Shown here piece by piece: positions 1 through 64,000 of a DNA stretch of 64,000 nucleotides. Origin of the DNA: Nitrospinota bacterium (GTDB taxonomy: Bacteria; Nitrospinota_A; UBA7883; JACRGQ01); contig JACRGQ010000003.1 of the NCBI GenBank assembly GCA_016217735.1, positions 1-64,000 on the forward strand, given 5' to 3'. Under the pieces are notes generated by a model. The model did no database searches, had not been told where the DNA came from, and worked only from the letters and a program-made list of their open reading frames with translations. The position numbers and the translations under genes were made by a program. The stretch's first letter is position 1; the number at the start of each line of letters is the position of its first letter.

Positions 1-124
1 CGACCGTCTCCGGCTCCGCCAGCGCGCCACCGGGATACTGCATGAGGAATGAAACGGTCAAAAACGCCGTCACAAACGGACGCGCCAACAATTTCTTTCC
101 CGTTGGAACAAATTTAAACTTCAT
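1..124 (-). CDS. Exported protein, N-terminal fragment (runs off the window)
   Basis: Reading leftward from ATG at 124 there are 41 open codons that continue past the edge of the window. The N-terminus is a clear Sec signal peptide: basic residues (KFK, GKK, R15), a hydrophobic stretch at about residues 17-30, then GGALA followed by EPE, which fits signal peptidase I cleavage after A36. A Shine-Dalgarno (AGGAAAGG) lies about 8 bases upstream of the ATG. An AT-rich 5' region holds a -10-like TATACT (minus strand, 205-200) and a palindrome at 164-183 that could be an operator. The mature protein is outside the window, so no function can be given beyond export. Confidence 0.7.
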   Translation of the reverse strand, partial: MKFKFVPTGKKLLARPFVTAFLTVSFLMQYPGGALAEPETV

Positions 125-163
125 GAAGCAATCCCTTTCCTGCGTTGACAACCATATTCAAGC

Positions 164-183
164 ATTCAATTAACTAATTGAAT
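164..183. promoter_or_regulatory. 20-bp AT-rich palindrome (possible operator)
   Basis: ATTCAATTA, two central bases (AC), then TAATTGAAT forms a perfect 9-bp inverted repeat. It lies 40 bases upstream of the start at 124 and just downstream of a TATACT -10 candidate (205-200, minus strand), where a repressor dimer would block transcription. The regulator is unknown. Confidence 0.45.
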
Positions 184-346
184 ATCAATACCTTCTGTAA
201 GTATATTTTGCACTCAAAATGCCGTTATGAAAACATTTTTTTATTATCGGGTTGCCGCAAATAAATCTCCCCGCAGTTGACATGGCCCCGGAATTTATTC
301 GGCCTCTTCTTGACGGAATGCGCTTTGGCGTGTACTCGACCCATAG

Positions 347-525
347 CCCGCTTTATTCACCGTAAAGCGGGTGCAAATGGCAAGTTTTTGAAAGAACGCG
401 GCGGGAAAGGATTTTTCGCGGAAGGCATACTTCAGTATGCCGACCAAGAAAAATACAAGCCAACGCGCAAAATTTCAAAAAATCGGCGTTTGCGGATTAT
501 TCATGGTTCCACCATGAATAATCCG
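347..525. repeat. Hairpin-rich intergenic element (three perfect stem-loops)
   Basis: The spacer from 125 to 614 carries no convincing gene. It holds three perfect stem-loops: 347-355/363-371 (CCCGCTTTA), 424-430/435-441 (GGCATAC) and 493-507/511-525 (CGGATTATTCATGGT, 15 bp with a 3-base loop). The density and perfection of the stems suggest a dispersed repetitive element or a structured RNA rather than chance. The 84-codon frame that runs through it (277-531) is probably a by-product. Whether it recurs elsewhere in the genome cannot be seen here. Confidence 0.6.
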
Positions 526-586
526 GGATAGGGCCGGCTATGACGGACAAAAGACGGCGGCTTATTTGAATTTACAATTCAAGGCC

Positions 587-610
587 CCATCCCCCGCGGA
601 ACGGGGATGG
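587..610 (-). terminator. Weak terminator-like hairpin after thyX
   Basis: CCATCCCC (587-594) pairs with GGGGATGG (603-610) across an 8-base loop, 5 bases beyond the thyX stop. No clean U-tract follows on the minus strand, so termination is only plausible. Confidence 0.35.
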
Positions 611-614
611 CGGC

Positions 615-1229
615 TCACCCCTGCGGAGTGAGCATGTCTTCGAAGACGGTGGGAGCGTGCGCGGCCAGCACCTTTAATATCTCTTCGCAAATGAGGCGGA
701 TTTCCCACTGCGCCCCCTTCTCCAGCCGCACTTCCAGGATGTGCCGCCATTCGCGGAAATTGGCGCTGATGACGATCTCGCTGGTGACGGCGTTCGGCAG
801 CACAAAGCGGGCGTCCTCTTTGCGGATGTCCAACGCCTTCAGCTTCGCGTAGGCGGTCCGGGCCTGCTCGATGAGGGTATTGAATACCGCCAGCGCTTCG
901 GAGTTCCCCTTGATGGACGGCGGAACGACGATTTGAAAATCGTCCTCGTTGACATATCGCTGCGATTGCTGCGAGAACGAGGCGACGCGGTGCCGCACAA
1001 TCTGATGCGTGAAGCTGCGCGATCCCCCCTTGATGCGGAAGGTGGCGCTGGCGTGCTCCAGTACGCTGTGGTGGCCGTTTTTCACCACCATGCGGATGAA
1101 CCGCTTGGAGGAATCGTCCGTCATTTTATCGAACGAGAGATAGCAGGTGCGCCCCGCCTCTTCGATCAGCCGTTCGGCATTCGGCGTTATCGCCAGCAGC
1201 TCTATTTGCGGCGCGGCTTCGATGCTCAC
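615..1229 (-). CDS. thyX: FAD-dependent thymidylate synthase ThyX
   Basis: Makes dTMP from dUMP using methylene-tetrahydrofolate and reduced flavin, replacing ThyA. The 204-residue product carries the ThyX signature RHRVASFSQQSQRY at residues 79-92 (RHRxxS...SxRY), which binds FAD and dUMP; length is normal for the family. Translation starts at GTG 1229. GGGGG lies further upstream than usual and GAGA directly precedes the GTG, so the ribosome site is weak. It is divergent from the nucleotidyltransferase at 1302, with 72 bases between the two starts holding promoter signals for both. No thyA-like gene is seen in the window. Confidence 0.95.
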   Translation of the reverse strand: MSIEAAPQIELLAITPNAERLIEEAGRTCYLSFDKMTDDSSKRFIRMVVKNGHHSVLEHASATFRIKGGSRSFTHQIVRHRVASFSQQSQRYVNEDDFQIVVPPSIKGNSEALAVFNTLIEQARTAYAKLKALDIRKEDARFVLPNAVTSEIVISANFREWRHILEVRLEKGAQWEIRLICEEILKVLAAHAPTVFEDMLTPQG

Positions 1230-1251
1230 TCTCTGGTTACCCCCGTTGAAA

Positions 1252-1295
1252 TGGTATAATCTCCGAACATGTTACACGATTTTGGGGCGGCGTAA
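1252..1295 (+). promoter_or_regulatory. Extended -10 promoter followed by an 8-codon leaderless mini-ORF
   Basis: TGG-TATAAT (1252-1260) is a perfect extended -10 element. Only 8 bases later ATG 1269 opens an 8-codon frame (MLHDFGAA, stop at 1293-1295) in the same frame as the nucleotidyltransferase whose ATG is at 1302. The mini-ORF could be translated without a leader and pass ribosomes on by reinitiation. That reading is an inference from spacing. Confidence 0.5.
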
Positions 1296-1301
1296 AACAA
1301 C

Positions 1302-2051
1302 ATGCAAGGCATGATTCTGGCCGCCGGTCTGGGCGAACGGTTGCGCCCCATGACCAACACCACCCCCAAACCGCTGTTCGATATCAGCGGCACCACGATG
1401 ATACGCAACGCCATCGGCTATCTGTACGCCCACGGCATCCGGCGTATCGCCATCAACCTCCACCACTTGGGCGGAATGATCAAGGACGACCTGAAAACCA
1501 GGCTCCCGCGCGACCTCACGCTCTGGTTCTTCGAAGAGCCGGTACTGCTCGGCACCGCCGGGGGGATAAAGGGATGCGAGCCGTTCCTGAAAAACGATGA
1601 ATTCATAGTGATAAACTCCGACATTCTGGCGAACTGCGACCTGCGCGCCGTCATCCGCGCACATCACGAAAAAAACGCGCTGGCGACGCTGGTGGTGCGC
1701 CCCAACCCCTCCCCCGCAACCATCGGCATTTTGGAAGAAGCGCCTGACGGCCGTCTGATGCGCTACCTCGGCGCGCGCCACCCGGACTATGCGGCGCTGG
1801 CCGCCGCGCCCGCGCCGATGATGTTCACCGGCATCCACGTCCTCTCCCCCGCCATTTTCGGTTACATTCCGGGTGGCAGACCTGTTAACATCTCGGTTGA
1901 AGTTTATCCGCCCCTGTTGGCCGCCGGCGCGCCGCTGCATACATTCGAATACGGCGGCTACTGGGCCGATATCGGCACGCCGGCCAGCTATCAGGCGGCC
2001 CAGAGCGACATAAACAACAAACTTTTTTCGCCATATGGGATACCGATATGA
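1302..2051 (+). CDS. Sugar-1-phosphate nucleotidyltransferase (MurU/RmlA-like)
   Basis: A 249-residue NTP_transferase enzyme that should couple an NTP to a sugar-1-phosphate. The N-terminus has the activating loop GLGERLRPMT (residues 9-18), then TPKPL, GTAGGI and the metal-site NSD segment (VINSDIL). Length and single-domain layout resemble MurU-type MurNAc-1-phosphate uridylyltransferases and short mannose-1-phosphate guanylyltransferases; the sugar cannot be decided from sequence. It heads a four-gene run in which each gene overlaps the next by 1-4 bases (dehydrogenase, lgt, rluD). ATG 1302 is favoured; ATG 1311 is also possible. Confidence 0.8.
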   Translation: MQGMILAAGLGERLRPMTNTTPKPLFDISGTTMIRNAIGYLYAHGIRRIAINLHHLGGMIKDDLKTRLPRDLTLWFFEEPVLLGTAGGIKGCEPFLKNDEFIVINSDILANCDLRAVIRAHHEKNALATLVVRPNPSPATIGILEEAPDGRLMRYLGARHPDYAALAAAPAPMMFTGIHVLSPAIFGYIPGGRPVNISVEVYPPLLAAGAPLHTFEYGGYWADIGTPASYQAAQSDINNKLFSPYGIPI

Positions 2052-3001
2052 AGGGACTTTATTTCAGCAACGGTAAACTGGCCTTCCGCACCGACCTGCC
2101 GATGCCGCAACGCAAGCCGGACGAGGCGCTCATCAAGGTGCTGAAGGCGGGCATCTGCCGCACCGATTTGGAAATCGCCGCGGGCTACATGGACTTCACC
2201 GGCGTGCCGGGACACGAGTTTGTGGGAACGGTGCAAGAAGCGGACGACAAGGGGTTGATCGGCGCGCGGGTGACCGGCGAGATCAACTGCGGCTGCGGCA
2301 AATGCGAATACTGCGAACGGGATGAGCAGGCGCACTGCCTGAGCCGAACCGTGCTTGGCATCGCCGGACGCGACGGCGCATTCGCCGAATACCTCACGCT
2401 GCCGGAGCGGAACCTGCACCAGATACCCGAATATATGAGCGATGCGGAAGCGGTCTTCATCGAGCCGTTGGCCGCCGCCTACCGCATCACGGAGCAGGTG
2501 CCGGTGCGCGGCATGGCCGTGCTGGTTCTGGGTGATGGCAAGCTGGGAATACTGATAGCTCAGGCATTGGAAGTTCTCAGGGCCAACGTTACGCTCTGCG
2601 GCCGCCATAAGAAAAAATTGGATATCTTGAAGGGGAAAAACATCGCCACGCTGTTGGAGGACGAACTGAAGCCGGGCAAGAAATACGATACAGTGGTGGA
2701 TGCCACCGGCCGCCCGGAAGGGGTAAGAACGGCGTTGCGGTTCGTGCGTCCGCGCGGCAACCTGATCCTTAAAACCACCATCGCCGCCCCCACGGCGGAG
2801 ATCGACCTCAATTACATCGTCATTAACGAAATCTCGGTTATCGGCTCACGCTGCGGACCGTTCGTTCACGCGCTGGCGCTGATGGAAACGGGGCAGGTAA
2901 CGCTGGAGCCGATGGTCGAGGCATCCTACCCGCTGGAAGACGGACTGAAAGCGTTTGAACACGCCGCCCGCCCCGGCGCGCTGAAAGTGCTGGTCGGCTG
3001 A
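2048..3001 (+). CDS. Zinc-dependent medium-chain alcohol dehydrogenase
   Basis: A 317-residue MDR-family NAD(P)-dependent dehydrogenase. Catalytic zinc ligands are visible as C37, H56-E57 (GHE) and E139; the structural zinc site is C83, C86, C89 and C97. The Rossmann motif GDGKLG follows at about residues 162-167. The protein is a little shorter than typical ADHs (about 340). The start overlaps the preceding stop (ATGA at 2048-2051), implying translational coupling. The substrate is unknown; its place beside a sugar nucleotidyltransferase hints at a polyol or sugar alcohol but does not prove it. Confidence 0.85.
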   Translation: MKGLYFSNGKLAFRTDLPMPQRKPDEALIKVLKAGICRTDLEIAAGYMDFTGVPGHEFVGTVQEADDKGLIGARVTGEINCGCGKCEYCERDEQAHCLSRTVLGIAGRDGAFAEYLTLPERNLHQIPEYMSDAEAVFIEPLAAAYRITEQVPVRGMAVLVLGDGKLGILIAQALEVLRANVTLCGRHKKKLDILKGKNIATLLEDELKPGKKYDTVVDATGRPEGVRTALRFVRPRGNLILKTTIAAPTAEIDLNYIVINEISVIGSRCGPFVHALALMETGQVTLEPMVEASYPLEDGLKAFEHAARPGALKVLVG

Positions 3002-3762
3002 TGCTGCCGGTACTTATACAGATAGGCCCCATAAAACTTTTCACCTACGGCCTGATGGCGGCCACCGGTCTGTTAGTGGGGGTAACGCTTGCCGCCCGCC
3101 GCGCGGAAAAAGAGGGGATCAACGGCGGCCTGATCGCCGACCTCGGTTTTTACGTCATCATCGCGGCCATCGTTGGTTCCCGCCTGATGTACGTGCTGGT
3201 GGAATATCCGGCATACATCGCCGAACCGCTGCGCATATTCAAGCTATGGGAAGGGGGGCTGGTCTTTTACGGCGGCTTCATCGCCTGCGTGCCGGTGGTC
3301 TGGTGGTTCATCGATAAGCATAAGCTCCCGTTCTGGAAGGTGGCGGATATTCTGGCCCCCTATCTGGCGCTGGCGCATGCCATCGGGCGGCTCGGCTGCT
3401 TGGCGGCCGGTTGCTGCTACGGCAGGCCGACCGATTCGTGGGTGGGCATTGTGTTCACCAATCCCGCCGGTCTTGCCCCCCTGGGGGTGCCGCTGTATCC
3501 CACGCAGATTTTCGACTCGCTCAACGAGTTCGCCATTTTCCTCATCCTGCTGGCGATGCGGCGGCATAAGAAGTTCGACGGACAGCTTATGATCGGCTGG
3601 ATAACCCTCTACTCATTTGGGCGTTTTATCGTGGAATATTTCCGCGGCGATCCGCGCGGACAATTTTTGGGCCTTTCACTAAGCACCTCGCAGGGAATCG
3701 CCATCATCGGTTTCGCGTGCGGGCTTATTTTGCTCTATCGCGGATTCAGGAGGGCCGGATGA
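3001..3762 (+). CDS. lgt: Prolipoprotein diacylglyceryl transferase Lgt
   Basis: Integral membrane enzyme that transfers diacylglycerol from phosphatidylglycerol to the lipobox cysteine of prolipoproteins. The 253-residue product has several hydrophobic segments and the Lgt signature HAIGRLGCLAAGCCYG at residues 126-141, the cysteine-rich variant found outside classic enterobacterial Lgt. The ATG at 3001 overlaps the preceding TGA by one base. Substrates in the window include the two cytochrome lipoproteins (LAAC, IAAC) and the BamD-like protein (IGAC). Confidence 0.95.
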   Translation: MLPVLIQIGPIKLFTYGLMAATGLLVGVTLAARRAEKEGINGGLIADLGFYVIIAAIVGSRLMYVLVEYPAYIAEPLRIFKLWEGGLVFYGGFIACVPVVWWFIDKHKLPFWKVADILAPYLALAHAIGRLGCLAAGCCYGRPTDSWVGIVFTNPAGLAPLGVPLYPTQIFDSLNEFAIFLILLAMRRHKKFDGQLMIGWITLYSFGRFIVEYFRGDPRGQFLGLSLSTSQGIAIIGFACGLILLYRGFRRAG

Positions 3763-4682
3763 ACAATCGGATCGTTGTCGCCGTGCGGGAGGCGGAGGAC
3801 GGAGAGCGGCTGGACAAATTTTTAACGGAAAGACTCCCGGAGCTTTCCCGCAGCGCCGTTCAGCGGCTTATCGAAAAAGGGCTGGTTACGTTGGCGGGCC
3901 AGCCGGTGCCATCCCGCCACAAGACTGTCGCCGGCGAGGAGTTCGCGGTGGAAATTCCGCCGCCGGAACCGCTGGACGCCGAGGCGGAAGATATCCCGCT
4001 CGACATCGTTTACGAGGACGAACATATCGTAATCATCAACAAGGCTTCGGGCATGGTGGTGCATCCCGCCAAGGGGCATGTGCATGGCACGCTGGTGAAC
4101 GCGCTGTTGGGGCATTGCGAGGGGCTTTCCGGCATCGGCGGCACGGTCCGTCCCGGCATCGTCCACCGCATCGACAAGGAAACCACCGGCCTGCTGGCGG
4201 TGGCCAAGAACGACGTTGCCCACGCCGCGCTTTCAGAACAGTTGAAAACCCGCGCGATGGGGCGCGAATATTTGGGGGTTATCCGCGGCGTCATTACGCC
4301 GCCCGCGGGAACCATCAACAAGCCAATCGGCCGCCATCCGCTCTACCGCAAAAAGATGTCGGTGAAAACCAACTTTCCACGTGACGCGGTGACGCTATAC
4401 GAAACGCTGGAAACCTACCGCGGAGCCGCCTTGGTGCGGTTGAAGCTCAAAACCGGCCGCACACACCAGATACGGGTACACATGTCGGCCGTGGGACATC
4501 CGTTGCTGGGAGATTCGCTCTACGGCAAGGAAAAGTCCAAGCTGATAGGGCGGCCCGCCCTGCACGCCGAAACGCTTACGCTGGTACACCCCGTCACCGG
4601 CGAAACAATGCGCTTCACCGCGCCGCTCCCGGTGGACTTTACCGCGCTTCTGGAAAAATTGCGCGGCGGGACGGTTTCATAG
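3759..4682 (+). CDS. rluD: RluD-family 23S rRNA pseudouridine synthase
   Basis: Converts uridines to pseudouridine in large-subunit rRNA. The product (307 residues from ATG 3759) has an N-terminal S4 RNA-binding domain (about 17-65) and the RluA/RluD catalytic motif GIVHRIDKETTG with catalytic Asp139. The start was set at 3759 because AGGAGG lies 5 bases upstream and the ATGA overlaps the lgt stop. RluC or another RluA-family target cannot be ruled out, but an S4 domain with this length suits RluD. Confidence 0.88.
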   Translation: MNNRIVVAVREAEDGERLDKFLTERLPELSRSAVQRLIEKGLVTLAGQPVPSRHKTVAGEEFAVEIPPPEPLDAEAEDIPLDIVYEDEHIVIINKASGMVVHPAKGHVHGTLVNALLGHCEGLSGIGGTVRPGIVHRIDKETTGLLAVAKNDVAHAALSEQLKTRAMGREYLGVIRGVITPPAGTINKPIGRHPLYRKKMSVKTNFPRDAVTLYETLETYRGAALVRLKLKTGRTHQIRVHMSAVGHPLLGDSLYGKEKSKLIGRPALHAETLTLVHPVTGETMRFTAPLPVDFTALLEKLRGGTVS

Positions 4683-4719
4683 GGGTATTACCGCGCCGGA
4701 CTGTTAAAATAATGCCGTT

Positions 4720-7700
4720 ATGAATAAGGTGCTCAGCCGAATCCGAATGGCCGCCGCCATCGCGGCGCTTGCCGGAGCGGGTGGTTTTGGGGCGATGGAA
4801 CTCGCCAAGTCGCGCATCGACCCCAACGGCTACCGGGAGCGGATAACCGGGGAGATCGCGCGGACATCGGGCATTCAGGCCGGCTTCGAGCGGCTGGAGT
4901 GGCTGCCGTACCGCCCCGGCGTAGCGGCTATTATCCCCACGTTGCGCAAGAACGGCGTGGATATCCGCGCTGGCCGGCTGGAGGCGGTCATTTCGCTGCC
5001 GTCGCTGCTGTTCGGACCGCCCCGTCTCTCCCGGCTTTCCATCGACGGCCTTGTGCTGACCGCCGAGCGGGACGAAGAAGGACTCTGGAATCTCGCTCAA
5101 CTGTTCACCAACGGCCGGAAAGACGGCGGAGCGCTGACGCCGCCGAATAACGTGGTGATAACCAATGCCAATGTGGTTATTTTGGATGCCTATGCCCCAC
5201 GCCATGCCCCCGTTCTTGATGAACGGCGTCAAACGGTCTTCGACGACCGCGCGGCGAAGGATTATTTTGAAGGGGGAAATAATGCGCGTGACCGCGAGCC
5301 GCGGCTTACCCCGGCGGAGCCGGTCAGCCCGTTGAGCCTCTATATTCCTCCGGCGGCGGCCGACCCGCCAAAACAGGCGAACGATGAACCGCCCCCGCCA
5401 AAGCTGCTGCTGCTGCGCGGAGTTAACCTGCATTTCCATGGCGGCGGATGGGTGCTCCCCACCTCCCTTCAATTAGAGGCGGAACTGATCGACCCCGCAT
5501 TGCGGAAAAACCCGCTCTATCGCCGTCTCAAGCCGGGAAGAATGGAGCTTTCCCTTAAAAGCCGCGTGGGCGCTCCCGGCTGGAATTGGGATCGCGCGAT
5601 GACAAAGGGAACCGTCATGGTCGATTCGGTCTATTCCGGCAGTTTCGATGCGTACCTGGCCAACCTGCTGCCTGAGCACTATTCCCACAAAATCTACGCG
5701 TTCGATTTCAAATTCAATGGACGCCCGTCGGAGGAATTAGCTTTTAACGGGTCACTATCCGCCCGCCCGGTCGAACAAGCGGCCGGCCCGATGTTTTCCT
5801 CCGGTTTCGGGCGCGAGTTCCGCCGGTTCAATATCACCGGCGCCATCAGGCCCAACAGGATCACGCTCGACCACGTCGAGGTATACCTTCCTGAAGCCCG
5901 GCTTGACATGCGTATGGAAATCGCCAATTACCGCAAGCCCGACCCGGATATCAGCTTTCGGGCCGACACCTCGTTCATCGAGCTTGAAAAGCTGGATCGC
6001 CTGATCCCGCCCGCTTATCTAAACGACCCGGCGGCGCAAATGATCCGCAAGAGCATGCGCGGCGGCCGTTTCAGGGTATCCGGCCTTTCGTTCAACGGCC
6101 CCTATAGCGCGTTCTTACGCATTGCGGAACCGGAGAACATGGAGCGGATAGCGGGCCGGCTGGAAGTGGAAGACGCGGGCTTCCTCATGGCGGGAATGAA
6201 GCAACCGGTGGAGAAAATCAAAGGCGTGATCGACATCAAAGGGAACCAGCTTTTTTTCCAGGACCTTTCCGCCGTCCACGGCCACAGCGCCATCGCCAAG
6301 TGTGGCGGCTCCATTACCGGGCTGCGCACGAACCCATATTTGAAAGCCGTGATCGTGGCGGACATGGATATTGCCGAGCTGCGCGATGAGGCGGTGGCGC
6401 GCATCGCCTCGAAAAAGCTGGACGAACTGATCGAGCCGGTGCGAAACGTTGCGGGAACCGCGCGCGCCACCGTGAATGTGGAGGCGTATCCGCTGGAACA
6501 ACGGCTCACGGAGTTGGACGCCGACCTCCTCTTTACGAACGTCAGTTTCCGCCACGAACAGTTCAAGGTGCCGGTTTCGGAATTTAACGGCATATTTCAT
6601 GTGACCCCAACCGTCATCGAAATAAAGGACGCCGCCTTTAACGTGGAGGGGAGCGCCATCACCGTCAGCGGCGCGGTGCGCCGGTATGCGGAACCGGAAT
6701 ACGATATGGATCTGAAAATAAACATCGCGGGCGGCATCCCGCGCATGGCGGAAAGCCCCCTGTTTGACGAGCGGTGGCGGAAGGGGGTCACGGGAAACAT
6801 CGCGGGAAGTCTCGCCCTTTCCGGCACGGTGGAGAACCTTGCCTTCCGCGAAGAGCTGAACCTCACGCAAGCCGGCATAAAACTTCCGAAGTTTGTGGAC
6901 AAGCAGCCCGGCCATTCCCTGAACGTGGCCGCCAACGGAACGCTGCAAAGAGGCAACAGCCTCACCATCGAGGAAGGGCGCATCGATTTTGGCAATTCCC
7001 ATATCCGTTTTCACGGCACGGCGCCTGACATGCGCACGTGGAAGGCCTATGCCTTCGACGCGAACGTGGATATGCTCGATTTGGGCGATGGACCCGCTTA
7101 TGTCAAGGATTTCAAGAAAGGGGCCGTGGCGGGCCAGATAAAAGGGAAAATACGCGTCACTGATGGCGGAAAGGCGCCGGCGGCCGCCGGTACCCTGAAT
7201 GTCAAGATCGGGCATCTTGATCTGGCGCAGTTGGAACGCCTGAAACAGGAGTTACCGATGTTCGGTCATCTGAAGCTGGAGGGACGCGCCACCGGGGATG
7301 TGTCGATCCAATTTGCACCGGGACTGCTGCCAAAACTCCGCGGCTGGGTGCGCGGTGAAAAGGTCGGCTTTTACACAATGCTCCCCAACAAGTTCCAGGA
7401 TTTGAGCGGCCGGATTGCGCTGAAGGGGAATACGATCAGTTTTGCCGATATCCCGTTCACCAGCGGCAATTCATCCGGCGAGGCCAGCGGCTCCGTGCTC
7501 ATACACAAAAAGCCGGTCTTCAAGCTGGATGTGCGGGCTAAAAACCTCGATCTGGCCGACGTGGTCTGGCTGGAAGGGGCTCCCGACCCCTGGTGGTCCG
7601 AGGAGCCGCTCTTTTATACCGATCTCATCCTTACGGCCCGTTCAAACTCCGGTACGCTTGCCAGCATTCCCTATGATGACCTTGACCTCGATATGCGCTA

Positions 7701-8505
7701 TTACCGCGACCGGTTCACCTTCAAGATGCTGCGCTTCAGTTCATATCAGGGTATATGCGAGGCAACGGGCACCTTGAACGTGGAGCCGCGCCAGCCGCTG
7801 TTTACCACCCAAATGAAAGTGACCGGGATTGAGCTGGAATCCCTGATAAAGAATTTCTGGCCGAAAATGGACAAGGTGACCGGCAAACTGGCGGCGGAAG
7901 GAAGCTTTAGCGGCGAAGGGCTGTTATGGAAAGACCTCCGCCGAACGCTGAACGGAACCGTACGCTTCGAAACGGTGGACGGCCTTGTGGAACAGTTCGC
8001 CGGGGTAGCCGGCATTTTTTCCGTGATCAACGTGGCCCCGTTATTCGAAAAACAGGCCGACCGCCAGAAAGGAAACGGCCTGCGGTACGACAGTATCACG
8101 GGAACGATGACGATCAAGGACGGTGTGGGACATACCGGCGATCTCGTGATGGAGGGGCGCGCGGTGCGGATGTCGGCCGCGGGGGACTTCCGCTTCAACG
8201 ATGGCACGGTGAAGCTCCTTATCGGCGTAAAACCGTTTACTTCGGTTGACTCGATCATTTCCAACATTCCGTTGGCGGGCACGCTGCTCACCGGCGAGCA
8301 GAAATCGCTTATCGTCTCTTATTACGACCTGACCGGGCCGATGGACGCGCCAGTGGCCACGGCGGTGCCGGGCGAATCCGTGGCGCGAACCGTTTTGGGA
8401 ATTTTCCAGAGAGCCTTGGAGGCTCCGGCCAAAGCCCTCTCCACCGAAAAAGAGCTGGGAAAACTGCGGGAAAAGCGCAATGGAAAAAATCCGGGGAAAA
8501 ACTAA
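4720..8505 (+). CDS. Large AsmA/YhdP-like envelope protein
   Basis: A 1261-residue single protein with one N-terminal membrane anchor (about residues 8-27) followed by long beta-rich sequence and an AsmA-type C-terminal region (about 1060-1220, TGTMTIKDGVG... and SNIPLAGTLLTG). AsmA, YhdP and TamB relatives form periplasmic grooves that move phospholipid between membranes or help outer-membrane assembly. Size and the C-terminal region fit YhdP-like proteins. TGT-TAAAAT (4702-4710) lies 9 bases before the ATG and no Shine-Dalgarno is visible, so the mRNA may be leaderless. Specific role not decided. Confidence 0.8.
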   Translation: MNKVLSRIRMAAAIAALAGAGGFGAMELAKSRIDPNGYRERITGEIARTSGIQAGFERLEWLPYRPGVAAIIPTLRKNGVDIRAGRLEAVISLPSLLFGPPRLSRLSIDGLVLTAERDEEGLWNLAQLFTNGRKDGGALTPPNNVVITNANVVILDAYAPRHAPVLDERRQTVFDDRAAKDYFEGGNNARDREPRLTPAEPVSPLSLYIPPAAADPPKQANDEPPPPKLLLLRGVNLHFHGGGWVLPTSLQLEAELIDPALRKNPLYRRLKPGRMELSLKSRVGAPGWNWDRAMTKGTVMVDSVYSGSFDAYLANLLPEHYSHKIYAFDFKFNGRPSEELAFNGSLSARPVEQAAGPMFSSGFGREFRRFNITGAIRPNRITLDHVEVYLPEARLDMRMEIANYRKPDPDISFRADTSFIELEKLDRLIPPAYLNDPAAQMIRKSMRGGRFRVSGLSFNGPYSAFLRIAEPENMERIAGRLEVEDAGFLMAGMKQPVEKIKGVIDIKGNQLFFQDLSAVHGHSAIAKCGGSITGLRTNPYLKAVIVADMDIAELRDEAVARIASKKLDELIEPVRNVAGTARATVNVEAYPLEQRLTELDADLLFTNVSFRHEQFKVPVSEFNGIFHVTPTVIEIKDAAFNVEGSAITVSGAVRRYAEPEYDMDLKINIAGGIPRMAESPLFDERWRKGVTGNIAGSLALSGTVENLAFREELNLTQAGIKLPKFVDKQPGHSLNVAANGTLQRGNSLTIEEGRIDFGNSHIRFHGTAPDMRTWKAYAFDANVDMLDLGDGPAYVKDFKKGAVAGQIKGKIRVTDGGKAPAAAGTLNVKIGHLDLAQLERLKQELPMFGHLKLEGRATGDVSIQFAPGLLPKLRGWVRGEKVGFYTMLPNKFQDLSGRIALKGNTISFADIPFTSGNSSGEASGSVLIHKKPVFKLDVRAKNLDLADVVWLEGAPDPWWSEEPLFYTDLILTARSNSGTLASIPYDDLDLDMRYYRDRFTFKMLRFSSYQGICEATGTLNVEPRQPLFTTQMKVTGIELESLIKNFWPKMDKVTGKLAAEGSFSGEGLLWKDLRRTLNGTVRFETVDGLVEQFAGVAGIFSVINVAPLFEKQADRQKGNGLRYDSITGTMTIKDGVGHTGDLVMEGRAVRMSAAGDFRFNDGTVKLLIGVKPFTSVDSIISNIPLAGTLLTGEQKSLIVSYYDLTGPMDAPVATAVPGESVARTVLGIFQRALEAPAKALSTEKELGKLREKRNGKNPGKN

Positions 8506-8547
8506 AACCTGTCTTAACGCCCGCCGCTGATGCTAAAATTCGAACGT

Positions 8548-9270
8548 ATGGCAAAACAATTTGAAGACAAAGGCGACCTTGAGAAAAAGGGAGAAATTGT
8601 CTCCCACCTGTACCACCACCTCCCCGAAGGGCTTTCGGAAGAGGACGTCAACCGCCTGAAAAGCATCGTTTCGGAATTCGCCGCCGGCTTCCGGCTAATG
8701 ATGGGCAAAGGTCCCTATGTGACGGTGTTCGGCTCCAGCCGCATCGGCGGGGACTCGCCTGAATACCGCATGGGAATGGAGTTGGGCCAGGCGCTGGCGA
8801 AGATAGGCTATTCCGTGCTCACTGGGGGCGGTCCCGGAGTGATGGAAGCGGTAAACCGGGGAGCGCACGAGGCGAACGGCAACTCGGCGGGGATCAACAT
8901 TTTTCTCCCGGATGAGCAGCGGGCGAACCCCTACATTGAACCGGCGATCACGATGAACCATTTTTTTGTGCGCAAGGTGTTGCTGCTCAAGTACTCCACC
9001 GCGTTCATTTTCATGCCGGGGGGGTTCGGCACGCTGGACGAGCTGTTTGAAACCGTCACGCTGGTGCAGACCAAAAAAATAGCCCCTTTCCCGGTCATCC
9101 TCATTGGCAGGGAATTCTGGGGCGGCTTGATGGGGTGGATTCACAAAAAATTGAAGGAAGGGGATTTGATCAGCCCCGCCGACATAAACTGCATATACCT
9201 GGCTGACAGCGTGGCGGAGGCGATCGAAGTAATGATAGAGAAAGCCCCTTTGTATGAGCATCACGGCTGA
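8548..9270 (+). CDS. LOG-family (TIGR00730) nucleotide phosphoribohydrolase-like protein
   Basis: A 240-residue Rossmann-fold protein with both LOG motifs: GGGPGVMEAV (93-102) and PGGFGTLDE (157-165), plus the paired R142-K143. Bacterial members hydrolyse nucleotide monophosphates such as AMP to a base and ribose-5-phosphate; many are misnamed lysine decarboxylases. An upstream in-frame ATG at 8530 is inside a TGC-TAAAAT extended -10 (8531-8539), so ATG 8548, 8 bases after the -10, is the likelier start. The following kinase begins 15 bases after the stop. Confidence 0.85.
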   Translation: MAKQFEDKGDLEKKGEIVSHLYHHLPEGLSEEDVNRLKSIVSEFAAGFRLMMGKGPYVTVFGSSRIGGDSPEYRMGMELGQALAKIGYSVLTGGGPGVMEAVNRGAHEANGNSAGINIFLPDEQRANPYIEPAITMNHFFVRKVLLLKYSTAFIFMPGGFGTLDELFETVTLVQTKKIAPFPVILIGREFWGGLMGWIHKKLKEGDLISPADINCIYLADSVAEAIEVMIEKAPLYEHHG

Positions 9271-9285
9271 AAGAGCCATTCAACA

Positions 9286-10461
9286 ATGCTGACACGGCTG
9301 GAAGAACTGCTGCACCGCCACGGCGACGCGCTGCTGCGGCGGTATGTGGCGCGGTTGCAAGGGATATCGGAATCGTACCGGCGGCGGCCCGAATACGAAC
9401 TGCGGCAGACCGGCAAGGCCGCCTTCGACGCCAGCATCTCATTCATGCTGCGCCGCACCCCCGATCCGATGAACCGGTTCATAGACGACATCGTGCAAAA
9501 GCGGAGCGCCGCCGGATTCAAGCTGGAAGAAGTGCAGGAAGCCTTTCAGATATTCCGCGATGTCGTCCGCCCCGTTATCGTCGGGCATATGCCCCGTGAA
9601 GAGATCAACGCCGCGCTTGAACTGGTGGACGAATGCGCCAACTACAGCATCCGCCGGTTCAGCGGGAAATTCCAGGTCCGGCAGGAAAACGATATGCGGG
9701 CGGTGAACCTGATGCTATCCGCCGCGCTGGAAGACCTCAAGCGGGAGCGGTTCAACGCGGTGGCCGCCAACAGGCTCAAGGATCAGTTTTTGGCCAATGT
9801 ATCGCACGAGCTTAAAACACCGCTGACCGGCATCATCGGTTTCAGCAAGATATTGATGGGCATGGAAGACCGCGACCAAAAAACGAAGGATAAATTGCGC
9901 GTCATCCACGAGCAGGGGCGGGCGTTGCTGCGCATGATAAACACCCTGCTCCTGATTTCCGAGATCAACGCCGGCGGCATACAGATCAGCCGCGACGCGG
10001 TTGATTTCAGGGATTTGGTGGACCTGGCGGTTCAAAACGTAAAAAAGCTGAAAATCGCGGAAAACCATGCGATCATCTTTACCGCCGAAGAGGATTTGCC
10101 CATCGTCATCTGCGATTCGGAAAAGATGATGGAAGTGGTGTTCGAGCTGCTTCTCAACAGCCTGAAATTTTCCGAACCGGGAGCCGGCGTGAACCTGCGC
10201 CTGCGGCGCAATGGCGGGCAGATGGCGCTGGAAGTGATAGATGAAGGGGTGGGGATCGACGCGGAAGAGTTCAACCGCATTTTCTCGCCGTTCTACCAGC
10301 TTGACGGCTCCATCACGCGCAAATACGGCGGCAACGGCCTGGGACTCACCATGATCAAGAAAGTGGTCGAGCTGCACAACGGATCCATCAGCGTGGCGAG
10401 CAACCCGGGAAAAGGGAGCACCTTTACGGTTGTCATTCCCTTGGTGCAAACGCCGGCCTGA
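9286..10461 (+). CDS. Cytoplasmic sensor histidine kinase with RsbRD-like N-terminal domain
   Basis: A 391-residue kinase. Residues 1-130 are all helical and look like the RsbRD_N sensory domain (globin-like fold). The HisKA segment NVSHELKTPLTG puts the phospho-acceptor at H174, and an HATPase domain follows with the G-box GGNGLGL near residue 345. No transmembrane segment is seen, so it should sense a cytoplasmic signal. It follows the LOG gene closely and ends 14 bases from a convergent kinase gene. No partner regulator is adjacent. Confidence 0.85.
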   Translation: MLTRLEELLHRHGDALLRRYVARLQGISESYRRRPEYELRQTGKAAFDASISFMLRRTPDPMNRFIDDIVQKRSAAGFKLEEVQEAFQIFRDVVRPVIVGHMPREEINAALELVDECANYSIRRFSGKFQVRQENDMRAVNLMLSAALEDLKRERFNAVAANRLKDQFLANVSHELKTPLTGIIGFSKILMGMEDRDQKTKDKLRVIHEQGRALLRMINTLLLISEINAGGIQISRDAVDFRDLVDLAVQNVKKLKIAENHAIIFTAEEDLPIVICDSEKMMEVVFELLLNSLKFSEPGAGVNLRLRRNGGQMALEVIDEGVGIDAEEFNRIFSPFYQLDGSITRKYGGNGLGLTMIKKVVELHNGSISVASNPGKGSTFTVVIPLVQTPA

Positions 10462-10475
10462 CCGGCCCGCGGCGG

Positions 10476-12101
10476 TTATCCGTTTCCGGTAATCTCCCCG
10501 CTGGCGGCCTTTGCGGGAAGACGGACGGTAAATGTGGCGCCTTTGGCCGCCGCGCTTTTCAGTTCCACCACACCACCATGCATTTCAGTCAGCTCTTTCA
10601 CCAGATTCAGCCCCAACCCGGTTCCGGCGTGCTTGCGGTTGTCGGAGCTGTCCACCTGCTGGAAGCGGTCCCAAATGCGGGTATGGTATTCCCCTGGGAT
10701 GCCAATACCGGTATCGGTAATGTCGATCCGGTAACCGCCCGGCGCGGCAACCACGGCGACACGCACCTCTCCCTGGTCGGTGAATTTAATCGCGTTGCTT
10801 AACAGGTTGATAACGACCTGTTTCACCTTGCGGCGGTCGCAGACAATGGGGGTGTCGGCGCCGGGGAAATCGGTGACCAGCGGGAGATTCTTCTTTTTTG
10901 CCAGCGAAGCGACGGAAAGGACGCACTCCCGCACAATGCCGGCGAGGTCGGCCTCTTCCAGGTCGAGCGTCATTTTTCCGGACTCGATCTTTGCCAGGTC
11001 GAGCAGATCGTTTATCAGATCAAGCAGGTGGCGGCTGGAATCCAGCACCCGCGCAAGCATATCGCGGGCTTCCACGAACCACAGGTCATTCTTCCTGAGT
11101 TCCTCCCAGTCCTCCATGACTTGATCGGTGAAATTGATCATGGCGTTGAGCGGCGTCCGCAACTCGTGGCTCATGCTGGCGAGAAACTGGCTTTTGGCCT
11201 GATCGGCCTTTTGCAGCAGCGCGTTGGCGCGCTTGAGTTCCTCGTTGTTCTTGACGATTTCCTTTTGCATCTCCTCGCGCTCTTCCAGCAACTGGGCCAG
11301 CTTTTGGTGGCTTTCTTCCAGCTTGTCCCGTTCGTTTTCCAGCCGGTAGGCCATATCGTTGAACGCGGCCGCCAGTTCGCCCACCTCGTCGCGGGAAGTC
11401 ACGCCGGTGCGGATGTTAAGGTTTCCCTTGCCCAATTCCTTGGCGGCGTTCACCAGGCTGTCGATCGGCTTGAGGATGCTGCCGATGGTTTTAAACACCA
11501 GCGCGAAACCGATGAGGGCGATAAATCCCGTCACCAGGATTTCCCGCCGCACGATGGATTTCGCCGCGCCGGTGGCGAGAGTAAGCATCCGCTCGAACAG
11601 AAAGTACCGGGCATTGATGAGCTTTTCCACCTCTTCGCGCAGGGGGGGGAGTGTCTCGTTCACCTTTTGGGCGCTGGCGATGACCGCCGGGGAAAATCCG
11701 CCCCCCTCGAGCAGCAGCCTGGCGCCGCCGCTGGCCGCCGTGAAATAATCATGAAAGGCGCTTTTGACCTTTTCATACCGCATCCCGTTGACCGGATCGG
11801 CCTGCGCCATCGCGGCTATATGATCGTCGAATTCTGATGATATTTGTTCGGCCTGGGCTATCAACGCCGGTTCGTGCTGGGCCGCCGCGTCGTTGAGATA
11901 CTGTTCGATCTCATTTAAGTTGTTCTTGAGCGCCACGGTATGGCGCAGGGCTTCCACTTCGTTGGAATCGAGGTAACGGCTGATGCGCATGGAACCAAGA
12001 TAGGTAGTGGTGGCGCCGGCCACCATAATGAGGATAAAGAAAAGTAAAAGGCCCCACAGCTTTCCGTGAATGGTGAGGCGTATGGGCGATGCCACCTCCA
12101 A
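10476..12101 (-). CDS. Membrane sensor histidine kinase (periplasmic four-helix sensor, HAMP, HisKA, HATPase)
   Basis: A 541-residue kinase: TM1 at about 15-35, a helical periplasmic domain (about 36-185), TM2 at about 188-206, HAMP (about 207-260), a coiled coil (255-305), HisKA with SMSHELRTPLNA (H312) and HATPase with GTGLGLNLVKEL. It is the last gene of a codirectional run and starts 6 bases after the stop of the small phosphate-binding-like protein, which itself follows the porin by 3 bases. The arrangement suggests a sensor reporting ligand captured by the binding protein. No response regulator lies beside it. Confidence 0.85.
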   Translation of the reverse strand: MEVASPIRLTIHGKLWGLLLFFILIMVAGATTTYLGSMRISRYLDSNEVEALRHTVALKNNLNEIEQYLNDAAAQHEPALIAQAEQISSEFDDHIAAMAQADPVNGMRYEKVKSAFHDYFTAASGGARLLLEGGGFSPAVIASAQKVNETLPPLREEVEKLINARYFLFERMLTLATGAAKSIVRREILVTGFIALIGFALVFKTIGSILKPIDSLVNAAKELGKGNLNIRTGVTSRDEVGELAAAFNDMAYRLENERDKLEESHQKLAQLLEEREEMQKEIVKNNEELKRANALLQKADQAKSQFLASMSHELRTPLNAMINFTDQVMEDWEELRKNDLWFVEARDMLARVLDSSRHLLDLINDLLDLAKIESGKMTLDLEEADLAGIVRECVLSVASLAKKKNLPLVTDFPGADTPIVCDRRKVKQVVINLLSNAIKFTDQGEVRVAVVAAPGGYRIDITDTGIGIPGEYHTRIWDRFQQVDSSDNRKHAGTGLGLNLVKELTEMHGGVVELKSAAAKGATFTVRLPAKAASGEITGNG

Positions 12102-12107
12102 CTCCGG

Positions 12108-12545
12108 CTATTTCTTTCCGCTGACGGGAATAACCTTGACGCCGGGGACCATGCCGCCGGAATCCACGAACGCGATTCCCCCCTTGTTGCCGGATACAAA
12201 CCGGACCGCATCGTCTTCGCTATTGAGCGTCACCGGGGGCTGTCCCTTGCCGGAAAAAATCATGCGCACCCAATACAGCCGGTACGATTCCTCGGCTTTA
12301 CCCAGCACATTGGCGAAAAACTCCCGCCGGAGAAGGCTATCGGCGGGCAGATCCACCGGCACGGCCGGCAAGCCATCTTCAAAGAGCTTTTTTTTGCCGA
12401 GGTAGATCATCTCAATCTCGGTCTTGCTGATGGAGGTCAGGGGGTTATCCTTGTTGACAATCACCACCATCTCGGCGAAGGCTGGGCGCGCGAACCCCAG
12501 CGCCGCCATGATCACCGCCCACACAAACATCCGCTTCATAATCAT
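12108..12545 (-). CDS. Small phosphate-ABC substrate-binding-like exported protein
   Basis: A 145-residue product with a signal peptide (about 1-24, ending FARPAFA before EMVV). The mature part matches the short, single-lobe form of PBP-like phosphate-binding proteins: VVIVNKDNPLTSISKTEIEMIYLGKKK near its start and GGIAFVDSG near its end. It is about half the length of PstS, so it may act as a sensor subunit, not a transporter component. It lies between a porin (3-base gap) and a HAMP kinase (6-base gap) and no Pst permease genes are present. Confidence 0.75.
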   Translation of the reverse strand: MIMKRMFVWAVIMAALGFARPAFAEMVVIVNKDNPLTSISKTEIEMIYLGKKKLFEDGLPAVPVDLPADSLLRREFFANVLGKAEESYRLYWVRMIFSGKGQPPVTLNSEDDAVRFVSGNKGGIAFVDSGGMVPGVKVIPVSGKK

Positions 12546-12548
12546 CGC

Positions 12549-13625
12549 TCAAAAGAAGAGCGTCACCGCGAACCGGAAGTCCATATAGTCCTTGGGATTC
12601 GGCGCCAGCGTGCTCGTATCGGCGCCAATATCCCGGTTGTTGACGCCACGGACATGGTCGGCGACCTCTATCTTGAAAATAAGGTGATTGTCCGGTTTTA
12701 AATTGACGCCGATAATCTGCTCGGTCCAGGCATCGCCCGCCGTCCCGTCGTCGGGCTCGGTCCGTTCATAGCGGTAGTAGGGGGTAATGTGTTTGCTCAC
12801 CATATACGAAAGCTGCCCGTAGGCTCCGGTATCCACCATACCGCCGACATTCGATTGGGCGTATTCGGCCACACCGCTCAAATCCCCGATGCCGGTGGTA
12901 AACATGAGTCCCCAGGTAGTGTGGCTGGTGGTGAGGCGGGAGGCTGATTCGGCCTTTTCACCATTATAAAAGGAAACCGCCATGCTGGTTGCTTCCCCGG
13001 GCTGAATGGTGATGCGGCCGCCGAACGCCTTGTTCCGGTTGCTATCCTCCTCCGCTTCGTTCACGGTGGCTATGTTTTCCCCGTTTCCAGCGTAGAAAAT
13101 GTAGTCCACAACGGCATCGCCCAATTCCCTGATACCCAGCACGTTGATGCCGGTGGTCCATTTAGGAAACATGGAGGTTCCCCCCCGCTCGTCCTGGCGG
13201 TAGATGGTGCGCGGCACGGCGAATGAAAGAAAAACCGGCGTGGCGTCATGCACTTCATTGTAGTAACCGAAGGGGGTGAGCACTTTGCCGAAACGGAGCC
13301 ACAATTGGTCGTTATAGATATACTGGATAAACGATTTTTCCACGACGATGTCGCCACCGTTGGGGGCGGCGGTATTCACCCCATGGTCGAACTCAATATG
13401 GAAATGGCCGGAAACGCGCTCATCCACCGGCACATCCAGCAGGAAGCTCAAGTGGTGCTGGTGAAAAGCGCCGTTTTGGTTGCCGGCCTTGTTGCTGCTT
13501 TGGGTATACTCAAGGTCGACAAAACCGTTAAAGGTGATTTTGGAAAGATCGACGGCATACGCGGACCGGGAACCGCCCCCCAAAAGCGCAACGGCAAATG
13601 CCAATGCCACAAATATTTTTTTCAC
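12549..13625 (-). CDS. Outer-membrane porin-like beta-barrel protein
   Basis: A 358-residue exported protein starting at GTG 13625, preceded by GGGGGAGGGGC. Signal peptide at about 1-24 (VKKIFVALAFAVALLGGG...AYA). The mature sequence alternates polar and hydrophobic residues as in beta barrels and ends in an aromatic residue (VTLFF), as needed for BAM-dependent insertion. Repeated features (LRFGKVLTPFGYYNEVHD) resemble phosphate-selective or general porins. It is cotranscribed with the phosphate-binding-like protein and the kinase, and lies 101 bases downstream of a multihaem cytochrome gene. Confidence 0.75.
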   Translation of the reverse strand: MKKIFVALAFAVALLGGGSRSAYAVDLSKITFNGFVDLEYTQSSNKAGNQNGAFHQHHLSFLLDVPVDERVSGHFHIEFDHGVNTAAPNGGDIVVEKSFIQYIYNDQLWLRFGKVLTPFGYYNEVHDATPVFLSFAVPRTIYRQDERGGTSMFPKWTTGINVLGIRELGDAVVDYIFYAGNGENIATVNEAEEDSNRNKAFGGRITIQPGEATSMAVSFYNGEKAESASRLTTSHTTWGLMFTTGIGDLSGVAEYAQSNVGGMVDTGAYGQLSYMVSKHITPYYRYERTEPDDGTAGDAWTEQIIGVNLKPDNHLIFKIEVADHVRGVNNRDIGADTSTLAPNPKDYMDFRFAVTLFF

Positions 13626-13676
13626 GCCCCTCCCCCGGTTTTCAATGTGAAAAAGTCTAACACAAACCCCCGCGTC

Positions 13677-13702
13677 CCGCGCCGCCAATATCAACGGCGC
13701 GG
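13677..13702 (-). terminator. GC-rich hairpin between cytochrome and porin genes
   Basis: CCGCGCCG (13677-13684) pairs with CGGCGCGG (13695-13702) across 10 bases. No U-tract follows on the minus strand, so it may stabilise the upstream message or attenuate read-through without fully terminating it. Confidence 0.35.
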
Positions 13703-13726
13703 TATCGTGGAAGCGCGGGTTACGTT

Positions 13727-14551
13727 TTAGTCGCCAACCCCGCCGGCGCCGTGGCACGCGCCGCAACCGCTGTTACTCTCGTGCTCGTGATTCCACGTGT
13801 TCTTCCAACTGGCATAGCCATTGCTTATAGCGCCGCTGTGGCACCACGCGCAGTCGTACCCGGAGTAGTGTTTTGAGTGGCAACCGCTAACATTGCAACC
13901 GCTGGTCGCGTTCGTGTGTCCGCCGCCCCATGTACCGGCGGTACCGGCGCTGTTCAACTTGTAATAGTGGCAGGTTTCGCAGGCCGTCTGCCGCGCAGGA
14001 TCGGTTTGGTGACTGGCCGGGAAAACGGAGATGTTGTTCGCGTTGTGCTGAACCGGATCGTGGCAATTCAGGCAGACCCCTTTGAGGGCGGTGTGCCACT
14101 TGGTGTCGGATACCTGCTGTTTGACATTCTCGCGCCAACCGGCAATCCTCACCGCATCGGTCGCGGTGGGCTCCGGGGTCAAGCTGTGGCATTTGTTGCA
14201 CTGTTCGCCGGTTTTGTTGGCGGTGTGATCGAAGTTGGTGGCCAGCGCCGTATATTTGGAAAACGGGTGGCAGCCGCTTTGCGCGCAGACTTTCTCGCTG
14301 TCGACGGAATGGCAGTCATTGCAGGCATATGTGTTATGGGGAGTGGTGGTGACCCATGTGGCATGGGCGGCCGTTTTGGTGTTAATGCCCATAGCGCTCA
14401 TATCAACAGTGGTGGGAGTACCCGGGGTGGAACCCCCACCCAGTTCATCCTCCTTTCCCACGCCGCAGGCGGCGAGGGCAAAAGTGAACAACAGGATGCA
14501 GCAGAGTCCCGCCAAAAACCTTGTTTTATGTTTCACGATGTTGTTTTTCAT
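13727..14551 (-). CDS. Multihaem c-type cytochrome lipoprotein (paralogue 1)
   Basis: A 274-residue lipoprotein from ATG 14551: signal sequence ending LAAC (acylated Cys), a linker rich in Gly, Thr and Pro, then eight haem-attachment sites. Six are CxxCH (CNDCH, CNKCH, CLNCH, CETCH, CAWCH, CGACH) and two are CxxxCH (CAQSGCH, CNVSGCH). It should be an envelope-anchored electron carrier. It is paralogous to the gene 71 bases upstream, and 340 bp of DNA (13951-14290) is nearly identical to 14946-15285 in the paralogue. Start chosen at the residue that begins the lipoprotein signal. Confidence 0.85.
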   Translation of the reverse strand: MKNNIVKHKTRFLAGLCCILLFTFALAACGVGKEDELGGGSTPGTPTTVDMSAMGINTKTAAHATWVTTTPHNTYACNDCHSVDSEKVCAQSGCHPFSKYTALATNFDHTANKTGEQCNKCHSLTPEPTATDAVRIAGWRENVKQQVSDTKWHTALKGVCLNCHDPVQHNANNISVFPASHQTDPARQTACETCHYYKLNSAGTAGTWGGGHTNATSGCNVSGCHSKHYSGYDCAWCHSGAISNGYASWKNTWNHEHESNSGCGACHGAGGVGD

Positions 14552-15285
14552 AACGGCTTCATCAGTCAACGCTTTTCTCCACATCTTTTTTGCGCGAGAT
14601 AACCACTGGGCTACTTGGGCTATCAAGGAATCTTGTTGGGGTGGCAGGAGCCGCACGATCTGATATCCCACGCGGTAGTCCCCTTGCGGTGGCCGCTCTC
14701 GCTGAATGTCAGGCTCCAACTGGTATATCCGCCGGAGGCGACGTCTTTGTGGCACCACTCGCACTCAAAAGGCCCAGCGCCCAGGGAACCGCCCTGGTTC
14801 GCATCGTAGTGCTGGCCCGCAACGTAGCCGCTCTCCTGATTGAGCTGCGTGGCCGGCTTCGTGTGTACATGGCATGTGGCCGTCCGGCAACCGGTGGTTA
14901 CCGCGGGATGGCCGCCGCCGCCCCAGGTGCCGGCGGTGCCGGCGCTGTTCAACTTGTAATAGTGGCAGGTTTCGCAGGCCGTCTGCCGGGTAACATCGGT
15001 TTGGTGGCTGGCCGGGAAGACGGAGATGTTGAACGGGTTGTGCTGAACCGGGTCGTGACAGTTCAGGCAGACCCCTTTGAGGGCGGTGTGCCACTTGGTG
15101 TCGGATACCTGCTGTTTGACATTCTCGCGCCAACCGGCAATCCTCACCGCATCGGTCGCGGTGGGTTCCGGGGTCAAGCTGTGGCATTTGTTGCACTGCT
15201 CGCCGGTCTTGTTGGCGGTGTGATCGAAGTTGGTGGCCAGCGCCGTATATTTGGAAAACGGGTGGCAGCCGCTTTGCGCGCAGAC
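13951..15285. repeat. 340-bp direct repeat shared by two cytochrome genes (13951-14290 and 14946-15285)
   Basis: The two stretches, exactly 995 bp apart, differ at only a small number of positions by eye and encode the haem sites CAQSGCH to CETCH. The flanking parts of the two genes have diverged much more, which points to tandem duplication with later gene conversion of the core. Confidence 0.85.
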
Positions 15286-15543
15286 CGTCTCGCGCGTGAC
15301 GGCGTGGCACTGAACGCAGGTGTAGGTATTGTGGGGGGCGGTGGCTACCCACGTGGCATGGGCGACCGTTTTGGTATCCACCCCCATCGCGCTCATATCA
15401 AGGGTAGTGGTGGTACCCGGAGTGGTAGTGGAAGCCGCTGGAGTATCACTTTTCGCGCCGCAAGCGGCAATGGCAAAAGCAAGCAAAAGGGCGCAACACC
15501 CCCGCACAAACGGTTTCACGCGCTGCTTCATATTCATCACCAT
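14623..15543 (-). CDS. Multihaem c-type cytochrome lipoprotein (paralogue 2)
   Basis: A 306-residue paralogue of the next gene. Signal sequence ends IAAC, followed by a Thr-rich linker and eight haem sites: CVQCH, CAQSGCH, CNKCH, CLNCH, CETCH, CRTATCH, CEWCH and CGSCH, again with two CxxxCH spacings. It is about 30 residues longer, with an insert between the sixth and seventh sites (near TKPATQLNQ). First gene of the minus-strand cytochrome-porin run. The 228-base upstream spacer is AT-rich and contains a palindrome, AACAATAA-G-TTATTGTT, near 15646. Confidence 0.85.
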   Translation of the reverse strand: MVMNMKQRVKPFVRGCCALLLAFAIAACGAKSDTPAASTTTPGTTTTLDMSAMGVDTKTVAHATWVATAPHNTYTCVQCHAVTRETVCAQSGCHPFSKYTALATNFDHTANKTGEQCNKCHSLTPEPTATDAVRIAGWRENVKQQVSDTKWHTALKGVCLNCHDPVQHNPFNISVFPASHQTDVTRQTACETCHYYKLNSAGTAGTWGGGGHPAVTTGCRTATCHVHTKPATQLNQESGYVAGQHYDANQGGSLGAGPFECEWCHKDVASGGYTSWSLTFSESGHRKGTTAWDIRSCGSCHPNKIP

Positions 15544-15771
15544 ACGCTCTTTATAAGTCCCCTTAAAATCAGTATAAATCAGTTCTCCGGGTCATTTTAA
15601 TGCAATGGCTATGCCCCCAGTAAGGAAAAAACAAATGCCATGAATAACAATAAGTTATTGTTTGCTCAAACAACAAACATAGGACAGGTATGTCCTCATT
15701 TGGGGCATGAGAATACCGGAGTGTCTACTATAATGAAAACAGGGATTACAAAGAAGTCATTGGCAAGACGC

Positions 15772-16152
15772 TCAGGAACTGGCGGCCGGTTCCGAATTCA
15801 AAAGGCGTTTGATCACCACCATCAGGATGTCCAGATCAAGCGGCTTTTGAATATATTCAAAGGCGCCCAGCGTGTGTACGGCCTGGATGTAGCTTTCTAT
15901 TCTCGGATGGGCCGTCATAATGATGAACGGCATATTGTTCCCTTTTTCCCGCACTGAGCGCAGGAAGGTCAATCCGTCCATCGGGTGCATCTGGATGTCG
16001 CTTATGACGATATCAAACGGCTGGTCCTCAAGGAGTCCCATCGCCTCGGCGCCGTCTGAAGCGGGTACCACGTCAAACTGCTGAGACCGCAGGAAGGTCT
16101 GCAGCACGTGCATCGTAAGGGGGTCATCTTCGGTAAGCAGAACTTTTGGCAT
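15772..16152 (-). CDS. Single-domain response regulator (receiver only)
   Basis: A 126-residue CheY-like receiver: acidic pair in TEDD (residues 7-10), phospho-acceptor in DIVISDIQM, conserved Thr in IIMTAH and Lys in YIQKPLD. No output domain follows, so it must act by protein contact. The start at 16152 is set by homology and by a perfect TATAAT (16165-16160, minus strand) ending 7 bases before the ATG with no Shine-Dalgarno, a leaderless layout. The upstream 16-bp hairpin (16166-16205) separates it from glnA. Its cognate kinase is not obvious; two orphan kinases lie nearby. Confidence 0.85.
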   Translation of the reverse strand: MPKVLLTEDDPLTMHVLQTFLRSQQFDVVPASDGAEAMGLLEDQPFDIVISDIQMHPMDGLTFLRSVREKGNNMPFIIMTAHPRIESYIQAVHTLGAFEYIQKPLDLDILMVVIKRLLNSEPAASS

Positions 16153-16165
16153 GGGAAGTATTATA

Positions 16166-16205
16166 ATCTTTCCTCTCCGGGTTTGAAAGCCCGGAGAGGA
16201 AAGAT
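16166..16205. terminator. Perfect 16-bp stem-loop between glnA and the receiver gene
   Basis: Left arm 16166-16181 and right arm 16190-16205 pair perfectly around an 8-base loop. On the minus strand it lies 11 bases after the glnA stop and its distal end abuts the TATAAT promoter of the receiver gene. It lacks a U-tract, so it may be an mRNA-stabilising 3' hairpin for glnA and/or an operator for the next gene. Confidence 0.6.
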
Positions 16206-16216
16206 ATTCGAACGGG

Positions 16217-17635
16217 TTAGATGTCGTAGTACAGGGCAAATTCCATCGGGCTGGGGGTCATGCGAACCGGCTTGATCTCCTTTTCGCGCTTGTATTCAAT
16301 CCAGGTTTCGATGACGTCCGGGGTAAATACGTCCCCCTTGAGCAGGAACTCGTGATCCTTTTCCAGCTCGAGCAGCGCTTCGTCCAGCGAACCCGGCAAC
16401 GACGGAACTTCCGCCAGCTCTTCCGGCGACAGGCCGTAGATGTCCTTGTCGAGCGGCTGGCCCGGGTTTATCTTGTTCTGGATGCCGTCGAGGCCGGCCA
16501 TCAGCATCGCCGAGAACGCCAGGTACGGATTGCAGCTCGGATCGGGGTAGCGCACTTCGATGCGCTTGGCCTTCGGGCTGCTGGAGTAGACCGGGATGCG
16601 GATCGAGGCGGAGCGGTTGCGGCTGGAGTAGGCCAGGTTCACCGGGGCTTCAAAGCCGGGTACCAAGCGCTTGAAGCTGTTGGTGGTCGGCGAGGTGAAG
16701 GCCACCAAGGCCTTGGAGTGCTTCAGAACGCCGCCGATGTAGTGCATCGCCATTTGCGAAAGGCCGCCGTATTCGTTGCCGGCGAAGAGCGGCTTGCCGT
16801 CCTTCCAGATCGACTGGTGGACGTGCATGCCGGAGCCGTTATCCCCCTGGATCGGCTTGGGCATGAACGTGGCCGTTTTCCCGTTCCGCCACGCCACGTT
16901 CTTCACAATGTATTTGAAGAGCATCAGCTTGTCGGCCGCGTCGACGAGCGTGCTGAAGCGCATGTCGATCTCGGCCTGGCCGGCGGTGGCAACTTCGTGG
17001 TGCTGGGTTTCAATCCGGATGCCGGATTGCTGCATCATATCCACCATTTTGTCGCGCAGATTCATCTGCGAATCGGTCGGGGCAACCGGGAAATAGCCTT
17101 CTTTGTAGCGCGGCTTGTAGCCAAGGTTCGGCTTTTCATCGCGGCCGGTGTTCCACTGCGCTTCGTTGCTGTCGACGAAGTAGAAGCTGTGTCCCTGCTT
17201 GGTGTCGTAGCGGACGTCGTCGAAAATGAAGAATTCGGCTTCCGGCCCCATCACGGCGGTGTCGCCGATGCCGCTGGAACGAAGGTAGGCTTCGGCCTTC
17301 TGCGCGATATAACGCGGGTCGCGGCTGTAGCTTTCGTGGGTAAGCGGGTCTTTAATGTTGCAGACAAGGGTAATGGTCTTGCGGTCGAAGAACTGATCGA
17401 TCACCATGGTTGAGGGATCCGGGATCAGCACCATGTCGGATGCGTGAATCGGCTGCCAGCCGCGGATGGACGAGCCGTCGAAACCGGCCCCTTCCTCGAA
17501 AGTGCTGAGGTCGATCTCGCTTACCGGCTTGGTGGTGTGCTGCCACAGGCCGGGGAAATCCATGAATTTAAGGTCGACGTTTTTTACATCGTTGTCCTTA
17601 ATGAAATTAAGGACGTCCTGGGGCGTCATCTTCAT
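16217..17635 (-). CDS. glnA: Glutamine synthetase type I
   Basis: Makes glutamine from glutamate, ammonia and ATP. The 472-residue product is full length for GSI, with [15 protein letters not shown] near residue 50, the [19 protein letters not shown]-site region and the NRSASIRIP substrate segment. [10 protein letters not shown] near residue 400 matches the adenylylation loop, so the Tyr there may be modified by GlnE. A strong Shine-Dalgarno (GGGAGGAATT) precedes the ATG. The TTGCTT-16-TAAATT promoter (17709-17682) looks like sigma-70. It follows amtB-glnB and shares their strand. Confidence 0.97.
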
Positions 17636-17681
17636 TGTCGTAATTCCTCCCTAAACGGTAAATATATGGTTCACGTACTCT

Positions 17682-17709
17682 AATTTAAGGCCGCTTTTTT
17701 CACAAGCAA
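17682..17709 (-). promoter_or_regulatory. Sigma-70-like promoter of glnA
   Basis: On the minus strand, TTGCTT (17709-17704), a 16-base spacer and TAAATT (17687-17682) precede the glnA start by about 46 bases. Confidence 0.45.
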
Positions 17710-17748
17710 AATTATGCGATGGCTTGTTCTCCGGGATCACCCCTCCAT

Positions 17749-19396
<1,648 letters not shown>

Positions 19397-19409
19397 CTAA
19401 TCATTCATT

Positions 19410-19428
19410 ATGCCCATAAAATAGGCAT
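19410..19428. repeat. ATGCC-AT/ATAGGCAT hairpin in the glnB leader
   Basis: ATGCCCAT-AAA-ATAGGCAT (one C.A mismatch) lies in the presumed 5' leader of glnB. Relatives are at 19575-19605 and 26600-26626. Confidence 0.5.
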
Positions 19429-19483
19429 TTCCCACCCCTGCGGCCCCGGCCTTTGGCGTGAGCCGCAAACGCAACCCGTTAAG

Positions 19484-19500
19484 AAGCAATTAGCGGACCA
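19484..19500 (-). promoter_or_regulatory. Sigma-54 promoter upstream of glnB-amtB
   Basis: On the minus strand TGGTCCGCTAATTGCTT has the required GG (19499-19498) and GC (19487-19486) separated by exactly 10 bases. The predicted start, near 19474, gives a leader of about 90 bases. Nitrogen control of glnB-amtB by RpoN and NtrC is the usual arrangement; I could not find a convincing NtrC site. Confidence 0.65.
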
Positions 19501-19574
19501 TTATTAACCGGTTGAGAACAGGCGCTCTTTACCGCCAACATCGGCTGTTTGCCTGGTTTTTAGGAATAAGGGGC

Positions 19575-19605
19575 GGTAAAATGCCTATCTTATAGGCATT
19601 TTACC
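19575..19605. repeat. Perfect 14-bp hairpin of the ATGCCTA family
   Basis: GGTAAAATGCCTAT (19575-19588), loop CTT, then ATAGGCATTTTACC (19592-19605). It lies in the 400-base spacer between glnB and the SPOR gene, which otherwise shows only the sigma-54 promoter and an extended -10 (TGT-TATACT, 19731-19739). Confidence 0.65.
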
Positions 19606-19783
19606 GAATCCGGACTTTTGGCGGCGGGGGGAAGGCAATTTCGCCAAAACCGGCGCCAAGAACAGGCCTCACCGCGCGCAATGCCGGGGGCGGATGCCGC
19701 GCCTTTATTGTATTTTGAATATGCAAATAGTGTTATACTCATCCCAATTAAACCATTATCAACCTTTTCGATGGGGGATGGGT

Positions 19784-20629
19784 ATGGCTGATAGCGAATA
19801 TAAGCCTGAAGAAGAAGGCTCGCTGGACGAGTTCGAAAAAGACGTGATCGCGAAGGAAAAGAAAAAATCCCAACGCAACGTCGCCATCAGCGCAGTGCTC
19901 TTGGTGGTGCTGGCGGGCGCCGGTTATTACTTCTACTCCACCATGTTTGGCGCACCTGAAGCGCCGCCCCCCCCCGTCGTAGCGCCCGCAATGACCCCCG
20001 CGCCGGAAGCCGCCGCTCCTGCCGCCACGCCGGCCGCTCCTGCCGCCGCTCCCGTTGCGCCGGTCAAGAAGGTCGAAGCAAAAAAAGAAGAACCGGCCAA
20101 GAAGACGGCCGCCACGGAAGCCAAAGCGGCGCCCGGAAAAACGGAAACCGCAAAACCGGCCCCCGCGGCGCCCGGCGCCTATACTCTGCAATTAGGGGTG
20201 TTTGTCGAGAAGGCGAACGCCGAAGCGCTGATCAAGCAGGCCGAAAAGCTTGGCTTTACTCCCGAAACGCTTGAGAAACCGGTCAACGTGAAAAGCATCG
20301 GCATCTATACCGGTTACTACCGCTACCGCGAATTGGCCGCCGAGGGAAGCGCGAAGCTTTCCAAAGACGGCTTTGCAAACCGGATAGTGCTGAAAGGACC
20401 CGGCAATTACACCGTTGAAGTCGGCACCTATAAAACCGACAAAGAAGCCGATGTGGTGGTGAAAAAACTGAACGCAAACGGTTATAAGGTTGATGTGGAT
20501 TACACCACCGTGAAAAAACCGGCCAGCGTGGTGCTTTTACGGAACATTGAAAGCGCCGACCGGGTGAAAGAGATAACCGATACCCTTAAGGGGAATAAAA
20601 TCGACTACGTGGTGCTTCGCAAGAAATAA
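19784..20629 (+). CDS. SPOR-domain cell-envelope protein
   Basis: A 281-residue bitopic protein: acidic cytoplasmic N-terminus, one membrane segment (about residues 32-54, NVAISAVLLVVLAGAGYYFY), a long Ala/Pro/Lys-rich linker (about 60-140) and two SPOR-like units (YTLQLGVFVEKANAEAL at about 146 and YTVEVGTYKTDKEADVV at about 220). SPOR domains bind denuded glycan at division septa. Start set at ATG 19784; ATG 19778 is also possible. The promoter TGT-TATACT lies about 40 bases upstream and a Rho-independent terminator follows. Confidence 0.85.
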   Translation: MADSEYKPEEEGSLDEFEKDVIAKEKKKSQRNVAISAVLLVVLAGAGYYFYSTMFGAPEAPPPPVVAPAMTPAPEAAAPAATPAAPAAAPVAPVKKVEAKKEEPAKKTAATEAKAAPGKTETAKPAPAAPGAYTLQLGVFVEKANAEALIKQAEKLGFTPETLEKPVNVKSIGIYTGYYRYRELAAEGSAKLSKDGFANRIVLKGPGNYTVEVGTYKTDKEADVVVKKLNANGYKVDVDYTTVKKPASVVLLRNIESADRVKEITDTLKGNKIDYVVLRKK

Positions 20630-20644
20630 GTTTTACGGACAAGA

Positions 20645-20680
20645 CCGGGGACGGCGGCTCAACACCCCGGCCCTTTTTTA
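20645..20680 (+). terminator. Rho-independent terminator after the SPOR gene
   Basis: CCGGGG (20645-20650) pairs with CCCCGG (20665-20670), followed by CCC and a run of seven T (20674-20680). Confidence 0.75.
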
Positions 20681-20688
20681 TTTCGTTT

Positions 20689-21690
20689 TCACGCCCCACG
20701 CTTGATGCGCCTGACGCGGGCGAGCGATTCTTTTATCCGCGCCAGCGGAATCTTTCCATCACGCGCCAGCCGCTCAAAAATATCGAGAAACCCCAGAATG
20801 TTTTCGTGGCTGTCGCGGACGAGGAGCATGTCGGCCCCGGCGTTCATCGCCAACCGTATCCGCTCTTCCATGCTGTAGTTGGCTTTCACCGCGTTCATGT
20901 TGAGGTCGTCGGTGACGATGATCCCCTTGTAGCCCAATTCTTTGCGCGCCACCGTTTGCAAAAACTTTTTCGAGAACGTCGCGGGCAGTTTCTTCTCCGC
21001 CTTTGTGAAATGAATGTGCGCGGTCATGAAAAAATCGGCTTTTTCCCGCGCCGCCATTTTGAACGGCAACAGCTCGCGCCGGCGCATCACGGCCAAAGGC
21101 GTGTCCATCGACGGGAGGTCGAGGTGCGAATCGACCGGCGTATCGCCATGGCCGGGGTAGTGCTTCGCCTGCGTGAAAAGTCCCCCCTTGCGCAGGGCGC
21201 GCAACGCCGTCCGGCCGCACGCCACCACCTCTTCCGTCCGCGCTGAAAACGCGCGGTCGCCGATGACCGGATTTTGCGGGTTGGTGTTGATATCCAGCAC
21301 CGGCGCCCAGGTGATATTGAACCCCGCCCCTTTCACCTTGCGGGCGAGCGCGGCGTAATTCTTTTCCACCGCCTTGATTCCCTTTTGCGCCAAAAGCATC
21401 GGCGCGGGATGCTCGCCGATAAGCGTTTTCAGGCGGCTGACCCTGCCCCCTTCTTCGTCCACGCTGATGAAGGGGATGAGGCCGGTATGTTTGACCGCCT
21501 CTTTCTTTATCCGGCCCGTGAACTCCTTAAGCGCCGCGAGCGTGGCGGGAACATTTTCACTGAAAAATATGAATCCGCCCGCCTTCCGCCCGGCGATGAG
21601 CTGTTCAACTTCCTTATTCCACCCATCGCCCGGGATTGAAAGGATGACCAACTGCCCAACGGCGGCGCGGACATCGAATCCTTTTTTCAT
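20689..21690 (-). CDS. nagZ: Beta-N-acetylhexosaminidase NagZ (GH3)
   Basis: Removes N-acetylglucosamine from anhydro-muropeptides in cell-wall recycling. The 333-residue single-domain protein has the NagZ catalytic loop KHYPGHGDTPVDSH (Asp/His dyad) and the nucleophile motif VTDDLNM. No signal peptide is seen, as expected for a cytoplasmic enzyme. It lies 7 bases after mrp. AnmK (58527) and the MurU-like nucleotidyltransferase (1302) elsewhere in the window would belong to the same recycling theme. Confidence 0.92.
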   Translation of the reverse strand: MKKGFDVRAAVGQLVILSIPGDGWNKEVEQLIAGRKAGGFIFFSENVPATLAALKEFTGRIKKEAVKHTGLIPFISVDEEGGRVSRLKTLIGEHPAPMLLAQKGIKAVEKNYAALARKVKGAGFNITWAPVLDINTNPQNPVIGDRAFSARTEEVVACGRTALRALRKGGLFTQAKHYPGHGDTPVDSHLDLPSMDTPLAVMRRRELLPFKMAAREKADFFMTAHIHFTKAEKKLPATFSKKFLQTVARKELGYKGIIVTDDLNMNAVKANYSMEERIRLAMNAGADMLLVRDSHENILGFLDIFERLARDGKIPLARIKESLARVRRIKRGA

Positions 21691-21697
21691 GCTCCGC

Positions 21698-22762
21698 TTA
21701 TCCCGCCTTTGTGACGGCGGCGTGGAGCTTATCGGCCAATTCCAAAAATATCTTCGCGATCGCGTTGTCGCCGGCGGCTATCGGATCGCCGCTGTCGCCG
21801 GTGGCGACGATCTTTCCCTCCAGCGGAATTTTCCCCAACAGCGGCACGCCCGCCCGGTCCGCCTCGCGCTGGCCGCCGCCGGAGCCGAAGATGTGCGATT
21901 CCCCCTTGCAGTGCGGGCAGATGAAGTAGCTCATGTTTTCGACGATGCCGAGCACCGGCGTGCCGGTCTGGTTGAACATATTCACGGCGCGCTCGGCGTC
22001 CTTCAGCGCAACATCTTGCGGCGTGGTGATGATCAGCGCGCCGGTGATCGGCACGCTCTGCACCAGCGAAAGCTGCACGTCGCCGGTTCCCGGCGGAAGA
22101 TCCATGATGAGGTAATCGAGGCCGCCCCAATCGACATCGTAAAAAAGCTGTTTCACCAGCCGCGCCACCAGCGGCCCGCGCCAGATCAACGGCGCGCCGC
22201 GCTCCATCAGCAGCCCCACCGTTACCACCCTGATGCCGAATTTCTCGGCCGGCTGCAGGCGGCCGCCCTCCCCCACCCGGTGCTGGCCGGACAGGCCGAG
22301 CATCGTGGGCGCCGAGGGGCCGTACACGTCGAGATCAAGCAGGCCGGTCTTGAACCCCTTTTTCGCCAATGCCACGGCGAGATTCACGCTGGCGGTCGAT
22401 TTACCCACCCCCCCCTTGCCGCTGGCGACCGGAATGAGATATTTCACCCCTTCGATGGGGCGCTTCGGCGGAAGTTCCTGTCCGGCGGGCTGTTTCGGCT
22501 TGTCCCCTTCAAAGACCACGCGGGCGGCGAGTCCCAATGGCCGCATCGCCGCCGCCACCGCGGCAACCAGCGCCTGCCGCGTGGCATCGTCGGCGTTGAG
22601 CCGCTTCATCTTTACTTCGATATCCTCGCCGTCCACGGAGAATTCCTCCACCATGTCGAGCGAGATAATGTCCTTGTCGAATCCCGGATACGCAACCGCG
22701 CCAAGTGCCGCGAGTATCCGCTCCTTCAGTTGGTCACCCGATTGATTGGACTGATTTGACAC
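21698..22762 (-). CDS. mrp: Mrp/ApbC iron-sulfur cluster carrier ATPase
   Basis: A 354-residue P-loop ATPase that moves [4Fe-4S] clusters to target enzymes. An N-terminal MIP18/DUF59 domain (about 10-85) is followed by the deviant Walker A SGKGGVGKST (about 114) and a CxxC in YFICPHCKG. Translation starts at GTG 22762 after GAGAGGG, inside the end of the upstream nfu gene (29-base overlap). Pairing with an Nfu-type scaffold supports a cluster assembly role, with aconitase a likely client. Confidence 0.92.
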   Translation of the reverse strand: MSNQSNQSGDQLKERILAALGAVAYPGFDKDIISLDMVEEFSVDGEDIEVKMKRLNADDATRQALVAAVAAAMRPLGLAARVVFEGDKPKQPAGQELPPKRPIEGVKYLIPVASGKGGVGKSTASVNLAVALAKKGFKTGLLDLDVYGPSAPTMLGLSGQHRVGEGGRLQPAEKFGIRVVTVGLLMERGAPLIWRGPLVARLVKQLFYDVDWGGLDYLIMDLPPGTGDVQLSLVQSVPITGALIITTPQDVALKDAERAVNMFNQTGTPVLGIVENMSYFICPHCKGESHIFGSGGGQREADRAGVPLLGKIPLEGKIVATGDSGDPIAAGDNAIAKIFLELADKLHAAVTKAG

Positions 22763-22958
22763 CTGGCACCCTCTCCTTGATGGTTTTTTCTATTCCCTGA
22801 CGCAATGTAATTCCCGCACTGGGGCAGCCGGAGCAGGCTCCTTTCAGCTTCACCAGCACCACGCCTTCGGCGTTCACGCCGACAAGCTCCACATCGCCGC
22901 CGTCGCGGCGGAGCATCGGCCGCACCTCTTCAAGGGCCTTTTCGATTAGTTCCTTCAT
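22734..22958 (-). CDS. NifU C-terminal-type (Nfu) iron-sulfur scaffold
   Basis: A 74-residue Nfu domain with the cluster-binding CxxC in GACSGCPSAG, standing alone without the NifU N-terminal or ferredoxin-like domains. It probably hands clusters to Mrp, whose gene overlaps it. A preceding AGGAGT sequence provides a ribosome site. Confidence 0.92.
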   Translation of the reverse strand: MKELIEKALEEVRPMLRRDGGDVELVGVNAEGVVLVKLKGACSGCPSAGITLRQGIEKTIKERVPGVKSVQSIG

Positions 22959-23029
22959 CGTTGCACTCCTGTAATTCAGCGTAAGATACCCGGCAACTTT
23001 AGACTATGATTTTTGTCGCTGAAACTCAA

Positions 23030-23160
23030 GGTGGGTACCCACCAAAAAAAAGCGGGACGTTTGGCAACGCCCCGCCGCGCTTGTACCCAATATGGCCTAC
23101 AGGCCACATCCGGCGCGGCTTGAAGATTAGTTCCGCGCCTCCCGAATTGGGGTCCCCACC
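23030..23160. repeat. Modular hairpin element A
   Basis: Between mdh and nfu. It opens with the 14-bp palindrome GGTGGGTACCCACC (23030-23043), contains TGGCCT-AC-AGGCCA (23093-23106) and a GTACCCAAT module (23083-23091), and closes with ATTGGGGTCCCCACC (23146-23160). The modules match those of the elements at 59664-59895 and 60918-61038. Confidence 0.7.
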
Positions 23161-23167
23161 AAAAGAA

Positions 23168-24121
<954 letters not shown>

Positions 24122-24160
24122 TCAAAACTTTTCCAAGCCCCGGATCATTTGGGTGGCAAT

Positions 24161-24463
24161 TTAATAGCTTCCTCCGGCCGGCCCGGATCCCTCTTCCTTC
24201 TTTACCGCAACGGCCGGCGTGGGTTCCGCGGGAGGCGTAATCTCCTGAACCGGCGGCGCAATTTGTTCACTGGCCGCGGGCGGCGTTACCCGCTTCGGGG
24301 CGGCCTTCTTGGCAGCCTGTTTCGGAGCTTTCTTGACGGCTTTTTTCACCGCCTTCTTAGCCGCTTTCTTGGGAGCTTTCCTGACGGCCTTTTTCACCGT
24401 CTTTCGTACCCCTTTCTTAACGACCTTCTTGACAGCCTTTTTCGCCTTCTTCTTTTTAGCCAT
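24161..24463 (-). CDS. Histone-H1-like Lys/Ala-rich protein
   Basis: A 100-residue, extremely basic protein. Residues 1-57 are built from KKAxKK-type repeats (KKAVKKAVKKAPKQAAKKA), then a Pro/Glu-rich tail (about 58-100). This resembles bacterial H1-like proteins and the basic tails of some HU proteins, which bind DNA without sequence preference. GGAGG lies about 10 bases before the ATG. It sits between aconitase and malate dehydrogenase, an unexpected position. Direct DNA binding is inferred from composition only. Confidence 0.75.
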   Translation of the reverse strand: MAKKKKAKKAVKKVVKKGVRKTVKKAVRKAPKKAAKKAVKKAVKKAPKQAAKKAAPKRVTPPAASEQIAPPVQEITPPAEPTPAVAVKKEEGSGPAGGSY

Positions 24464-24498
24464 AGAAAAATTGCCTCCGTTTATCCAATAAAGAAAGG

Positions 24499-26415
24499 TT
24501 ATTTCATCGTCTGGCGCGCAAGACCCAATGCGCCGCCGGCCCGAACCTGGTCTTTTTCGCGCGGGGCAAGCCCGTGCTTCACCGGAATGTCGATCCCTTT
24601 GCTTTCGTTGCGGAGCACGATGTTGTCGTTTTCGAGGGTGCCGGCGTTTATGGTCAGTTTGTCCCCCTGCGCGATCTTGTCATAATCCGCCTCGTTCACA
24701 AAGGTAAGCGGAAGAATGCCGAAGTTGATCAGGTTGGAGCGGTGGATGCGGGCGAAGCTCTTCACGACGACCGCCTTCACGCCCAGCGCCATCGGCGCCA
24801 GCGCCGCGTGCTCGCGCGAGGAACCCTGGCCGTAGTTCTGCCCGCCGACGATGAAACCGCCCCCCGCCGCCTTGGCGCGGTCATGGAACGTGGCGTCCAC
24901 CGGCGCGAAGACGTGCTTGGAGATTTCCGGGATGTTGGACCGCAACGGCAGTATCTTGGCGCCGGCCGGCATGATGTGGTCGGTGGTGATATTGTCCGGA
25001 ACCTTCAGCAGCACCGTGCCGGCGAGAACCGGCTGCAGCGGATGCGTTTCGGGCAGCGGCTTGATGTTCGGCCCGCGGACAATCTCGCCCGACTTTTTGG
25101 GCGGCTTGATCACCATGTTATCGTCCACGATGAAGGTCTTGGGCCAGTTGATCTTCGGCGAGTTTTTGCCCAGCTTGCGCGGGTCGGTGATTTCCCCGGT
25201 GAGGGCCGCCGCCACGCAGACTTCCGGCGACGCGAGGTACACCTGCGCGTCTTTGGTGCCGGAGCGCCCCACGAAGTTCCGGTTGAACGAGCGTACCGAA
25301 ACACCCGCCGAGTTCGGCGCGAAACCCATGCCGATGCAGGGGCCGCAACCCGATTCCAGCACGCGCGCGCCGGAGGCGATGATGTCGGCCAACGCGCCGT
25401 TCTTCGATATCATGTTGTACACCTGCTTGCTGCCGGGGGAGATGGCCATGGAAAGCCCCGGATGGATGGTCTTCCCCTTCAGCATCGCCGCCACCGTCAT
25501 CAAATCGCGGAACGAGGAGTTGGTACAGGAGCCGACGGCGACCTGCGAAACTTTAATCCCCTTGAGGTCCTTCACCTTCGCTACGTTATCGGGCAGGTGC
25601 GGCTGCGCAACCATCGGCTCCAGCGTGCCGAGGTCGATTTCCAGCGTTTCTTCGTATTTGCAGTCAGCATCGGCGGAGAGCGCCTTAAAATCCTTGCCGC
25701 GCTTTTGGGCGACAAGGAACTTCTTGGTCGTGTCGTCGGACGGGAATACCGAAGTGGTCGCGCCAAGTTCGGCCCCCATGTTGGTGATGGTGGCACGTTC
25801 CGGCACGGAGAGGGTCTTCACGCCGGGGCCGGAGTATTCGATAACCTTGTTGGTGCCCCCCTTGACGGTGAGGCGGCGGAGCACTTCGAGAATGACGTCC
25901 TTGGCGGAAACCCACGGTTTGAGCTTGCCGGTCAGCTTCACGTTGACCACGGCGGGCGAGGTGAGGAAAAACGGCTGGCCGGCCATCGCCAGCGCCACGT
26001 CGAGGCCGCCCGCGCCGATGGAGATCATGCCGATCCCCCCCTGCGTAGGGGTGTGGCTGTCGGAGCCGAGCAGCGTCTGCCCTGGCACGCCGAAACGCTC
26101 GAGATGCACCTGATGGCAAATGCCGTTGCCGGGGCGGGAGAACCAAATGCCGTGCTTGGCCGCGACCGACTGAAGATAGAGGTGGTCATCGGCGTTTTTG
26201 AAATCATCCTGAAGCATGTTGTGGTCGACGTAGGATACGGAAAGCTTTGTTTTTACTTTCGGCACTCCCATAGCCTCGAACTGCAAGTAGGCCATCGTGC
26301 CGGTGGCATCCTGCGTGAGCGTCTGGTCAATGCGAATGGCGATCGGCTTGCCCGCCGTCATTTCACCTTCAACCAGATGCGCTTTAAGAATTTTTTGGGT
26401 TAGATTGAAACCCAT
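24499..26415 (-). CDS. acn: Aconitate hydratase (Aquifex-type)
   Basis: Isomerises citrate to isocitrate through a [4Fe-4S] cluster. The 638-residue protein is shorter than AcnA or AcnB and matches the Aquifex-type aconitase family. Cluster ligands are in GSCTNSS and GCGPCIGMG, and the swivel domain carries QNYGQGSSREHAALAP. A strong GGGGGAGAA precedes the ATG. The 192-base upstream spacer includes TATACA and a GC hairpin. Confidence 0.93.
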   Translation of the reverse strand: MGFNLTQKILKAHLVEGEMTAGKPIAIRIDQTLTQDATGTMAYLQFEAMGVPKVKTKLSVSYVDHNMLQDDFKNADDHLYLQSVAAKHGIWFSRPGNGICHQVHLERFGVPGQTLLGSDSHTPTQGGIGMISIGAGGLDVALAMAGQPFFLTSPAVVNVKLTGKLKPWVSAKDVILEVLRRLTVKGGTNKVIEYSGPGVKTLSVPERATITNMGAELGATTSVFPSDDTTKKFLVAQKRGKDFKALSADADCKYEETLEIDLGTLEPMVAQPHLPDNVAKVKDLKGIKVSQVAVGSCTNSSFRDLMTVAAMLKGKTIHPGLSMAISPGSKQVYNMISKNGALADIIASGARVLESGCGPCIGMGFAPNSAGVSVRSFNRNFVGRSGTKDAQVYLASPEVCVAAALTGEITDPRKLGKNSPKINWPKTFIVDDNMVIKPPKKSGEIVRGPNIKPLPETHPLQPVLAGTVLLKVPDNITTDHIMPAGAKILPLRSNIPEISKHVFAPVDATFHDRAKAAGGGFIVGGQNYGQGSSREHAALAPMALGVKAVVVKSFARIHRSNLINFGILPLTFVNEADYDKIAQGDKLTINAGTLENDNIVLRNESKGIDIPVKHGLAPREKDQVRAGGALGLARQTMK

Positions 26416-26599
26416 GTGCTTCTCCCCCTTTTATGTATAAAAACGGATTGCCATTTCGCTTAAGTTGACACCCCGCCGCCTCTCCATGCGGCGGCATCGA
26501 ACCCGCATACTCTACCAAAACATCATTTTAAAATAAACAAATAACGAGTCGCCGCGCAAAGCGTCTATTTGCACCACGGTACGGGGGCGGCACAGTCCA

Positions 26600-26626
26600 G
26601 ACAATGCCTATTTTTTAGGCATTGTC
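26600..26626. repeat. 11-bp hairpin spanning the end of the acetyltransferase gene
   Basis: GACAATGCCTA (26600-26610), loop of five T, TAGGCATTGTC (26616-26626). It encodes the last residues of the acetyltransferase (TMPKK) and its TAG stop, and belongs to the same ATGCCTA family as 19410 and 19575. Confidence 0.6.
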
Positions 26627-27096
26627 TCATACCGCCAAGCGTCTTTCTTTTTGCCGTAATAGTTTTTCAACAGACGGCCGCGCATGTAGCCGTGCTTTTC
26701 GTAGAAGGCGATGGCAGCTTCGTTTTCCACCGCCACTTGCAGCACGGCCTTCCGCGCGCCCCGCGCGGCAAGAGCCTGCTCCGCCATGCCGATCAAACGG
26801 CCGCCAAGGCCCCGGCGGCGGTATGGCCCAAGGATATCGATGGTGACGATACTCCCCTCCCCCCGCTTTTCCATCGCCGTCAGCACGAAGCCAACCATCG
26901 CCTCGCCGTCGAAAGCGCAAAAAGCGGGATCGCGCAAAACCAGCAGATGGTAGTAGATGAAGTCGATGGGATAGGCGATGTCCGGGTCGAAACAGATTTG
27001 GTCGATCTCCCACATCCGTTTGATGTCGGCGGATATGGCGGGACGGATGATGATCCCACCGCCAATTTCCCCCTCTCCAACGCCATTGCGGGCCAT
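26608..27096 (-). CDS. GNAT N-acetyltransferase (RimI-like)
   Basis: A 162-residue GNAT protein with acetyl-CoA binding motif RRRGLGGRLIG and a typical beta-bulge segment (AVENEAAIAFYEKHGY). RimI acetylates ribosomal protein S18; other small GNATs act on metabolites, so the name is provisional. The promoter-like TGA-TACTAT (27111-27103, minus strand) ends 6 bases before the ATG and there is no Shine-Dalgarno, so the message may be leaderless. The stop codon lies inside a hairpin repeat. Confidence 0.8.
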   Translation of the reverse strand: MARNGVGEGEIGGGIIIRPAISADIKRMWEIDQICFDPDIAYPIDFIYYHLLVLRDPAFCAFDGEAMVGFVLTAMEKRGEGSIVTIDILGPYRRRGLGGRLIGMAEQALAARGARKAVLQVAVENEAAIAFYEKHGYMRGRLLKNYYGKKKDAWRYETMPKK

Positions 27097-27149
27097 GCCC
27101 CGATAGTATCATGGCCGCGGCCGCGCATTGGCGCGCGGCGCCGCCAGCC

Positions 27150-27917
27150 TTACCCGGCGCGGGCGGCCACCGCGCAAACCACGCGCGCGGCCCCCTCTTT
27201 CTTCAGTGTACGGGCCGCCTCGCCCAGCGTGGCGCCGGTGGTCATGATGTCGTCCACCAGCAACAGAGCCTTGCCCGCCAGCCTTTCGGGGGAAGGGGCG
27301 GTAAAAGCATTTTTTATGTTCGTGCGCCGGTCGGCGCGGCTGAGCGAGAACTGCGGTTCGGTGAACCGCGCGCGGGCCAACAAGTCCGCCGCCACCGGCA
27401 CGCCGAACGTCTTCCCCACTTCGGCCGCCAGCAGCCACGACTGGTTATATCCCCGCCGAAAGAGCCGGCGGCGGTGCAATGGCACCGGGATCACAAAGTC
27501 GATCCCCTCCATCACCCCCGCGCGGTGCAACGCGGCGCAAAGCAGCGGCCCCAGCGCCCCGGCCAGCCGCGTTTTGCCGGCGAACTTGTAACGGTGGATA
27601 AGCTCGCGCGTTTTTCCCTCGTAGCGCAACGCCGCCACCGCCGCGTCAAACGGCGGGGGGGATATGCGGCAATCGCCGCAGAGCACAACCCCCGCCCCGG
27701 CCAGTTCCCCGTCGATCGGAGCGGCGCAACGGCGGCAGGCGTGGCGTCCGGCGGGGGAAAGCGCGGCGGCGCAGGCGGGACAGATATCGAAAACCCCGTC
27801 GCTAACGCGCGCCGCGCCGCAGGCAAGGCACACGGGGGGGAAAGCGGTTCGAACAACACGGCCAACCGCCGCCAGGGCGAACCGGCCCGCAAACGCCGCG
27901 AAGTCAGCGGCCCGCAA
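27150..27917 (-). CDS. ComF-family phosphoribosyltransferase-like protein
   Basis: About 255 residues. N-terminal zinc-finger cysteines (CLACGAA...CPAC, CRRC...CGDC) precede a PRTase domain with the PRPP loop LLLVDDIMTTGATLGE near the C-terminus. ComF proteins help single-stranded DNA uptake or processing in competent bacteria. The reading frame stays open far upstream into the PilZ gene; TTG 27917, 14 bases inside the PilZ stop and preceded by GGCGGA, is the most economical start, but this is uncertain. Confidence 0.75.
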   Translation of the reverse strand: MRAADFAAFAGRFALAAVGRVVRTAFPPVCLACGAARVSDGVFDICPACAAALSPAGRHACRRCAAPIDGELAGAGVVLCGDCRISPPPFDAAVAALRYEGKTRELIHRYKFAGKTRLAGALGPLLCAALHRAGVMEGIDFVIPVPLHRRRLFRRGYNQSWLLAAEVGKTFGVPVAADLLARARFTEPQFSLSRADRRTNIKNAFTAPSPERLAGKALLLVDDIMTTGATLGEAARTLKKEGAARVVCAVAARAG

Positions 27918-28587
27918 GGAAATCCGCCACGGCCCGCAACGATTGCTCCGAAGGCTTGTGAAATTCCAGCCCGCAGGTGAACAGTTTTCCTTTCCGGTCA
28001 ACTCTGCGGACGATGCAGAGCATCTCCAGATTTTTCTTTTTGCCGCCGGAAGAGACATTGATGAAGATGTTCACGCGATCCCCTTTTTCCAGCGGGAGGG
28101 AGGTCTCGAGCATCACCCCTTTTTCACTGATGTCCAGGATGGTGCCGATGCCGGCACGGTCGGCGGCCACCAGGGCATTTTCCTTGCGTTTGAGCACCAC
28201 CGGCGTGGTCACCCGCATAAAACGGCGGGCCTGCTTTCTGACGACCTCGGCTTCCGGCTCCATAGGGAAGGAAATGAGCAGATGGGGGATTTTCTTTTGC
28301 AGCAGTTTGATCCGGAAAATTACCGGTTTGCCTTTTTCGGGGATTGCCCGCAGGCGGCAAAGGTCGTAATCAACCGGTACGCGCACCAGCCCGTCGTCCG
28401 CATGGCGGACGCGGAACAGGATGTATTCCCCCAGACGCCAGTCGAGGATGTCCCCGCGATAACGATGGTCGTCGAACTCCAAATGAATCTCTTTGGCGTT
28501 GTTGAGCGCATCCGAGGAAAAAGCGATAAGTTTCTGGCGGGCTTCGTCCGTTTTGACGTCGGCTTTTCCGGTATCCGTTTCGGCCAT
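27904..28587 (-). CDS. PilZ-domain c-di-GMP receptor
   Basis: A 227-residue cytoplasmic protein. The C-terminal PilZ domain has both c-di-GMP motifs: RRFMR (residues 121-125, RxxxR) and DISEKG (152-157, DxSxxG). The N-terminal 110 residues resemble a YcgR-like flagellar brake domain in position, though identity is uncertain. GAGAGGG lies upstream of the ATG. It overlaps comF. It probably links c-di-GMP level to motility or surface behaviour. Confidence 0.85.
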   Translation of the reverse strand: MAETDTGKADVKTDEARQKLIAFSSDALNNAKEIHLEFDDHRYRGDILDWRLGEYILFRVRHADDGLVRVPVDYDLCRLRAIPEKGKPVIFRIKLLQKKIPHLLISFPMEPEAEVVRKQARRFMRVTTPVVLKRKENALVAADRAGIGTILDISEKGVMLETSLPLEKGDRVNIFINVSSGGKKKNLEMLCIVRRVDRKGKLFTCGLEFHKPSEQSLRAVADFLAGR

Positions 28588-28688
28588 ATCACACCGTTCC
28601 CTCTCCAAGGATTCATAAGCACAGTGCAATGCTTTACAGCCGTAGCATAACAGAAGGGGGCGCGGCAAACAAAGCGGCCGGGGGTAAA

Positions 28689-30159
<1,471 letters not shown>

Positions 30160-30666
30160 ATGAACAGGATGATAAGCTCGATAGCAATACTGGGATGCGC
30201 CGCGCTGGTTGGCAACGCCGCGATGACCTGCGCGGAAGAGATGCCCGCTGGAGCCGAAAGTAACGGGCGCATTCTCACCATCAATTTCATCGGCCAACGC
30301 CCATCCTCGGTTACCCTCCATTACAAGGTGTCCGAAAACGGCGCCGGGACGAAATCCGCCATGATCCTGCTGGAGTCGCTCAAAAGAAAGCTGGCCGAAA
30401 AAGGATTCGAGCGGCGGCATGCGGAAGATGCCTGGCAAAATGCCGTTCACGGCTATTCGGTGTTCATCATTGGCGACGCCGGCTATTCAAAAAAAGCCCG
30501 CTCGCTGGAAAAGCGCGACGGGCACTTGATGGCCATCATCGAGGAGAACGACGAATTGGCCGCGCTGAATGGCGTCCCCGCGCAAGGAAGCGGGCTGGAC
30601 TACCGGCAGATCGAGAAGATGGCCGACGAGATAGTGGCGCGCCTTCTTTTCCACTCGTATATTTAA
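30160..30666 (+). CDS. Exported protein of unknown function
   Basis: A 168-residue product from ATG 30160 (AAAGGA 9 bases upstream). Signal peptide at about 1-25 (MISSIAILGCAALVGNAA...CAEE). The mature part is mixed alpha/beta with basic and acidic patches (LKRKLAEKGFERRHAE) and ends YRQIEKMADEIVARLLFHSYI-like sequence. I do not recognise the family. An upstream in-frame ATG at 30100 would remove the signal peptide position, so it is less likely. Confidence 0.65.
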   Translation: MNRMISSIAILGCAALVGNAAMTCAEEMPAGAESNGRILTINFIGQRPSSVTLHYKVSENGAGTKSAMILLESLKRKLAEKGFERRHAEDAWQNAVHGYSVFIIGDAGYSKKARSLEKRDGHLMAIIEENDELAALNGVPAQGSGLDYRQIEKMADEIVARLLFHSYI

Positions 30667-30692
30667 TGGATATTTCTAAAACCTCCTAAAGG

Positions 30693-31160
30693 CTACAAAG
30701 CCGGACCTGCCCCTGGCCCCGTCCCCTCCTTGCAGGATACCGATGTCACGGTGAAAGTGGCCGAGCCGATAGCCACCAGTGTTCCATCGTCGGTGTGCAG
30801 TTCCATTGTGGCCATGGAAAGGCGCGCACCGGCGCGGACGATTTTTGCGGAGGCGCGGACTCCCCGCTCCTTTGCATGCTGAAGAAGCTGCACATGGAGG
30901 TCAACGGTGGATATCCATGTATCGTACCGCGTGGCTACGGTGAACCAGCCCGCCATATCAAGCATGGTGGACATTACTCCGCCATGTATCCCCACGGGGC
31001 TATCGAGGTGCGGATTATACGGGAGCCGGAATTCCGCTTCCCCGCCGCTGTTGTAGAAAAGCTCCATGCCGAAGGTCTTTGCTATCGGCGCGCGGCCGAA
31101 CAGCGCCTTGAGGCCAACAATCCGCCGTTCCAAAACATCCTTGCCCGGTTCTTTTTCCAT
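30693..31160 (-). CDS. PaaI-like hotdog thioesterase
   Basis: A 155-residue hotdog-fold protein with the PaaI-type active-site segment GIHGGVMSTMLDMAGW and a following beta-strand TVDLHVQLL. Members hydrolyse acyl-CoA thioesters, often phenylacetyl-type. ATG 31160 is chosen over two upstream GTG codons because GGGAG lies 7 bases before it. It ends with a short Gly/Pro tail. Confidence 0.8.
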   Translation of the reverse strand: MEKEPGKDVLERRIVGLKALFGRAPIAKTFGMELFYNSGGEAEFRLPYNPHLDSPVGIHGGVMSTMLDMAGWFTVATRYDTWISTVDLHVQLLQHAKERGVRASAKIVRAGARLSMATMELHTDDGTLVAIGSATFTVTSVSCKEGTGPGAGPAL

Positions 31161-31196
31161 CACCACACTCCCGATTTAAGTAACGGAATTTTTCGG

Positions 31197-31478
31197 TTAC
31201 CACGGAATGCCTTTGAACCTAAGAATTCCCTGCGCCCCTTGATTGCCAAATTGAGCCGCAATTTTTAAATCCGCAATCGCCCGGTTGTTGCCGCCAAGCT
31301 TGTCGAAAGTCTGACCATGGCCATTATACGCATCCGCATATTTCGGGTCTATCTCTATCGCCATGTTGAAATCCGCAATCGCCCGCGGACAGTCACCTGG
31401 TTGATGGTAAGACATCCCACGGGTCAGGTGACGAAACGGTGATACTGGACATGGAAGCCGGATTCGAACATCTGACAA
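31197..31478 (-). pseudogene. Remnant of a TPR-repeat protein
   Basis: The frame carries the end of a TPR array (RAIADFNMAIEIDPKYADAY, then a second, decayed repeat and the usual tail ending RFKGIPW). No plausible ATG start or ribosome site is seen: the open frame begins at a TTG and the first 20 residues look like non-coding sequence. It appears to be the 3' end of a truncated gene left beside the thioesterase. Confidence 0.65.
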
Positions 31479-31505
31479 AAGGAAATATTATCAAAACTTC
31501 CCTCA

Positions 31506-31545
31506 TCGGCCCAAAGGGCCGATTCTGCCTGGCGCTTCCCGGGAA
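31506..31545. repeat. Modular hairpin element B (fragment)
   Basis: TCGGCCC-AAA-GGGCCGA (31506-31522), then CTGCCTGGCG and TTCCCGGGAAAA, the same order as the right-hand part of the elements at 40571 and 43216. It is probably a degraded copy. Confidence 0.55.
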
Positions 31546-31611
31546 AATAAAAAAAGTTTGGATAATATTGCTGGGTGCCGGGTCAATTCCGGGATAACAA
31601 GAAAGCGGCGG

Positions 31612-34170
31612 TCAGCCCCAGAGGATGAGGCCGGGGATGTATTGCAGCACGAGGTTCGTGTGGCTGGGGAGCACGCGGATGGCGTAGCCGTGCAAACCCG
31701 CGTTGTCGCACGGAATATCGCCGGTGAAGCGGCAGATGCCGTCGATTGCCTTCCCTTCGATCCCCATGACGGCGCTTTTTCCCTCTTCGATGTGGCCGGC
31801 CATGTCCATCGGCCCGTAGTAGCACTCCACCACCACATCGTCCGGATTGATGACGCCCAGATGTATCGTGGCGGTGACTTTTTTCCTGTCGCCCACCTTG
31901 AACGAGCCGTCGGTGCCGGCCACTTCCAGCACCTTCATCCCGCTCCAGTGCGTTTCCAGCCGTTTTTTCCAGACGGCGAGCTGTTTGATGATGGCGGGAT
32001 CCTTCTGCACGTAGTCCTGCCAGCGCACGCCGAGCGGCAGGTAGAATTTTTCGGTGTATTCGCGCAGCATCCGGTTGGTGTTGAACACGGCGTTGAGCCG
32101 CGTCATGCTCCCTTTCATCTTCCGCACCCAGCCGCGCGGCAGGTTATCCGCCCCGCGCTCGTAAAACAGCGGAACGATGTCGCGCTCCAGCAGATCGTAG
32201 ATGGCGCGGCTTTCCACGGCGTCCTGGATGTTCTGGTCCTCGTAGTTTTCCCCCGCGCCGATGGCCCAGCCGACTTCGGGGGCGTACGCCTCGTCCCACC
32301 AGCCGTCGCGGATGGAGAAATTGATCGCGCCGTTGGCGCTGGCTTTCATGCCGGAGGTGCCGCTGGCTTCCATCGGGCGGCGCGGCGTGTTGAGCCAGAC
32401 ATCGCACCCCTGCACCAGATAGCGGGCCACGTCGATATCGTAATTTTCGAGGAAGATGAGGCGGCGGCGGAACTCGTCCTTGCCGCAGGCGTGGATGATG
32501 CTCTTGATGATGTTCTTCCCCTCGATGTCGCGGGGGTGCGCCTTGCCGGCGATGATGATCTGCAGCGGGCGGTCCCTGTTGTTCAGGATGCGGGCCAGCC
32601 GCTCTTCGTCGCGCAGGATCAGGCTGCCCCGCTTGTAGGTGGCGAAGCGGCGGGCGAAGCCGATTGTGAGCGATTCGGGATCGAGCGCCTCTTCGGCCTG
32701 CTGCAGTTCCGCCTCGGAGGCGCCGCGGCGCCTGAGCTGTTCCGCCAGGCGGCGGCGGACGAAGCCGACCATCCGCTCGCGGCGGCGTTCGTGCGTGCGC
32801 CAGAGTTCGGAATCCGGTATATGCTCGATGCGCTCCCAGACGGAATCCTCGCCCGGCTTCGATATCCAGGTCTCGCCCAGATAGCGGTCGAACAGGTTGC
32901 GCATCTCCTCCGATATCCAGGTGCGGATATGGATGCCGTTGGTGATGCTGCGTATCGGCACCAGGTTCACCGGCAGGTTGGGCCAGATGTTCTGCCACAT
33001 CTTGCGCGATACGTCGCCGTGCAGTTTCGATACGCCGTTGCTGGCGGCGGAAAGCCGCAGCGCCATAACGGTCATGCAGAAAAGCTCTTTGTCGTTGGCC
33101 GGGTTCTCGCGCCCCAGCGCCACGATATCGTCCATCAAAATGCCGGAATTGCCCAGCACCGGGGTGATGTATTTTTCCACCAGCCACCGCTCGAACCGGT
33201 CGTTGCCCGCCGGGACGGGGGTGTGCGTGGTGAACACGGTGGAGGCGATGATCGCCTCCTTCGCTTCGTCGAAATTCAGGCCCCGCTTGCGCATCAGCTT
33301 CATGATCCGGCCGATGCCGGAAAAAGCCGCGTGCCCTTCGTTCATGTGATAGACCGAAACGCCGATTTCGAGCGCCTCCGACGCCAGCACGCCGCCGATA
33401 CCCAGCAGCACCTCCTGCTTGATGCGCATCTCGGTGTCGCCGCCGTAGAGCTGCGAGGTGAGCGCCTGGTCTTCGGCGGAGTTTTCGGGGATGTTCGCGT
33501 CCAGCAGGTAGAGCGGCACGCGCCCGACCTGGACCTTCCATATCTGCGCGTACACGGCGCGGCCCGGAAACGGCACCTGGATTGTAACCGGTTTGCCGTC
33601 CTTGCCTTCCACCTGCCGCAGCGGCAGGAGGTAGAAGTTGTTCTCCGGCTGGTTTTCCATCTGCCAGCCGTCGCGGTTGAGGTACTGGATGAAATAGCCG
33701 TGGGTGTAGGCCAGCCCGAACGCCACCACCGGAATGCCGAGGTCGCTGGCCGATTTCAGGTGGTCGCCGGCCAAGACGCCGAGGCCGCCGGAATAAATCT
33801 GCAAACATTCGTCGAGGCCGAATTCCATCGAGAAATAGGCGATGTGGTTTTCCTTCCGCCATTTCCCGCCGCAGAGGTCTTCGAACCAGGTACCCCCCTT
33901 CATGTAGTCGGTGAGGTCGAACGTCACCCGGTCCAGATGGGTAAGAAAGCCTTCGTCCGTCTCCAGCTCGCGCAGCCGCTGCTGCGAAACGGAGCCAAGC
34001 ACCTTGACCGGATTGTGGTAGTACTTGTCCCACATATCGCGGTCCATGCGGCGCAACAGGTTGATGGCGTCGGGATGCCAGGTCCACCACATGTTGTAGG
34101 CGATGTCGTTGAGCGGCCGCAGCTTTTCCGGCAGCGACGGGCGGATTATGAACTTGCGGAATTCCGGCAT
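31612..34170 (-). CDS. glgP: Alpha-glucan (glycogen) phosphorylase
   Basis: Releases glucose-1-phosphate from alpha-1,4-glucan with PLP. The 852-residue protein starts with the DUF3417-type region found in the short bacterial and archaeal alpha-glucan phosphorylases (RPLNDIAYNMWWTWHP). The PLP lysine is in EASGTSGMKASANG. AGAGGATC precedes the ATG. It stands alone, without glgA, glgB or glgC in the window, so it may serve storage glucan or malto-oligosaccharide use. Confidence 0.95.
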   Translation of the reverse strand: MPEFRKFIIRPSLPEKLRPLNDIAYNMWWTWHPDAINLLRRMDRDMWDKYYHNPVKVLGSVSQQRLRELETDEGFLTHLDRVTFDLTDYMKGGTWFEDLCGGKWRKENHIAYFSMEFGLDECLQIYSGGLGVLAGDHLKSASDLGIPVVAFGLAYTHGYFIQYLNRDGWQMENQPENNFYLLPLRQVEGKDGKPVTIQVPFPGRAVYAQIWKVQVGRVPLYLLDANIPENSAEDQALTSQLYGGDTEMRIKQEVLLGIGGVLASEALEIGVSVYHMNEGHAAFSGIGRIMKLMRKRGLNFDEAKEAIIASTVFTTHTPVPAGNDRFERWLVEKYITPVLGNSGILMDDIVALGRENPANDKELFCMTVMALRLSAASNGVSKLHGDVSRKMWQNIWPNLPVNLVPIRSITNGIHIRTWISEEMRNLFDRYLGETWISKPGEDSVWERIEHIPDSELWRTHERRRERMVGFVRRRLAEQLRRRGASEAELQQAEEALDPESLTIGFARRFATYKRGSLILRDEERLARILNNRDRPLQIIIAGKAHPRDIEGKNIIKSIIHACGKDEFRRRLIFLENYDIDVARYLVQGCDVWLNTPRRPMEASGTSGMKASANGAINFSIRDGWWDEAYAPEVGWAIGAGENYEDQNIQDAVESRAIYDLLERDIVPLFYERGADNLPRGWVRKMKGSMTRLNAVFNTNRMLREYTEKFYLPLGVRWQDYVQKDPAIIKQLAVWKKRLETHWSGMKVLEVAGTDGSFKVGDRKKVTATIHLGVINPDDVVVECYYGPMDMAGHIEEGKSAVMGIEGKAIDGICRFTGDIPCDNAGLHGYAIRVLPSHTNLVLQYIPGLILWG

Positions 34171-34326
34171 GATCCTCTATCTTTCATCTTACGGTTGGCC
34201 GCCCCGCGCCGTTGCCCCGTAATAATACATCGCATTGTCGGGGCGGGATGGCACCGGTCATTCTTTAATATGCGTCAATTCACAGTTTACCCCGGCTGAC
34301 ACCGGCCCCGCAAGGCGCAACGCGGG

Positions 34327-34354
34327 AAAAAAAGGGAAACGGCGGGGCCGCCGT
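34327..34354 (-). terminator. Terminator of the lytic transglycosylase gene
   Basis: On the minus strand, ACGGCGG and CCGCCGT (plus coordinates 34339-34345/34348-34354) form a 7-bp stem that starts at the stop codon, followed by TTCCC and seven T (34333-34327). Confidence 0.6.
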
Positions 34355-35013
34355 CAGAGGGAACGGCCCGCCGGGAAGTTGCGCATCCGGTGGTAATTCG
34401 CCATTACTTTTCCGGCGTAGATGCGGTCCACGCCGTCGCTATCCGCCATATCGCGGCGCAACCGGGTGGGGCCGCGGTTGTAGGCCTCCAGCGCGAGGTT
34501 CAGATCGCCAAAGCGCCGTAAAAGCCGCGCCAGGTAGCGGGTGCCGAGGCTGATGTTCAGCTCGTTGTCGGTGAGCACGGCTGGCTGCCCGCCTTCCCAC
34601 TCCCCGCCGTAGAGCGCCGCCGCGGTGTGCGGCCGAAGCTGCATGAGGCCCACCGCCCCCTTGGTGGAAACGGCGAAACGCCTAAAATCGCTTTCCGTCT
34701 TGATAATGCCGAGCACCAGAAACGGATCGATCCGGCATTCCCCCGCTTTGGCGATGATGAGGTCGGCCAACATCACGGGGTCGTGGTGCAACGAATCTTG
34801 AAACTCCGCCAGAATGGCGCTGATTCTGGCGCGCAGTTCGATTTTCTTCCCGTTCCGCATATTCCAGTCGTGCTGGCTGGCAACGACGGCTTCGAGGGCG
34901 GCCCCGCGTACGCGGGCATCCGCAAGCTGCGCCTTGCAATACTGGGAAAACTGAAGGAGCGCCACGGCGGTGATCGCCGCCGCCATCGCCCCGTATCGAT
35001 AAAGAGGTTTCAT
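34354..35013 (-). CDS. Membrane-anchored SLT-type lytic transglycosylase
   Basis: Cleaves peptidoglycan to anhydro-muropeptides. From ATG 35013 (GGGAGA upstream) the 219-residue protein has an N-terminal signal anchor (about 5-22), then an SLT/LysM-less GEWL domain: the catalytic Glu is in KTESDFRRF, followed by GLMQLRPHTA and the ALEAYNRGP motif. Size is typical of small MltE/Slt35-like enzymes. Products would feed NagZ and AnmK. Confidence 0.88.
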   Translation of the reverse strand: MKPLYRYGAMAAAITAVALLQFSQYCKAQLADARVRGAALEAVVASQHDWNMRNGKKIELRARISAILAEFQDSLHHDPVMLADLIIAKAGECRIDPFLVLGIIKTESDFRRFAVSTKGAVGLMQLRPHTAAALYGGEWEGGQPAVLTDNELNISLGTRYLARLLRRFGDLNLALEAYNRGPTRLRRDMADSDGVDRIYAGKVMANYHRMRNFPAGRSL

Positions 35014-35355
35014 GCTGTCTGTTTCTCCCTTTAGCTGTCCCGCACCCTGTGGATTGGGGTGCCGTGGTTTGTCCGCCACAAGCCATAGTATGGTGGCAGT
35101 TTCCAAGGCCTATCAAAAGGCTGTTGCAGGGGGGCGTGACCGGACGCTTTTCTTCCCCACTCCGGCCGCCTAATCGTGTTCCGGCACGATTGTTGAGTGT
35201 ATAATGGTTCCTAAGAGGAATTTTGGAGGTATAGCCGGTTTTTGTCAACCATAAAAAGACGGCGTCAGAGAATAAGTTAAGAAATACAGATATTTAACTA
35301 AAGTCGGATGCCAAAATATCCGATAATTTAGAGCCAAGGAGTTGACACAAGCGTT
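35014..35355. promoter_or_regulatory. Intergenic region with hairpin and TATAAT upstream of the zinc-ribbon scaffold gene
   Basis: The 342-base gap between divergent genes has AATCGTG-TTCCGG-CACGATT (35172-35191) directly upstream of TATAAT (35200-35205), which would give a leader of about 145 bases; GATAAT at 35322-35327 is a second -10 candidate. AAGGAG lies 14 bases before ATG 35356, rather far. Nothing else is evident. Confidence 0.4.
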
Positions 35356-37926
35356 ATGTTATTGACTTGTCCCAAGTGCGCCACGCGCTACGAAGTGGAT
35401 GGCTCATCCATCCCCCAAGAGGGAACATACGCCCATTGCGCCACCTGTGAAAACATCTTTTTCGTAAAGAAAAAAATAAAGGCCGCATCCAAGGATGTGG
35501 CAAAAACCACAATGCCTGCCACGCAGGAACAGCCGGCGCCACAACCTGTTGAAGCCGCCGCCGAAGTTGCGGCGGAAGCCACTGCCCCGTCCTTTGAAGC
35601 AAAGCCCGCCCCGGAAGCGCCCATCCCCCCGGCCAAAGGTAAAGACGGTAAAGAGAGAAAGGACCTCACGCCGGAACAAGTGGCGGCAATCATGAGCGGG
35701 ATCGAGTACGAAGGAAAAGCGAAAGATGAAAAAAACGATTCCACCGACTTGACGGCACAGGATCAGATCGATTCCATTCTGGGGAATGTCCACGACGATT
35801 TCAAGGTAATTACCGCTCCGCTCCCCTCCGCCGTCGCGGAAAAAACGGCGGTGAATGCCGGCGACATCGAGGCGCTTTTAGCCAGCGTTCAAGCCCAGCG
35901 CCCTGAAGAACCGGTGTCCGCCCCGAAGCCCGCCGCCAAAGAAGAGGTCGGCGCGGATGACATCGCCGCCATCCTCGCATCCGTCCAGGCGCAGCAACAG
36001 GCACCGAAAAAAGAAGAGCCCAAAATGGCCACGGCAAGCGATATCGACGATATCTTTGCATCCGTCCAGGCGCAGCAACCGGCACCGGCGCCCGCCCCGA
36101 AGCCCGCCGCCAAAGAAGAGGTCGGCGCGGATGACATCGCCGCCATCCTCGCATCCGTCCAATCGCAGCAACCGGACCCGAAAAAAGAAGAACCCAAAAC
36201 GGCCACGGCAAGCGATATCGACGATATCTTTGCATCCGTCCAGGCACAGCAACAGGCACCGGCGCCCGCCCCGAAGCCCGCCGCCAAAGAGGAGGTCGGC
36301 GCGGACGACATCGCCGCCATCCTCGCATCCGTCCAATCGCAGCAACCGCCCGCCCCGGACAACATTGACGCGATATTTGCCGGCGCCAACGCCACGCCTT
36401 CGGCGGGCAAAATGGATAGCCAAGACGACATCGACGCCATTCTGATGACGGCCGCCGCTCCCGCGCCGCGGGAAAGCATTCTGGAACAGGAAGCCGTCTC
36501 TTCCACCCAAGCTCTTTCCAATAACGACATCGATTCCATCCTGGCCGGCGCGGCAACCGAAAAAGAATCTCCCGCTCCCGCCGCGCCGCGGGGAGAGGAT
36601 GGGAACATAATCTCGCAATCCGACCTCGACTCCCTCTTTGCGGCCGCCGCCGCGCCGTCGGCCCCCGCCGCGGAAAAGCCCTCGAAAGAAGCCGAGGGGG
36701 ATTTGATCTCGCAAAACGACCTTGACGCCCTGCTGGGCGAAACCAAGGCCCCGTCCGCCGCCGCGGAAGAACCGGGCGATCTGGTCAGCCAGGGCGATCT
36801 TGACGCCCTCATGACGGGGGAAGGCGCGCCGAAAGCCGCGGCCCCAGTGTCCGCGGGTCAGTTGCTGGAGGAGGGAAACGACGAGTTGGAATCGCTGTTC
36901 GCCCAGGAAGCGGGCGGCTCCATTGCAGTTCCCAAGGCGGCAACCGCGGCGGCTCCGGCGCCGGAATACGAAGGGGTCGACACCTCGATGTTCGAGGGAT
37001 TGGACAAGATAACGGCGGAAGAGGCTCCCGCCGCCGCGGAAGAACACCACGCGGAAGCGGAGAAGAAACCGGGCACACTATCCAACATCATCGCCTTTAT
37101 TAAAAATAAGCTGCCCAAACGCAAACAGAAAGAGCGGGCTTTTACCATCGAGGAAGAGCACCACGCCGAACCGGATCACGGCGAAGCGCCGAAAAAGAAA
37201 AAAGCCGGGATGCTGGTCAAGATCGCCCTCCCCGCGGCGGCGGGAGTGGCGCTGACGCTCGGGGCCGGCTGGTACTACTTTGTGAAACCGAAATCCCATC
37301 CGGTGGTGGCGGCCCAAAAAGCCGCGGCCCCGGAAAAGGCGCTGCCCGCTCCGGCGCAACCGGTGGCGGAACCGCAAAAGGAAACGCCCCCCGCCGAAAC
37401 CCACGCGGCGCCGCCGCCCGCGCATGAGGAAGCAAAAGCCGAGGCTCCCAAAGCTCCGCCGCCGCCCGCGCATGAAGAAAAGAAACCCGAAGCTCCCCCC
37501 GCCGCCACCGCCGAGGCTCCGAAGCCGAAGGACGCGAAGGAGGCCGCCGCGGCCGCGCACGAAGACGCGCGCAAGGCGGCGCTTGAGGCGGAAAAGCTGA
37601 TCCCCCCCTCCCTGGTGGAAGCCACCATCATGAAAGTGGGCGTGATGCTGCCGGTGGACTTCAACTCATCGCAGGTGAAAATGATGACCGCCGAAGTGGA
37701 ACTGCAATTCGCCACCGCGTCGGAATTCAAAACGGCGGAGGCCAAAAAATTCATCTACGAACTGGCGCTTGAAAACGAGATCGAAGTGTTCTTCAAAGAC
37801 AAGTTCTACGAAGAAACCCGCTACGCCAAAGACAAGCTGATGGCCTACCTCTTTGAGCGCATCAAAAAGCGGGGCGATCTGGAAAAGATCACCGGCGTGA
37901 ACATCGCGGAACTCGCCCTGAAATAA
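35356..37926 (+). CDS. Zinc-ribbon, multi-FliM-motif membrane scaffold protein (function unknown)
   Basis: An 856-residue protein with an unusual plan. Residues 1-35: MJ0042-type zinc ribbon (CPKC...CATC). Residues about 130-560: fourteen short motifs of the form [SQ]xD[IL]D[AS][IL][LF], such as SQNDLDALL, SQDDIDAIL, NNDIDSIL and GDLDALM, in low-complexity Ala/Pro/Lys linkers; this resembles the FliM N-terminal CheY-binding motif. Residues about 616-640: one membrane span. Then a Pro/Glu/Ala linker and a conserved-looking C-terminal domain (about 750-856, LVEATIMKVGVMLPVD onward) of periplasmic topology. A 174-bp tandem repeat codes part of the motif array. No homologue recognised. Confidence 0.85.
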   Translation: MLLTCPKCATRYEVDGSSIPQEGTYAHCATCENIFFVKKKIKAASKDVAKTTMPATQEQPAPQPVEAAAEVAAEATAPSFEAKPAPEAPIPPAKGKDGKERKDLTPEQVAAIMSGIEYEGKAKDEKNDSTDLTAQDQIDSILGNVHDDFKVITAPLPSAVAEKTAVNAGDIEALLASVQAQRPEEPVSAPKPAAKEEVGADDIAAILASVQAQQQAPKKEEPKMATASDIDDIFASVQAQQPAPAPAPKPAAKEEVGADDIAAILASVQSQQPDPKKEEPKTATASDIDDIFASVQAQQQAPAPAPKPAAKEEVGADDIAAILASVQSQQPPAPDNIDAIFAGANATPSAGKMDSQDDIDAILMTAAAPAPRESILEQEAVSSTQALSNNDIDSILAGAATEKESPAPAAPRGEDGNIISQSDLDSLFAAAAAPSAPAAEKPSKEAEGDLISQNDLDALLGETKAPSAAAEEPGDLVSQGDLDALMTGEGAPKAAAPVSAGQLLEEGNDELESLFAQEAGGSIAVPKAATAAAPAPEYEGVDTSMFEGLDKITAEEAPAAAEEHHAEAEKKPGTLSNIIAFIKNKLPKRKQKERAFTIEEEHHAEPDHGEAPKKKKAGMLVKIALPAAAGVALTLGAGWYYFVKPKSHPVVAAQKAAAPEKALPAPAQPVAEPQKETPPAETHAAPPPAHEEAKAEAPKAPPPPAHEEKKPEAPPAATAEAPKPKDAKEAAAAAHEDARKAALEAEKLIPPSLVEATIMKVGVMLPVDFNSSQVKMMTAEVELQFATASEFKTAEAKKFIYELALENEIEVFFKDKFYEETRYAKDKLMAYLFERIKKRGDLEKITGVNIAELALK
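35920..36350 (+). repeat. 174-bp tandem repeat inside the scaffold gene
   Basis: Units start at 35920, 36094 and 36268 (the last partial), an exact 174-bp (58-codon) period. Each encodes an EVGADDIAAILASVQ block and a SDIDDIFASVQ block. In-frame periodicity allows copy-number change without loss of reading frame. Confidence 0.85.
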
Positions 37927-37977
37927 GCGCCGCGGCTTCCCGGGAAAAACAGGAAGCGCGGAACGCGCCCGCCGGGA

Positions 37978-38274
37978 TTATTCTTCGGCGGCGACTTCCT
38001 TGCCGTCGACAATCAGGCGGAACTCCTTGCCGGTTTTGAAGAAGGGAACTTTTTTCGGAGGCACAAAGACTTTTTCGCCGGTCTTGGGGTTGCGCCCCTC
38101 CTTGGCCGAACGGTGCCGCACCCGGAAGCTGCCGAAACCGCGGATTTCCACCTTGTCCCCTTTGGCAAGGGATTCGATAATCGAGTTGGTGAAAATGTTG
38201 ATAACGCCTTCCGCCTGCTGCTTCGTGATATTCAGCTTGGCGGCCAGCTTTTCGGCCATATCGGATTTGGTCAT
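37978..38274 (-). CDS. HU/IHF-family nucleoid protein
   Basis: A 98-residue DNA-bending protein of the HU/IHF family: MTKSDMAEKLAAKL start, GFGSFRVRHRSAKEGRNPKTGE arm region, and a C-terminal KEVAAEE. The RNPKTGE motif intercalates Pro into DNA. GGAGGGG precedes the ATG. It is convergent with the scaffold gene. HU, IHF-alpha and IHF-beta cannot be told apart with confidence. Confidence 0.92.
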   Translation of the reverse strand: MTKSDMAEKLAAKLNITKQQAEGVINIFTNSIIESLAKGDKVEIRGFGSFRVRHRSAKEGRNPKTGEKVFVPPKKVPFFKTGKEFRLIVDGKEVAAEE

Positions 38275-38355
38275 ACCCCTTACCCCTCCAACCTCTAAAC
38301 GGATTGATTTTACAGCAAAAGCCTATCAGAAATAAACGCCGTGCGTCAACCGCAA

Positions 38356-38589
38356 TCAGTTGTAGCTGTTGTCCTCCATCGTGTCTTCGAAATGCTGCTC
38401 GACATATTCGTCGATCATGTCGTTCACCCGGTCCTGAAAGAGGTCGATCTCCTCGATATCCTCCATCTGGTCGAGATGGATGCGGATGATATTATCAAGT
38501 ATCGCTTCGCGGTCTTCGGCCGTCAGCTCGTTTTCAAGCAAAAGCCGGTTTACTTCGGTGAGGATTTTATCCCTTCTGCTGTTATCCAT
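38356..38589 (-). CDS. Small acidic helical protein of unknown function
   Basis: 77 residues from ATG 38589 (GGAGAAG upstream; an in-frame GTG 12 bases earlier is part of the ribosome site). Highly acidic and helical, with LTEVNRLLLENELTAEDREAIL-like amphipathic helices and a tail ending EQHFEDTMEDNSYN. No signal peptide and no recognised domain. Its good ribosome site and codon use suggest it is real. Confidence 0.6.
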   Translation of the reverse strand: MDNSRRDKILTEVNRLLLENELTAEDREAILDNIIRIHLDQMEDIEEIDLFQDRVNDMIDEYVEQHFEDTMEDNSYN

Positions 38590-38687
38590 TTGCTTCTCCA
38601 CAATCTCGTTAGCTATAACAATAGCCGCTTACGGACTTAAACGCAACACGGTGCAAAAACAGCAGTTACTGCCGCGTGGAGATGCGT

Positions 38688-39611
38688 CTACCAGTCGAAT
38701 GCCCGAATATCGCGCCGGAGCTGGAACATCACTCCGAACTCGGTTCCCTGGTCAGCCGTATCGCCCCTTACAATACGGTCGGAATACAAACCGGCCTGCA
38801 CGCGGAAGCTGTGATCGGCAACGGGAAAATAATGTATCCACCCCTCCATGCGGAGCCGCTCTTTATCCAGCCAAGGGTTCCCCTTATTTTGGTTGTTGTA
38901 AAAAGTGTATTGCGGGGCGAAGGCGAAGCGGTACGCCGCCGTTTCGGACGGCTCGTAAATAATCGCGGGACGTATGATCAGCGCCCCTATCGCGGTGGGG
39001 AACGAGGTCACGATGCTGTTGACGGTATCGGGATTGCCGCCGGCGCCGGGAACCACCACGCCGGTCTTGCCCGCCGCGCGATGCTCGTACAGATAGGTGA
39101 CCCGCAGGCTGGGGATAAAAGTTCCCGCTTCCGCCGCCGCCACGCAGCGCGTCTCGTAGATGGAGAGATGGATTGAAAGGGTGGGTTCACGCCGGGCCAC
39201 GCTCCCGCCATCGGGAAAAAATACGAACTCCTGGTAATTTGCCCCGATATCGATCAGCGAAAGCCCCCTCTCCAGCCTTCCCGATTTGCCTGTGGCGGCC
39301 CTTGCGGCGCCAACGGTATATCCCACATACCAGCGGGCCGGCTGGTCGGGATGCGCGGCTTCAATCAGCTCTTCATTCTCGTTGAGCGGGACAAGAATAA
39401 AAAACCCGTCGCGCGGTTCAGATTGCCCGGCGCCCGTTTTTGGCTGCGGCGCAGGCTCATCCCCCGTCTCCAGCCGCACATGGGCGTACCGGTAGACCGG
39501 GGAAACGCCTAACAGCGCCCCCACCGCCGGCTCCGCCGCTTCCGCCCGCGGCGCGGCAACGGCGGCAAGGAGCGCCATACCGCACAGCCACCGCCTCATT
39601 GCGCTCCCCAT
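38688..39611 (-). CDS. Outer-membrane beta-barrel protein
   Basis: A 307-residue exported protein with an AAGGAG site 9 bases before ATG 39611. The signal peptide runs to about residue 25 (LLAAVAAPRAEA). The mature part shows beta-strand alternation (RWYVGYTVGAAR, YRFAFAPQYTFYN, FRVQAGLYSDRI) and ends in an aromatic residue (RAFDW), as expected for a barrel. No specific porin family is recognised; a lipid- or metabolite-channel role is a guess. Confidence 0.65.
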   Translation of the reverse strand: MGSAMRRWLCGMALLAAVAAPRAEAAEPAVGALLGVSPVYRYAHVRLETGDEPAPQPKTGAGQSEPRDGFFILVPLNENEELIEAAHPDQPARWYVGYTVGAARAATGKSGRLERGLSLIDIGANYQEFVFFPDGGSVARREPTLSIHLSIYETRCVAAAEAGTFIPSLRVTYLYEHRAAGKTGVVVPGAGGNPDTVNSIVTSFPTAIGALIIRPAIIYEPSETAAYRFAFAPQYTFYNNQNKGNPWLDKERLRMEGWIHYFPVADHSFRVQAGLYSDRIVRGDTADQGTEFGVMFQLRRDIRAFDW

Positions 39612-39823
39612 CGATTGCCGCTCCTTACCGGTTCATGATTAGTTGCCAGGTTCCGCCGCCGGGACGCGGCGCACTTCTCCCATACTTCTCATCGTATTTC
39701 GCCGGGGGTTACTTAAGGGGCCGCCCTCTTTGATATAGCGGGATTCCGGGCGGCGGGGAACATTTTATTCCGCGCCTCCCATTCCCGCTTTATTCGGTGA
39801 ATAATGCGGGCTATGATTGCCGC

Positions 39824-40576
39824 ATGTGGGTACACGCGGGGGGCCATAAGGTTTATTACGAGCAGGCGGGGGACGGCGAACCCCTTCTCCTGCTTCACGG
39901 CTGGGGAGTGAGCGGCGAGATTTTCAGGCCCCTGCTGATGCGGCTTGCCGGGCGGCTGGAGGTTCGGGCCATCGATTTCCCCGGCTTCGGCCAGACCGAA
40001 AAACCGGACGGCGCGTGGGGAACCGAAGAGTACGCCGAGCTGGTGAAAAAAATCCTCGATGCGTGGGGGCTGAAAAGCATCGATATCGTCGGCCACTCCT
40101 TCGGCGCGCGGGTGGCGCTCCGCCTTGCCCACCGCCATCCCGAATATGTGAAAACGCTGATACTCACCGGCGCGGCCGGCATCCGCATCCAAAAACCCGC
40201 GCCGCTCTCCCGCAGGCTGCTGGTGAAAGCGGGCAAGTTTTTCGGCAATCTCGGCGCGCCGGGACGGATGGTCAAGGAGGCCATATATAGGAAGGTCAGC
40301 TCCGCCGATTACCTCGCCGCCGGGGCGATGCGCCCCACCCTCGTCAAAGTGGTCAACGAAGACATGCGCGGCATCCTCCCCGCCATCACGCAACCCGTTC
40401 ATCTGATCTGGGGGGAAAACGACCGCGACACCACGCTGGAGGCGGCGGAAATCATGCACGCCGGGCTGAAGAACTCGACGCTTACGGTAATTCCGGGGGC
40501 GGGGCATTATGCGTTTCTGGACAGGCCCGAAGAATTTTACCAACATCTTAATAAGGCGCTGGGTGGAAGCAGGTAG
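39824..40576 (+). CDS. Alpha/beta hydrolase
   Basis: A 250-residue hydrolase with oxyanion motif LLHGWG, nucleophile elbow GHSFGA (Ser), catalytic Asp in WGENDRD and His in GAGHYAF. Start at ATG 39824: TATGAT (39812-39817) ends 6 bases before it with no Shine-Dalgarno; an upstream GTG (39797) would include the promoter. The last codons (AGC AGG TAG) fall in the left end of hairpin element C. The Mur-ligase-like gene 120 bases downstream is probably a functional partner. Confidence 0.85.
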   Translation: MWVHAGGHKVYYEQAGDGEPLLLLHGWGVSGEIFRPLLMRLAGRLEVRAIDFPGFGQTEKPDGAWGTEEYAELVKKILDAWGLKSIDIVGHSFGARVALRLAHRHPEYVKTLILTGAAGIRIQKPAPLSRRLLVKAGKFFGNLGAPGRMVKEAIYRKVSSADYLAAGAMRPTLVKVVNEDMRGILPAITQPVHLIWGENDRDTTLEAAEIMHAGLKNSTLTVIPGAGHYAFLDRPEEFYQHLNKALGGSR

Positions 40577-40667
40577 GTCGCACATTCCTGTGTGACATTG
40601 CCCCGCAGGGGCAACCGGTTGGCCCTTTGGGCCGACGACAGGCAGGAATGCCCGTCCTGCCGGGAAA
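40571..40667. repeat. Modular hairpin element C
   Basis: Order: AGGTAGGT end (40571-40578); GTCGCACA-TTCC-TGTGTGAC (40577-40596); TTGCCCC-GCA-GGGGCAA (40598-40614); GGCCC-TTT-GGGCC (40621-40633); GGCAGGA-7nt-TCCTGCC (40641-40661); then GGGAAAAA. The left end contains the stop codon of the hydrolase gene. Confidence 0.75.
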
Positions 40668-40695
40668 AAGGCGGGAACGAAAAAATGAGGGATAC

Positions 40696-42288
40696 ATGAC
40701 GTTTTACGGATACGCGGCGGAGGCCGCATGGATGTTCTTCTCCGCGGCGGCGATGCTCCGCTTTGCCCATGTGCTGCAAGCCGAGCGCTACCACACCGGC
40801 GCATACGTCAAATGGGTGCTGGAGGGGGGCGGCGCAAACACCTTCCTTCGCAACACATATGACGCGGCGCTGCACTTCACGGCCTTCGGCTTCCTCTTCC
40901 TGCTGTTCGGACAGTTGATGCGGATCAACCTTGCCGAGTTGGCCCTTACAGCCATCGCCATCTTCTGGGCCGCCGCCAATATCCGGGCGGATAAAGCTCA
41001 AAAGAAACCGCTCGTCATCACCGCGCGCGTCAAGCGTCTCTTCGCCGTCACGCTGCTCATCGAGGCGGCAATATTCGTCATCGTATTCTCCCATGGCGAA
41101 GCGCCGGCCGTCGCCACACTCGTGCTGCTCGGTTACGCGCAGCCGTTCATGCTGGCGCTCGGCAACATCGCGTCCGCCCCCATCGAAAAATCGTTGCAAG
41201 AGGGTTTCAAAAATCAGGCGCGCCAAAAACTGCGCGGCAAGCAGGTGGTCGCCATCACCGGCAGCTACGGCAAAACCGGCACCAAGGACGCGGTGGCGCA
41301 CCTGCTGGAAACGAAATACCCGCTCATCAAAACCCCCGGCAGCTTCAACACGCCGATGGGGCTGTGCAAGGTAATCAACGACAACATGGAGCCGCACCAC
41401 GAGATGTTCGTCACCGAGATGGGGGCCACCCGTCAAGGGGACATCAGGGAACTGTGCGAACTGGTCCGCCCCACCGTCGGCATCATCACCTCCATCGGCG
41501 TGGCGCACATGGAAACTTTTGGCGATATCGAAGCGGTGGCGCGGACGAAGTTCGAGCTGGCCGACGCCTTGCCGCCGGACGGCGTCCTTATATATAACGC
41601 CGATTATGAACTGGCGCGGAAATATGCCGATGGCCGCCCGCAAAAGAAAATCACCTACGGCCTCGAACAGGCCGCCGATTATATGCCCGTGAACCTGCGG
41701 TGCGGACGCGAAGGGAGCACGTTCGACATCAAAACGCCGCAAGGGATGATCGAAGGGGTGAAGATACAGCTTCTGGGGAAGCTCCACGCGCTGAACGTCA
41801 CCGCCGCTTTCGCGGTGGGGCGGCATTTCGGCATCGACCCGGAGCGGCTCAAGCACGGCGCGAGCACTTTGGCGCAGGTGGAAGCCCGTTTGCAGCTTAT
41901 CCAGAATCCCGGCGGTTACCTCATCATCAACGACGGCTTCAACAGCAACCCCGTCGGAGCCGCCACCGCCGCCGAGACGTTGGGGTATTTCGCGGGATTC
42001 AAAAAAATCATGGTCACCCCCGGCATTGTCGACTTGGGCGGCGAACACGAAAAGGTGAACTTCGCCTTCGGCAAGGCCGCCGCGCCGTTTTGCGATGTGG
42101 CGCTGCTGATAAACGAGCGGCGCACCAAGCCGATCGCCGACGGCTTGTTGGCGGCCGGTTTCGATGAAAACAACATCCTTCCTTTTCCCTCGCTTGCCGC
42201 CGCGCGCGGATGGCTGACGGCGAACGCCGACGCGCAATGCGTTGTGCTCTTCGAGAACGACCTCCCCGACCACATGGAAAAGTTTTAG
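40696..42288 (+). CDS. Membrane-anchored MurF-like Mur ligase
   Basis: A 530-residue protein from ATG 40696 (GAGGGA upstream). Residues 1-160 contain about four hydrophobic helices, absent from ordinary MurF. Residues about 175-530 form a Mur ligase: P-loop ITGSYGKTGTKD, TEMGATRQGDI and the DGFNSNPVG segment. Mur ligases add amino acids or dipeptides to UDP-MurNAc peptides using ATP. The membrane domain and the adjacent alpha/beta hydrolase suggest a specialised envelope ligation reaction, not canonical murein synthesis. Substrate unknown. Confidence 0.85.
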   Translation: MTFYGYAAEAAWMFFSAAAMLRFAHVLQAERYHTGAYVKWVLEGGGANTFLRNTYDAALHFTAFGFLFLLFGQLMRINLAELALTAIAIFWAAANIRADKAQKKPLVITARVKRLFAVTLLIEAAIFVIVFSHGEAPAVATLVLLGYAQPFMLALGNIASAPIEKSLQEGFKNQARQKLRGKQVVAITGSYGKTGTKDAVAHLLETKYPLIKTPGSFNTPMGLCKVINDNMEPHHEMFVTEMGATRQGDIRELCELVRPTVGIITSIGVAHMETFGDIEAVARTKFELADALPPDGVLIYNADYELARKYADGRPQKKITYGLEQAADYMPVNLRCGREGSTFDIKTPQGMIEGVKIQLLGKLHALNVTAAFAVGRHFGIDPERLKHGASTLAQVEARLQLIQNPGGYLIINDGFNSNPVGAATAAETLGYFAGFKKIMVTPGIVDLGGEHEKVNFAFGKAAAPFCDVALLINERRTKPIADGLLAAGFDENNILPFPSLAAARGWLTANADAQCVVLFENDLPDHMEKF

Positions 42289-42309
42289 TAATTTGCTATA
42301 CTGCTTTTC

Positions 42310-42849
42310 ATGGGCGGAGACGGGCGGAAATTATCGATGAAAGGGAGCGCCTCAACGCTTCCCGCTGTCGAAAGAAGTATTTACCTGATCCGTGGCCACA
42401 AAGTTCTTTTAAGTCCCGATCTCGCGGCGCTCTACGAAATTGAGAATAGGATTCTCGTTCAGGCGGTGAAAAGGAATCTAAACCGCTTCCCGGAAGATTT
42501 CATGTTCCAATTGACCGTGGAAGAATCCAAAAACTTGAAATCACAATTTGTGACTTCAAGTTGGGGTGGGCGGCGGCATCCGCCCTATGCCTTCACCGAG
42601 CAGGGGGTGGCCATGCTGTCCAGCGTGCTGAAAAGCCCCCGCGCCATCGCCGTGAACATTGAGATCATGCGGACATTCGTAAAACTGCGGCAGTTCCTTG
42701 CCACAAACGAAGGGCTGGCCCGCAAATTGGCGGATGTTGAAAAGAAATACGACCGCCAATTCAAAGCCGTATTCGACGCCATTCGGCAACTTATGGAACC
42801 GCCTCAAAGATTGAGCAAGCCAAAAATCGGATTTCGGCGCAAAGATTGA
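42310..42849 (+). CDS. ORF6N-domain protein
   Basis: A 179-residue protein with the ORF6N DNA-binding domain (about 20-110): [35 protein letters not shown] and [16 protein letters not shown], then a coiled-coil tail. ORF6N domains are typical of phage and mobile-element regulators but solitary chromosomal copies are common. TGC-TATACT (42294-42302) lies 7 bases before the ATG and no Shine-Dalgarno is seen, so leaderless translation is likely. Probably acquired. Confidence 0.85.
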
Positions 42850-42860
42850 GGACAATTTCC

Positions 42861-43190
42861 ATGAAAACCGATTCCTTTAAAGATTTTGTGATGGACCAGT
42901 TGGCGGGGTTCGGGGCCACCGCGCGGCCGATGTTCGGCGGCTACGGTTTATACAAAGGGGATGCGTTCTTCGGCATCATCATTAAAGAGCGTCTCTACTT
43001 CAAGACGGATGCGGCCACCCGGCTGCCGTATGAGGAACGGGGGATGAAGCCGTTCAAGGCGAGCGCCACGCAGACGCTCAAAAATTACATGGAAGTGCCG
43101 CCCGACATCCTTGAAGACGCGGAAGAGCTGAAAAGCTGGGCGCGCGCCGCCGCCGCGCTGAAAAAGCCCGCCCCCAAAAAGCGCCGCTGA
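42861..43190 (+). CDS. TfoX N-terminal-domain protein
   Basis: A 109-residue protein with a TfoX_N-type domain (FGGYGLYKGDAFFGIIIKER region at about 24-43). Such small proteins are common and of unknown role; they share the fold of the competence regulator TfoX N-domain without its C-terminal half. Start ATG 42861 has GAGGAC 8 bases upstream. It follows the ORF6N gene by 11 bases. Confidence 0.75.
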   Translation: MKTDSFKDFVMDQLAGFGATARPMFGGYGLYKGDAFFGIIIKERLYFKTDAATRLPYEERGMKPFKASATQTLKNYMEVPPDILEDAEELKSWARAAAALKKPAPKKRR

Positions 43191-43215
43191 CTGCCGCCCC
43201 ACTGGGCCGGTGATC

Positions 43216-43370
43216 AGGTAGGTCACACAGCCTGTGTGACATTGCCCCGCAGGGGCAACCGCTTTCGGCCCGGTGGGCCGATGACAGGCAGGATGGGAGG
43301 AGCGGAACGGCTTTTTCCATCCGCTCCGGAGATGGCCTATAGGCCGTTGCCCGTCCTGCCAGGAAAAGGT
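43216..43370. repeat. Modular hairpin element D
   Basis: In the 364-base spacer before the nfn genes. Order: AGGTAGGT end; GTCACACA-GCC-TGTGTGAC (43222-43240); TTGCCCC-GCA-GGGGCAA (43242-43258); TCGGCCC-GGT-GGGCCGA (43265-43281); GGAGCGGA...TCCGCTCC (43299-43306/43320-43327); ATGGCCT-AT-AGGCC (43332-43345); an outer GGCAGGA/TCCTGCC pair (43287-43293/43354-43360). Shares order and modules with element C but has an extra inserted module. Confidence 0.75.
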
Positions 43371-43468
43371 GAAGAACTCTTTTAGGTGATTGCGCCCATC
43401 TCCCCCTAATGTTAGTATGCGAGGTCTGATAATCCGGAAGAGGGGGCACACTTTTGGATTTAAGGTGC

Positions 43469-43529
43469 GTATTAACGGTGTGTTTAAGCACCGCGTAACG
43501 GCTTTCGCAAAAAGGAAAAGCGTTAATAC
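43469..43529. promoter_or_regulatory. Inverted repeat and -10 upstream of the nfn operon
   Basis: GTATTAACG (43469-43477) and CGTTAATAC (43521-43529) form a perfect 9-bp inverted repeat with centres 52 bases apart (about five helical turns). The right arm includes the likely -10 (TAATAC, 43524-43529), 25 bases before the ATG. Repression by looping is possible. Confidence 0.45.
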
Positions 43530-43554
43530 TTACTGTTCATAAGGAAGCGGGTAT

Positions 43555-45192
43555 ATGACAGAACAAATCAAATCCATCATCAAAGACATTCGTATCGACA
43601 ACGAAACGGAGACGGAGCGCGCGCTGGAGGCGGCGGCCAGGCTGACCGGCCTGAGCGACGCGGAAAAGACGGAGCTGGCGGCGGGCCTCTCGGCCCTCTT
43701 CTACCACGATCTCCACGGCAAGACGGGCCTTATACGGCTGGCCAGCCAAGCCGAGGACGTGATCGCCTCGCTCGGCACGGCGGTCATCCCGTTCCTGATA
43801 GGCGAAATGACCCAGGCCGACGCCGAATCGGCCGCGCATTTCGGCCGGGTGATCGCCCGCAGCAAGGCGGCGGCGGTGAAGCCCATGCTGGAGGCGATCA
43901 ACAAAAACCGCGCCGACGATTACGCCTTCCTGAACCTCATCTCCACCATCTCCTGCTTCAAGGATCCGGCCGCGCTGGAGGCGATGCCGGAAATACTGGT
44001 GGCCTCAAAGGCGAAAAATGAGCGGCTCCGGGCCGAAGCGCTTTACGCCGCCGGCCGCCTGGTCCGGAACCTCGGCTCGGACCGGTTCGATGATACTTTG
44101 CGGCTCAAAATGTTCGACACCTGTTTTGAAGCTTTGAAGGACAAGATGCCCTTGGTGCGGCGCAACGCCGTCGCCTCGCTGGGGAAAATCGCTGAAAAAG
44201 GGATGCTGACGGCGGAACAGGAACGAAAAGTCCGGGAAAAATTCAGGGGGCTGCTCGGCATTGACGGCGCGCACAACTGGGACAGCGCCTATATCGTACA
44301 GCAACAGGCCCAGCAGTACCTCAAGTTCCTGAAAGAGGGCGACAGCGCCCAAAGCCGCTATCACCAGACCTTCAGGATACTGGAAAAAAGGGAACTGTGC
44401 CCCGACACCTACTACTACTCCATCGACGCCCCGCTGATCGCCCGCAAGCTCGTGGCCGGCCAGTTCATCATCATCCGCCCCAACGAGCACGGCGAGCGGA
44501 TTCCGCTCTCCATCGCCGGGTGGGACGCCGAAAAGGGCACCATCAACGTCATCATCATGTCCGCCGGGCGCAGCTCGCGCGAGATCAACATGATGAACGT
44601 GGGCGACCGGCTGGCCGACGTGGTTGGCCCGCTGGGCCAGCACAGCCATGTGAAAAAACACGACGGCGTCTGCGTGGTCATCGGCGGCGGCTACGGCACC
44701 GGCGCGGTGCTGCCGACCGCCCGCGCGCTGAAAAAGGCCGGCAACAAGGTGTACGGCATCGTGGGCGCGCGCAACGAGAAGCTGCTCATCATGGAAGACG
44801 AGCTGAAGCAGGCGTGCGACGAGGTGCTGGTCACCACCAACGACGGCACCAAGGGGATACAGGGCTTCGTCACCCACGCCATGGAAGCGATTTTGAAACG
44901 GGGGGAGAAGATTTCCCACGTGCTGGCCATCGGCCCGGTGCCGATGATGATGGCCGTGGCGAACATGACCAAGCCGCTCGGCATCGAGACCTTCGTCTCC
45001 CTCAACGCCATCATGGTGGACGGCACCGGCATGTGCGGCGCCTGCCGCGTCTCGGTGGGGGGCAAAACGAGATTCGCCTGCTTCCACGGCCCGGATTTCA
45101 ACGGCCACGAAGTGGACTTCGACCAGCTCATGAAACGGCAAAAAATGTTCGTCGGAAAAGAAAAACTGGCCCTTGAGGCGATGGGGAAATAA
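43555..45192 (+). CDS. NfnA/SudB-type FAD reductase subunit with N-terminal HEAT-like domain
   Basis: A 545-residue fusion. Residues 1-250: alpha-helical HEAT-like repeats (LGKIAEKGMLTAEQ and similar). Residues about 265-545: a ferredoxin-NADP-reductase-like domain with FAD site (IPLSIAGW), the NAD segment GGGYGTGAVLPTARAL and a C-terminal Fe-S cysteine cluster (GMCGACRVSVGG...FACFHG), as in NfnA, SudB and the glutamate-synthase-associated reductase. Normal NfnA has about 280 residues, so the HEAT part is extra. It precedes its partner nfnB by 13 bases. Confidence 0.85.
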   Translation: MTEQIKSIIKDIRIDNETETERALEAAARLTGLSDAEKTELAAGLSALFYHDLHGKTGLIRLASQAEDVIASLGTAVIPFLIGEMTQADAESAAHFGRVIARSKAAAVKPMLEAINKNRADDYAFLNLISTISCFKDPAALEAMPEILVASKAKNERLRAEALYAAGRLVRNLGSDRFDDTLRLKMFDTCFEALKDKMPLVRRNAVASLGKIAEKGMLTAEQERKVREKFRGLLGIDGAHNWDSAYIVQQQAQQYLKFLKEGDSAQSRYHQTFRILEKRELCPDTYYYSIDAPLIARKLVAGQFIIIRPNEHGERIPLSIAGWDAEKGTINVIIMSAGRSSREINMMNVGDRLADVVGPLGQHSHVKKHDGVCVVIGGGYGTGAVLPTARALKKAGNKVYGIVGARNEKLLIMEDELKQACDEVLVTTNDGTKGIQGFVTHAMEAILKRGEKISHVLAIGPVPMMMAVANMTKPLGIETFVSLNAIMVDGTGMCGACRVSVGGKTRFACFHGPDFNGHEVDFDQLMKRQKMFVGKEKLALEAMGK

Positions 45193-45205
45193 GGGAGACA
45201 CGACC

Positions 45206-46687
45206 ATGGCAGATTTAAGTTCAAAAGAAAGAATGGCGATTCCGTTTGTCCATATGCCGCTGAACCCCGGCGAAAAGCGGATACATAATTTTGACGAGGT
45301 TCCCATCGGCTACACCGCCGAACAGGCGATGCAGGAGGCCAGGCGTTGCATCCAGTGCAAAAAGCCGGGCTGCATCGGCGGCTGCCCGGTCGGCATCAAC
45401 ATCCCGGCCTTCCTCGAACTGATCGAAGAAGGCAAGTTCGCGGAGGCGGCCAAGAAGATACGCGAGACCAACTTCCTCCCGGCCGCCTGCGGCCGCGTCT
45501 GCCCGCAGGACAAGCAGTGCCAGGCCGTCTGCGTGGTGGGCAAAAAAACCGACCCGGTCGGCATCGGCAACCTCGAACGTTTCGCCGCCGACTGGGAACG
45601 GACCCACGGCACATTCACCGCGCCGGTCATCCCGGCCCCCACCGGCAAGCGGGTGGCGGTCATCGGCTCCGGCCCGGCCGGCCTCACCGCCGCCTACGAG
45701 CTTCGCATGCGCGGCCACGAGGTGGTGGTATTCGAAGCCTTCCACCGCGGCGGCGGCGTGATGGTCTACGGCATTCCGCGCTTCCGCCTGCCGCTTGAGA
45801 TCATCGACCAGGACATCAGGATGCTCGAAAACATGGGCGTGCAGTTCGTCTACGACATGATCATCGGCAACGTGCTTTCGCTGGACGACCTGCTGATAGC
45901 CGAGAAGTTCGACGCGCTCTTTATCGGCACCGGCGCCGGCCTCCCCAAGATGCTCGGCATCCCCGGCGAGAACAGCAACGGCGTCTACAGCGCCAACGAA
46001 TATCTCACCCGCATCTACCTGATGCAGGCAAACGATTTCCCCCGCTACGTCACCCCGATAGAGCAGGGCAAGCGCGTGGGAGTCATCGGCGCGGGCAACA
46101 CCGCGATGGATACGCTCCGCACCGCCAAGCGGATGGGCAGCGAGGTGACCTGCTATTACCGCCGCACCCGCGACGAGGCCCCGGCCCGCACCGAGGAGGT
46201 GGAGCACGCCGAGCAGGAGTTCCTCAACTGGAAGTGGCTGCACAACCCGGTCGAGATCATCGCCGACGCGAATAACAACGTAAAGGCCATCAAGTGCGAA
46301 AAGATGAAGCTCTCCGACCCCGATTCGTCCGGCCGCCGCAAGCCGATCGGCACCGGCGAATTCGTCACCGACGAAATCGACACCATCGTCTTCTCGCTCG
46401 GCTGCGACGTGAACCCGATCATCCCGGCCACCGACAAGGAGATACGGATCAACAAGTGGGGCATCGTGATGGTGGACAGGGATACCAACATGACCACCAA
46501 GGAAAAAGTCTTCGCCGGCGGCGACGTGGTCACCGGCGGCTCCACCGTCATCCTGGCGATGGGTCAGGCCAAGACCGCCGCCCTGAATATGCACAAGTAC
46601 CTTATGGGCGAAATCAGGTGGGATACCGGCAAAATCCCGACCGATCCCAACGCCCCCGGCATCGTATGGGAAGGAAAAACCAAGTAA
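45206..46687 (+). CDS. NfnB/GltD-type flavoprotein with Fe-S clusters
   Basis: A 493-residue protein of the GltD/NfnB/SudA family. N-terminal cysteines CIQCKKPGCIGGCPVG and CGRVCPQDKQC bind two [4Fe-4S] clusters, followed by FAD (VIGSGPAGLTAAYEL) and NADPH (VIGAGNTAMDTLR) sites. With the upstream NfnA-like subunit it should form an NADH/ferredoxin:NADP+ oxidoreductase (electron bifurcating) or sulfide dehydrogenase. The partner favours Nfn. ATG 45206 has GGGAG upstream. A strong terminator follows. Confidence 0.9.
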   Translation: MADLSSKERMAIPFVHMPLNPGEKRIHNFDEVPIGYTAEQAMQEARRCIQCKKPGCIGGCPVGINIPAFLELIEEGKFAEAAKKIRETNFLPAACGRVCPQDKQCQAVCVVGKKTDPVGIGNLERFAADWERTHGTFTAPVIPAPTGKRVAVIGSGPAGLTAAYELRMRGHEVVVFEAFHRGGGVMVYGIPRFRLPLEIIDQDIRMLENMGVQFVYDMIIGNVLSLDDLLIAEKFDALFIGTGAGLPKMLGIPGENSNGVYSANEYLTRIYLMQANDFPRYVTPIEQGKRVGVIGAGNTAMDTLRTAKRMGSEVTCYYRRTRDEAPARTEEVEHAEQEFLNWKWLHNPVEIIADANNNVKAIKCEKMKLSDPDSSGRRKPIGTGEFVTDEIDTIVFSLGCDVNPIIPATDKEIRINKWGIVMVDRDTNMTTKEKVFAGGDVVTGGSTVILAMGQAKTAALNMHKYLMGEIRWDTGKIPTDPNAPGIVWEGKTK

Positions 46688-46717
46688 GCCGCGCCCGCCG
46701 TTCACCGCATACCAACC

Positions 46718-46750
46718 CCCGGCGCCACAATGGCGCCGGGTTTTTTTTAT
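46718..46750 (+). terminator. Rho-independent terminator after nfnB
   Basis: CCCGGCGCCA (46718-46727), loop CAA, TGGCGCCGGG (46731-46740), then eight T. Confidence 0.85.
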
Positions 46751-46769
46751 TTCTTTACCCGCCACCCCG

Positions 46770-46786
46770 CCCCCCCCCCCCCCCCC
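46770..46786. repeat. 17-base poly-C tract upstream of the radical SAM gene
   Basis: A run of 17 C residues lies about 38-54 bases upstream of the -10 (46824-46829) of the next gene, i.e. just upstream of the -35 zone. Such tracts are prone to slipped-strand length change. Confidence 0.7.
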
Positions 46787-46836
46787 GCGGACATCCCGCC
46801 TTTCATCGGCATAAAGAATCGCGTAATATTGCCGAT

Positions 46837-48411
46837 ATGACGGATACCGTGCAAACCGCAAAATCAACTTCGCTGCTGGACTTCAAGCCCGGCGAAAAAA
46901 AACCGCTGCTGGCCCTTATCGCGCTCTACAGCTTCGAGTCGCTCGGCATCCGCTATGTCGCAGCTTCGGTGCGCGAGGCCGGTTTTGAGGTGACGGAAAT
47001 TTTCTTCGAGGATTTCAAGCGCAACGAATTCCAATATCCAAAGCCGGACGATCTCGGCTCCCTCATCAGCCTTCTGCGCGAAAAAGGGGTGGACATCGTC
47101 GGAATATCGCTCCGCTCCTCCTATGCAAAACTGGCCGAGATCGTCACGCGCGAAATCCACGCGCGGCTGGCCCTGCCGGTAATTTGGGGGTCCACGCATC
47201 CGACCATCATGCCGGACCAGAGCATCGGCATCTGCGACGCGCTCTGCCGCGGCGAGGGAGAGGCGCCGATGGCGGAGCTGATGCGCCGCCTGCACGCCGG
47301 GAAAGACATTTCAACCGTTCCCGGCTTCTGGTTCCGGAAGGCTGGCGGCGCGGTTATCAAAAATGAAATCGGCGCCTACGTTGACCTTGACGCGATACCC
47401 GACCCGGATTTCGGCGCGCCGGGCAAGCATTACAGCAAGGACGGCGTCTGGCGCGAAGGGGATCCCCAAAAAAACGAGGGGGCCTTCATCGCCATATCGT
47501 CGCGCGGCTGCCCGCACTGCTGCACGTTTTGCACCAATACTTTCTTCCTGAAGGCGAACCCGAAATATCTCCGCATCCGGAGCGTCGACCGGATCATCGC
47601 CGAGATCAAGCGGGCGCGCGAAGTAATGCCCGACATCAAGCGGGTAAAGTTCTACGACGACCTTTTCGCCACCAATAAAAAGTGGACCGACGAGTTTGTG
47701 GGTAAATACCGCCGCGAGGTGGGGCTTCCCTTCGACGCGCTGCTGAACCCGCAGCACGTCACCGAAACGCTGCTGGAAAAACTCAAGCGCGCCGGCATGA
47801 CGCTGGTGGAGATGGGGATACAGAACGGCAGCGAACGGGTATCCAACGAAATCTACGACCGCCGCCTCGGCAACGACAAGCTCCGCAATGCCGTGCGCAT
47901 CCTGCACGAAAGCGGGCTGCGGGTACACTACGACCTCATCATCGACAACCCGCTGGAGACCACGCAAGACAAGCGGGACTGCTTCGAGTTCATGCTGGAC
48001 ATCCCCCGCCCCTACTCGCTCTTCATCCTTTCGCTCACCCACTTTCCCGGCACCCCGCTCACCGAGCGGCTGCTCGCCGAGGGCAGGATAACGAAGGATC
48101 AGGTGGAGGGATACACCGACAAATCGCTCTTCCAGTGGGAAGTGAGCCTCACGCATGAGCGCCCGGCCGAAGACAAGTTCTGGCTGGCGCTGCTGTCGCT
48201 GCTCACGAAGGACTTTGTGCCGAAGGGGCTGATCCGCTGGTTTTCACGCCGCGCGTTCCTGATGCGGCATCCCGCGCCGTTGGTGGCCTTCGCATGGCTG
48301 GTGAACGTCTTCAAGCTGGCGGGGCTGGCCGTGACGATGTACCGCGAGGGATCGCTCACCTGGCAGATGGTGCGCCGCCACGCCAACATCCGGCGCCTCG
48401 CCGTCAAGTAA
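46837..48411 (+). CDS. B12-binding-domain radical SAM protein
   Basis: A 524-residue protein. N-terminal cobalamin-type Rossmann domain (about 25-130) lacks the DxHxxG motif, so cobalamin may bind base-on or not at all. The radical SAM cluster motif is in RGCPHCCTFC (CxxxCxxC) at about residue 225. The family includes methyltransferases and other modifiers of envelope or secondary metabolites. Start ATG 46837: TAATAT (46824-46829) is 7 bases upstream, no Shine-Dalgarno. A poly-C tract sits upstream of the promoter. The next gene (GT-C) begins 53 bases later. Confidence 0.85.
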   Translation: MTDTVQTAKSTSLLDFKPGEKKPLLALIALYSFESLGIRYVAASVREAGFEVTEIFFEDFKRNEFQYPKPDDLGSLISLLREKGVDIVGISLRSSYAKLAEIVTREIHARLALPVIWGSTHPTIMPDQSIGICDALCRGEGEAPMAELMRRLHAGKDISTVPGFWFRKAGGAVIKNEIGAYVDLDAIPDPDFGAPGKHYSKDGVWREGDPQKNEGAFIAISSRGCPHCCTFCTNTFFLKANPKYLRIRSVDRIIAEIKRAREVMPDIKRVKFYDDLFATNKKWTDEFVGKYRREVGLPFDALLNPQHVTETLLEKLKRAGMTLVEMGIQNGSERVSNEIYDRRLGNDKLRNAVRILHESGLRVHYDLIIDNPLETTQDKRDCFEFMLDIPRPYSLFILSLTHFPGTPLTERLLAEGRITKDQVEGYTDKSLFQWEVSLTHERPAEDKFWLALLSLLTKDFVPKGLIRWFSRRAFLMRHPAPLVAFAWLVNVFKLAGLAVTMYREGSLTWQMVRRHANIRRLAVK

Positions 48412-48464
48412 CATCCCCAAATTCGCCCGCCGCCCCGCCGCGCGGGTGTGGTAGCATTTTCGCC

Positions 48465-50687
48465 ATGATCAAGGAAACCTCGCGGGAGCACGTCAACTTC
48501 GGCGGCGCGCGCTCCCTGCCGGACAAATCCGGGTTCGGCCTCATGTTAATCATCCTGTTCGGTCTCGCCATGCGGCTGTACGGGCTCGGCTTCCAGGATA
48601 TCCGGTACGACGAAGCGGCGGCCTATCTGACCGGCACCGCCGCCCCCGCCCCGCTCAACCCGTCGCTCCACGGCGGCCACCCTCCCCTGTATTACCAGGT
48701 CATTTACTTCTGGACGCGCCTGCACGAGTCGGTCTGGTTTGCCCGCCTGTTCGAGGCGCTCTGCGGCACCGCCGTGATCGCCGCCGTCCACGCGCTGGCG
48801 ATGCGGGCGGCCGGACGCAAGGCGGCGCTGTTCGCTGCATTCGTGCAGGCGGCTTCGCCGTTCGCCATCTTCCATTCGCGCGAAGCGGGTACCGATGCCT
48901 TCGCGCAGTTGCTGGTTGTCATCGCCCTGCTGGCGCTGGAACGCTACATGGACACCGGCCATACCCGCGCCGCGCTCGCCGCGCTTACCGCGCAACTGCT
49001 GGCGGTTTTCACCACCTACGCGGCGTTGCCGCTGATACCGGCCATGTTGATCGCCGTTTATGTCAGGCGCAACAACCAACCCGGACTCTGGGGGGAGTGG
49101 CTGGCGCTGCAAGGGCTTTTCCTGGCGCCGGCGGCGGTGTGGCTTTATGCCGTGTTTGAAAGCCAGCTCATCACGGCCATTGACGGCTTGGGCCTCTGGT
49201 CATCCGCTCCCGGCCCGCATGCAATATTTGTTTTCATCAATACGCTGGTGTACGGCTACTTCACGCAAAACATCCCCGCGTGGCTGCCGACGTTGCCGCT
49301 CATCGTGCTGGCCGCGGCCGGAATGGCTGATGCCGCGGGGCGGCGGGTGGCCATTTACTTTTTCCTGCCCCTGCTCCTGCTGGCCGTCGGCATGAACGGC
49401 GAGATAGTACCGCGCCACCTGCTGGCATTCACCCCCGTTCTCGCCGCCCTGGCGGGGGCCGGTTTCGCCGTTCTCAACTTCACCCCCCTTCGCGCCGCCA
49501 CCGCCGTATGGGTGGCGGCGGGACTCTGCGCCGGCGCGGCCGGCTACTACGCCAACGACCGCCATGCCGCCGCTCCGGATGCCGTCCGCAAGGAATTTTC
49601 CCGCGCCGCCGATTATCTTGACCGGCGGTTGAAGGCCGGGGAAACGCTGTACCACGCCAGCCAGAACTCCACCGCGCCGATGGCCGCCCTCCGCCCCGGC
49701 CGTTGGCGGCACCAGTGGCTTGCGGCCGGCGGCCAAGCGCCAGCCGGCGGCGATATGGGCATAGACATGATAACCGCGCAACCGTACGGCGGCGGCCCGG
49801 CGTTGCCGGCCTGGGTTCTCTACACCCCCGGAGACGCGCCCCCATACCACGGCACGGAAGCCGCGGCGTTGCGCCACCGTATCGAGCGTTCCGCCGCGCC
49901 CGCGGAAGCGGCACGTTTCGGCGACATCATCCTTATCCGCTATATCCCATACGAAACCGGCCGGTTGGACATGCTGGAAGGGGAAAGCGGCGGCATGCGG
50001 CTTTTCACCGACCGCGACACGGGCGAAGAGTTCCCCGCGAACTACCAAACGCTCCGTTCCGCCTTTGCGGGAACGCTCCTCCGCCTGTCGCCCGATGGCG
50101 CGCTGGAAATCACCACCGCTTATCCCGAGGCGGCGCTGGCGCTCACGGTCGTGGGAGGCTATCCGTTGCTCCCCGCCGCCGGAACCGGCGAGGAATTTAC
50201 CCCCGCGCCGGACGGTTATATGAACGGTTTTTGCCTCAAGGCTGCGGTATCGCCGGAGCGCGCCGCCACGCTTACGCTGACCACCGATGCTCCCACCGGC
50301 GATTACCGCCTTTTCGCCCGCGTCCTGCACGGCGGGCAAAAGGCGGCGCTTCAGGCATTCGTTGCACGGCGAAGCGTGACGGCACAACCGGTCATCCCCC
50401 CCGCTTCCCAAACCGGCTGGGAATGGGTAAACCTCGGAACCGTGTCTTACGACGGCTTCAATCCATTTTCCATCCGGGCCACCGCCATGGACGGCCAACC
50501 GGCGGAGGCCGCGGTGCAATCGTTTTTCCTGATACCGGCCGAGGGAGGGAGGCTGTACCGCAAAACCTTTGTCCTGCATAAAGGGGGGCAGTTCCGCTTC
50601 GACGCCCCGCCGCGCGGCCTGCCGCTAACGGCATTCGTGACCGACGATGCCCGCGGAGAGACGCTCGCGGCGGCGCTTGCCCGCTGA
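48465..50687 (+). CDS. GT39-like membrane glycosyltransferase
   Basis: A 740-residue GT-C glycosyltransferase. About eleven hydrophobic segments occupy residues 20-400, with the acidic active-site pair in the first periplasmic loop (DIRYDEA). Residues about 450-740 form a periplasmic domain. GT39/GT83-type enzymes use polyprenyl-phosphate sugars to modify proteins or lipids. TGG-TAGCAT (48449-48457) lies 7 bases before ATG 48465, a leaderless layout. Acceptor unknown. Confidence 0.8.
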   Translation: MIKETSREHVNFGGARSLPDKSGFGLMLIILFGLAMRLYGLGFQDIRYDEAAAYLTGTAAPAPLNPSLHGGHPPLYYQVIYFWTRLHESVWFARLFEALCGTAVIAAVHALAMRAAGRKAALFAAFVQAASPFAIFHSREAGTDAFAQLLVVIALLALERYMDTGHTRAALAALTAQLLAVFTTYAALPLIPAMLIAVYVRRNNQPGLWGEWLALQGLFLAPAAVWLYAVFESQLITAIDGLGLWSSAPGPHAIFVFINTLVYGYFTQNIPAWLPTLPLIVLAAAGMADAAGRRVAIYFFLPLLLLAVGMNGEIVPRHLLAFTPVLAALAGAGFAVLNFTPLRAATAVWVAAGLCAGAAGYYANDRHAAAPDAVRKEFSRAADYLDRRLKAGETLYHASQNSTAPMAALRPGRWRHQWLAAGGQAPAGGDMGIDMITAQPYGGGPALPAWVLYTPGDAPPYHGTEAAALRHRIERSAAPAEAARFGDIILIRYIPYETGRLDMLEGESGGMRLFTDRDTGEEFPANYQTLRSAFAGTLLRLSPDGALEITTAYPEAALALTVVGGYPLLPAAGTGEEFTPAPDGYMNGFCLKAAVSPERAATLTLTTDAPTGDYRLFARVLHGGQKAALQAFVARRSVTAQPVIPPASQTGWEWVNLGTVSYDGFNPFSIRATAMDGQPAEAAVQSFFLIPAEGGRLYRKTFVLHKGGQFRFDAPPRGLPLTAFVTDDARGETLAAALAR

Positions 50688-50751
50688 ACCCCCTTCCGGA
50701 CAAGGAAAAAAGCTGGTTATCGGCGGCGGCGGAGAGGTAAACTAGGGCGCT

Positions 50752-51477
50752 ATGAAACGGATGATTGCCGCCGCGGCGGCCTGCCTGCTGATCGGCGCCT
50801 GCGCCACGGATGAGCACAAGCAGGAAATGGAAAATTTCAACGACGGAAATTCCTTTTTCGCCAAGGAGAAGTTCGATCCCAGCCAGAAGTCCTATCAACG
50901 GTTGCTGGACGAAGCGCCGGACAGCCCCTTCCGCATCCACGCGCTGCTCGGCTCGGCCGATGCATACTACCTGCAAAAAGAATACATCGCTTCCGCGCCC
51001 ATCTACGCCCGTTTCGTGGAGCTCTATCCGCAGGACGAGTTCACCCCGCAGGCGCTCTTTTACGAGGGGATGAGCTATTACCAGGACATGGTGTCGCTGA
51101 AAAGGGATCAGACCAACGCCGAAAAGGCGCTTGGGATTTTTGAGGAGTTCGTCCGGAAATACCCGATGCACTTCGCCACGCCGTTCGCCCTCGATAAAAT
51201 TTCCGCCCTTAACGACCGCCTGGCGGAAAAGGAGTTTGAGGTGGCGCGTTTTTATTTCAACACGACCGCCTACATCTCCTGCATAGGCCGGGTGGACCGC
51301 ATGCTGGAAAAATGGCCCGCCACCCGCTTCAAGGCGGATGCGCTCCTGCTAAAAGGAAAATCATATCTTGCCGAGGAAGCGTTCGATAAAGGCAAGACCG
51401 TGCTGCGCCAGGTGGCGGCGGATTTTGCCGGCACCGGCGCCGGCAAAGAGGCCGCCGCGCTCCTTGCCAAGCCCTGA
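50752..51477 (+). CDS. bamD: BamD-like outer-membrane assembly lipoprotein
   Basis: A 241-residue lipoprotein: lipobox LIGAC (acylated Cys at about 17), then TPR-like repeats (FFAKEKFDPSQKSYQRLLDEAP and KALGIFEEFVRKYP), as in BamD/YfiO, the essential BAM-complex partner of BamA. Length suits BamD. Start ATG 50752: TAAACT (50738-50743) is 8 bases upstream, but AGGGCG could also serve as a ribosome site, so leaderless status is uncertain. Confidence 0.82.
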   Translation: MKRMIAAAAACLLIGACATDEHKQEMENFNDGNSFFAKEKFDPSQKSYQRLLDEAPDSPFRIHALLGSADAYYLQKEYIASAPIYARFVELYPQDEFTPQALFYEGMSYYQDMVSLKRDQTNAEKALGIFEEFVRKYPMHFATPFALDKISALNDRLAEKEFEVARFYFNTTAYISCIGRVDRMLEKWPATRFKADALLLKGKSYLAEEAFDKGKTVLRQVAADFAGTGAGKEAAALLAKP

Positions 51478-51540
51478 GCGGAAAACACAGATCACTGTCA
51501 ATTTTTGAAGATCGGCGTTACAATAAGCCAGAGGTGAAAT

Positions 51541-51723
51541 ATGCCCGTAAGTGGAGTGAGTAGCAGCCCGGCGCCGAAAATAGAGCCGGCGACCAAGAGT
51601 GCGGCAAGGGAAAGCCAGTCCGCGGAGATCAACAAATCAAAAATCCGCGCGAAGGAGAGCCTTAACAGCAACGCCAACCGGCAACTGTCCGAGATAGGCA
51701 CCAACGTCAACATCGCGGTGTGA
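51541..51723 (+). CDS. Small Ser/Ala/Asn-rich protein of unknown function
   Basis: A 60-residue protein with GAGGTG 6 bases before the ATG and a CTGTCA-18-TACAAT promoter upstream (51495-51524). It is rich in Ser, Ala, Lys and Asn, with no signal peptide or membrane span, and ends GTNVNIAV. I do not recognise it. It may pair with nothing: neighbours are BamD (same strand) and a DsrC relative (opposite strand). Confidence 0.6.
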   Translation: MPVSGVSSSPAPKIEPATKSAARESQSAEINKSKIRAKESLNSNANRQLSEIGTNVNIAV

Positions 51724-51793
51724 CGCCGGTTCTTCCGAACACGGCCCCCGGCCGAAAAACTTCAGCCCGCGTTATCCGCCGAAGAGGGCGGGT

Positions 51794-52138
51794 TCAGCCA
51801 TCGATACAGTCGGGCGGTTTCGGCAACCCGGCGATGCGGGTTCCCTGCTTGGCGGGGCCGAGCGGAAAAAGCTGATACAGATGTTGGCGGCTCGCCTTTG
51901 CGGAACCGTACTTCTTTTCCAGTTCCTTCATCAGTATTTTCACCATCGGCGAGATGGCGTACTCGCGGTAGAACCAGCGGAGAAAAAGGATGATCTCCCA
52001 GTGCGGGCCGGTCAGTTCGCCCAGCCCCTCCGCCTTCGCCAGAAAACGGGCAACATCGTCGTTCCATTGATTAAGGTCGAGCAGGTACCCCTCGGCGGTC
52101 GTTTCGTATTTCACTCCGTTCAGCTCAAAATACGGCAT
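51794..52138 (-). CDS. DsrC/TusE-family protein lacking CysB
   Basis: A 114-residue DsrC-fold protein (TAEGYLLDLNQWNDDVA, GPHWEIILFLRWFYREY, YQLFPLGPAKQ). The flexible C-terminal arm reads GTRIAGLPKPPDC: CysA is C111, but the residue 11 earlier, CysB in true DsrC, is T100, and CysA is followed by three residues instead of one. It therefore cannot form the DsrC trisulfide and is nearer to TusE/RspA-type sulfur carriers. AGGAGG precedes the ATG and TATAAT lies about 30 bases upstream. No dsrAB, tusBCD or sat genes are nearby. Confidence 0.85.
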   Translation of the reverse strand: MPYFELNGVKYETTAEGYLLDLNQWNDDVARFLAKAEGLGELTGPHWEIILFLRWFYREYAISPMVKILMKELEKKYGSAKASRQHLYQLFPLGPAKQGTRIAGLPKPPDCIDG

Positions 52139-52229
52139 GGCCCTTCCTCCTTATGGTTGGTGTCCAAATCATTATACGCCCGAACGGCCGGTCAAGCCGC
52201 GTTTTTGATGCCCCGCGGACGGCGCCGCT

Positions 52230-53489
52230 TCACTTTTTCAAACGGGAATGAACCTGATGCCGGAAAATGTGGCCGGAGGGCGACGCTTCCCGGATAAGGA
52301 AATAGCGCCCGCCATCCTTGAGGATTTCAGCCGGCAGCGGATGGCTGAGGAAATAGTGCATTCCGGTGCCGTAACCATACGCTCCGCTGTTGCGGATGGC
52401 GATCACGTCCCCCGCGCGCAGCGGCGGCAGGCGCACCGGCAGGTCGCTTTGATCCAGCGTGGTGCACAGCGGCCCGCCCAATATCTGCGGCACCGGTTTG
52501 CCGCCCTTCCCTTTCACCAGTTCGGCGGGAAACTCGCGGCTTATGCGGAACGGAAAAAGCGCGTGGTGTATTCCGCCATCGGTGAGGGCGAAGCGCGCGC
52601 CGCGCATATCCTTCACCGATTGCACCGTCATCACATAGGCCCCGCACGGCCCCATGAGCCAGCGCCCCGGCTCTATCTGGAATGTGGCCTGCGACAAATG
52701 CCCGTCACGCGCGGCCTCGGCCGCCAGCCGCTTGAGTCCCGCGCCGAATTTTTTCAAGTCGAATTCCGCATCCCCTTCTTTGTAGGGGATGCCCAGGCCG
52801 CCGCCGAAGTTTATGTAAATCGGCCAGAAGCCGTGGGCGCGGCTGGCGGCGGCCACATAGCGCACAAAGGCCCGCGCGCCGCCGATCCACGCCGCCGGGG
52901 TCTTTACCTGCGTCCCCATATACATGTGAAAGCCGCAGAAAACGACGTTGCGGAACATCCCCCGCCCCGCCAGCAAACGGGCCGCCTCGGCGGGGGAAAA
53001 ACCGAACTTGTCCTTGCCGCCGGTCATCACCCGGCCCGCTTTTTTCGGGGCCATGTGCAGGTCTATGTTTACCCGGAGCGCGACGTTCACCCGCCGCCCC
53101 AGCTTCTCCAGCGCGGCGAGTTCTTCCACCGTTTCGGCATGCACCATGCGTATGCCGCGCCGCTTGACCAGCGCCAACTCCCGCTCCGTCTTCACCGGCC
53201 CGGAAAGCGCCATGTTTTCCGGCTTGAATCCGGCCCGGTGGCAGGCAAGCATTTCGCCGGCGCTGGCGCATTCGGCCACCGCTCCCAGCGCGCGGTAGAG
53301 CCGGAGCACCGCCACGTTCGGATTCGCTTTCGCGGCATAAAAAAGGTTCCAGCCGCCCGGCAGGGCCGCTTTCAACGCCGCGTAGCGGGCGCGGATGGCC
53401 GCGGCGTCATAACAGTAGAAAGGGGTTGGAGCCAATCGGGCCGCGGCGGCAAGCGCGGCGGCGGACGGCCCGGCGGCGGTCACCGGCAT
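52230..53489 (-). CDS. PLP-dependent alanine-racemase-fold decarboxylase
   Basis: A 419-residue fold-type III decarboxylase related to diaminopimelate and ornithine/arginine decarboxylases. The PLP lysine is in FYAAKANPN, followed by the phosphate-binding loop INFGGGLGIP and EPGRWLMGPCG, with GAYGYGTGMHYFL at the end. LysA, NspC and exosortase-associated decarboxylases look similar; the YCYD start and overall plan do not decide between them. It ends 91 bases upstream of the DsrC-like gene, same strand. Confidence 0.85.
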   Translation of the reverse strand: MPVTAAGPSAAALAAAARLAPTPFYCYDAAAIRARYAALKAALPGGWNLFYAAKANPNVAVLRLYRALGAVAECASAGEMLACHRAGFKPENMALSGPVKTERELALVKRRGIRMVHAETVEELAALEKLGRRVNVALRVNIDLHMAPKKAGRVMTGGKDKFGFSPAEAARLLAGRGMFRNVVFCGFHMYMGTQVKTPAAWIGGARAFVRYVAAASRAHGFWPIYINFGGGLGIPYKEGDAEFDLKKFGAGLKRLAAEAARDGHLSQATFQIEPGRWLMGPCGAYVMTVQSVKDMRGARFALTDGGIHHALFPFRISREFPAELVKGKGGKPVPQILGGPLCTTLDQSDLPVRLPPLRAGDVIAIRNSGAYGYGTGMHYFLSHPLPAEILKDGGRYFLIREASPSGHIFRHQVHSRLKK

Positions 53490-54081
53490 CGGATCGCCTT
53501 GGAATCAATCAGCATAAAAAAAGTGTACACAATACGATGGGGAAAAACAATTAAAGGGAATCCCCCAATACTTTCCTTATCCAGAGATTTGGGGGGTTCG
53601 TCAGGCAATATTGGGGAACGTATGTGGAAAAATTCGCCCTCCGGTGCATCTCACATTGTGTATTCAACGATGCCGCACCGGGGGCGGACCGCCCGAACCC
53701 CCGAAAGGATTAGGGCAGATTGCTTTTTTAAAATGGGGACCATCGGGCGATGACCCCCATTTATAAGGGGAGGTTAGAGGGTGATCTAACAAAATTGACT
53801 TCTCTGGGGGAGAATCAATTTCAGCCCTTTAAATAGCAAGTATCGTACCGTAATGCCTACAAACATTAATTCGCTGTATTTATTAGCGTTATTCAACTTT
53901 TATAATATAAACGTTTTATTCAGCTAATGTATCATTTGTAACGTTTTTGCCGCTCAAATCAAATGCCATACAATAATCATCACACATTCAATACGTTAAC
54001 AGTAAACACAACTTTTGAGGTATTTTCATGCAAAATCACAATAGTGCGGTATTTTCGTACACAAACGATGATAACGAAATA
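53490..54081. other. 592-base intergenic region with AT-rich island and hairpins
   Basis: No complete gene is supported. A compound hairpin (ATGGGG-AC-CATCG-GG-CGATG-AC-CCCCAT, 53733-53760) and an 8-bp CCCCAATA/TATTGGGG pair occur near 53566 and 53611. From about 53820 the sequence is strongly AT-rich, with TATAAT-like boxes and a ribosome-site-like GAGGT before ATG 54028. That frame runs antisense into rlmN, so it may be a gene start truncated by a past rearrangement. Confidence 0.5.
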
Positions 54082-55107
54082 TCAGGGGGAAGTGGCTGTT
54101 TTAAGCTGACCGCAAGCCGCATCAATCTCCCCGCCCCGGCTTATCCGGATGGTGCAATCGATATCGGCGGCCATGAGCGCTTTCTGGAATTTCTCCACCT
54201 GTTCGCGCGGGCTGGGGCGCAGTTCGGCCCCGGCCACCGGATTAAAGCGGATAAGATTGACTTTCGCCTGTACGCCCCGCAACGCCCTGATGAGGGCTTG
54301 GGCGTCTCCGGGACGGTCATTCACCCCGTCGAAGAGTATCATCTCCATCGTGATCTTCCGCCCATGCTGCAGCGGGTAGCGGGCGCAGGCCTTCATGATC
54401 GCCGCCACCGGGTATTTTTTGTTCACCGGCATCAGGCGGCTCCGCACCGCGTCGTCCGCCGCGTGCAGCGAGATGGCGAGATTCGTCTTCAATCCGGTTT
54501 TCCCCAACCGGTCTATTTGCGGCGGCAGCCCGACGGTGCTGATGGTAATCCGCCGCGCGCCGATATTGAACCCCTCGGGATGATGCATAATCTCCGCCGC
54601 CCGCGTCACCGCGTCGAAGTTATCCAGCGGTTCCCCCATTCCCATGAAAACCACGTTGGTGACTTCGCCCGCGCCGCGCCGCGCCTCGATCACCTGGTTC
54701 AGGATTTCGGCGGGGGTAAGGTTGCGCGAGAAGCCCATCGTGCCGGTGGCGCAGAAGGCGCATTGAAACTTGCACCCCACCTGGGTGGAAACGCAGACGG
54801 TGTTCCGCTTCTCTTCGGGGATGTAGACCGTTTCCACGGTCAGGCCGTCGTCCAGCGCGAAGAGGTACTTGATCGTGCCGTCCGCCGCGGTCCGCCTGGC
54901 GGCGGTGGCCAGCCCCTTGGCGGTGTGCGTGGCGGCCAGCTGTTCCCTGAAATCCTTCGGGAGGTTGGTCATGGAGGCGATATCGACCGCGTTCTTGGCG
55001 TACAGCCAACCGCGTATCTGCTTCGCGCGGAACCGCGGCTGCCCCATGGCCCCGGCCAGTTCGTCGATTTGCGCGAAGGTGAGGTCTTTAAGGTTGACCG
55101 GCGTCAT
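54082..55107 (-). CDS. rlmN: 23S rRNA/tRNA A2503/A37 methyltransferase RlmN
   Basis: Radical SAM enzyme that methylates C2 of A2503 in 23S rRNA and A37 in tRNA. The 341-residue protein has the cluster motif CKFQCAFC (CxxxCxxC), MGMGEPLDN, and the essential C-terminal Cys in AACGQLK. ATG 55107 overlaps the end of the small upstream gene. The C-terminal KTATSP tail lies at the border of an AT-rich segment. Confidence 0.95.
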   Translation of the reverse strand: MTPVNLKDLTFAQIDELAGAMGQPRFRAKQIRGWLYAKNAVDIASMTNLPKDFREQLAATHTAKGLATAARRTAADGTIKYLFALDDGLTVETVYIPEEKRNTVCVSTQVGCKFQCAFCATGTMGFSRNLTPAEILNQVIEARRGAGEVTNVVFMGMGEPLDNFDAVTRAAEIMHHPEGFNIGARRITISTVGLPPQIDRLGKTGLKTNLAISLHAADDAVRSRLMPVNKKYPVAAIMKACARYPLQHGRKITMEMILFDGVNDRPGDAQALIRALRGVQAKVNLIRFNPVAGAELRPSPREQVEKFQKALMAADIDCTIRISRGGEIDAACGQLKTATSP

Positions 55108-55367
55108 TTGCCGCCGCCGCGGACTTTCTCCACTTTCGCCTCGGCATCCGCCTCTATCTTGCGGATGAGCGCGGCGGATTGCCCCTTCAATTGCTCAATG
55201 GCGGCGGGATCGTTCATGCCGCCGATCTTCTTGGCAACCATGATCTCCTCTTCGGCCGCCTTGGCCTTCGCCACGGAACGTATCTCCTCTATCTTCCGTT
55301 TTTGCTCCGGGGTCAGCTTCGGGCCGCCGCCGGTCCGTTCCATCGCCAGCTCAAGCGCGCTCTTCAT
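55104..55367 (-). CDS. Small conserved-looking hypothetical protein
   Basis: An 87-residue, charged, mostly helical protein. Start ATG 55367 with AGGAGG 9 bases upstream; the preceding ATG codons are too close to that site. Sequence KLTPEQKRKIEEIRSVAKAK and AALIRKIEADAEAKVEKV suggests a soluble coiled coil. It ends in an ATGA overlap with rlmN, so the two are cotranslated. Function unknown. Confidence 0.65.
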   Translation of the reverse strand: MKSALELAMERTGGGPKLTPEQKRKIEEIRSVAKAKAAEEEIMVAKKIGGMNDPAAIEQLKGQSAALIRKIEADAEAKVEKVRGGGK

Positions 55368-55462
55368 CGGCATCATCCTCCTATTGCGGTGGTATTGTAG
55401 CAAAAAACGGCCGGCGCGCGCGGTTTGAATGTAGGGGGGAAAACGCATTACAATTGACGTAT

Positions 55463-56830
55463 ATGACAGGGAAAGAAACAATGCCGGGGCAGCTACCCTC
55501 CGCCGAACCGCCGCCCCACAGGCGCTCGCTGCTCACCATCATCAGCGAGGAGGATTTCAAGAAGCCGTTGCGGGAGTATGCCGTCCCTTTTTTCCGGCTG
55601 GCGGCGGTCACCACCCTGGACACGCGGAACCTCTCCAGCCTTTTCTATTTCAACCTGATGAACGAAGCGGAGAAACTGGAACTTTTCCTTGACGACCATG
55701 GCGCGAAGGAAAACGGCACCTACCACCATTTCCGCGCCCTGGTCGCCAGCATCCGCAATTTCTCCATCGCCGCCTTCCAGTTGGGACACCTGCTGGAGCG
55801 CTATCACGATTACGCCCCGGCCGAGCCGGAGCACGCCGCCGAGGAGTTCCTCGCCACCGGACGGGAGATGCTGGGCTACATCAACGACATCACGGCGGCG
55901 CTCATCAACGAGGCGGGCGCGGAGTTCCGCCGGCTCGGCTGCGGACTCAGGAACGCCGATGTGGACACCGGCGGCTTCAAGGAGGTCGGCAGGCAGGAGA
56001 AGCTTCCCCGCACGCTGGAGATGGGAAGCTACCAGACCACCGAACAGATGGTGATGCGCCTGGCGGAGAGCTACCGCAAAGCCGCCGTGAAGGTGAACCG
56101 CGAGCGCTATGGCAGGAAGATCGAGCCGGAGGAGTTCGCCAAGTTGATCCCGGCGCGGGTGAACGAGACCAAAATAAAAATTCTGGAAAGCACGCTGCAC
56201 AATCTGCAAACCGAATACGACACGCACATCAGCAAAACGCAGGCCGAGGCGGACGACCCGGACCTCTCCGGCCTCCGCTCGCTCATCTCCATCCCGATGC
56301 ACCTGCTCGAAATGACGCGCTGGCTCATCCACTTCTACGAACGGCACGAGAACGAGATACATTCCGACGCCAGCCGCGACCGGATCAGCGCCATCGTCGA
56401 CAAGAACCTGGTGCTGCGGCTCATCGCCGATTTCGGCCTCCGCTACGCGCACCGCTACATGATGTACGGCAAGACCGTGAGCGAACGGGTGATGACCCGC
56501 CTCGCGCGCACCACCCGCGCCATGGTGCCGATGCCGGTGCCGGTCGGCCTCCACGCGCGCCCCGCCTACTACGTCACGCTGGTGGTGGAAGAGCATGGCA
56601 CCGACGCATTCCTCCACATCGGCGGCCGGCGGTTCGACGCCCGCTCGGTGCTGGACCTGCTGGAGGCGGGGGGCTTGGCGGCCGACCTCGAGGCGAATGA
56701 GCTTGAGTTCGAGGCGGACGAGCGGACGCTGGCCGACCTCAAAATACTGGCCGCCAGCAACTACTGCGAGAACGATCAGATACCCAAAGAGCTGTACTAC
56801 ATCCGCGTGGCGAGGAATTTCATGGCATGA
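55463..56830 (+). CDS. Large helical protein with C-terminal HPr-like domain
   Basis: A 455-residue protein. Residues 1-350 are helical with no domain recognised (HHFRALVASIRNF, MHLLEMTRWLIHFY). Residues about 356-440 look like HPr: phospho-His in PVGLHARPAYY (H364), followed by a strand/helix pattern in FLHIGGRRFDARSVLDLLEAGG; the Ser46 region is replaced by ARSVLDLL, so HPr-kinase regulation is doubtful. TACAAT (55449-55454) lies 8 bases before the ATG. ATGA overlap with the M20 gene. No PTS enzymes nearby. Confidence 0.75.
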   Translation: MTGKETMPGQLPSAEPPPHRRSLLTIISEEDFKKPLREYAVPFFRLAAVTTLDTRNLSSLFYFNLMNEAEKLELFLDDHGAKENGTYHHFRALVASIRNFSIAAFQLGHLLERYHDYAPAEPEHAAEEFLATGREMLGYINDITAALINEAGAEFRRLGCGLRNADVDTGGFKEVGRQEKLPRTLEMGSYQTTEQMVMRLAESYRKAAVKVNRERYGRKIEPEEFAKLIPARVNETKIKILESTLHNLQTEYDTHISKTQAEADDPDLSGLRSLISIPMHLLEMTRWLIHFYERHENEIHSDASRDRISAIVDKNLVLRLIADFGLRYAHRYMMYGKTVSERVMTRLARTTRAMVPMPVPVGLHARPAYYVTLVVEEHGTDAFLHIGGRRFDARSVLDLLEAGGLAADLEANELEFEADERTLADLKILAASNYCENDQIPKELYYIRVARNFMA

Positions 56831-58011
56831 AGGATTTTTTACGCCCCGCCCAAAAAGAAATCCGGGCGCTCGCCCCGGCCATCACCGGCATCAACCGGCG
56901 CATCTTTGAAAAGCCGGAGCTTAATTTCCAGGAGCACTACGCCGCCGGCCAGTTGTGCGCGGCGCTGGAAGCCGAGGGGTTCAAAATCCGGCGCGGCGCG
57001 GGCAAGCTGAAAACCGCGTTCGAAGCGGTCTGGCGCGGAAGCCGGAAAGCGCCGGTCATCGCCGTGCTGGCTGAATACGACGCGCTGCCGAACATCGGCC
57101 ACGCCTGCGGCCACAACATGATAGCCGCCGCCGCGTTTGGCGCCGCCACCGCCGCCAAACGCTTGCTGGGCAAAAACTGCGGCACGCTCAAAGTCATCGG
57201 CACTCCCGCCGAGGAAGGGGGCGGCGGCAAACTCTACATGGTCAAAGGGGGCTGGTTCAAAGGGGTCGACGCCGCCATCATGACCCACCCGGCCAACCAC
57301 ACCCGCACCGTGGCGCGAATGCTCGCCGTGCAGGAGCTGGAATTCCAGTACTTCGGCAAGGCGTCGCACGCCGCCGCGCATCCCGAACTGGGGGTCAACG
57401 CGCTCGACGCGGTGATCGCGCTGTTCAACGGCGTCAACGCCATGCGGCAGCAGACGCCGAATTTCTCCCGCGTCCACGGCATCGTCAGCCACGGCGGCGA
57501 CGCGCCGAACATCATCCCCGAATACGCCGCCGCGAAATTTTTTGTCCGCGGCATCACCATGAAAGATTTTCGATTCATGATGGCGAAAGTGATGGACTGC
57601 GCCCGCGCCGCCGCCAAGGCCACCGGCGCCCGCCTGAAAGTGGTGAAAGGGGGCCTCGCCTACGAGCCGTTCGAGCCGAACCGGACGATGGGAAAAATAC
57701 ATTCCTCCCACTTCCAGCGGATCGGCATGAAAGAGAGCGGCATACCCGAAAACGAGGAGATAGGGTCGTCCGACATCGGCAACCTCTCGCAGGTGGTGCC
57801 GTGCCTCCACCCCGAATTCGCGGTGAGCGAACCGCACATTGTGAACCACTCCCGCGAATTCCTGAAAGCGGTGGTGGGCAAGCGCGGTGAAGATCAAATG
57901 TTGAAGGCCGCAACCGCGATGGCGGCGACCGTTTGCGTCCTGATGAGCGACCCGAAACTCATCCCCGCCGTCCGCAAAGAGTTCGAAGAAAGCAAGCGCC
58001 GCAACGGCTGA
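56827..58011 (+). CDS. M20-family amidohydrolase/peptidase
   Basis: A 394-residue M20D-type metalloenzyme similar to aminobenzoyl-glutamate hydrolases. Metal and acid motifs: YDALPNIGHACGHNM, the catalytic pair in GTPAEEGGGGK, and THPANH. It probably cleaves an amide bond of an N-acyl amino acid or small peptide. Starts inside the stop of the HPr-fusion gene, so the two proteins should be made in equal amounts. A palindromic TGCCCGC-GCAG-GCGGGCA (58071-58088) lies after it. Confidence 0.88.
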   Translation: MKDFLRPAQKEIRALAPAITGINRRIFEKPELNFQEHYAAGQLCAALEAEGFKIRRGAGKLKTAFEAVWRGSRKAPVIAVLAEYDALPNIGHACGHNMIAAAAFGAATAAKRLLGKNCGTLKVIGTPAEEGGGGKLYMVKGGWFKGVDAAIMTHPANHTRTVARMLAVQELEFQYFGKASHAAAHPELGVNALDAVIALFNGVNAMRQQTPNFSRVHGIVSHGGDAPNIIPEYAAAKFFVRGITMKDFRFMMAKVMDCARAAAKATGARLKVVKGGLAYEPFEPNRTMGKIHSSHFQRIGMKESGIPENEEIGSSDIGNLSQVVPCLHPEFAVSEPHIVNHSREFLKAVVGKRGEDQMLKAATAMAATVCVLMSDPKLIPAVRKEFEESKRRNG

Positions 58012-58070
58012 CGCCAATTACCCGTTGACCGCCCAGAAAATTGTAACGGCGAATGAATGGAGAGATGTCA

Positions 58071-58088
58071 TGCCCGCGCAGGCGGGCA
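58071..58088. repeat. GC hairpin of the dispersed TGCCCGC-type
   Basis: TGCCCGC (58071-58077), loop GCAG, GCGGGCA (58082-58088), followed by a T-rich stretch. Similar hairpins recur in many proteobacterial genomes; here it may also terminate the amidohydrolase transcript. Confidence 0.5.
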
Positions 58089-58143
58089 CCCAGAGCTTTT
58101 TCCTTTTAACTTTCTTCAGAAACCTAAATGAAAGAACTCCGGA

Positions 58144-58440
58144 TCAAGCCGCTTTTTTCTGGTGGCGCGATATTTTCACCGCCACGCCAAGCCCCGCCTT
58201 TGAGAGCATTTCGATAAGGGTGTCCACGGTGAACAGCTTGATCTTGCCCCGCTTGAGGTCGCTTATCCGGGGTTGAGTGACACCAAAAAGCTTTGCCGCC
58301 CTTTCCTGTTTCAGTTCATTTTCTTCCATGAATTTCGCCAGCACTGTCATCAATTGGGCGCGAATTAGCAAATTTGCCGCCTCTTCTCCATGGAAACCGA
58401 TGTCGCTGAACACGTTGCCCGCCGCTTTGGTCTTTCTCAT
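58144..58440 (-). CDS. XRE-family antitoxin-like regulator
   Basis: A 98-residue HTH protein from ATG 58440 (GGAGG 6 bases upstream). The HTH is in ELKQERAAKLFGVTQPRISDLKRG, as in HigA/RelB-type antitoxins and XRE regulators, with a helical N-terminus and a basic C-terminus. No toxin gene is next to it on either side: the upstream gene is anmK, divergent. It may be a solitary regulator or a remnant of a toxin-antitoxin pair. Confidence 0.8.
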   Translation of the reverse strand: MRKTKAAGNVFSDIGFHGEEAANLLIRAQLMTVLAKFMEENELKQERAAKLFGVTQPRISDLKRGKIKLFTVDTLIEMLSKAGLGVAVKISRHQKKAA

Positions 58441-58469
58441 TTTGTCCTCCTTAATCCTCAACGTGTCGA

Positions 58470-58497
58470 ATTATACAATATTTTGTATATCCCGCAA
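58470..58497 (-). promoter_or_regulatory. Promoter and operator of the antitoxin-like gene
   Basis: On the minus strand TTGCGG (58497-58492), 16 bases, TATAAT (58475-58470). The perfect inverted repeat TATACAA-TATT-TTGTATA (58472-58478/58483-58489) covers the spacer and -10, ideal for autorepression. Confidence 0.65.
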
Positions 58498-58526
58498 AAA
58501 GGATGCCGTGGTACCTTATGGGCAAG

Positions 58527-59660
58527 ATGATTTCACGCTACGGCATAGGGTTGATGAGCGGCACGTCGGGGGATGGTGTCGACGCCGCGCTCGTCGATTT
58601 TGCCGATGGCAAGGTGCGGATTGCGGCAACGCACTTCCTCCCCTACCCCGCAAAGCTGCGCGAAGAGGTGTTCCGCGCGAGCCAGCCGGACGGCCCGGCG
58701 GAGCTTATCTGCCGCCTCAATGTTGAGATCGGAAAGCTTTTCGGCACGGCGGCCGTTGCGCTTTGTAAAAAAGCAAAAATCCCGCTCAAGCAGGTGGAGT
58801 TCATCGGCTCGCACGGCCAAACCATCCGCCATCAGCCGAACGGCAAAAACGGGGTATCCTCCACCCTCCAGATTGGCGAAGGAAGTGAAATAGCCGCCCT
58901 CACCGGCTGCTGGGTGGTTTCCGATTTCCGCCCCGCCGACATCGCGGCGGGCGGCTGCGGCGCGCCGCTTGCCCCGCTGGCGCACTACGTCCTCTTCTCC
59001 GATAAAAACGAAGACCGCGTTGTACACAACATGGGGGGAATATCGAACATCACCTGGCTTCCGGCCGGCGTTGGCATCGAAGGGGTAACCGGATTCGATA
59101 CCGGCCCGGCGAACATGCTGCTCGATATGGCCTCGGCGCATCTTTCAAAAGGGAAGCGGGCATATGACAAAAACGGCGCAACGGCCCTGCATGGCGCGGT
59201 GGACAAAAAAATGTACGCGCATTGCATGGCGCATCCCTACTTCAAGCGGAAGCCGCCCAAGAGCACCGGCCGCGAAACATTCGGCCCCGCATACTTCGCG
59301 GAGCTTCTTAAAAAATTCGGAACGGTGAAGGAGGCGGATTTCCTCCGGACGCTGGCGGCGGCGGCCGCATCGTCGGCGGTGGATCAGGTTTTTGCGTTCT
59401 GTAAACCGAGGCGGGCGCTGCGCTGGATCGTCTGCGGCGGCGGCGCGTACAACAAAGCGCTGCTGGATGAATTACGCGCGCGGCTTGCGGGGCGCGGCGC
59501 GGTGACAATGAGCAGCGAACTCGGTTACGGCGAAAAAGACATCGAAGCGGTGTTGATGGCGGCGCTGGCCTACCGCACCATCAACGGCCTGCACGGCAAC
59601 ATCCCGAAAGTGACCGGCGCGAAACGCCCCGCCCTCCTCGGCAAAATCTCCATCCCCTGA
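58527..59660 (+). CDS. anmK: Anhydro-N-acetylmuramic acid kinase
   Basis: Phosphorylates anhydroMurNAc to MurNAc-6-phosphate in cell-wall recycling. The 377-residue ASKHA-fold enzyme has the GIGLMSGTSGDGVDAA start, ADIAAGGCGAPLAPL and the sugar-binding GFDTGPAN. Starts at 58503, 58518 and 58527 are possible; 58527 fits homologous N-termini best, and a TGG-TACCTT extended -10 (58509-58517) lies 9 bases upstream. NagZ (20689) is the upstream enzyme of the same pathway. Confidence 0.92.
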   Translation: MISRYGIGLMSGTSGDGVDAALVDFADGKVRIAATHFLPYPAKLREEVFRASQPDGPAELICRLNVEIGKLFGTAAVALCKKAKIPLKQVEFIGSHGQTIRHQPNGKNGVSSTLQIGEGSEIAALTGCWVVSDFRPADIAAGGCGAPLAPLAHYVLFSDKNEDRVVHNMGGISNITWLPAGVGIEGVTGFDTGPANMLLDMASAHLSKGKRAYDKNGATALHGAVDKKMYAHCMAHPYFKRKPPKSTGRETFGPAYFAELLKKFGTVKEADFLRTLAAAAASSAVDQVFAFCKPRRALRWIVCGGGAYNKALLDELRARLAGRGAVTMSSELGYGEKDIEAVLMAALAYRTINGLHGNIPKVTGAKRPALLGKISIP

Positions 59661-59663
59661 TAC

Positions 59664-59895
59664 CCGTGGCGCGGAGCGCCTTTTCTCCGGGCAGGGGCGC
59701 TTCATTCGCCCATTGGCGCAACGCGCCATGTGTGAGTCATGCCTTACGGCATGATGTACCCAATAAATTGGGTACCCACCGAGGCTGTTCCCGGTAGGTA
59801 CACATTTTAATGTGTACATTGGCGCAACGCGCCAAGCAGCTTCCCCCATCGGCCCGTCGGGCCGAGAGTGCGACTGAAGTCGCACCTACCGGGAA
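59664..59895. repeat. Modular hairpin element E with 12-bp terminal inverted repeats
   Basis: Hairpins in order: GGCGC-GGA-GCGCC (59668-59680); TGGCGC-AAC-GCGCCA (59714-59728); TCATGCC-TTAC-GGCATGA (59737-59754); GTACCCAAT-AA-ATTGGGTAC (59756-59775). Then a 108-bp unit bounded by perfect inverted repeats TTCCCGGTAGGT (59788-59799) and ACCTACCGGGAA (59884-59895), enclosing GTACACATT..AATGTGTAC, TTGGCGC-AAC-GCGCCAA, TCGGCCC-GTC-GGGCCGA and GTGCGACT-GA-AGTCGCAC. Confidence 0.8.
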
Positions 59896-60677
59896 AAATC
59901 CCGCAGCAGCGCCGCTATCCGCTCCGCCACGTCGCGGGAAAAAAGATAGCCGGTGTGCCCCAGCCCCTCCACCTCGATATTCTCCGCGCCCGGCAACAGC
60001 GCGCTCTCCCCCGGCACCACCAGTTGGTCGAACCGCGACCAGAGGCAGGTAAACGGAATTTCCAGCGCGGCGATGACGTCGCGCGTGGCGCGCAAATAAT
60101 CGGTGCCGGGGATGAGCCGCCGCCCGGCGGGCGCGATGCCGAAATACGACATGACCGTGCCGCCGAACGGCGCGCCGAGCGTGATGATTTTCCGCACCGC
60201 CCCGCGCGGCAGCAGCGATGCGGCATGCGCCGCCGCCAGCCCGCCGAAGCTGTGGCCGATAAAAACAATCCCCCCTTTGTGATCGCGCAGCCCCTCGGCC
60301 AGCCGCGCGCTCCACTCCTCCAGCCCCCCCGCCCCCTGATACTTGGGGCGGATGACGTTGGCGATTCCCGCGCGGCGCAGCCGGAGCGCCAGCGGCAGCC
60401 AATGCGCCGGCGTGCTGAAAAGGCCGTGAACGATCACGATCAGCGGGCGTTCCGCATCCCGCCGCCTTTTTTTCATCAGGGCATCGAACGGCATCACCAA
60501 AAGCACGATGGCGATGAACAGGATTTCATAAATCCATTCGCGCAGCAGCCAGCAGATGCGCACGGCCGCCGTGACCGGCGGTGACGGCATATGCCGCGTC
60601 ATGGCGGCGGCGACGGCGTACGTAATCAGCGTTTCCGCCAGCGTGATAAAAAACGCCGTCTCAACCAACAAAAGCAT
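59886..60677 (-). CDS. Membrane-anchored alpha/beta lipase-like hydrolase
   Basis: A 263-residue protein from ATG 60677 with two hydrophobic N-terminal segments (about 1-22 and 45-65) and an alpha/beta hydrolase domain: VHGLFSTPAHW oxyanion region, nucleophile elbow GHSFGG, then FDQLV and GHTGYLF for Asp and His. It resembles lipases and acyl hydrolases of the inner membrane. A TTG start at 60689 is possible. Its 3' end (TCC CGG TAG) lies in the right terminal repeat of element E, which provides its stop codon. Confidence 0.8.
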   Translation of the reverse strand: MLLLVETAFFITLAETLITYAVAAAMTRHMPSPPVTAAVRICWLLREWIYEILFIAIVLLVMPFDALMKKRRRDAERPLIVIVHGLFSTPAHWLPLALRLRRAGIANVIRPKYQGAGGLEEWSARLAEGLRDHKGGIVFIGHSFGGLAAAHAASLLPRGAVRKIITLGAPFGGTVMSYFGIAPAGRRLIPGTDYLRATRDVIAALEIPFTCLWSRFDQLVVPGESALLPGAENIEVEGLGHTGYLFSRDVAERIAALLRDFSR

Positions 60678-60849
60678 AAAGGATGCCAAGGCCGAGGAAC
60701 ATCAGGGCCAGACCGCCGACGCGGAGCACACGGGTGTCCATCGAGGCCATGAGGAGGGCATAGCGCCGCATCATCTCCGGGCTTATGAAATAGGGCAGCC
60801 CTTCGATGATGAGCACCAACCCAAACGCCGTCATAAAAAGTTCCATCAT
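60661..60849 (-). CDS. DUF2065-type small membrane protein
   Basis: A 62-residue protein with two hydrophobic segments (about 5-20 and 42-60) in the pattern of DUF2065/YjeT proteins (EGLPYFISPEMMRRYALLM). GGAG lies 7 bases before ATG 60849 and the promoter TGA-TATAAC is about 30 bases upstream. It overlaps the lipase start by 17 bases, suggesting coupled translation. Confidence 0.75.
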   Translation of the reverse strand: MMELFMTAFGLVLIIEGLPYFISPEMMRRYALLMASMDTRVLRVGGLALMFLGLGILYAFVG

Positions 60850-60917
60850 CCACTATCTCCGTTGTGCCGGTTATATCACAGATTCCCCGCCCGCCCGTTG
60901 GCCGCGCGGCCCCTCCT

Positions 60918-61135
60918 GGTGGGTACACATTTTAATGTGTACATTGGCGCGGAGCGCCAAGGGATTTCGGCCCCTTGGGCCGATGTACCCAATAAATTGG
61001 GTATCCACCGGGAAAACCAAATATGGCCTACAGGCCATTTACACTGCGCGCCGAAGGCGCTTGTGTGAAAAAGACGGAACAGTCCCGCGGACTGTCCGCT
61101 TTTTTCCGCCGCGGATTGAATTGCCAATTCCGCGG
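60918..61135. repeat. Modular hairpin element F
   Basis: In the 454-base spacer before the division cluster. Hairpins in order: GTACACATT-TT-AATGTGTAC (60923-60942); TTGGCGC-GGA-GCGCCAA (60944-60960); TCGGCCC-CTT-GGGCCGA (60967-60983); GTACCCAAT-AA-ATTGGGTAT (60985-61004), with an outer GGTGGGTA/TATCCACC pair; then ATGGCCT-AC-AGGCCAT (61023-61038), GCGCC-GAA-GGCGC (61048-61060), ACAGTCC-CGC-GGACTGT (61079-61095) and CCGCGGA..TCCGCGG (61109-61135). The first four occur in element E in the same or similar order. Confidence 0.8.
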
Positions 61136-61230
61136 CTCCTTAAACCGGCGCAATATGCTTCCTGATCCGGAGATTTGGAATCCCCGGCTCCGGCGGGACA
61201 CATTGCCGAAGACCGGGGATACATGATGTC

Positions 61231-61276
61231 AAAAGGGGGAGGCCCGGCCTCCGGCGGGGGTGCGCCGGAGGCCGGG
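61231..61276 (-). terminator. Terminator of the ftsA-ftsZ-DUF484 transcript
   Basis: A 13-bp GC-rich stem (CCCGGCCTCCGGC at 61243-61255 with GCCGGAGGCCGGG at 61264-61276) and an 8-base loop, followed on the minus strand by CCTCCCCC and TTTT (61234-61231). Confidence 0.65.
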
Positions 61277-61303
61277 ATGAAAAAAAAGCAAAAATCTAAA
61301 ACA

Positions 61304-61942
61304 TTATCCCTGCGCGGCGATGGGGGCGGCCATATCGCCCTGGGCATGCCGCAACCGCAGGTTCACCATCGCAAGGGCGGTCACTTGGGCCAGGCGGCGG
61401 AGATAATCGGTGGCGTTTCCTTCGCTGTAGCGGACGGGGTCGTTGCTGCCGAGGTTCAGGCTGCCGATCACGCGGTTGCCGTACACCAGGGGGATCAGCG
61501 CTTCGGATCGTATTCGCCGCAATTCCCGTATGCCGAAGAAATGGACGCTGCCGTGCTCCAGCCGCCCGTGCAGCAAAGGGGACATCTGCGTGAAAATGCC
61601 ATTGAGCCGGTCCTGATCCATGAAAAAAAGCCGGTCCGCGGCGGGGGACGGAAGGTGCTCCATGGGGGGCGGGAGCAGTTCCCGGTAGCCGTGTTCCAGG
61701 CAGTAGGTGGCCACCGTCAGGCCGAACGATTCCCGCAGGGCGTCGGTCGTCTTCGCGGCCAGCGTCTCCAGGTCTTCGCACCGCACCGCGGCTTCCCCCA
61801 CCTCGTCTATCTTCTGCTGTATCTCGGTGTTGCGCTTGCTGGTCTGCACCAGTTGCTTGAGGTTTCCGCGCAGCACCATGATATCGCGGCGCAGGCCGCT
61901 ATTGCTTATCTTGCTCGCCATCATCAACGTTTTTCTGTCCAT
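61304..61942 (-). CDS. DUF484 (GAF-like) protein
   Basis: A 212-residue protein of the DUF484 family: a helical N-terminal region (LRGNLKQLVQTSKRNTEIQQ) and a GAF-like domain ending in IGSLNLGSNDPVRYSEGNATDYL. In proteobacteria DUF484 is often next to xerC; here it follows ftsZ by 15 bases, with AGAGGATG before the ATG. The linkage suggests a role with chromosome or septum processing. Ligand unknown. Confidence 0.75.
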   Translation of the reverse strand: MDRKTLMMASKISNSGLRRDIMVLRGNLKQLVQTSKRNTEIQQKIDEVGEAAVRCEDLETLAAKTTDALRESFGLTVATYCLEHGYRELLPPPMEHLPSPAADRLFFMDQDRLNGIFTQMSPLLHGRLEHGSVHFFGIRELRRIRSEALIPLVYGNRVIGSLNLGSNDPVRYSEGNATDYLRRLAQVTALAMVNLRLRHAQGDMAAPIAAQG

Positions 61943-61957
61943 CGCATCCTCTTCCGG

Positions 61958-63217
61958 TCAGTCGGCTTGCCGGTGGCGGATGAACGCCGGGATGTCGAGC
62001 TCATCGGCGAATTCCGCCAGATCGAGCGACACCAGCGGTTTGTTTTCCTTCCCCGTCCTGCCGCCGCTGAAGGGGATATTGGTTATCGGCTGCCGCCCCG
62101 CCCCCGTCGCCATGGTGATGGAAGCCTGCGCCAGCCCCGGCGCGGCCTGCGCCACCGCCTGCTGCGCGATGGCCTTGATGCCCTCCGCCTGGGCCTTGGG
62201 CATTTCGCGCGCCGCGGCGGCCCGGTTGAAGCCGGTGGCGATAACGGTGACGAACACCTCGTCCTTCAGGTTTTCGTCGATCACCGCGCCGAAGATCACG
62301 TTGGCGTCTTCGTGGGATCCCTTCTGGATTTCCATCGCGGCGTCGTTCACATCGAACAGCGTCAGGTTTTCGCCGCCAGTGACGTTGATCAGGATGCCGC
62401 GGGCCCCTTCGATGGAGGTGTCTTCCAGCAGCGGCGAGCTGATCGCCTTCTGCGCCGCTTCGCGGGCGCGGTTTTCGCCGTTGCCGATGCCGGTGCCCAT
62501 AAGGGCCTGCCCCATTTCGCTCATGATGGTCTGCACATCGGCGAAATCGACGTTGACAAGGCCCGGCACGGTGATGATTTCGGAAATGCCCCGCACCGCG
62601 TTGCACAGCACCATGTCCGCGGTCATGAACGCCTCCCGCAGGGTGGTTTTTTTGTCCACCACCCCCAGCAGCCGCTGGTTCGGGATGGTGATGAGGGTGT
62701 CGACCGAGCGTTTGAGCTCCTCAAGTCCGGATTCGGCCTGCTTGCCGCGCTTTTGCCCTTCGAACATGAACGGCTTAGTGACCACGCCGACGGTGAGAAT
62801 GCCGAGCTTCCGGGCGATGTCGGCGATGACCGGCGCGGCCCCCGTGCCGGTGCCGCCCCCCATGCCGGCGGTGACGAACACCATGTCCGCCCCTTCCAGC
62901 ATGGCGCGGATGCCGTCGGCGTCCTCCATCGCGGCCTTGCGGCCCACTTCCGGGTTCGCCCCGGCGCCCAGCCCGCGGGTCAGTTGCCCGCCGATCTGCA
63001 TCTTCACCGGCACGCGCGATTTGCCCAGCGCCTGGGAATCGGTGTTGCAGATGATGAACTCGACGCCGGAAATGACGTGGCTCATCATCGCGCCCACCGC
63101 GTTGCACCCGCCGCCCCCGACGCCGATCACCTTGATCCGCGCATTGCTGTGCGTGCTGCTGGAAAACTTGAACGATGGCTGCGAACTCCCGTCCTGCTTG
63201 TCAAAATCTAGCCCCAT
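61958..63217 (-). CDS. ftsZ: Cell division protein FtsZ
   Basis: Tubulin-like GTPase that forms the Z ring. The 419-residue protein has the GTP signature GGGTGTG (residues 120-126), [12 protein letters not shown] near 31-42 and the conserved C-terminal peptide LDIPAFIRH, which binds FtsA. A linker of about 65 residues lies before it. GGGGGT precedes the ATG. The ftsA gene ends 58 bases upstream. Confidence 0.98.
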
Positions 63218-63275
63218 GACTTGTTACCCCCAAAAAAATTTGTTAAACGTTTTGCCCCACGTTACTTAACAATGC

Positions 63276-64000
63276 TTAAAAGAAATCCTCTATCCAGCCC
63301 TTCATCCGGTCCGTGATGTTGTTGAAGAGGTTGCGCCCCTTTAGCGGCCTTGGCGGGCCATTGCGGCGCAGCTTCATGCCGAACTGCAACAACCCGACCG
63401 CCGTGGCGTACTGCGGCGAGTTCACCACATCCACCAGCCCCCCCACCCCTTTGGGATTGCCCCGGCGCACCGGCAGGCCGAAGACCCGCTCGGCCACTTC
63501 CGGCATCCCCTCCAGCATCGCCGCGCCGCCGGTGATCACGAGGCCCGACGGAATGATGCCGAGGTAGCCCGACGTCTCGAGGTCGTGGTAAATCATCTGG
63601 AACATCTCTTCCACGCGCGGCTCGATGATCTCGCACAGCACGTCGCGCTTGATCACGCGGGGCTCGCGCCCCCCCATGCTGGGGATTTCCACCAGATCGC
63701 CGCTTTTCACCATCGCCGCCACGGCGCAGCCGTGCTTGCGCTTGATCTTCTCCGCTTCCGCCTGCGGCGTGCGCAGCCCGATGGCGAGGTCGTTCGTGAT
63801 GTGGTTGCCCCCCACGGCGATCACCGAGGTGTATTTCACGCTGTCTTCGGAGAACAGCGCCAGGTCCGCGGTGCCGCCGCCGATATCGACGAGCGCCACG
63901 CCCAGGTCGCGCTCGTCGGCGTCCAGCACCGCCTCGGCGCTGGCGAGCTGTTCCACGATGATGTCGTCCACGTCGAGCCCCGCCTTGTTCACCGAGCGGA
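63276..64000 (-). CDS. ftsA: Cell division protein FtsA (C-terminal part)
   Basis: Actin-like membrane tether of FtsZ. The frame remains open past the right edge (64000), so the N-terminus is missing; about 241 residues are visible. ATPase-fold motifs are ALVDIGGGTADLALF, AVGGNHITNDLAIGLRTP and LVITGGAAMLEG. The C-terminal amphipathic tail ends RMKGWIEDFF. It is immediately upstream of ftsZ in the normal ftsA-ftsZ order. Confidence 0.95.
   Translation of the reverse strand, partial: RSVNKAGLDVDDIIVEQLASAEAVLDADERDLGVALVDIGGGTADLALFSEDSVKYTSVIAVGGNHITNDLAIGLRTPQAEAEKIKRKHGCAVAAMVKSGDLVEIPSMGGREPRVIKRDVLCEIIEPRVEEMFQMIYHDLETSGYLGIIPSGLVITGGAAMLEGMPEVAERVFGLPVRRGNPKGVGGLVDVVNSPQYATAVGLLQFGMKLRRNGPPRPLKGRNLFNNITDRMKGWIEDFF

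Follow-up and report, generated by a model that had tools for sequence, protein, structure and literature searches.

Architecture of the scaffold protein and its gene

The stretch of DNA analyzed (the window) comprises 64,000 nucleotides of a Nitrospinota contig and carries, on the forward strand at 35356..37926, a gene for an 856-residue protein, hereafter the scaffold protein, in which a zinc ribbon, a motif array, a membrane span and a FliL-like domain follow one another. The MJ0042-type zinc ribbon occupies residues 1-36 (35356..35463; C5, C8, C28 and C31) and scored above the curated cut-offs of both Pfam Zn_ribbon_4 (PF13717; E 2.7e-9) and NCBIfam MJ0042_CXXC (TIGR02098), confirming the zinc ribbon proposed in a first-pass annotation made from the sequence. 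Beyond this ribbon, no Pfam or NCBIfam domain was matched in the protein. MJ0042 zinc-ribbon membrane proteins such as AgmX/GltJ of Myxococcus also have an N-terminal CxxC...CxxC ribbon followed by a linker and a span, and the scaffold protein shares this order; we know of no FliM-like array or FliL domain in proteins of the AgmX/GltJ type.

Residues 134-515 (35755..36900) contain the array of 14 motifs resembling the N-terminus of FliM, set in linkers rich in Ala, Pro and acidic residues. On the 3' side of the array, a conserved stretch, G[IV]DTSM[FL]E[GS], lies at residues 540-548 (36973-36999 of the window) and was seen in most orthologues of family f1. Hydropathy revealed one hydrophobic segment at about residues 617-640 (37204..37275), in line with the single span described earlier. 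It is immediately preceded by KKKK, which suggests an N-terminus-in topology with a predicted cytoplasmic arm of about 616 residues ahead of the span. The predicted periplasmic part consists of a linker rich in Pro, Ala, Glu and Lys (residues 641-756; 37276..37623) and a FliL/SPFH-like C-terminal domain (residues 757-856; 37624..37923) recognized by AlphaFold, Foldseek and profile comparisons. The 107-residue domain that the first-pass annotation had placed on the far side of the membrane is thus present as a folded C-terminal domain, but the folded part covers only about residues 757-856, residues 641-756 being linker. The divergent neighbour on the reverse strand (34354..35013) encodes a membrane-anchored lytic transglycosylase with an SLT domain (Pfam SLT, E 4e-23).

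A conserved array of FliM-like motifs

Fourteen variants of a D-[IL]-D-x-[IL]-[LF] motif had been claimed for this protein. Fourteen relaxed variants can indeed be counted between residues 134 and 515 (QIDSIL, DIEALL, three copies of DIAAIL, two of DIDDIF, NIDAIF, DIDAIL, DIDSIL, DLDSLF, DLDALL, DLDALM and ELESLF), 11 of them under a loose pattern and the other three being the DIAAIL copies, but only 6-7 fit the strict pattern D-[IL]-[DE]-x-[IL]-[LF]. The exact SQ prefix reported for several motifs was found on four of the 14 (SQDDIDAIL, SQSDLDSLF, SQNDLDALL and SQGDLDALM), all within residues 355-486 (36418..36813); an example of an array peptide is GDLISQNDLDALLGE. When the residues of the linker were shuffled 500 times, loose matches averaged 0.03 and never exceeded one per shuffle, compared with 11 in the actual sequence, and a pattern scan found the strict motif in the periplasmic part of no orthologue, indicating that the motifs are far above chance and confined to the predicted cytoplasmic side.

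A search of 60 relatives recovered one C-domain homologue per genome in 15 other genomes, all of them Nitrospinota; viral contigs yielded no relatives of the scaffold protein. These orthologues keep the motif array, the span and the C-domain, as well as the zinc ribbon wherever the contig includes the N-terminus, and all arrays not cut by a contig end hold between 2 and about 27 motifs, the sole motif-less orthologue (L025) being truncated in this way. In one orthologue (G011) the zinc ribbon (L029:6820-7710) and the array with the C-domain (L029:7494-9083) lie in two overlapping frames, which may reflect a gene split in two or an assembly error within the repeats. Loss of the motifs in orthologues, which the first-pass annotation had named as a refutation of its receiver-binding hub hypothesis, was looked for and not found within Nitrospinota. 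The consensus of 76 distinct strict instances reads S-Q-D-D-[IL]-D-[AS]-[LI]-[LF]-A; S at position -3 and Q at -2 are retained although the search pattern left these positions free. In motif-array searches of 385 genomes, low complexity escaped the protein query and most sites matched by the strict DNA pattern were single, so that arrays may also exist elsewhere.

Part of the array is a recent DNA tandem repeat with a 174-bp unit (35910..36348, forward strand; 2.5 copies, 95% matches), which holds DIAAIL and DIDDIF copies, so that the 14 motifs do not represent 14 independent inventions. This repeat and the variable number of motifs favour the view that the array is a slippage-prone low-complexity linker without binding function. 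We consider that view very improbable, since the motifs outside the tandem repeat, the four SQ-prefixed copies among them, are gap-free and show significantly higher conservation than the intervening linkers (within the genus, 85% identity in motif columns vs 59% in linker columns, and 0 vs 44 gap columns), and since the motifs, with their FliM-like residues, persist across families and two classes. AlphaFold placed short helices on all six motifs modelled in the non-tandem part, with the linkers below pLDDT 50, the pattern expected for isolated binding helices.

In these Nitrospinota genomes FliM itself begins with MS[QD][IV]LSQ[ED]EVDALLRG, and the array consensus is in register with the LSQ[ED]EVDALLRG segment of the same genomes. 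The array thus shares the SQxx[IV]DALL helix register of the CheY-binding (EIDAL) segment of FliM/FliY, whereas FliM has one N-terminal copy and the scaffold protein has 2 to about 27 internal ones. Membership of the FliM/FliN/FliY families was rejected because the Pfam scan found no SpoA or CheC-like domain in the scaffold protein.

Relationship of the C-terminal domain to FliL

The AlphaFold model of the C-domain shows a beta-beta-alpha-alpha-alpha-beta fold (mean pLDDT 79). When compared with the PDB by Foldseek, the top 10 matches were all FliL proteins (Vibrio, Helicobacter and Campylobacter), followed by SPFH domains of stomatin; the best structural matches were 6ahq, 7sgn and 9hmf. The FliL matches had probability 1.00 and TM scores of 0.61-0.69, with a best E-value of only 3.5e-3. 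A sequence search of the PDB with the C-domain profile or a motif peptide returned nothing relevant. Against Pfam FliL (PF03748) the window protein gave no match, and one of 16 members reached E 0.07; members from a second phylum, described below, scored 22.3-23.0 bits (E 1-2e-4; cut-off 24.6), and the gathering score was passed by no family member scanned. The modest Foldseek E-value and the absence of members over the Pfam cut-off count against a reading based on FliL.

In profile comparison, alignment A1 alone matched the FliLs of the same genomes only marginally, at an hhalign E of 0.028, and after a divergent member from the second phylum was added the match reached a probability of 54% and E 1.3e-4, colinear over 80 columns. 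We take this as distant homology of the C-domain to FliL, as predicted fold and sequence profiles together suggest, which bears out a hint in the first-pass annotation that FliL profiles should be searched.

Canonical FliL genes are separately present in the same genomes, so the scaffold protein is best seen as paralogue-like, equipped with a new arm, and not as the FliL of the motor. Like FliL, it has a single span and a predicted periplasmic SPFH-like C-domain and is found together with flagella. The cytoplasmic tail of FliL, however, has 2-28 residues (PMC10127578), whereas that of the scaffold protein would have about 616, with a zinc ribbon and the array; the scaffold protein also falls under the Pfam FliL cut-off, coexists with canonical FliL genes and is not encoded beside fliM or a flagellar operon. 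It would therefore be FliL-like on the outside and possibly carry many FliM N-termini on the inside, without the full defining features of either family. Judged from sequence and structure prediction, flagellated Nitrospinota thus possess a previously undescribed membrane protein that resembles FliL but has a very large cytoplasmic arm. No description of this protein was found in the open-access literature, which omits most subscription papers, and to that extent the earlier statement that no protein of this plan has been described holds.

Co-occurrence with flagella and gene neighbourhood

In the class sampled (G001-G022), the scaffold protein was found in 14 of the 16 FliM-containing genomes but not in any of the 6 that lack FliM (Fisher p 4e-4, phylogeny ignored, the FliM-less genomes falling in two families), supporting the link to motility that had been suggested from the window. 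The two FliM-containing genomes without a match (G007 and G020) are fragmented into 410 and 490 contigs; they count against a role at the motor. The scaffold gene lies outside the flagellar cluster, on contig C3 beside the SLT gene, with canonical FliL beside FliM on contig C59.

The divergent SLT gene is found directly upstream in the window, at nine other Nitrospinota loci and at ten loci of the second phylum, several other loci ending before the SLT position. Other flanking genes vary between families and include glycogen phosphorylase, HU, GatB and RsgA, as named by eye from sequence. Only in G004 and G006, which represent two genera, does the next gene downstream (L023:10185-10844 and L024:9356-10018) encode a receiver domain joined to a lone HisKA dimerisation domain.

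Members in a second phylum

The family was found in about 70 species genomes from two phyla. With profile A3, it was found in 57 of the 77 genomes of the phylum of G315, and weak second A3 matches in G398, G400, G402, G404 and G449 were canonical FliL. In the second-phylum proteins, an arm of acidic repeats links the zinc ribbon to the span and C-domain, and the ribbon is kept in both phyla in orthologues with an intact N-terminus. One contig of the second phylum (G453) exactly matches a sequence deposited under the name Nitrospinota, so the second phylum may be a mere database split of that group.

The arm repeats of the second phylum are of other types (DMDLDGLMDDIL, ELDNMLDDLI and E-E-D-[LM]-W-A-x-A-F-A-E-Q-D-E-L-N), reading DLDGLMDDIL and DLWAKAFAEQ in place of the FliM-like motif. 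Repeats of the E-E-D-[LM]-W-A-x-A-F-A-E-Q-D-E-L-N type were seen in L108, L113, L116 and L121 and matched no known binding motif. These differences suggest that the FliM-like array sequence is specific to Nitrospinota and that what both phyla share is a multivalent arm built of short acidic helices; this exchange of motifs speaks most strongly against CheY binding as a universal role. The only second-phylum FliM inspected, that of G028, begins with SQGEVDAL in a disrupted frame; its frame (L128) is broken exactly at the N-terminal motif, possibly through a sequencing error.

The upstream SLT gene is the most conserved element of the context, in both phyla, while the type of motif changes between them. 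Since short acidic helices also evolve easily, the scaffold protein might serve with the SLT enzyme in the insertion or anchoring of the motor in peptidoglycan, its repeats binding a lineage-specific partner other than CheY or FlhG and their likeness to FliM being convergent. We think this rather unlikely, because the Nitrospinota arrays retain the S at -3 and the Q at -2, which the search pattern did not require, and FliM-like residues are kept in two classes.

Candidate partners of the motif array

The outline of the protein also recalls HubP/FimV, single-span proteins whose long cytoplasmic part is acidic and rich in repeats. The scaffold protein has a single span and a predicted cytoplasmic part of the same character, whereas this part is N-terminal, in the opposite order, and a FliL-like domain is predicted outside; the Pfam scan detected no LysM, TPR or FimV domain, including the FimV C-terminal domain. 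The array could be a docking hub for FlhG, a MinD-like ATPase that controls the number and place of flagella, with the scaffold protein acting as a HubP-like landmark that limits or places them. The genome encodes FlhF (over the cut-off) and, directly downstream of it, a MinD/FlhG-like ATPase (L095:5795-6652) with the N-terminus DQAETLR, and FlhG is known to contact FliM/N via the FliM N-terminus, or FliY in Bacillus subtilis (PMC12826062). This binding, however, is known from other species, and the missing LysM, TPR and FimV domains weaken the parallel with HubP, so that an FlhG hub appears clearly unlikely.

The reading to which we give most weight is that the FliL-like protein mimics the FliM N-terminus in many copies and in this way gathers CheY-type receivers near the motor; we propose it tentatively, at a little under an even chance. 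The N-terminal EIDAL motif of FliM binds CheY (PMC6946799), and FliL is a short-tailed, ring-forming protein associated with the stator (PMC10127578; PMC6426602). The periplasmic FliL/SPFH-type domain would probably oligomerise and dock the scaffold protein either at the motor itself or where the motor is inserted into the envelope. The cytoplasmic arm of about 600 residues, which canonical FliL does not have, would display many helices of the FliM-N type, which could capture a partner multivalently, phosphorylated CheY-type receivers being the first candidate and FlhG the alternative. Receivers captured in this way might be concentrated, buffered or competed for beside the C-ring, and switching could be affected. 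The receiver-HisKA gene downstream in G004 and G006 counts in favour of receiver capture, but the occurrence of this neighbour in two genomes only, the location of the scaffold gene outside the flagellar cluster, and the difference between D-[IL]-D in the array and E-V-D in the host FliM (variant SQEEVDALL) count against it.

Receiver capture could be extended to a flagellar module of two phyla, in which the cytoplasmic arms of a FliL-like ring would present about a hundred or more FliM-like peptides, on which CheY-P (or FlhG) could be tunably stored or could land at the motor. A dedicated transglycosylase would belong to this module, and its docking motif would have been exchanged in a lineage-specific way. 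This wider proposal seems to us somewhat doubtful. The role of FliL is unsettled, and the concentration of CheY-P at the motor is normally credited to FliM/FliN alone. A FliL-like protein carrying its own array of FliM-type peptides would unite control from the stator side and from the switch side in a single molecule, and multivalency and motif turnover could naturally be studied in it.

CheZ was ruled out as a partner, since it was absent from all 24 genomes searched. In the genome of the window (G000), which lacks CheZ, 94 receiver-domain matches were found in 2.5 Mb, a large number of two-component proteins for so small a genome. Its stand-alone receivers include those at 15775-16152 of the window, C21:69492-69830, C50:4984-5325 and C71:37306-37644. 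The same genome has a second FliL paralogue on contig C14 (L097:3600-4226), which adjoins a gene for a fusion of a CheY-like receiver with TPR-like repeats (4259-5422) and a histidine kinase gene.

Follow-up and report, generated by a model that had tools for sequence, protein, structure and literature searches.

A four-hairpin repeat unit of a Nitrospinota bacterium, most probably a REPIN, and its association with RAYT genes

Segment 59788-59895 of a 64,000-nucleotide stretch of Nitrospinota DNA (the window, i.e., the whole stretch analysed here) was described in an earlier note as four hairpins enclosed by perfect 12-bp inverted ends, and interpreted there as a mobile non-autonomous unit. 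What kind of element is this, and by what means might it have spread? We consider it very probable that the unit is a REPIN, i.e., an inverted pair of REPs of the BIME type, spread most likely in trans by a RAYT (TnpA-REP), a small domesticated HUH transposase that this genome itself encodes. The source genome (G000; 2.53 Mb in 76 contigs) was compared with three congeners (G001, G002, and G003) at species level, with one genome representing each species.

Anatomy of the unit and its neighbours

The inverted ends lie at 59788-59799 (TTCCCGGTAGGT) and 59884-59895 (ACCTACCGGGAA), exactly as previously described, and the four hairpins between them are all perfect (Table 1). The similar ends reported at 40571, 43216, 60918, and 23030 were each located as well. 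Four hairpins between inverted ends in so short a segment is far beyond chance. As single-stranded DNA the segment is predicted to fold at -36.5 kcal/mol, compared with -15.7 on average for shuffled sequence (z -9.1; none of 200 shuffles as stable). The window contains two strict units of the form GGTRG-hairpin ... hairpin-CYACC, whereas 50 first-order Markov resamplings yielded none (mean 0.0, maximum 0). In the predicted fold the two REPs make one separate hairpin each, and pairing between the two ends is confined to heads and flanks. No Rfam model matched within the window at gathering score. The named unit proved to be the second of a tandem pair, the first member of which (unit 1) was absent from the earlier note; both occupy a 228-bp gap between anmK (58503-59660, PF03702) and a convergent alpha/beta hydrolase gene (59886-60689).

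Table 1. Positions and composition of the repeat units in the window (loops in lower case).
Feature	Position	Strand	Composition
Unit 2 (named unit)	59793-59890	.	98 nt; GGTAG head, four hairpins, inverted CTACC head
Unit 2, left REP	59793-59817	+	GGTAG 59793-59797; hairpin 59798-59817, GTACACAT ttta ATGTGTAC; fits REP pattern
Unit 2, inner headless hairpin A	59819-59835	.	TTGGCGC aac GCGCCAA
Unit 2, inner headless hairpin B	59849-59865	.	TCGGCCC gtc GGGCCGA
Unit 2, right REP, inverted	59868-59890	-	hairpin 59868-59885, GTGCGAC tgaa GTCGCAC; CTACC head 59886-59890
Unit 1, directly upstream of unit 2	59690-59780	.	91 nt; left REP worn (GGCAG)
Unit 1, hairpin A	59714-59728		
Unit 1, hairpin C	59737-59754		TCATGCC ttac GGCATGA
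Unit 1, right REP	59756-59780		GTACCCAA taaa TTGGGTAC and CCACC
Unit 3	60918-61009	.	92 nt; GGTGG REP, A, B, REP, CCACC
Related unit	40572-40661	.	GGTAG ... TTGCCCC gca GGGGCAA ... CCTGCC
Related unit	43217-43360 (right limit approximate)	.	right REP apparently split by a further palindromic insert
GGTGGGTACCCACC	23030-23043	.	14-bp palindrome; a worn unit then runs to about 23180

Other repeats were noted in the same DNA. The insert that seemingly splits the right REP of the unit at 43217 (43265-43360) carries a GGAGCGGA hairpin and ATGGCCTATAGGCCGT, while another dispersed palindrome, ATGGCCTACAGGCCAT or similar, occurs at 61020-61070 and 23080-23180 of the window and near units at two further loci (L018 and L040). 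At 31483-31600 a lone TCGGCCC hairpin precedes a TGCCGGGTCAA-type stretch that matches many congener sites, another dispersed repeat family. A 174-bp tandem repeat, the core of which is present in three copies (93-96% alike), occupies 35905-36346, and the two copies of a 300-nt direct repeat at 13920-15214 are 94% identical and 995 bp apart.

A genome-wide family with resident RAYT genes

A DNA search of the source genome with 59680-59900 returned 50 similar sites, query included. Of 37 stretches surrounding DNA matches and two Y1_Tnp matches, most contain short hairpins in arrays, drawn from a small number of recurrent types. Their common grammar is a GGTAG or GGTGG head, a 7-9 bp hairpin closed by a four-base loop, a headless hairpin or two, another hairpin, and CTACC or CCACC. 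The REP-only search pattern GGTRGGTRCNNNNTTYANNNNGYAC, in which eight stem bases are open, the spacer is free and the REP loop is fixed as TTYA, matched 33, 16, 3, and 72 times in G000, G001, G002, and G003, respectively, and its reversed control had 0 matches in each. Pairing of the eight open stem bases is perfect in 105 of these 124 matches (one mismatch in 16, two in 3), and the commonest stem cores, CCAA, ACAA, CCAT, and ACAT, each occur with the matching partner, indicating that the REP stem varies on both sides together. A strict inverted partner lies within 150 nt of 71 of the 124 matches, the remaining 53 being without one. Removal of units longer than 110 nt, and of second views of the same unit, reduced the partnered matches to 49 distinct head-to-head units, 46 of which measure 88-98 nt. 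As the left and right REP stems are unlike in 47 of the 49, the unit would form four short hairpins, rather than one long cruciform. No pair of at least 90% identity was present among the 10 G000 units compared, hence there is no sign of recent copying in that genome, and the family may be inactive there.

Two genes in G000 exceed the NF047646 cut-off for RAYTs. They lie on contigs C23 and C57, and the former (ORF 1810-2397 of locus L047) scores 80.7 bits against a curated cut-off of 80. All eight RAYTs aligned (two from G000, one each from G002 and G003, and one from each of four other genomes of the family) share an invariant DHxH (HUH) motif and a single invariant tyrosine column, and from its position this tyrosine is the presumed catalytic residue. 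A phmmer search at E <= 0.001 found no PDB relative. A further Y1_Tnp match in G000 (C53) passed the Pfam cut-off but reached 28.2 bits, against 55, with the IS200 model, and was set aside as no GGTRG hairpins were seen in its surrounding stretch.

The RAYT genes are physically linked to the repeats. The gene on C23 has a four-hairpin unit on either side, the two being alike in orientation and 93% identical across 137 nt, and a headed hairpin lies within 450 bp of all 10 RAYT genes examined in G000-G003, on both sides in eight cases. The RAYT match of G001 contains a stop codon, and G002, the genome of which is 78% complete, has three RAYT matches and three REPs; RAYT and REP counts are not closely parallel. 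In other genera of the family the arrangement is simpler, with a plain pair (GGTAGGTGCGAC ttca GTCGCACC GGTGCGGA tgaa TCCGCACCTACC) in G005, and a pair enclosing one headless hairpin at the second RAYT gene of G005 and in G006. Two tandem arrays adjoin RAYT genes. In G003 (L161, contig C125, about 1052-1450), four units of the four-hairpin type are repeated with a 102-bp period, and beside the second RAYT gene of G000 (L158, contig C57, about 1700-1840) stand three tandem single REPs (GGTAGGTGCGGCA ccc TGCCGCACC), the loops of which, at three bases, are unlike those of the remaining REPs.

Alongside the observed anatomy, copy number, fixed size, RAYT-gene linkage, and absence of a sister unit from congeners (see below), a proposed action of the enzyme can be outlined. 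On single-stranded DNA the RAYT would recognise each GGTRG-headed hairpin, with the head 5' and T at position 2 of a four-base loop, and would cut and rejoin the strand near the REP. The copied piece would be delimited by two REPs of opposite orientation, and the two inner hairpins would fill a spacer of fixed length, each folding by itself.

The inner hairpins, two extra ones per copy, are an unusual feature for a REPIN, and differ from the outer ones in what is conserved. The outer REPs conserve head and loop: among 95 four-base loops of headed hairpins, 91 have T at position 2 (TTTA, TTCA, CTCC, CTCT, and TTCC being commonest), in loci chosen mostly by DNA similarity to units, such that stem conservation there is partly a product of how the loci were chosen. 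The inner hairpins conserve the stem while their loops vary freely. In the 49 units, type A (TTGGCGC or TTGCCGC) occurs 41 times with 22 kinds of loop, type B (TCGGCC-type) 25 times with 19, and type C (TCATGCC) 10 times with 8, in addition to one shortened A. Counting perfect stems of at least 6 bp only, 30 units have two inner hairpins, 17 have one, and two have none. A is paired with B in 21 of the 49 and with C in eight; B with C was not seen in any of them.

It is conceivable, if on balance doubtful, that this contrast reflects a composite REPIN, in which the RAYT would read the outer REPs by head and loop, and a different reader, be it a host protein, the RAYT at a second contact, or a process at the level of the fork or of RNA, would recognise the inner pair by its stems. 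Were there two such layers of recognition, the inner pair would, under the rule of A plus either B or C, be a module open to exchange, and the family would represent a kind of REPIN that is not described in the excerpts of four key papers on these repeats (PMC3116915, PMC2817692, PMC3733652, PMC8266576). Also possible, and no more probable, is that the inner hairpins are what is left of earlier REPs that lay within the spacer, and have no role. REP-derived stems (e.g., GTACACAA, GTACATGCT, and GACGGACA) do occur within some longer units, but remnants would not readily account for the regularity of the slots described above, the fixed unit length, the lack of a REP consensus in the inner loops, or the presence of headless inner hairpins (TTGCCCC or GTTGCCCC) at RAYT flanks in two other genera.

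Mobility and the nature of the ends

The unit at 40572 is absent from the corresponding gene junction in G002 and G003. The site measures about 147 nt in the window, versus about 9 nt between the same genes in these two congeners. Their upstream gene has ...ALEIK or ...VLEIK as the end of its product, with a stop codon that overlaps the start of the following gene. The two genes are set apart in the window (40562-40605), where the TAG of the unit's head serves as the stop codon of the upstream gene. The target duplication named as a check in the earlier note is not visible at this one empty site. Transposases of the single-strand HUH type (IS200/IS605 family) are not expected to leave one. The unit at 43217 is likewise missing from a shorter gap in G003, and G001 has longer DNA at both positions, without such a unit. 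For the named unit there is no clean empty site in G001-G003, since the DNA of the anmK-hydrolase gap differs in each: G001 has a short gap with one hairpin, in G002 there is a four-hairpin unit whose stems are of a different family, and G003 contains a worn hairpin together with other genes. This gap therefore turns over. Two identical 95-nt units of G001 (contigs C25 and C67) have right flanks that diverge directly after CCACC; their left flanks are common for 119 of 121 nt, and the pair is therefore not a clean single-unit insertion. All of this evidence is comparative, between species (74-82% protein identity for the flanking gene), and no movement has been seen; at this level, mobility of the units is supported.

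Unit 3 occupies a junction of a different kind. In the window (60885-61235) the hydrolase and ftsZ blocks adjoin, and in all three congeners they lie on separate contigs with other, mutually agreeing neighbours; the junction may have arisen by rearrangement at a REPIN, or through misjoining in the assembly.

While the general class proposed in the earlier note is thus upheld, by REPIN-like anatomy, the presence of RAYT genes, and a site empty in two congeners, its reading of the ends as those of a transposon is not. The "terminal inverted repeat" is two REP heads plus the preferred TTCC flank. Among 98 flanks, T at -5, T at -4, and C at -3 occur in 55, 51, and 63, respectively, and the TTCCC/GGGAA extension of the named unit agrees with this general preference. 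The fourth head base (A or G) is uncorrelated between the ends of the 49 units (left-right GG in 21, GA in 19, AG in 6, and AA in 3), on which basis transposon-type terminal repeats were rejected. Similarly, a closing stem formed by the inverted ends is predicted for the one named unit and, as the head base shows no co-variation, is not taken to be maintained. The back-to-back palindrome at 23030, once put forward as a possible empty site or excision product, is not the former, as an empty site would lack both heads; in G001 and G003 neither head is present there, a nearby terminator hairpin is conserved, and the upstream DNA is different. GGTGGGTACCCACC may at most be a collapsed REP, in which the part between two GTAC halves has been lost and the heads and GTAC remain.

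Retention of the units for a role in RNA, be it ending transcription or shielding mRNA 3' ends after stop codons, with mobility incidental or past, is in our view unlikely. As RNA the named segment is predicted to fold at -60.5 kcal/mol (z -7.6), its perfect stems are rich in G+C, and the conserved stems and free loops of the inner hairpins would suit such a role. So would placement: 29 of the 33 G000 REPs lie between called ORFs (13 in convergent, 12 in tandem, and four in divergent gaps), with two at contig edges and two inside an ORF, although the gene calls behind these counts are crude. The hairpins of the named unit are not, however, followed by a T-tract, and an RNA role leaves unexplained the outward GGTRG heads, the REP-loop T, and the linkage to RAYT genes. 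A classical MITE, the terminal inverted repeats of which would be mobilised by a DDE transposase with duplication of the target, is highly improbable despite the perfect 12-bp ends of the named unit and the 40572 site that is empty in congeners, given that GGTAG and GGTGG vary independently at the two ends, that the empty site has no duplication, that either end makes up a whole hairpin with a loop of fixed type, and that such hairpins adjoin RAYT genes.

Comparison with known systems

REPINs, BIMEs, and RAYTs have been described previously (PMC3116915, PMC2817692, PMC3733652, PMC8266576), and a limited library yielded no paper on REPs or RAYTs in Nitrospinae or Nitrospinota. The present family has the headed palindrome of GTAG type in many copies, the inverted REPs at set spacing, and the RAYT gene with flanking REPs of BIMEs and REPINs. 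With the REPINs of Pseudomonas fluorescens SBW25, as presented in excerpts of their original description (Bertels and Rainey, 2011; PMC3116915), it shares two inverted REPs as a unit, fixed spacing, a foldable spacer, compensatory changes, the link to a RAYT gene, and tandem clusters. In SBW25, however, pairing between the arms produces a single long hairpin, which the near-strict heterodimer rule of the present family prevents, and the spacer here contains individual headless hairpins, each of a set type.

The head-to-head dimers of GTAG-REPs (Di Nocera et al., 2013; PMC3733652) are alike in their outside heads, stems of 6-9 bp, short loops, heterodimers, location downstream of genes, and RAYT genes with repeats on their flanks. 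GTGG heads are on record in the same source (O. terrae GTAG-20), as are small stem-loops in spacers, with several CGTC-3 dimers of A. tumefaciens having two in the spacer. The excerpts of that paper do not list Nitrospinota among the phyla with GTAG repeats, nor describe a regular inner pair of A plus B or C with free loops, as found here.

For the question of how REPs spread, and of whether the moving unit is the REP or the pair, the value of this family lies in its fixed unit, several RAYT genes with whole flanking units, empty sites in congeners, and the combination of loop-conserved outer and stem-conserved inner hairpins; through the last contrast, the features read by the RAYT and the purpose of the spacer can be tested directly.

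As for the enzymes, the group 3 TnpA-REP/REP pairs share with ours REP palindromes that are short, perfect, and headed by GTAG, and an importance of single loop positions (T13 in REP-Mb of Marinomonas), according to excerpts of that study (Corneloup et al., 2021; PMC8266576); the RAYTs here are known from sequence. Finally, in the REP-associated tyrosine transposases (Nunvar et al., 2010; PMC2817692), as presented in excerpts of that account, inverted REPs flank RAYT genes and the HUH and tyrosine residues are common to both systems; several of the genes described here are flanked by whole four-hairpin units, and not by single REPs alone.
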